From NCBI GenBank assembly GCA_021732945.1, contig JAKFWB010000457.1, positions 1-14,819 of the forward strand: DNA of 14,819 bases, in the 5' to 3' direction. Source of the DNA: Porphyrobacter sp. (GTDB lineage: Bacteria; Pseudomonadota; Alphaproteobacteria; Sphingomonadales; Sphingomonadaceae). Positions within the stretch are counted from its first letter, which is position 1. Each line of letters opens with the position of its first letter. Made by a program: the position numbers and the translations under genes. Below are positions 1-14,819 of this stretch, piece after piece. The notes below the pieces were generated by a model, which saw nothing but the letters and a program-made list of their open reading frames with translations, made no database searches and had not been told where the DNA came from.

Positions 1-2
1 AC

Positions 3-242
3 CTCACCGCCAATGGCTTCGGGCCGGAGACCTATGCGGGCTGGTTCACCCGTCCCAGCAGCGGGGAGGGGTCGCTTGATGCAGCGCAGCAGGACAGCAG
101 CGCGCGTGCGGCTCTGGCCATCGAGGGTGCGGATATCACCGCCCTGCCGGGCACAGCGGGCGGCGAGCAATCGTTCAACCCGCTCGCCTTTGCCCACAGC
201 CCGATCGTGAACGAGTATCTCGTGGCTGAGTTTTTGGGGTAA
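3..242 (+). CDS. C-terminal end of an unrecognised protein (5' end outside window)
   Basis: The third frame is open from the window edge to TAA at 240-242, giving about 79 residues that end in EYLVAEFLG. The other two plus-strand frames look less protein-like: one meets a TGA near base 78, and the other gives an Arg/Ser/Pro-rich translation typical of a shadow frame. The visible tail is mildly acidic and rich in Ala and Gly, with no membrane segment and no motif I recognise. It lies 182 bases upstream of the first capsule glycosyltransferase on the same strand. It could belong to the same surface-polysaccharide locus, but nothing in the fragment shows that. No function is assigned. Confidence 0.55.
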   Translation, partial: LTANGFGPETYAGWFTRPSSGEGSLDAAQQDSSARAALAIEGADITALPGTAGGEQSFNPLAFAHSPIVNEYLVAEFLG

Positions 243-424
243 ATGCGGTAGGCCGATGATCTTGTGCGCCGAATTGGTCAGGCAATATTCACGCAATGCA
301 CAATAGCGCCTAGGGGAAGGTCAAGCGTCTGAATGACTTGGACGTGGCCGCCGGGTGGGCCGAATAGTGCCGACCCGGTATTGAGCAATTTGCGAAGGTG
401 CGACTTGATAGGCATGCATAGCCG
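243..424. other. intergenic region upstream of the capsule operon
   Basis: This 182-base spacer separates the upstream gene's stop from the first glycosyltransferase and is the only sizeable gap before the tightly packed capsule genes, so the operon promoter probably lies here. A weak candidate is TTGAGC at 381-386 and TTGATA at 405-410 with an 18-base spacer, but the second box is a poor -10 element. No convincing terminator hairpin for the upstream gene was found, and no clear Shine-Dalgarno precedes base 425. Confidence 0.3.
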
Positions 425-1699
425 ATGACAATGCGCCGGGTCGCGCCGCGAAATCCCTCTGTGCGTACGGCGTTTCCTCTGGATGGCGCGCCGTTTGCCT
501 TATCGTCAGCCGATCCCGTGCTGCTCGATGTCACGCGCCTGATTGCGTTGCGCTGGTCTGGGCGCCAGCCCACCGGCATTGACCGGGTTGCCTTGGCCTA
601 TCTGCGGCATTTCCGCCAACGTGCGCTGGCGGTGGTGCAACACTGCGGGATTATCCGCATCTTGCCGCAGCCACAGAGCGAGGATTTGTTCGCCTTGCTC
701 GACGCCCCACAGCGCAACCCGCGTGCGCGGTTGACGCGGGCGCTTTCTGCGCCACTGGTTCGTGGTTCAGCTGCTCGCGAGGCTCAGGCTGGCCGGGCCT
801 ATGTCAATGTCGGGCACACCGATTTCGACCTTCCGGTCCACCATAACTGGGTGCGGCGGCAGGGCCTGCGCGCTTTTTATCTGCTGCATGACCTGATCCC
901 GATCCTGCACCCCGAATTTTCGCGCCCCCCGGCCGTCGCCCGCCATCTGGGCCGGGTGCGCGGTGCGGCGGCGCACGGGGCAGGCATCATCGTTACAAGC
1001 GCGTCGGTAGAGGCTGAGCTTTGCACCTTTGCCGCAGCCCAAGGCATGTCGCTCCCCCAGCTGGTGACAGCGCATCTGGCGGGCGCGGAGCTTCGTGCGG
1101 CACCGGCCGCCGCCATGGTGACGCCGTCGCAGCCCTTTTTCCTCTGCCTCGGCACGATCGAGCCGCGGAAGAACCACCGCTTGCTTTTGGAGGTATGGCA
1201 GCGCCTGGCCGCGTCACTGGGGGCTGCCATGCCGCGCCTGATCATTGCCGGGCAAACCGGGCCGATGACTGGCGATCTGCTCGGCCCGCTGGCCACTGCG
1301 CCTGCCCTGCGCGCGCATGTCGAGCATCGCCCGGCGTGCAGCGATGACGAGCTGGCGCAACTGCTGCACCACGCCGCTGCACTTTTGGTGCCGAGCCTGG
1401 CAGAGGGTTTTGGCCTGCCATTTGTTGAAGCCCTGCAGGCAGGCATCAAGGTGATTGCCAGCGATTTGCCTGTGTTTCGAGAATTGGGGCAGGGTGCGGC
1501 GCAGTTGCTTGATCCGCGCGACGCTGCGATATGGGAACAAGCGATCAGCGAGGCCGCCAGCGGTAGCGATACGGGACGGCGCAAGTTGCCGGGCTATATT
1601 GCTCCGTCATGGATCAATCACTTTGCAGTGGTCGATCGCTTCATCGCCAGCCCGACCTTGCCAGCGCCATCTTGCCGTGAAAGAGAAATTGCCGCGTGA
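425..1699 (+). CDS. Family 4 (GT-B) glycosyltransferase, capsule locus
   Basis: This 424-residue protein probably transfers a sugar from a nucleotide sugar to a growing glycan at the cytoplasmic face of the inner membrane. The N-terminal domain begins with LLDVTRLI (33-40) and PTGIDRV (49-55), a form common in polysaccharide-locus transferases. A YLLHDLIPI stretch follows at about 152-160. The C-terminal donor-binding domain starts at FLCLGTIEPRKNH (239-251) and carries the EX7E motif, E327 and E335, in EGFGLPFVE. The TGA overlaps the GTG of kpsE by four bases (GTGA), so translation is probably coupled. The start is uncertain: ATG 425, ATG 431 and GTG 461 are all in frame and none has a good ribosome site. 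The first 30 residues are low-complexity and may not be translated. Family assignment is strong; donor and acceptor are unknown. Confidence 0.9.
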   Translation: MTMRRVAPRNPSVRTAFPLDGAPFALSSADPVLLDVTRLIALRWSGRQPTGIDRVALAYLRHFRQRALAVVQHCGIIRILPQPQSEDLFALLDAPQRNPRARLTRALSAPLVRGSAAREAQAGRAYVNVGHTDFDLPVHHNWVRRQGLRAFYLLHDLIPILHPEFSRPPAVARHLGRVRGAAAHGAGIIVTSASVEAELCTFAAAQGMSLPQLVTAHLAGAELRAAPAAAMVTPSQPFFLCLGTIEPRKNHRLLLEVWQRLAASLGAAMPRLIIAGQTGPMTGDLLGPLATAPALRAHVEHRPACSDDELAQLLHHAAALLVPSLAEGFGLPFVEALQAGIKVIASDLPVFRELGQGAAQLLDPRDAAIWEQAISEAASGSDTGRRKLPGYIAPSWINHFAVVDRFIASPTLPAPSCREREIAA

Positions 1700-2787
1700 T
1701 CAGCCGTTTGAAATCAACTGCGGGCCTTGCCCTTTTGCTGGTGATCGTGCCGACGTTGCTGGCGATCGTCTATTACGGCCTGCTGGCTGAGGACGTCTAT
1801 GTGTCCGAAGCGCGGATCGTGGTTCGCAACCCGACGCAAGGGCCGCGCTCACCGCTTGATGCCGAGCTCGATCAAACCGGGTTTGGCGCGGCAAATGAAG
1901 GCAACAACACGGTCATCGCCTATCTGCAATCGCGCGCCGCGATCAGCGAAACCAATGGCGACGGCAAGCTCAAGGTAGCTTACGCCGATCCAGAGCTGTT
2001 CTGGTTCGACCGTTTTGGCCTGTTCGGGACAAGTGACGAAGAATTCTATCGCTACTTTCAGGACAAGCTCGAAGTCGAGGAAGGGGCGACGACACAGGTC
2101 CTGACGATCAGTGTGCGGGCCTATAATCCCAAGCAGGCGCAGACGATCAATGCCCGGCTGGTCAATCAGGCGGAAATGCTGGTGAACAGCCTGTCGGAAC
2201 GATCGCAGGCCGATCTCATCGCCATTGCCGAAGCCGAGGTGGAAGAATCGGCGCAGAAGGCGCGCAAGGCCGCGGTGGAGCTGGCGCGTTATCGCAACAC
2301 CAGCGGGATCGTCGACCCGGTGCAGGAATCCGAAGTCGGCTTGCAAATGATCTCGAAGCTGCAGGACGAATTGATTTCAGCCCAGACGCGGCTGCGACAG
2401 TTGCAAACCTATACGCCTGATGCCTCGCAGATACCGTTCCTGCGCACCCAGGTGCGCGATTTGCAGCGCGAGATCGAGTCTGCGCGCCGCAATCTGACTG
2501 GCGGGCAATCCTCGCTGTCGTCAGCACTGGCCCGGTATCAGGAGCTTCAGGTGGATGTCGAGTTTGCCGAAAAGCAGCTTGCCGCCACCCGCGCCGGCTT
2601 GCAGGAAGCCCGCGCCGAGGCGCGCCGCAAGCAGGCCTACCTGGATAGGGTCGCCGCGCCCAGTCTGCCTGACTACCCGGTTGAACCGCGCCGCATCCGC
2701 AGCATCTTTGCCGCAATTGCGCTGGGCCTGCTGGCTTGGGGTGTGCTGTCGATGCTGGTGATTGGCGTGCGCGAGCACCGCGACTGA
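1696..2787 (+). CDS. kpsE: Capsule export inner-membrane/periplasmic protein (KpsE/BexC/CtrB family)
   Basis: This 363-residue protein has the layout of polysaccharide co-polymerase/adaptor proteins of ABC-type capsule exporters, which bridge the KpsMT transporter and the outer-membrane channel. There is one membrane helix near the N-terminus (about 9-28) and one near the C-terminus (about 338-357). Between them lies a large periplasmic region with a long, charged, heptad-like stretch (about 170-315) that should form coiled coil. Family-typical sequences are VYVSEARIVVRNP after the first helix, PEYPV-like PDYPVEPRRIR just before the second, and the terminal VREHRD. The GTG start overlaps the preceding stop, and GAAAGAGAAA lies just upstream as a plausible ribosome site. 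Its TGA shares one base with the kpsM ATG. It belongs to the same operon as kpsM and kpsT. Confidence 0.9.
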   Translation: MISRLKSTAGLALLLVIVPTLLAIVYYGLLAEDVYVSEARIVVRNPTQGPRSPLDAELDQTGFGAANEGNNTVIAYLQSRAAISETNGDGKLKVAYADPELFWFDRFGLFGTSDEEFYRYFQDKLEVEEGATTQVLTISVRAYNPKQAQTINARLVNQAEMLVNSLSERSQADLIAIAEAEVEESAQKARKAAVELARYRNTSGIVDPVQESEVGLQMISKLQDELISAQTRLRQLQTYTPDASQIPFLRTQVRDLQREIESARRNLTGGQSSLSSALARYQELQVDVEFAEKQLAATRAGLQEARAEARRKQAYLDRVAAPSLPDYPVEPRRIRSIFAAIALGLLAWGVLSMLVIGVREHRD

Positions 2788-3593
2788 TGGCTAGCACCGC
2801 GCCCGCCGATCAGCCAACCATTTGGCATTCGCTGCACATTGCGCGGCGCGTGATCGGCGCGCTGCTGCGGCGCGAGATGCTGACGCGCTATGGTCGGCAC
2901 AATATTGGTTTCCTGTGGCTGTTTGTCGAACCGATGATCTTCACCATCGGGGTGACGATCCTGTGGACCGCGACCAAATCCGTCCATGGCAGCGATCTGC
3001 CGATCTAATCCTTCGCGCTGACCGGGTATTCCAGCGTGCTGCTGTGGCGCAACATGCCGGGGCGCTGCATCGGCGCGTTGCAGAACAATCTGGCGCTGAT
3101 GTATCACCGCAACATTCAGGTCGGTGATATCTATGTGGCGCGGCTGATGATCGAATTTGGCGGGGCGACGATCTCCTTTGCCTCGCTCGCCGTGCTGTTC
3201 ATCGCGATCGAATGGATGGAGCCGCCGGAGGATTTTCTCAGAGTGGCCGCTGGCTGGTTGCTGCTGGCGTGGTTCGGCGGCGCGCTGGCAATGATGCTGG
3301 GCGCGGCGTCGCATATGAGCGAGCTGGTGGACAAGCTGTGGCACCCGGCATCCTACCTGCTGTTTCCGCTATCGGGCGCGGCCTTCATCGTCGCGGCCCT
3401 GCCCCCGTTTGCGCAGGATATCGTGCTGTGGATCCCGACGGTGCACGGGATCGAATATCTGCGCGAAGGCTTTTTCGGCACCCGCGCGCGGGCGATCTAT
3501 GATCTGGGTTACATCATCCCGTTCAACCTTGTTCTGACGCTGATCGCCTTGATCGCGGTGCGTTACGTATCGCGCCGGGTGGTGCCGGGATGA
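2787..3593 (+). pseudogene. kpsM: Capsule ABC exporter permease KpsM, interrupted by an in-frame TAA
   Basis: This is the membrane permease of the capsule ABC exporter. The first 73 codons give a normal N-terminus, including LLRREMLTRYGRHNIGFLW and the first membrane helix (EPMIFTIGVTILW). Codon 74 is TAA (3006-3008). The same frame then continues without shift into SFALTGYSSVLLWRNMPGRC and on through several membrane helices to TGA at 3591-3593. The full span of 268 codons plus the stop matches the family length of about 260-270. The defect is therefore a single nonsense codon and not a frameshift or decay. A restart at GTG 3036 or ATG 3054 would make a product of about 180 residues lacking the cytoplasmic N-terminus and first helix. 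Spacing to its neighbours is intact: one base is shared with kpsE and four with kpsT. A sequencing error, a recent mutation or stop readthrough are all possible. Confidence 0.88.
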
Positions 3594-4288
3594 TCCGGGT
3601 GCGCAATCTCAAGAAGGTCTACCAGACCCGCTTTGGCGAGAATCTGGTTTTCGAAGACCTCAACTTCGATCTCGCGATGGGGGAGCGGCTCGGGATTCTC
3701 GGCCGCAACGGGGCGGGCAAATCCACGCTGGTGCGGCTTATCAGCGGGGCCGAGCGCCCGACCGAAGGCACGATTGAAAGCGACATTTCCATTTCCTGGC
3801 CGCTGGCATTTTCGGGCGCGTTTCAGCATCAGCTGACCGGGATAGACAATATCCGCTTCATCAGCCGCATTTATGATCAGGACTTTGATCGCAACCTCGC
3901 CTTCGTTGAAGAGTTTGCCGAGCTTGGCCCTTACCTGCGCGAACCGGTGATGACCTATTCATCGGGCATGCGCGCGCGGCTGGCGTTTGCGATTTCGATG
4001 ATCATCGAGTTCGAGTGCTTCCTGATCGACGAAATCAGCGCAGTCGGTGATGCGCGCTTTCACGATCGCTGCAACTTCGAACTGTTCGAAAAGCGGGCTG
4101 ACCGGGCGATGATCATCATCTCGCACGATGCCGCCTATGTCCGTGATCACTGCAATCGTTGGGGCGTGTTGCACGACGGCAAGCTTGTCCAATATGATGA
4201 TTTTGAAGTCGCATATGCCGATTTCAAGGAATTGATCGGGTGGAAACCGCCTCCTGGCTGGCCCCAGATCCAAGTCTCAACTGCGTAA
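3590..4288 (+). CDS. kpsT: Capsule ABC exporter ATPase KpsT
   Basis: This 232-residue cytoplasmic ATPase should power export through KpsM. All ABC motifs are present: Walker A GRNGAGKST (38-46), a Q-loop region near FQHQLTG (78-84), the signature SSGMR (124-128), Walker B CFLIDE (143-148) and the H-loop His in IIISHD (179). The sequences SISWPLAFSGAFQ and FVEEFAELG are characteristic of the KpsT/BexA/CtrD branch that exports group 2-type capsules, as opposed to the O-antigen Wzt branch, and there is no C-terminal carbohydrate-binding extension. The ATG overlaps the kpsM stop by four bases (ATGA), so its translation may suffer if ribosomes stop at the internal kpsM TAA. It is slightly longer than E. 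coli KpsT, with an extra Pro- and Trp-containing tail. Confidence 0.95.
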   Translation: MIRVRNLKKVYQTRFGENLVFEDLNFDLAMGERLGILGRNGAGKSTLVRLISGAERPTEGTIESDISISWPLAFSGAFQHQLTGIDNIRFISRIYDQDFDRNLAFVEEFAELGPYLREPVMTYSSGMRARLAFAISMIIEFECFLIDEISAVGDARFHDRCNFELFEKRADRAMIIISHDAAYVRDHCNRWGVLHDGKLVQYDDFEVAYADFKELIGWKPPPGWPQIQVSTA

Positions 4289-4301
4289 CAGGGTCGCTCG
4301 C

Positions 4302-5210
4302 ATGATGAAAAATCTCTTGAATAGGCTAGGCTTTGCCTCTCAATCGCCGGTAACCGCGCTGCCCCCTCCGCCCGTCCTGCGCGAAGTGACGGTTTCAGAC
4401 GAGTCAACGCCCGAACCCACGCTTTGGGCGCCAGTCTCGCAGGCCTGCACTCAGGCGCAGATGGAGGAGCCGCATTACACCTATTGGTGCAATCAGATCC
4501 GTGAAGAACCACGCAATCACCGCAAGCAATGGGAGTTCTGCTACATCCTTCAGGCGCTCAAGTCCGAAGGAATGCTCGAAGCCGGGCGAACGGCGCTTGG
4601 CTTTGGCGTGGGTCTGGAGCCTTTGGCGGCGATATTTGCCAGGAGCGGGGTGAAAGTCCTGGCAACGGATCTGGAGCCCGAAGGCGCGCATGATGCCGGC
4701 TGGGTCAGCACGGCGCAACATGCGCACAACAAGGCCGCGCTCAACGAACGCGACATTTGCGATCCCGACCTATTTGAACAGATGGTCGATTTTCGCTTCA
4801 TGGATATGAACGCCATCGATCCCGATTTGGCCGGGCAGTTTGATTTCGTATGGTCAGCTTGTGCCTTCGAACATCTTGGCTCGATTATGCATGGACTGGA
4901 ATTCGTGGTGAACTCCGTAAAGTGCCTCAAGCCTGGCGGGGTGGCGGTTCACACGACCGAATTGAATTGCTCGTCCGACAGCAAGACGCTCGACAATGCG
5001 GGCACCGTCTTGTTCCGCAAGCGGGATTTCCTGCTGCTCGAACGCCGGTTGAAACTGATGGGGGCTGAACTGGAGTTCAACTTCAACCTCGGTCGCCAAC
5101 CGCTGGACCTCTATGTCGACACGCCGCCGTTCAAGCCGGATGCCCACCTGAAATTGCAGATCCTGCAGTGGGCGGTGACATCGTTCGGCCTGATCATCCG
5201 CAAGCTGTGA
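4302..5210 (+). CDS. Class I SAM-dependent methyltransferase, capsule locus
   Basis: This 302-residue protein has a Rossmann-type SAM-binding core. Motif I is GFGVGLE (100-106), followed by an acidic residue at the end of strand 2 in VLATDLEP (119-126). Later come DFVWSACAFEHLGS (181-194), resembling the motif II/post region of class I enzymes, and a KPGG turn (210-213). The first 90 residues lie outside the core. They start with a low-complexity, Pro-rich stretch and then HYTYWCNQIREEP, which may bind the acceptor. It sits 13 bases after kpsT and 13 bases before the next glycosyltransferase, so it probably methylates a sugar or glycan end of the exported polymer; this is inference from context. 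Two adjacent ATGs (4302 and 4305) are possible starts. N- versus O-methylation cannot be told from sequence. Confidence 0.82.
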   Translation: MMKNLLNRLGFASQSPVTALPPPPVLREVTVSDESTPEPTLWAPVSQACTQAQMEEPHYTYWCNQIREEPRNHRKQWEFCYILQALKSEGMLEAGRTALGFGVGLEPLAAIFARSGVKVLATDLEPEGAHDAGWVSTAQHAHNKAALNERDICDPDLFEQMVDFRFMDMNAIDPDLAGQFDFVWSACAFEHLGSIMHGLEFVVNSVKCLKPGGVAVHTTELNCSSDSKTLDNAGTVLFRKRDFLLLERRLKLMGAELEFNFNLGRQPLDLYVDTPPFKPDAHLKLQILQWAVTSFGLIIRKL

Positions 5211-5211
5211 T

Positions 5212-5215
5212 GGAG
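5212..5215 (+). promoter_or_regulatory. Shine-Dalgarno GGAG supporting a TTG start
   Basis: GGAG lies eight bases upstream of TTG 5224, immediately after the methyltransferase stop. It supports the TTG codon as the true start of the following glycosyltransferase, whose family-typical N-terminus (ILIDGYNLG) begins right there. Confidence 0.6.
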
Positions 5216-5223
5216 CGCGGCGG

Positions 5224-6534
5224 TTGAGCAGAATCCTGATCGACGGGTACAATCTCGGCCTTGAGAAGGGCACCGGGGTGGCGACCTATGCGCGCAATCT
5301 CAGTTACGAGATTGCCAATCTCGGGCACGAGGTTGACGTGCTCTATGGCAACCGGGCGAGCGCGACCCGCAATGATCTGCTGCGCGAAATCTACTTCTTC
5401 GATTCCAGCGTCGATGATCGGGACCGGTGGCTGGAAATCCTCGATCAGGCCTATCGGGCGATCGAGGGGCCATTCACCTTCAGGGCCAAGCAGATTCCGG
5501 TGACGGGGCGCGTGATCACGCGCACCTTCCAGTCGCGCCTGCCGAAGTTCGATCGGCTCTACAATGCGCCCGATCTGTTCACGCGGGCGCAGAGTGCATT
5601 CAAGCTGTGGAAGCGCCCATCGACGATCCGCATGCCGCACAAGCCTGATCTTGCGCACTGGACCTATCCGATCCCGCTGCACGTGACGGGGCGACCAAAT
5701 ATCTACACGCTGCACGACGTCGTGCCGTTGCGGCTGCCTTACACGACGCTGGATCACAAGCGCCGCTATCTCCAGCTCTTGCAAACGCTTGACCAGAAGG
5801 CAGCGCATTTCGTCACCGTGTCGGAAAATTCCAAGCGCGATCTGGTCGATCTGGTTGGCATTGCGCCCGAACGTATCACCAACACCTACCAATCGGTCAG
5901 CATCCCCGACAAATATCTCAACAAGCCAGAGGATCAGGTCGCGCGCGAAGTCGAAGGGCTGACCGGGTTCGACTACAAGGGTTACTTCCTGTTCTGGGGC
6001 TCGCTCGAACCCAAGAAGAACATCGGCCGGTTGATCGAAGCCTATCTGTCAGCGCAGGTGGAAACCCCGCTGGTGATTGTCGGCGCGCAGGCGTGGAAAT
6101 CGGAACAGGAACTGAAGCTGCTTGGCGATACTGAAACCGTCTATGGCAGCTTTGAACGCCGCCGGGGTGCGCGCAAACGGATCATCCAGATGCCCTATGC
6201 CCCCTTCCCGCTGCTGGTCAGCCTGATCCGCGGGGCCAAGGCGGCGATGTTCCCTTCGCTTTATGAAGGTTTTGGCCTGCCGGTGCTGGAAGCAATGCTG
6301 CTGGGCACGCCCGTGATCTGCTCCAACACGTCATCCCTCCCCGAAGTTGCGGGCGATGCCGCGCTGATGGTGGACCCCTATGACACGCAGGCGATCACCC
6401 TGGCGATCCGCGCGCTCGACGCTGATGTGGGCTTGCGCGATCACCACATCGCCTTGGGGCACCAACAGGCTGCCCGTTATAGCCCCGAAATTTATCGCGA
6501 ACGCTTGAAAGATGTCTATGACCGCTTCCTGTGA
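5224..6534 (+). CDS. Family 4 (GT-B) glycosyltransferase, capsule locus
   Basis: This 436-residue cytoplasmic transferase probably adds a sugar to the capsule glycan or its lipid-linked primer. The N-terminal acceptor domain opens with [20 protein letters not shown] (4-23), which includes the glycine-rich loop usual for this group, and has [10 protein letters not shown] at 161-170. The C-terminal domain starts at [15 protein letters not shown] (256-270) and has EX7E, E348 and E356, in EGFGLPVLE, then a [10 protein letters not shown] segment. A long insert around residues 45-140 with many charged residues separates the first strand from the rest of the N-terminal domain. The start is TTG with a good ribosome site. 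It lies 13 bases after the methyltransferase and about 25 bases before the export lipoprotein gene. Donor sugar and linkage cannot be read from the sequence. Confidence 0.92.
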
Positions 6535-6559
6535 TGCCCCGTCGCGCTGGACAGATGCC

Positions 6560-7765
6560 ATGCCCGCCAAAACCCCGTTTGCCCGCCTCAGCCTGATGGG
6601 CAAGGCCGCTGCCATCGCCTTGTGCCTGGGCACGCTGACGGCTTGTTCCAGCCTTGGCAGTGCGGGCCCTTCGACCAGAGCAATTCGCGGCGCGCAGGAA
6701 GATGGGCAGACCTATGCCGATGGCGCTATTCAGGTGCTGCCGCTTGGCGCGGAAGTGGTGGGGGCACTGGCGACCTATGAACGTGCCGCCAGCTTTGCCG
6801 AGCTGTTCGGCGATTCGGGTGTTTCAGCAACCGTCATTGCGCCGGGTGATCTGATCGATATCGCAATCTGGGAAGCGCCACCGGCAGTGTTATTCGGCGC
6901 TGCGCCGTCGGATCAGCAATTGGGCGGCAATATTGATCTGGCCACCAATTCACCGATCCCCCGCCAGCAGGTTGATGAAGCCGGGATGATCGGCATCCCC
7001 TTTGTCGGGCGGATCAAGGTGCTGGGTCTGCGGCCTGAACAGGTCGAGGTGATCATCACCTCCCGGCTGCGGCGGCGCGCCAATGATCCGCAGGCGGTGG
7101 TGCGGCTGGTGCAGAACGAAACCCGCACGGCCACCATCCTCGGCCAAGTGGGGGCCAGCCGCCAGATCGGCCTGTCCGCCCGGGGCGAGCGGCTGCTCGA
7201 CGCGATTGCGGTGGCAGGCGGCACCAGCCAGCCGATCGAGCAGTCCACGGTCCAGATCGCGCGGGGCACACAGCGGGCCATTATGCCGCTGGAACGGGTG
7301 ATCAATGATCCGCAGCAGAATGTCCGCCTCAGCCCCGGCGATGTGGTGACGGTACAGCACCAGCCGTTCAGCTTCGTCGCGCTGGGCGCGGTGGCACGCA
7401 GTGCCGAAGTGCCGTTCGAAGGGGCCGGGATCACCCTGGCTGAGGCTTTGGGCCGGGCTGGGGGGCTGAATGATCGGCGCGCCGACATCAAGGGCGTGTT
7501 CGTGTTCCGGCTGGAAGATCGCGCCGCCTTGCCCGCTTTGGCGAACCCGGACGTGCGCACCACCAACGAGGGCAAGGTGCCGGTGGTCTACACCCTGCGC
7601 ATGACCGACGCGGCAAGCCTGTTCACCATGCAGGACTTCCGCATGCGCGATGGCGACGTGTTGTATATCTCCACCGCACCGGGGGTGGAGCTGGAGCGCT
7701 TCCTGCAAACCATCTCAAGCACCGCGTTCTCGATCGTGGCGACCGGCAACGCGATCAGCCAATAA
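6560..7765 (+). CDS. Outer-membrane polysaccharide export lipoprotein (Wza/BexD/CtrA type)
   Basis: This 401-residue lipoprotein should form the outer-membrane channel for the capsule. A lipoprotein signal peptide is clear: basic start, hydrophobic core (KAAAIALCLG) and lipobox LTAC with the lipidated Cys at 29. A poly-export domain follows at about 90-185 (VIAPGDLIDIAIWE, then DEAGMIGIPFVGRIKVLG). Next come two SLBB-like domains, at about 190-265 (TATILGQVGASRQIGLS) and 271-370 (FVALGAVARSAEVPF). Length is close to BexD/CtrA and much shorter than E. coli KpsD. The start at 6560 is preferred because it begins the signal peptide and has GGA eight bases upstream. An in-frame ATG at 6512 would overlap the previous gene and add 16 polar residues before the signal. 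It is the last gene of the operon; the convergent cytidylyltransferase gene ends only 10 bases away. Confidence 0.92.
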   Translation: MPAKTPFARLSLMGKAAAIALCLGTLTACSSLGSAGPSTRAIRGAQEDGQTYADGAIQVLPLGAEVVGALATYERAASFAELFGDSGVSATVIAPGDLIDIAIWEAPPAVLFGAAPSDQQLGGNIDLATNSPIPRQQVDEAGMIGIPFVGRIKVLGLRPEQVEVIITSRLRRRANDPQAVVRLVQNETRTATILGQVGASRQIGLSARGERLLDAIAVAGGTSQPIEQSTVQIARGTQRAIMPLERVINDPQQNVRLSPGDVVTVQHQPFSFVALGAVARSAEVPFEGAGITLAEALGRAGGLNDRRADIKGVFVFRLEDRAALPALANPDVRTTNEGKVPVVYTLRMTDAASLFTMQDFRMRDGDVLYISTAPGVELERFLQTISSTAFSIVATGNAISQ

Positions 7766-7775
7766 GCGCGGTGGG

Positions 7776-8525
7776 TCAGGCGGCGAAGCGGCGACCAGCG
7801 CCGAAGCCGAGTGCCATCGGTGCTTCGACCTCCGCCATGGCGTGCATGCGCGGATCATCGACATCGATCCACCATTCGCCGGTGACGTCGACCGTATCGG
7901 CAGTGCCGCGATCCGCCAGGCGCTGCATGCCTTCCGACAGACTGCCCGCCGCGCCATCGGCGACCGCTTCGGCAATCGCGTCGGCCAGATCGGGCGTGGC
8001 GATGAAGGCACCGCAATCAACTGCGTCATAGCGCGTCAGATGCTTGCCGATTTGCGCGATCGTGCCATTGGCGCGTCGGCGCACCCAGGTGGCATCATCG
8101 GGATCAATCGCCGGGGCATCAAGGTTCCGATCAATCGCCAGCGCCGCCCCGCCAGTCCGCTGCATCTGCTGCACAAGCGTTTGGAGCAGTCCGGCGGAGA
8201 ACATGTGGTCGGCCATCATCAGCAGATAATTGCCTTCGATCCGCGCCGCCCCGGCCAGCACTGAATGGCCATTGGGGCGTGAACAATCGCGGATTCGGCA
8301 CGGCTCAAGCGTCACCCCGGTGCGGTAGGCAATGCCCGGCAGCCGCATCTCGATCTCGCTGGCACGATGCCCGGTCACGACGACCGCATGGCGAATTCCC
8401 GCGCTGCCTGCTTGCCGCACCGACCATTCCAGCAAGCTCACGCCGGCCACGCCCACCAGCGGCTTGGGCGCACCAAGCGCGGCAATACGGCTGCCAAATC
8501 CGGCGGCGAGGATCAGGGCGTTCAT
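7776..8525 (-). CDS. Nucleotidyltransferase, probable CTP:inositol-1-phosphate cytidylyltransferase
   Basis: This 249-residue cytoplasmic enzyme has the sugar-phosphate nucleotidyltransferase fold. It shows the NTP-binding loop LILAAGFGSR (4-13) with PKPL (20-23), then NGHSVLAG (85-92), MMADHMF (103-109), IDRN (131-134), IGK (159-161) and YDAVDCGAF (166-174). The series ADH, DR, IGK and YD-VD-G-F resembles the cytidylyltransferase domain of archaeal and thermophile IPCT/DIPPS proteins more than GalU- or RmlA-type enzymes; this is from memory of those families, not an alignment. The gene lies 84 bases downstream of inositol-phosphate synthase on the same strand. That suggests the enzyme activates inositol 1-phosphate to CDP-inositol. 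Other phospho-alcohol substrates, such as phosphocholine, are possible. No strong ribosome site precedes the ATG. Its stop is 10 bases from the convergent export lipoprotein gene. Confidence 0.8.
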   Translation of the reverse strand: MNALILAAGFGSRIAALGAPKPLVGVAGVSLLEWSVRQAGSAGIRHAVVVTGHRASEIEMRLPGIAYRTGVTLEPCRIRDCSRPNGHSVLAGAARIEGNYLLMMADHMFSAGLLQTLVQQMQRTGGAALAIDRNLDAPAIDPDDATWVRRRANGTIAQIGKHLTRYDAVDCGAFIATPDLADAIAEAVADGAAGSLSEGMQRLADRGTADTVDVTGEWWIDVDDPRMHAMAEVEAPMALGFGAGRRFAA

Positions 8526-8609
8526 GGTGCGACTCGTGAGCGATGGGTTGCGGGGAGACGGCGACGTATTCGGTTCAGTGGGCGGTTTTTGACCTCGTTC
8601 TTCAATCGG

Positions 8610-9710
8610 TTATTCAGCGGCATCCAGTTGAAGTGCGGCGCGTGCGTCGAGCAAGGTGACGGCGGCGTCTTCGCTCATCTGTTGCACCGGGTGTTTGCAG
8701 TAATAGGCGCTTTCAGCAATCAACGCGCCGCTTTCACCGCGATCACGCGCAAGCTTGCAGAAGCGGATGGCATCCATCGCGCAGGCCGCGGCATTGGGGC
8801 TGTCTTCGACTGAAAGGCGCAGTTCGATGTTCATCGGTACCCCGCCCCACTGTTCGGCTTCCAGCCGCACGAATGCGATCTTGTTGTCGTTCTGCCAGGG
8901 CACATATTCCGACGGGCCGATGCGGATATTCTCATCCGCTAGCCGTTCCGCCAGCGCTGCCTGTACGGCCTCGGTCTTGGAGTGCTTCTTGGACGTCAGG
9001 CGGTTGCGATCCAGCATATTCATGAAATCGGTATTGCCGCCGGTATTCAGCTGGTAGGTGCGCTGGACTGTCACGCCGCGTGATGAAAACAGGCTGGACA
9101 AGGTGCGATGAATGATCGTCGCCCCCACCTGCGCCTTGATGTCATCGCCCACAATCGGCAGGCCGCGCTGACGGAAACGGGCTTCCCACACGGGATCGCT
9201 GGCGACGAATACCGGGATGGCATTGACCACGCCGACCCCCGCTTCGAGCGCGCATTCCATGTAGAAGGCGCTGGCGTCCTGCGATCCTACGGGAAGGAAA
9301 TTGATCAGCACATCGACCCGTTCAGCCCGCAATGCCGCGACGATATCTTGCTGGCTGGGTTCAGGCTGATCGGCCAGCAGAAAGCCGCGATCGCCCGCTT
9401 CGGTCATGTGATCTGCCACACCGTCGAGGATGCGGCCCATAATCACTGTCGCAGCGCTGGGGGGGATGTTGGGTTCGAACACCGTGGTGTTGTTCGGACC
9501 GGCAAAAATCGCCTGCGTGAGCGGCTGCCCCACCTTGCGGCGATCGACATCAATGCCGAGCACAAAGTCCACATCACAAACGCGGTATGGCCCGACGGTC
9601 TCATGAATAAGACCACCGGTCGATTCTGAGCGGCGGTAGAAAGCACCGCCTTGCACCAGCGAACTGGCACAATTACCAACACCTACGATTGCGACCCGTA
9701 CGCGATTCAT
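8610..9710 (-). CDS. ino1: myo-inositol-phosphate synthase (Ino1, actinobacterial/archaeal type)
   Basis: This 366-residue enzyme should convert glucose 6-phosphate to myo-inositol phosphate using bound NAD. It begins with the dinucleotide-binding motif VAIVGVGNCASSL (6-18). Family landmarks follow: INFLPVGSQ (136-144), GDDIKAQVGAT (188-198) with the presumed catalytic Lys192, NTGGNTDFMNML (222-233), SKKHSKT (240-246) and DNKIAF (275-280). Length matches the short bacterial form (M. tuberculosis Ino1 is about 367) and not the 500-residue eukaryotic form. The ATG at 9710 is chosen because AAAGGGAA lies just upstream and the protein begins with the NAD-binding strand. A start at 9734 would add eight residues and cover that ribosome site. 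It is the first gene of a likely two-gene unit with the cytidylyltransferase and is read away from the long divergent spacer. Confidence 0.95.
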   Translation of the reverse strand: MNRVRVAIVGVGNCASSLVQGGAFYRRSESTGGLIHETVGPYRVCDVDFVLGIDVDRRKVGQPLTQAIFAGPNNTTVFEPNIPPSAATVIMGRILDGVADHMTEAGDRGFLLADQPEPSQQDIVAALRAERVDVLINFLPVGSQDASAFYMECALEAGVGVVNAIPVFVASDPVWEARFRQRGLPIVGDDIKAQVGATIIHRTLSSLFSSRGVTVQRTYQLNTGGNTDFMNMLDRNRLTSKKHSKTEAVQAALAERLADENIRIGPSEYVPWQNDNKIAFVRLEAEQWGGVPMNIELRLSVEDSPNAAACAMDAIRFCKLARDRGESGALIAESAYYCKHPVQQMSEDAAVTLLDARAALQLDAAE

Positions 9711-9759
9711 CGGGTTCCCTTTGTTGCTATGCACAATCCATCACTGCAAACCAGACACC

Positions 9760-9765
9760 TGTCAA
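9760..9765 (-). promoter_or_regulatory. candidate -35 box (TTGACA) for ino1
   Basis: On the minus strand a perfect TTGACA lies about 50 bases before the ino1 start. At the usual 17-18-base distance the sequence is GATGGA or ATGGAT, which are poor -10 boxes, so the call is tentative. The 11-base palindrome lies 10 bases further upstream, a typical place for an activator site. Confidence 0.3.
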
Positions 9766-9775
9766 CTGTAACGAA

Positions 9776-9786
9776 TTGTGTCACAA
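9776..9786. promoter_or_regulatory. palindrome TTGTGTCACAA, possible operator
   Basis: TTGTG and CACAA form perfect arms around a central T. It sits between the divergent ino1 and glycosyltransferase genes and just upstream of the candidate ino1 -35 box. No regulator gene is visible in the window, and an 11-base palindrome can arise by chance. Confidence 0.25.
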
Positions 9787-9885
9787 AACCCTTTTCGCTT
9801 GGGAAAATTTCCTTCAGTGCCCGGTCAATTGGCTGGAAACTGAACGCGCCCGACAGGGCAAAAACAACAAAAACTCGGACGTTGA

Positions 9886-9911
9886 AATGGGGGAATGGGG
9901 GAATGGGAATG
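9886..9911. repeat. short tandem repeat of AATGGGGG
   Basis: Two perfect copies of AATGGGGG (9886-9893 and 9894-9901) are followed by shortened copies AATGGG and AATG. The array lies in the divergent spacer, 60-140 bases upstream of the possible glycosyltransferase starts. Arrays of this kind can slip in copy number. Confidence 0.7.
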
Positions 9912-10021
9912 CAATCTTGTCATATCCCAAAAGCCTTTCGCGCCTGTCAGGAACCTGAACAAGATGCGGCGAAGTGGCTGAAATTCCCGATGAGGCGGGC
10001 CAGCATCGCACTGCGGCGCAG

Positions 10022-11233
10022 ATGATCGCGGACCGACACGGTCGCCGCCCGCATGTCGCGCTCGATTGCCGCTATATCGGGTCGCGGCCGAGCGGGATCG
10101 GCGAGGTGGTGGCGGCATTGGCCCAGCACTTGCCGCAATTGGCGCCTGAATACGATTTCACCTTCCTGCGAGCCGCGCGCCATCCCCATTCCTTGAGCAA
10201 TGCTGCCAATGTGCGCGAGTTGGTGGTGCGCAGCCCGGCCAATGGACCGGTGACATTGCTGCACCTGCCGTTGGCCGTGGATCTGACCGGCGTCGACCTG
10301 TTCCATGCCCCGGCCAATATTCTGCCCGGCGGGCTAACTATGCCCGCGATCACCACCGTGCATGATGTGATGTGGCTGACCCATCCCAAATGGTGCAATC
10401 CCCGGCCTTGGGGGCAGATCGAGCGACATTTTTATGGCCACGGCATCCGCCGCGCACTGGCCCGGTCGGCGCTGGTCGCGACAGTCAGCGAGGCAAGCCG
10501 TGCGGCTATTGCTGCCATTGCGCCCGAAGCGGCTGATCGCCTTGTCGTGACCCGTTCAGGCGTGTCGGAGGATTTTCGCCCCGCCCCGCGTGATGAAGCT
10601 GCCCTTGCGCAGATTGGTGTGCCGCCGGGGCGGCGTTACTGCCTCGTGGTGGGGCAAAGCGCACCCTACAAGAACCACGAGGGCGCGATCCGCGCCTTTG
10701 CGCTGGCCTTTGGCGATAGGCCCGGCATCGATCTGGTGATGGTCCAGCGGCGCGGCGATGGCGGCACGGCGGCGCGGCATCTGGCTGACGCGCTGGGCTT
10801 GGCCGGGCAAGTCCATATGCTCCCGCCGGTTGATCGCGCGGCGCTGGTGCAGCTTTATGCCGGGGCTGCCGCATTGTTGCACCCATCCTTCATCGAAGGC
10901 TTCGGCAACCCGCTGGCTGAGGCGATGGCATGCGGTTGCCCGGTGATTACCAGCGATTGTTCAGCGATGCCCGAAGTGACCGGCGGCGCGGCGTTGCTGG
11001 CCGATCCGCATGATCATGGCGCGATCGCCGCAGCGCTGCGGCAGGTGGTGGACAATCCCGCGCTGGCTGATGATCTGCGCCAGCGCGGGCTGGAACGCGC
11101 CGCCGCGCCGAACGCACGCCGGACCCGACCCAGCGATAGGGCAAGGATACCCCCCAGCACCACCACTTCAAACAGGAAATACCAGTGCGGCCGGCCCGCC
11201 AGCATCGCCGCACCCACCGCAAGCGTGCGATAA
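10022..11233 (+). CDS. Family 4 (GT-B) glycosyltransferase with an altered C-terminus
   Basis: The protein has 403 residues from ATG 10022, or 419 from GTG 9974; neither start has a clear ribosome site. The N-terminal domain begins at VALDCRYIGSRPSGIGEVV (12-30) and has ITTVHDVMWL (110-119). The donor domain starts at CLVVGQSAPYKNHEG (207-221) and has EX7E, E292 and E300, in EGFGNPLAE, followed by SAMPEVTGGAALLADP. Homology-like sequence stops at LRQRGLERAAA (352-362). The remaining 40 or so residues (PNARRTRPSD onward) are the antisense of the convergent CDP-alcohol phosphotransferase and do not look like a glycosyltransferase end, which normally has a short helix with an aromatic/Trp-Glu pattern. 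It may glycosylate an inositol lipid or the capsule; context suggests the former only weakly. It is probably still folded, since the catalytic parts are complete. Confidence 0.85.
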   Translation: MIADRHGRRPHVALDCRYIGSRPSGIGEVVAALAQHLPQLAPEYDFTFLRAARHPHSLSNAANVRELVVRSPANGPVTLLHLPLAVDLTGVDLFHAPANILPGGLTMPAITTVHDVMWLTHPKWCNPRPWGQIERHFYGHGIRRALARSALVATVSEASRAAIAAIAPEAADRLVVTRSGVSEDFRPAPRDEAALAQIGVPPGRRYCLVVGQSAPYKNHEGAIRAFALAFGDRPGIDLVMVQRRGDGGTAARHLADALGLAGQVHMLPPVDRAALVQLYAGAAALLHPSFIEGFGNPLAEAMACGCPVITSDCSAMPEVTGGAALLADPHDHGAIAAALRQVVDNPALADDLRQRGLERAAAPNARRTRPSDRARIPPSTTTSNRKYQCGRPASIAAPTASVR

Positions 11234-11937
11234 TTGGCGCTGAGCAGCGTCATCCCTCCCAGCCATCTGCTTCCCTGCGCACGCATCGCTTCGCGCAAGG
11301 CATCGCGCCGGGAAGGGTCGTGCAAAGCGGCGGTGAGAGCGGCGCTGAGCGGCACGATCCAACCGGTCAGCCACAGGTAATAGGCAACGAAAGGATGCCT
11401 GCGTCCCTTCGCCGTGGTCACCGGCGCCTCGCTCGCCATCCAGCCGGTGCCATAGACCGCAAACTGATATTGTCGCCGCGCGCCTTCGTAATGCGCTGCC
11501 TGTATCACCCGGCTCGCCCCCGCTGCCCACAGCAACGCCCAGCCCCAGCCGCCAATCTGTGCCGCGGCGATGATCCCCATCGTGACATAGAGCACGATGT
11601 GGCCGGCATAGTCGCAGATCCCGTCCACCAGCTCGCCATGCGCGGAACTGCGAGCCGTCAGCCGCGCCAGATCGCCATCCGCGCCGTCGAGCACATGCCA
11701 GCTCATATGCAGCGCCAGTCCGGCGGCCACGCCCCATGGCCAGCTCAGCTGGGCATAGGCGAGCGTCGCCAGCATGATCGCCCCGGCCCCTGCCACCGAC
11801 ACCATGTTGGGGGTGATCGCAGTGGCGGCCAGCCGCCGCGCCAGCCGCCACGATAGCGGGTGATAGACGCGCGCGTTGAGCCAGTCTTCGAGCTCTGCCG
11901 GCCGCTGCGGGCGATCAGGAGGGGCAGGTTGCGTCAC
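11014..11937 (-). CDS. CDP-alcohol phosphotransferase (membrane), inositol module
   Basis: This integral membrane enzyme has 307 residues as read. It carries the full CDP-alcohol phosphotransferase signature D-x2-DG-x2-AR-x8-G-x3-D-x3-D at 84-109 (D84, D87, A91-R92, G101, D105, D109), which binds the metal ions and the CDP-alcohol. ITPNMVSVAG (41-50) precedes it, as is usual for the family. Several hydrophobic helices follow, plus a conserved-looking EGARRQYQ (151-158). The start is GTG. The C-terminal 33 residues or so (after FGAAA, near 11098) are antisense to the glycosyltransferase and very Ser/Arg/Ala-rich, so the natural end is probably lost or extended. Substrates are not certain: CDP-inositol or CDP-diacylglycerol as donor are both reasonable given the neighbouring inositol genes. 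It is divergent from the next CDP-alcohol phosphotransferase gene, with about 100 bases between them. Confidence 0.85.
   Translation of the reverse strand: MTQPAPPDRPQRPAELEDWLNARVYHPLSWRLARRLAATAITPNMVSVAGAGAIMLATLAYAQLSWPWGVAAGLALHMSWHVLDGADGDLARLTARSSAHGELVDGICDYAGHIVLYVTMGIIAAAQIGGWGWALLWAAGASRVIQAAHYEGARRQYQFAVYGTGWMASEAPVTTAKGRRHPFVAYYLWLTGWIVPLSAALTAALHDPSRRDALREAMRAQGSRWLGGMTLLSANYRTLAVGAAMLAGRPHWYFLFEVVVLGGILALSLGRVRRAFGAAARSSPRWRRSSASAGLSTTCRSAAAIAP
11098..11233. other. tail-to-tail junction with reciprocal antisense C-termini
   Basis: The two convergent genes overlap by 220 bases (11014-11233). To the left of about 11098 the sequence looks like genuine glycosyltransferase; to the right it looks like genuine CDP-alcohol phosphotransferase. 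Neither gene has a stop near this point, so each reads into the other's antisense. This is the expected footprint of a deletion that removed both original stop codons. Confidence 0.55.
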
Positions 11938-12030
11938 GCATCACCGGTTGCGGGCCAGGGCGGAGTTGCCGTGCCTTGCGAGGGCCTTGCATAAGCGCAG
12001 CCGGTTTACGGCGCAAACCCGCGCGGTTAC

Positions 12031-12035
12031 GAGGA
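12031..12035 (+). promoter_or_regulatory. Shine-Dalgarno GAGGA that decides a start
   Basis: GAGGA lies three bases before ATG 12039. The spacing is short but clearly better than anything upstream of the in-frame TTG at 11976, so ATG 12039 is taken as the start of the DIPPS-like gene. Confidence 0.5.
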
Positions 12036-12038
12036 ACC

Positions 12039-13070
12039 ATGCAAGCCCCTGCCAGCTTCCGCTTTGCTTCGGCCCGCAGCGCCAACCGCCTTGTGGCGGG
12101 CGTGCCCGCTGCCGCCCGGCTCGGACGGGCGTGGGGTGCCGCTTTTCCGGGCGTGCCGCTGATCCTTATGCTTGGGGATTCGGGGCCGCTTGACCCGGTG
12201 ACGCATGCGGAGATCAAGCGGCTGGCACCGGGGGTGGTGGTGGCGATTGGTGCCGATGCCGCCCATGAACCGTCCCTGCCGGGTGAGCTGCTGCCCGGTG
12301 CAGACGACATCGCTGCGATGCTGGCAGGGGCCATGCCAGTCCCGCCGCCGCCTGCTGATCCCATCGCCGCTCTGGATCAAGCCGGGCGCGGCATCATTCG
12401 CGCCACCGCCAAGCCGGGTGACGGTATCGTCTCGCGCCATCTCAACCGCCCGGTGTCGCAAGCTGTATCGACCCTGCTGCTGCGCTGGGCGTGGATCCGT
12501 CCGGGCCATGCGACCGTGCTGACCGCGCTGGTCGCGCTGCTGATGCTGGCCTGCTTGCTGACCGGGACCATCGCCGGCCTGATCGCTGGGGCGGTGCTGT
12601 TCCAAGCGGCGTCGGTGGTGGACGGGATCGACGGTGAAATCGCGCGCGCCACCTTCCGCACATCAGCCAGCGGCGCGGCGTGGGACAGCGGGGTGGATGC
12701 GGCGACCAACCTCGGCTTTCTGGCCGGGGTGATCGCCAATCTCTGGCTGCGGGGAGAGGCGGGCACGGCGACGATTGGCCTTGTGGGCCTAGGCACGCTG
12801 GCGCTTGGCATGGGGCTGCTGGGCTTGCACGCCCGTGCGCGGGGCGAACCGCTCCATTTCGACGGGGCCAAGCAGATGCTGGCCACGCGCGAGACGGCCC
12901 TGACCCGCTGGCTGCGCTATCTGACGATGCGCGACTTCTATTGCCTGTTTCTGGCGGCGATGATTGCCGCCGGGCTCACCACCGCGGCGCTGATCATCTT
13001 CGCGCTGGCAGCGGCTGGCTGGCTGGTGACAGTGTTCGCGCTTTTGTGGCGCGCCCGCGCCTCAGCTTAG
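12039..13070 (+). CDS. CDP-alcohol phosphotransferase resembling di-myo-inositol-phosphate phosphate synthase
   Basis: This 343-residue membrane enzyme is the likely user of CDP-inositol. Its C-terminal two-thirds has KPGDGIVSRHLNRPVS (125-140), which resembles the linker-plus-first-helix sequence of DIPPS domains. The complete CDP-alcohol phosphotransferase signature is at 195-220 (D195, D198, A202-R203, G212, D216, D220) within VVDGIDGEIARATFRTSASG. About five to six hydrophobic helices cover the rest. Residues 1-115 form a soluble part with LILMLGDSGP and PGVVVAIGAD, which I cannot place. It sits where fused enzymes carry the cytidylyltransferase domain but is far too short and lacks the LAAGxGxR loop. 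The known DIPPS reaction joins CDP-inositol and inositol 1-phosphate; another acceptor, including a lipid, is possible. Its TAG overlaps the convergent fabI stop by nine bases. Confidence 0.83.
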   Translation: MQAPASFRFASARSANRLVAGVPAAARLGRAWGAAFPGVPLILMLGDSGPLDPVTHAEIKRLAPGVVVAIGADAAHEPSLPGELLPGADDIAAMLAGAMPVPPPPADPIAALDQAGRGIIRATAKPGDGIVSRHLNRPVSQAVSTLLLRWAWIRPGHATVLTALVALLMLACLLTGTIAGLIAGAVLFQAASVVDGIDGEIARATFRTSASGAAWDSGVDAATNLGFLAGVIANLWLRGEAGTATIGLVGLGTLALGMGLLGLHARARGEPLHFDGAKQMLATRETALTRWLRYLTMRDFYCLFLAAMIAAGLTTAALIIFALAAAGWLVTVFALLWRARASA

Positions 13071-13880
13071 CGCGATATCCGGCGCGTCTTCCTGTTTCAT
13101 CCCGACCACGTGGTATCCGGCATCGACATGGTGTGTCTCACCCGTGACGCCCGCAGCGAGGTCTGACAGCAGATACAGCGCCGATCCGCCGACATCGTCG
13201 ATGGTGACATTGCGGCGCAGCGGCGCGTTATATTCGTTCCACTTGAGAATGTAGCGAAAATCGCCGATCCCGCTCGCCGCTAGGGTCTTGATTGGCCCGG
13301 CGCTGATCGCGTTGACGCGAATGTTGCGCGGGCCAAGGTCGTTGGCGAGGTACTTCACGCTCGTCTCAAGCGCCGCCTTGGCCACGCCCATCACGTTGTA
13401 ATGCGGCACGACCTTTTCCGCCCCGTAATAGCTCAGCGTCAGGATCGCGCCGCCGCTTTCGGGCATCATCGCGGCGGCCCGCTGGGTGATCGCCACCAGC
13501 GAATAGGCCGAGATGTTCATCGTCAGCAGGAAATTGTCGAGGCTGGTGTCGAGATACTTGCCGCGCAATTCGTTCTTGTCGGAAAAGCCGATCGCGTGGA
13601 CCACGAAATCAAGGCTGTCCCAGCGCTGTTTGAGGGTCGCGAAGGCGGCATCGAGCGAATCCATGCTCGCAACGTCGCACTCAAACGTGAAATCGCTGCC
13701 CAGCTCGGCGGCGAGCGGGATCACCCGCTTGGCCAGCGCATCGCCCTGATAGGAAAACGCAAGCTCAGCCCCGTGCTCGGCGAGCTTCTTCGCAATGCCC
13801 CAAGCCAGTGACTTGTCATTGGCGAGACCCATGATCAGCCCGCGCTTGCCGCGCATCAATCCGGGCATCATTCCATCCAT
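13062..13880 (-). CDS. fabI: Enoyl-[acyl-carrier-protein] reductase (NADH)
   Basis: This 272-residue cytoplasmic enzyme reduces enoyl-ACP in the last step of each fatty-acid elongation cycle. It is a FabI-type member of the short-chain dehydrogenase superfamily. It shows the modified nucleotide loop GLIMGLANDKSLAWGIAK (14-31), HAIGFSD (95-101), and the catalytic region LSYYGAEKVVPHYNVMGVAK (149-168), giving Y151, Y161 and K168 as equivalents of E. coli Tyr146, Tyr156 and Lys163. AGPIKTLAASGI follows, as in the family's substrate-binding loop. Gly98 matches the position of E. coli Gly93, where triclosan-resistant changes occur, so the enzyme looks wild-type there. GAGGAG lies nine bases upstream of the ATG, inside the end of the preceding gene, whose TAA abuts this start. 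Confidence 0.97.
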   Translation of the reverse strand: MDGMMPGLMRGKRGLIMGLANDKSLAWGIAKKLAEHGAELAFSYQGDALAKRVIPLAAELGSDFTFECDVASMDSLDAAFATLKQRWDSLDFVVHAIGFSDKNELRGKYLDTSLDNFLLTMNISAYSLVAITQRAAAMMPESGGAILTLSYYGAEKVVPHYNVMGVAKAALETSVKYLANDLGPRNIRVNAISAGPIKTLAASGIGDFRYILKWNEYNAPLRRNVTIDDVGGSALYLLSDLAAGVTGETHHVDAGYHVVGMKQEDAPDIALS

Positions 13881-14756
13881 TTACGCATACTCCTCGCTTG
13901 CATCGCCCGGGGGCGTCGGCCGGCGGGTGAGCGCCAGCGCCGCGTTCAATTCCGCGCCGATAACGAGGCCAAGCCCAACCAGCCAGAAAAACAATAGGGT
14001 CACCATCGCCCCTGCAAGGCTGCCATAGGTGAGATCATAGGTGAAGAATTGCCGCAAAACCACCGGTAGCGCGGCGGCAACCACGATCCACCACAACGCG
14101 GTGAACACCGCTCCAGGCCAGCGCGGGGCGCGGATTTTTCGAAATTGGGCCGGGGTGAGCGTGGCGAACAGCACATACAGCGATCCCGCAAGGCCAAGCG
14201 CGGGCACGAGTCGTGACAGGCTGAGCGTAGCAATCGCTTCGGCCAATTGCGGGAAATAGGCGCCGATCACCTCTTGCGCCGTGCCGATCGCCACTTGCGC
14301 GAACAGCGACAGCATCAGCACAACCACCGCGCCAAGGATCAAGCCAGCGGAAGACAGCCGGGTTTTCCAGAATGCCCGCATCGGCGGAGCGCCATAGGCG
14401 CGGCGCATGATGTCCCGGATCGTCTCGATCAGGCTCGAAACGGTCCACAATCCCACCGCAGCCCCCAGCCACAGCAGCCAGCCGGACCGGGCATAGATCA
14501 CATCTTCCGCCACCGGCCCGATCACGCCAGCGACCGAATCCGGCAGCGCCCGTGTCACCGCGCCGATCATCGCCGCAGCATTGGCGCGCCCGCCAATCAG
14601 ATCGAACAGCGCCGCGCCCAGAATAAAGAACGGAAAGATCGCCAGCATCGACAGATAGGCAAGATTGCCCGCGTGGATAAAGCCATCATTGAAGGTGCCG
14701 GTCACCACCTTGCGGATTACTTGCACGGACTTTTGGATGAGGGCAGAATCGCTCAA
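13881..14756 (-). CDS. YihY/BrkB-family inner-membrane protein
   Basis: This 291-residue protein has about six membrane helices (roughly 35-55, 91-111, 133-158, 178-199, 211-234, 242-268), the usual layout of the YihY/virulence factor BrkB family. Typical sequences are the early FNDGFIHAGNLAYLSMLAIF (23-42), LWTVSSLIETIRDIMRRAYG in the middle and FTYDLTYGSLAGAMVTLLFF near the end. The molecular role of the family is not settled. The older label ribonuclease BN is a misannotation and should not be used. The only start found is TTG 14756, with no ribosome site in front of it, so the true start is uncertain. Its TAA directly abuts the fabI ATG, so the two are probably co-transcribed and translationally coupled. 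Confidence 0.9.
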   Translation of the reverse strand: MSDSALIQKSVQVIRKVVTGTFNDGFIHAGNLAYLSMLAIFPFFILGAALFDLIGGRANAAAMIGAVTRALPDSVAGVIGPVAEDVIYARSGWLLWLGAAVGLWTVSSLIETIRDIMRRAYGAPPMRAFWKTRLSSAGLILGAVVVLMLSLFAQVAIGTAQEVIGAYFPQLAEAIATLSLSRLVPALGLAGSLYVLFATLTPAQFRKIRAPRWPGAVFTALWWIVVAAALPVVLRQFFTYDLTYGSLAGAMVTLLFFWLVGLGLVIGAELNAALALTRRPTPPGDASEEYA

Positions 14757-14760
14757 TGCA

Positions 14761-14819
14761 GCAACTGCGCGCGCCCGGCCATCACAGGCCGAACTTCTCC
14801 CGCGGGCGGGCGCAGTTGC
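14761..14819. repeat. long inverted repeat upstream of the YihY gene, at the window edge
   Basis: Left arm 14761-14777 and right arm 14803-14819 pair over 17 positions with one mismatch (14771/14809): ten bases GCAACTGCGC, the mismatch, then CGCCCG. The loop is 25 bases and contains a GGCC-6-GGCC mini-hairpin. There is no T-tract visible. The repeat starts four bases from the YihY start codon and reaches the last base of the window, so its full extent is unknown. Confidence 0.65.

Follow-up and report, generated by a model that had tools for sequence, protein, structure and literature searches.

Gene content of the locus

The window (the whole stretch of DNA analysed, 14,819 nucleotides) belongs to an Erythrobacter/Porphyrobacter-like MAG that is 74% complete. 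Its left part carries a Kps export cluster in which the KpsE-, KpsM-, KpsT- and KpsD-type genes are all recognised, with kpsM interrupted. The cluster runs on the forward strand from about position 425, the left limit of the system, where a GT4 glycosyltransferase (GT_A, 425..1699; PF00534, 1e-17) is followed by a KpsE/BexC/CtrB-type polysaccharide co-polymerase (1696..2787; TIGR01010, E 3e-86, 290 bits, below the curated cut-off of 437.5), a KpsM-type ABC permease (2736..3593; NF050053, 6e-6 on the 90-aa first piece), a KpsT/TagH-type ABC ATPase (3590..4288; NCBIfam PRK13545, 3e-35), a methyltransferase (MT, 4302..5210; PF08241, 1.5e-5), a second GT4 glycosyltransferase with a TTG start (GT_B, 5224..6534; PF00534, 1.4e-21) and a KpsD/Wza-type outer-membrane polysaccharide export protein (6512..7765; PF02563, 1.2e-17; SLBB_2, 1e-20; PRK15078, 124 bits). 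A gap of 10 bp separates this cluster from the adjoining inositol genes. The earlier note overlooked the union with the exporter, which lies to the left of the region it described, and the absence of KpsC/KpsS. The kpsM frame of the MAG is broken by an in-frame TAA at 3006-3008. Its relatives have open frames of the usual length (18 loci, mean 272 aa), and tblastn matched KpsM at 84% over 284 residues in locus L025 and at 84-86% in three others (L043, L045 and L049).

The inositol genes occupy 7776..13070, where domain and family profile searches located all five genes that the earlier note had named. On the reverse strand are a stand-alone CTP:inositol-1-phosphate cytidylyltransferase-like protein (IPCT, 7776..8525; 249 aa; PF12804, 3e-13) and an inositol-3-phosphate (1L-myo-inositol-1-phosphate) synthase (INO1, 8610..9734; PF01658, 4.5e-35, 120.5 bits against a gathering score of 27), which has 374 aa from a GTG start or 366 aa from the ATG at 9710. 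A mycothiol-type INO1 (TIGR03450) was rejected, as its 387.7 bits fall below the curated cut-off of 638. A third GT4 glycosyltransferase (GT_C, 9974..11233, forward strand; PF00534, 6e-28) probably starts at ATG 10022 and has MshA as its best NCBIfam match (1e-21, far under the cut-off). CAPT1 (11014..11937, reverse strand; 307 aa; PF01066, 3e-8) is a CDP-alcohol phosphotransferase without a soluble domain. Both GT_C, whose final 45 or so residues are out of register with its relatives (alignment A4), and CAPT1 depart from the alignments of their relatives near 11,100. CAPT2 (11976..13070, forward strand; 364 aa; PF01066, 8e-6) is a DIPPS/AF2299-like CDP-alcohol phosphotransferase with a degenerate cytidylyltransferase-like N-domain; the 343-residue frame of the earlier note begins at ATG 12039, inside the 364-residue TTG frame.

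Predicted formation of CDP-inositol

The best PDB matches of IPCT were the A. fulgidus IPCT structures 2xme (3e-17) and 4mnd (1e-16). The family profile A1 gave 121 bits to 2xme, 118 to 4mnd and 97 to 4jd0, which we take to be the T. maritima IPCT, and 53 to LicC (1jyk). By these scores the nucleotidyltransferase is nearer to the solved IPCTs than to the phosphocholine cytidylyltransferase LicC, so that the comparison with phosphocholine enzymes proposed in the earlier note comes out on the side of IPCT. Activation of phosphocholine or of a sugar phosphate would agree with the database names of the protein (phosphocholine cytidylyltransferase family or choline kinase) and with the shared superfamily, yet the profile scores and the proximity of INO1, found no more than 600 nt from IPCT in 99 of the 102 distinct loci, make it hardly credible. 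Rather, the sequence comparisons suggest that sphingomonad proteins carrying these names are inositol enzymes. A bifunctional IPCT/DIPPS (NF041135; curated score 580, fused protein) was ruled out for IPCT (98 bits) and CAPT2 (79 bits), as the genes are separate and the scores far below 580.

In a sample comprising the genome of the stretch and 60 relatives, a close IPCT occurs in 17 of 61 genomes and INO1 in 19, and all 17 fall within those 19. The proximity in 99/102 loci and the 17/17 co-presence argue that the INO1-IPCT cluster is not a chance assembly. The CDP-inositol module that the earlier note had proposed for a sphingomonad is supported, its clustering is conserved in relatives, and IPCT is predicted to form CDP-inositol. 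The description of IPCT and DIPPS as known chiefly from thermophile solute synthesis finds no support: IPCT is present in 41 of the 298 genomes of the family (matches of at least 186 bits), and CDP-inositol routes to lipids have already been discussed for hyperthermophiles and Bacteroidota in the sections cited (PMC9246714, PMC10191378).

The CDP-alcohol phosphotransferases

CAPT1 and CAPT2 each exceed the gathering score of PF01066 and carry the complete motif DxxDGxxAR(x8)GxxxDxxxD. Two CDP-alcohol enzymes are present, as first noticed, and they belong to two separate clades in the tree, CAPT1 in its own and CAPT2 tentatively with 4mnd, AF2299, F43 and F48 (support 94/92, slightly below the set level), a group in which either DIPPS or AF2299 may be its closest neighbour. 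The CAPT1 profile matched AF2299 best (50 bits), then CEPT1 (35 bits), and its AlphaFold2 model has a pLDDT of 88. By profile score, the transferase domain of CAPT2 is nearest to A. fulgidus IPCT-DIPPS (117 bits; AF2299, 115 bits), a likeness that favours a thermophile-like compatible solute of the di-myo-inositol phosphate (DIP) type, as do E. cryptus and E. tepidarius, two moderate thermophiles, among the carriers. The locus shares with the DIP pathway (A. fulgidus 2xme, 4mnd) an IPCT-like nucleotidyltransferase, a DIPPS-like transferase domain and inositol-phosphate synthase. Here, however, IPCT is separate, the N-domain of CAPT2 is degenerate and shortened, no phosphatase for the phosphorylated intermediate was found among the scanned ORFs of the stretch, and the genes are joined to Kps export and glycosyltransferases. 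Furthermore, a solute leaves the second CDP-alcohol enzyme, CAPT1, without a role, and many carriers are Novosphingobium, which are mostly mesophilic. We therefore regard DIP-type synthesis as very improbable and a product other than DIP, as the earlier note had supposed, as more likely.

Characterised lipid-acceptor CDP-alcohol enzymes typically have 3-4 additional helices at the C-terminus, and lipids are not processed by AF2299 or AfDIPPS, according to the part of the study cited (PMC4634129). We saw no such helices in CAPT1 or CAPT2 when the secondary structure of the models was inspected by eye. The resemblance of CAPT2 to AF2299/DIPPS, with their soluble donors, could mean that CDP-inositol donates phosphoinositol to the glycan itself, in the backbone or as a side group, by a logic like that of CDP-glycerol in teichoic-like capsules. 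In agreement with this, teichoic-acid exporters top the NCBIfam matches of KpsT, and capsules with poly(glycerol-phosphate) linkers and backbones are known, as the cited section describes (PMC11666461). Phosphoinositol within the glycan nonetheless leaves the missing KpsC/S unexplained. It is also disfavoured by the CDP-glycerol-using capsule polymerases, none of which, to our knowledge, belongs to the CDP-alcohol phosphotransferase family, and we consider it distinctly unlikely.

Conservation of the inositol and export genes

The nine core genes (IPCT, INO1, GT_C, CAPT1, CAPT2, GT_A, KpsE, KpsM and KpsT) are complete in 21 of the 24 distinct IPCT loci with KpsE and KpsM; the other three end at contig ends. 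GT_A is present in all 24 and GT_C in 22, compared with GT_C in 1 of the 78 loci whose fetched flank holds no KpsE, and MT, matched in 8 of 97 loci, is an optional member. In a divergent locus from another genus of the family (L159, genome G096; IPCT 40%, CAPT1 31%), the core genes all lie on one strand. CAPT2 had no match in the E. cryptus genome (G034, same locus as L044).

For 78 of the 102 distinct IPCT loci, many of them from Novosphingobium, the flanking sequence fetched (10 kb at most) contained no KpsE, and CAPT1 is found in 66 of these 78. Hence, the first role of the inositol module need not be in a glycan. Such loci would suit an inositol lipid of the bulk membrane, phosphatidylinositol or inositol-phosphoryl (dihydro)ceramide, with Kps a mere neighbour whose glycan has another, unseen anchor. 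L051 and some other Novosphingobium loci hold an NTP transferase, a CDP-alcohol enzyme and a HAD hydrolase beside INO1, the same trio as in the alternative cluster of Bacteroidetes, and the lipid of Novosphingobium acidiphilum is described in the section cited as consistent with inositol-phosphoryl dihydroceramide, the Bacteroidetes gene clusters being absent (PMC9246714). A bulk lipid leaves unexplained, however, why GT_C tracks Kps, why the array of L159 is on one strand and why KpsC/S is missing when the two halves are linked. We judge it unlikely.

Absence of KpsC/KpsS

The MAG of the stretch, at 74% completeness, had no match to PF05159 (KpsC/S). Each of the 8 IPCT carriers in the genus has KpsE, KpsC/S is absent from every one of them at E<=1e-20, and all but this MAG (7 of 8) are at least 99% complete; G035 has one partial match (3e-11) on a separate contig. 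KpsC/S is present in each of the 7 non-carriers whose KpsE match is close to full length (Fisher 1.6e-4, shared ancestry ignored). G031, which also has KpsC/S, was excluded because its KpsE match spans 42 residues. Among the 298 family genomes, which like the genus sample include that of the stretch, KpsC/S is present in 0 of 7 with KpsE about 5 kb or less from IPCT and in 63 of 73 with other KpsE (Fisher 6e-6, shared ancestry ignored); the 73 include G096, also without KpsC/S. Across the 13 genomes that combine IPCT with KpsE, KpsC/S occurs in 0 of 8 linked and 4 of 5 unlinked cases, although linkage is uncertain for G326, one of the five, because its MAG is fragmented and IPCT lies at a contig end. 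With positions read by eye, a CDP-alcohol enzyme lies within 20 kb of KpsE in 6/6 linked carriers tested (of 8) and in 0/19 KpsC/S genomes tested (of 63).

KpsC/S absence alone proves little, because 9 KpsE genomes without linked IPCT also miss it, and in 6 of these nine no CDP-alcohol gene lies 20 kb or less away. In the other three (G177, G213 and G346), which have Kps but neither KpsC/S nor IPCT, an enzyme of another CDP-alcohol group lies 0.7, 5 and 13 kb from KpsE, respectively. G177 has close KpsM and KpsT (71/78%), and IPCT, INO1, CAPT1 and CAPT2 were not found in its 20-kb locus.

Proposed pathway

We tentatively favour, at somewhat less than even confidence, a CDP-inositol pathway that would build the membrane terminus of the Kps-exported surface glycan in place of the Kdo-phosphatidylglycerol terminus. 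What we observed is the gene families, their conserved union, the one-strand array in a divergent relative and the absence of KpsC/S matches when the halves are linked; from these we infer each substrate, the acceptor, the sugar order and the inositol lipid as substrate of the exporter. INO1 would convert glucose-6-phosphate to 1L-myo-inositol-1-phosphate, which IPCT would join with CTP to give CDP-inositol. CAPT1 and/or CAPT2 would then place phosphoinositol on an acceptor in the membrane, which could be diacylglycerol, ceramide or a different lipid alcohol, and one of the two enzymes may attach a second phosphoinositol. GT_C is the candidate for adding the first sugar to inositol, GT_A and GT_B could extend the chain, MT may cap it and KpsM-KpsT-KpsE-KpsD would export the glycan. 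Counting against an inositol terminus are the models of CAPT1 and CAPT2, which appear to lack the extra helices, the nine KpsE genomes that miss KpsC/S without linked IPCT, the stop in the kpsM of the MAG, the E. cryptus genome without a CAPT2 match and the many IPCT loci without flanking KpsE.

Comparison with known systems

A CDP-inositol route to inositol lipids was reportedly described in Rhodothermus marinus by Jorge et al. in 2015. The locus shares with that route and its hyperthermophile counterpart CDP-inositol as the proposed head-group donor and differs in the organism, the two CDP-alcohol enzymes and the glycosyltransferase and Kps export genes. In actinobacteria, PIM and LAM are lipoglycans anchored by phosphatidylinositol, which is made from CDP-diacylglycerol (PIP synthase). 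They resemble the proposed pathway in having GT4 enzymes and in the principle that an inositol phospholipid carries the growing glycan, but have no Kps exporter. If correct, the inositol terminus would be a rare Gram-negative case of inositol phospholipids anchoring a glycan. The alternative inositol-lipid cluster of Bacteroidetes, as outlined in the section cited, also combines MIPS, an NTP transferase and a CDP-alcohol phosphotransferase (PMC9246714); its HAD hydrolase, present in L051, was not found among the scanned ORFs of the stretch, where the genes are instead united with Kps. The genes for the inositol-type sphingolipid of Novosphingobium are still lacking according to the same section, and the loci described here, if truly inositol genes, would provide candidates for the lipid that N. 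acidiphilum makes without known genes (PMC9246714).

Group 2 ABC-transporter-dependent capsules share the KpsE, KpsM, KpsT and KpsD-type exporter and glycosyltransferases with the locus, which differs by its inositol module and lack of KpsC/KpsS. The sections cited describe the anchoring of ABC-exported capsules as a single conserved Kdo-phosphatidylglycerol terminus, made by KpsS/KpsC and thought to be recognised by the exporter, with the Vi antigen as the exception (PMC11666461, PMC12220298). Vi is likewise exported by a Kps-like ABC system that has no KpsS/KpsC homologues, and its lipid anchor is a different one, a diacyl-HexNAc attached by VexE where we find CDP-inositol genes (PMC12220298, in the part cited). 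The inositol genes and the exporter, without the usual lipid-anchor genes, hint at an unrecognised type of capsule anchor; if true, this gene-predicted terminus would be another solution to the anchoring of ABC-exported capsules. More tentatively still, we propose that the surface glycans of bacteria with ABC export include one more class of lipid terminus, in which the product of a CDP-alcohol phosphotransferase (here, a CDP-inositol-derived inositol phospholipid) would replace the KpsS/KpsC-made Kdo-phosphatidylglycerol. Of the 17 KpsE genomes of the family without KpsC/S, 11 have the linked inositol module or CDP-alcohol enzymes beside Kps; the enzymes come from distinct clades, and one set is accompanied by a full inositol-activation pathway.

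Gene content of the window

The earlier note proposed a CDP-inositol module at 7776..13070, and we found all of the genes it named in the window. The minus strand carries a CTP:inositol-1-phosphate cytidylyltransferase-like gene (IPCT, 7776-8525), an inositol-phosphate synthase gene (INO1, 8610-9734) and the first of two CDP-alcohol phosphotransferase genes (CAPT1, 11014-11937). On the plus strand are a GT4 glycosyltransferase gene (GT_C, 9974-11233) and the second CDP-alcohol phosphotransferase gene (CAPT2, 11976-13070, with a probable ATG at 12039). Left of IPCT runs an unbroken plus-strand cluster encoding another GT4 transferase (GT_A), the ABC-type capsule exporter proteins KpsE, KpsM and KpsT, a methyltransferase, a third GT4 transferase (GT_B) and a KpsD/Wza-type protein, and this cluster stops 10 bp short of the 3' end of IPCT. 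FabI and BrkB, on the right side, are surroundings outside the system. Scanning the window for Rfam families and tRNAs gave no matches, nor did a PADLOC scan of four proteins. Databases name the IPCT family (7776-8525) choline kinase or phosphocholine cytidylyltransferase, which looks like misannotation.

The window is contig C11 of a metagenome-assembled genome (MAG) of 3.1 Mb in 594 contigs (74% complete), and its nearest named relatives by IPCT, among the best 80 of 172 loci, are Erythrobacter and Porphyrobacter records. Its kpsM has an in-frame TAA at 3006-3008; the gene is open at its usual length in relatives (18 loci, mean 272 aa). Furthermore, the C-termini of GT_C and CAPT1, which overlap tail to tail, are both out of register with aligned relatives at about 11090-11110, as a single indel or assembly error in the overlap would cause. 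Both the stop and the shift near 11,100 may be errors of a fragmented MAG; if real, they would be signs that this strain is losing the system.

Conservation of the inositol and export genes

We compared 61 genomes: that of the window, 36 more from the genus and 24 from other families of the order. A close IPCT is present in 17 (8/37 in the genus, 9/24 outside), all of them among the 19 with INO1. Within the genus its distribution is patchy. Thermophily was set aside as the reason for this patchiness: carriers among the best 80 of 172 loci include the moderate thermophiles E. cryptus and E. tepidarius, yet also E. dokdonensis and many Novosphingobium.

The best 80 of the 172 genome_contigs loci encoding a relative, together with 24 further loci, gave 104 loci with IPCT, 102 of them distinct (the window not counted). 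INO1 lies at most 600 nt from IPCT in 99 of the 102. Of the distinct loci in this sample, 24 have both KpsE and KpsM, and 21 of these have the complete set of GT_A, KpsE, KpsM, KpsT, IPCT, INO1, GT_C, CAPT1 and CAPT2, and the incomplete ones (L026/L044, L098/L156 and L119) all end at contig ends. Even so, CAPT2 had no match across the whole E. cryptus genome (G034; its locus L026 is the same as L044). The other 78 distinct loci, with no KpsE in the fetched flank (up to 10 kb), have CAPT1 in 66 cases, CAPT2 or a CAPT2-like gene in 20 and GT_C in one. At L159, from a different genus and with an IPCT only 40% identical, the genes form an operon-like array on one strand (GT_A, KpsE, KpsM, KpsT, GT_B, KpsD, GT_C, CAPT2, CAPT1, INO1, IPCT) that leaves out only the optional methyltransferase; at L119, INO1 through GT_C share one strand as far as the contig end.

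Absence of KpsC and KpsS from linked genomes

Passages of two reports describe how characterised ABC-dependent capsules receive a Kdo linker, assembled on phosphatidylglycerol by KpsS and KpsC; the resulting glycolipid is believed to be the recognition signal for the exporter (PMC11666461, PMC12220298). Sixteen genomes of the genus have a KpsE match. None of the eight that also carry IPCT has KpsC/S at E<=1e-20 (completeness at least 99% in seven, 74% in the window MAG); the carrier G035 has one partial match (3e-11) on another contig. All eight remaining KpsE genomes have KpsC/S. With one of these, G031, dropped from the test for a KpsE match of only 42 residues, the counts are 0/8 carriers versus 7/7 others (Fisher p 1.6e-4, uncorrected for shared ancestry). 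Another genus member, G027, has INO1 with no close IPCT (L167:6995-8122) and KpsE and KpsC/S elsewhere in its genome.

A family sample of 298 genomes, which overlaps the genus sample in the window's genome, contained KpsE in 80, KpsC/S in 66 and both in 63. IPCT scored at least 186 bits in 41 genomes; 16 with only 91-102-bit matches were excluded. Seven genomes have KpsE and IPCT no more than about 5 kb apart, six of them at 1.3-1.4 kb and the window at 5 kb, and KpsC/S occur in 0/7 of these versus 63/73 other KpsE genomes (Fisher p 6e-6, uncorrected for shared ancestry). G096, the source of L159, has the two genes 9 kb apart and likewise has no KpsC/S. Because four of five genomes with unlinked IPCT and KpsE keep KpsC/S (G313, G326, G328 and G344; absent from G276), linkage, not IPCT as such, accompanies the loss, with the linkage status of G326 uncertain because its MAG is fragmented and the contig ends at IPCT. 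Two genomes from outside the family, G040 and G052, also have unlinked IPCT and Kps genes together with KpsC/S.

The absence of KpsC/S was ruled out as proof of an inositol anchor, since nine KpsE genomes with no linked IPCT lack them too. Among the 17 KpsE genomes of the family sample without KpsC/S, eight have the linked inositol module and three (G177, G213 and G346) have a CDP-alcohol enzyme of another group at 0.7, 5 and 13 kb from KpsE. The other six (G071, G074, G146, G247, G276 and G279) have no CDP-alcohol gene up to 20 kb from KpsE, and in four of them (L162, L164, L165 and L166) KpsM is only 24-26% identical to that of the window. No such gene was seen within 20 kb of KpsE in 19 tested genomes of the 63 with KpsC/S, compared by eye. 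This pattern suggests that CDP-alcohol enzymes take the place of KpsC/S, although it falls short of proof.

One enzyme of the other group, at L160:11134-11805, has copies 42% and 56% identical in L161 and L169, and all three adjoin Kps clusters in genomes without KpsC/S and IPCT matches. As a check on whether such neighbors are merely a ubiquitous homologue of about 200 aa, we compared the copy from the window's own genome (L002). Among the BLAST matches listed at 1e-3, none paired this copy with the L160 enzyme; in a tree it joins the L160 group, a join marked as one between long branches.

A putative inositol terminus for the exported glycan

Our preferred reading is that INO1 and IPCT would produce CDP-inositol, from which CAPT1 and/or CAPT2 would place phosphoinositol on a membrane acceptor; GT_C would then begin the glycan on this inositol-bearing molecule, and KpsMTED would export the finished product. 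For GT_C, the inositol-phosphate glycosyltransferase MshA heads the NCBIfam rows (1e-21, far under the cut-off), and the L159 copy is led by MSMEG_0565 (2e-25) and MshA (5e-25), matches that are only a hint because GT4 profiles cross-match widely. According to parts of one report (PMC4634129), known lipid-acceptor CDP-alcohol enzymes typically carry three to four additional helices, and neither AF2299 nor AfDIPPS processes lipids. The predicted models of CAPT1 and CAPT2, with secondary structure read by eye, show no such extension, which is the main structural objection to our reading. If the helix rule holds here, a soluble molecule or a glycan may instead receive the phosphoinositol, as in a rival reading. 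Di-myo-inositol phosphate (DIP), a solute of thermophiles, is a weak alternative as the product.

CDP-inositol is reportedly a lipid precursor in R. marinus (Jorge et al. 2015). The idea of such a precursor is not new, as it already appears in passages in print (PMC9246714, PMC10191378). Our literature search, judged from result listings, turned up no paper that links inositol with the anchor of a Kps capsule, and the available portion of PMC12220298 has no occurrence of the word inositol.

Related inositol gene loci in other genomes

Part of one report describes a N. acidiphilum lipid consistent with inositol-phosphoryl dihydroceramide, though both Bacteroidetes clusters are absent (PMC9246714). 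A candidate source of this inositol-type lipid is the IPCT-INO1-CAPT1 locus seen in Novosphingobium; N. acidiphilum itself falls outside the best 80 of 172 loci and is unnamed among the 120 of 2455 proteins listed. In the Novosphingobium locus L051 (4841-8506), a CAPT2-like gene, a second IPCT-like NTP transferase and a HAD hydrolase lie beside INO1, a trio that matches that of the alternative inositol-lipid cluster of Bacteroidetes; related sets occur in L052, L055, L070, L079 and L091. L032 (3700-12103), from another family of the order, combines IPCT-INO1 and CAPT1 with an MMPL exporter, a Polysacc_synt flippase-like gene and a 460-aa CDP-alcohol enzyme with a degenerate NTP-transferase half, possibly for an inositol lipid exported without Kps. 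L039 (9357-12718), of the same order, has a DIP-type set: a fused IPCT-CDP-alcohol protein, an inositol-monophosphatase-family gene and INO1.
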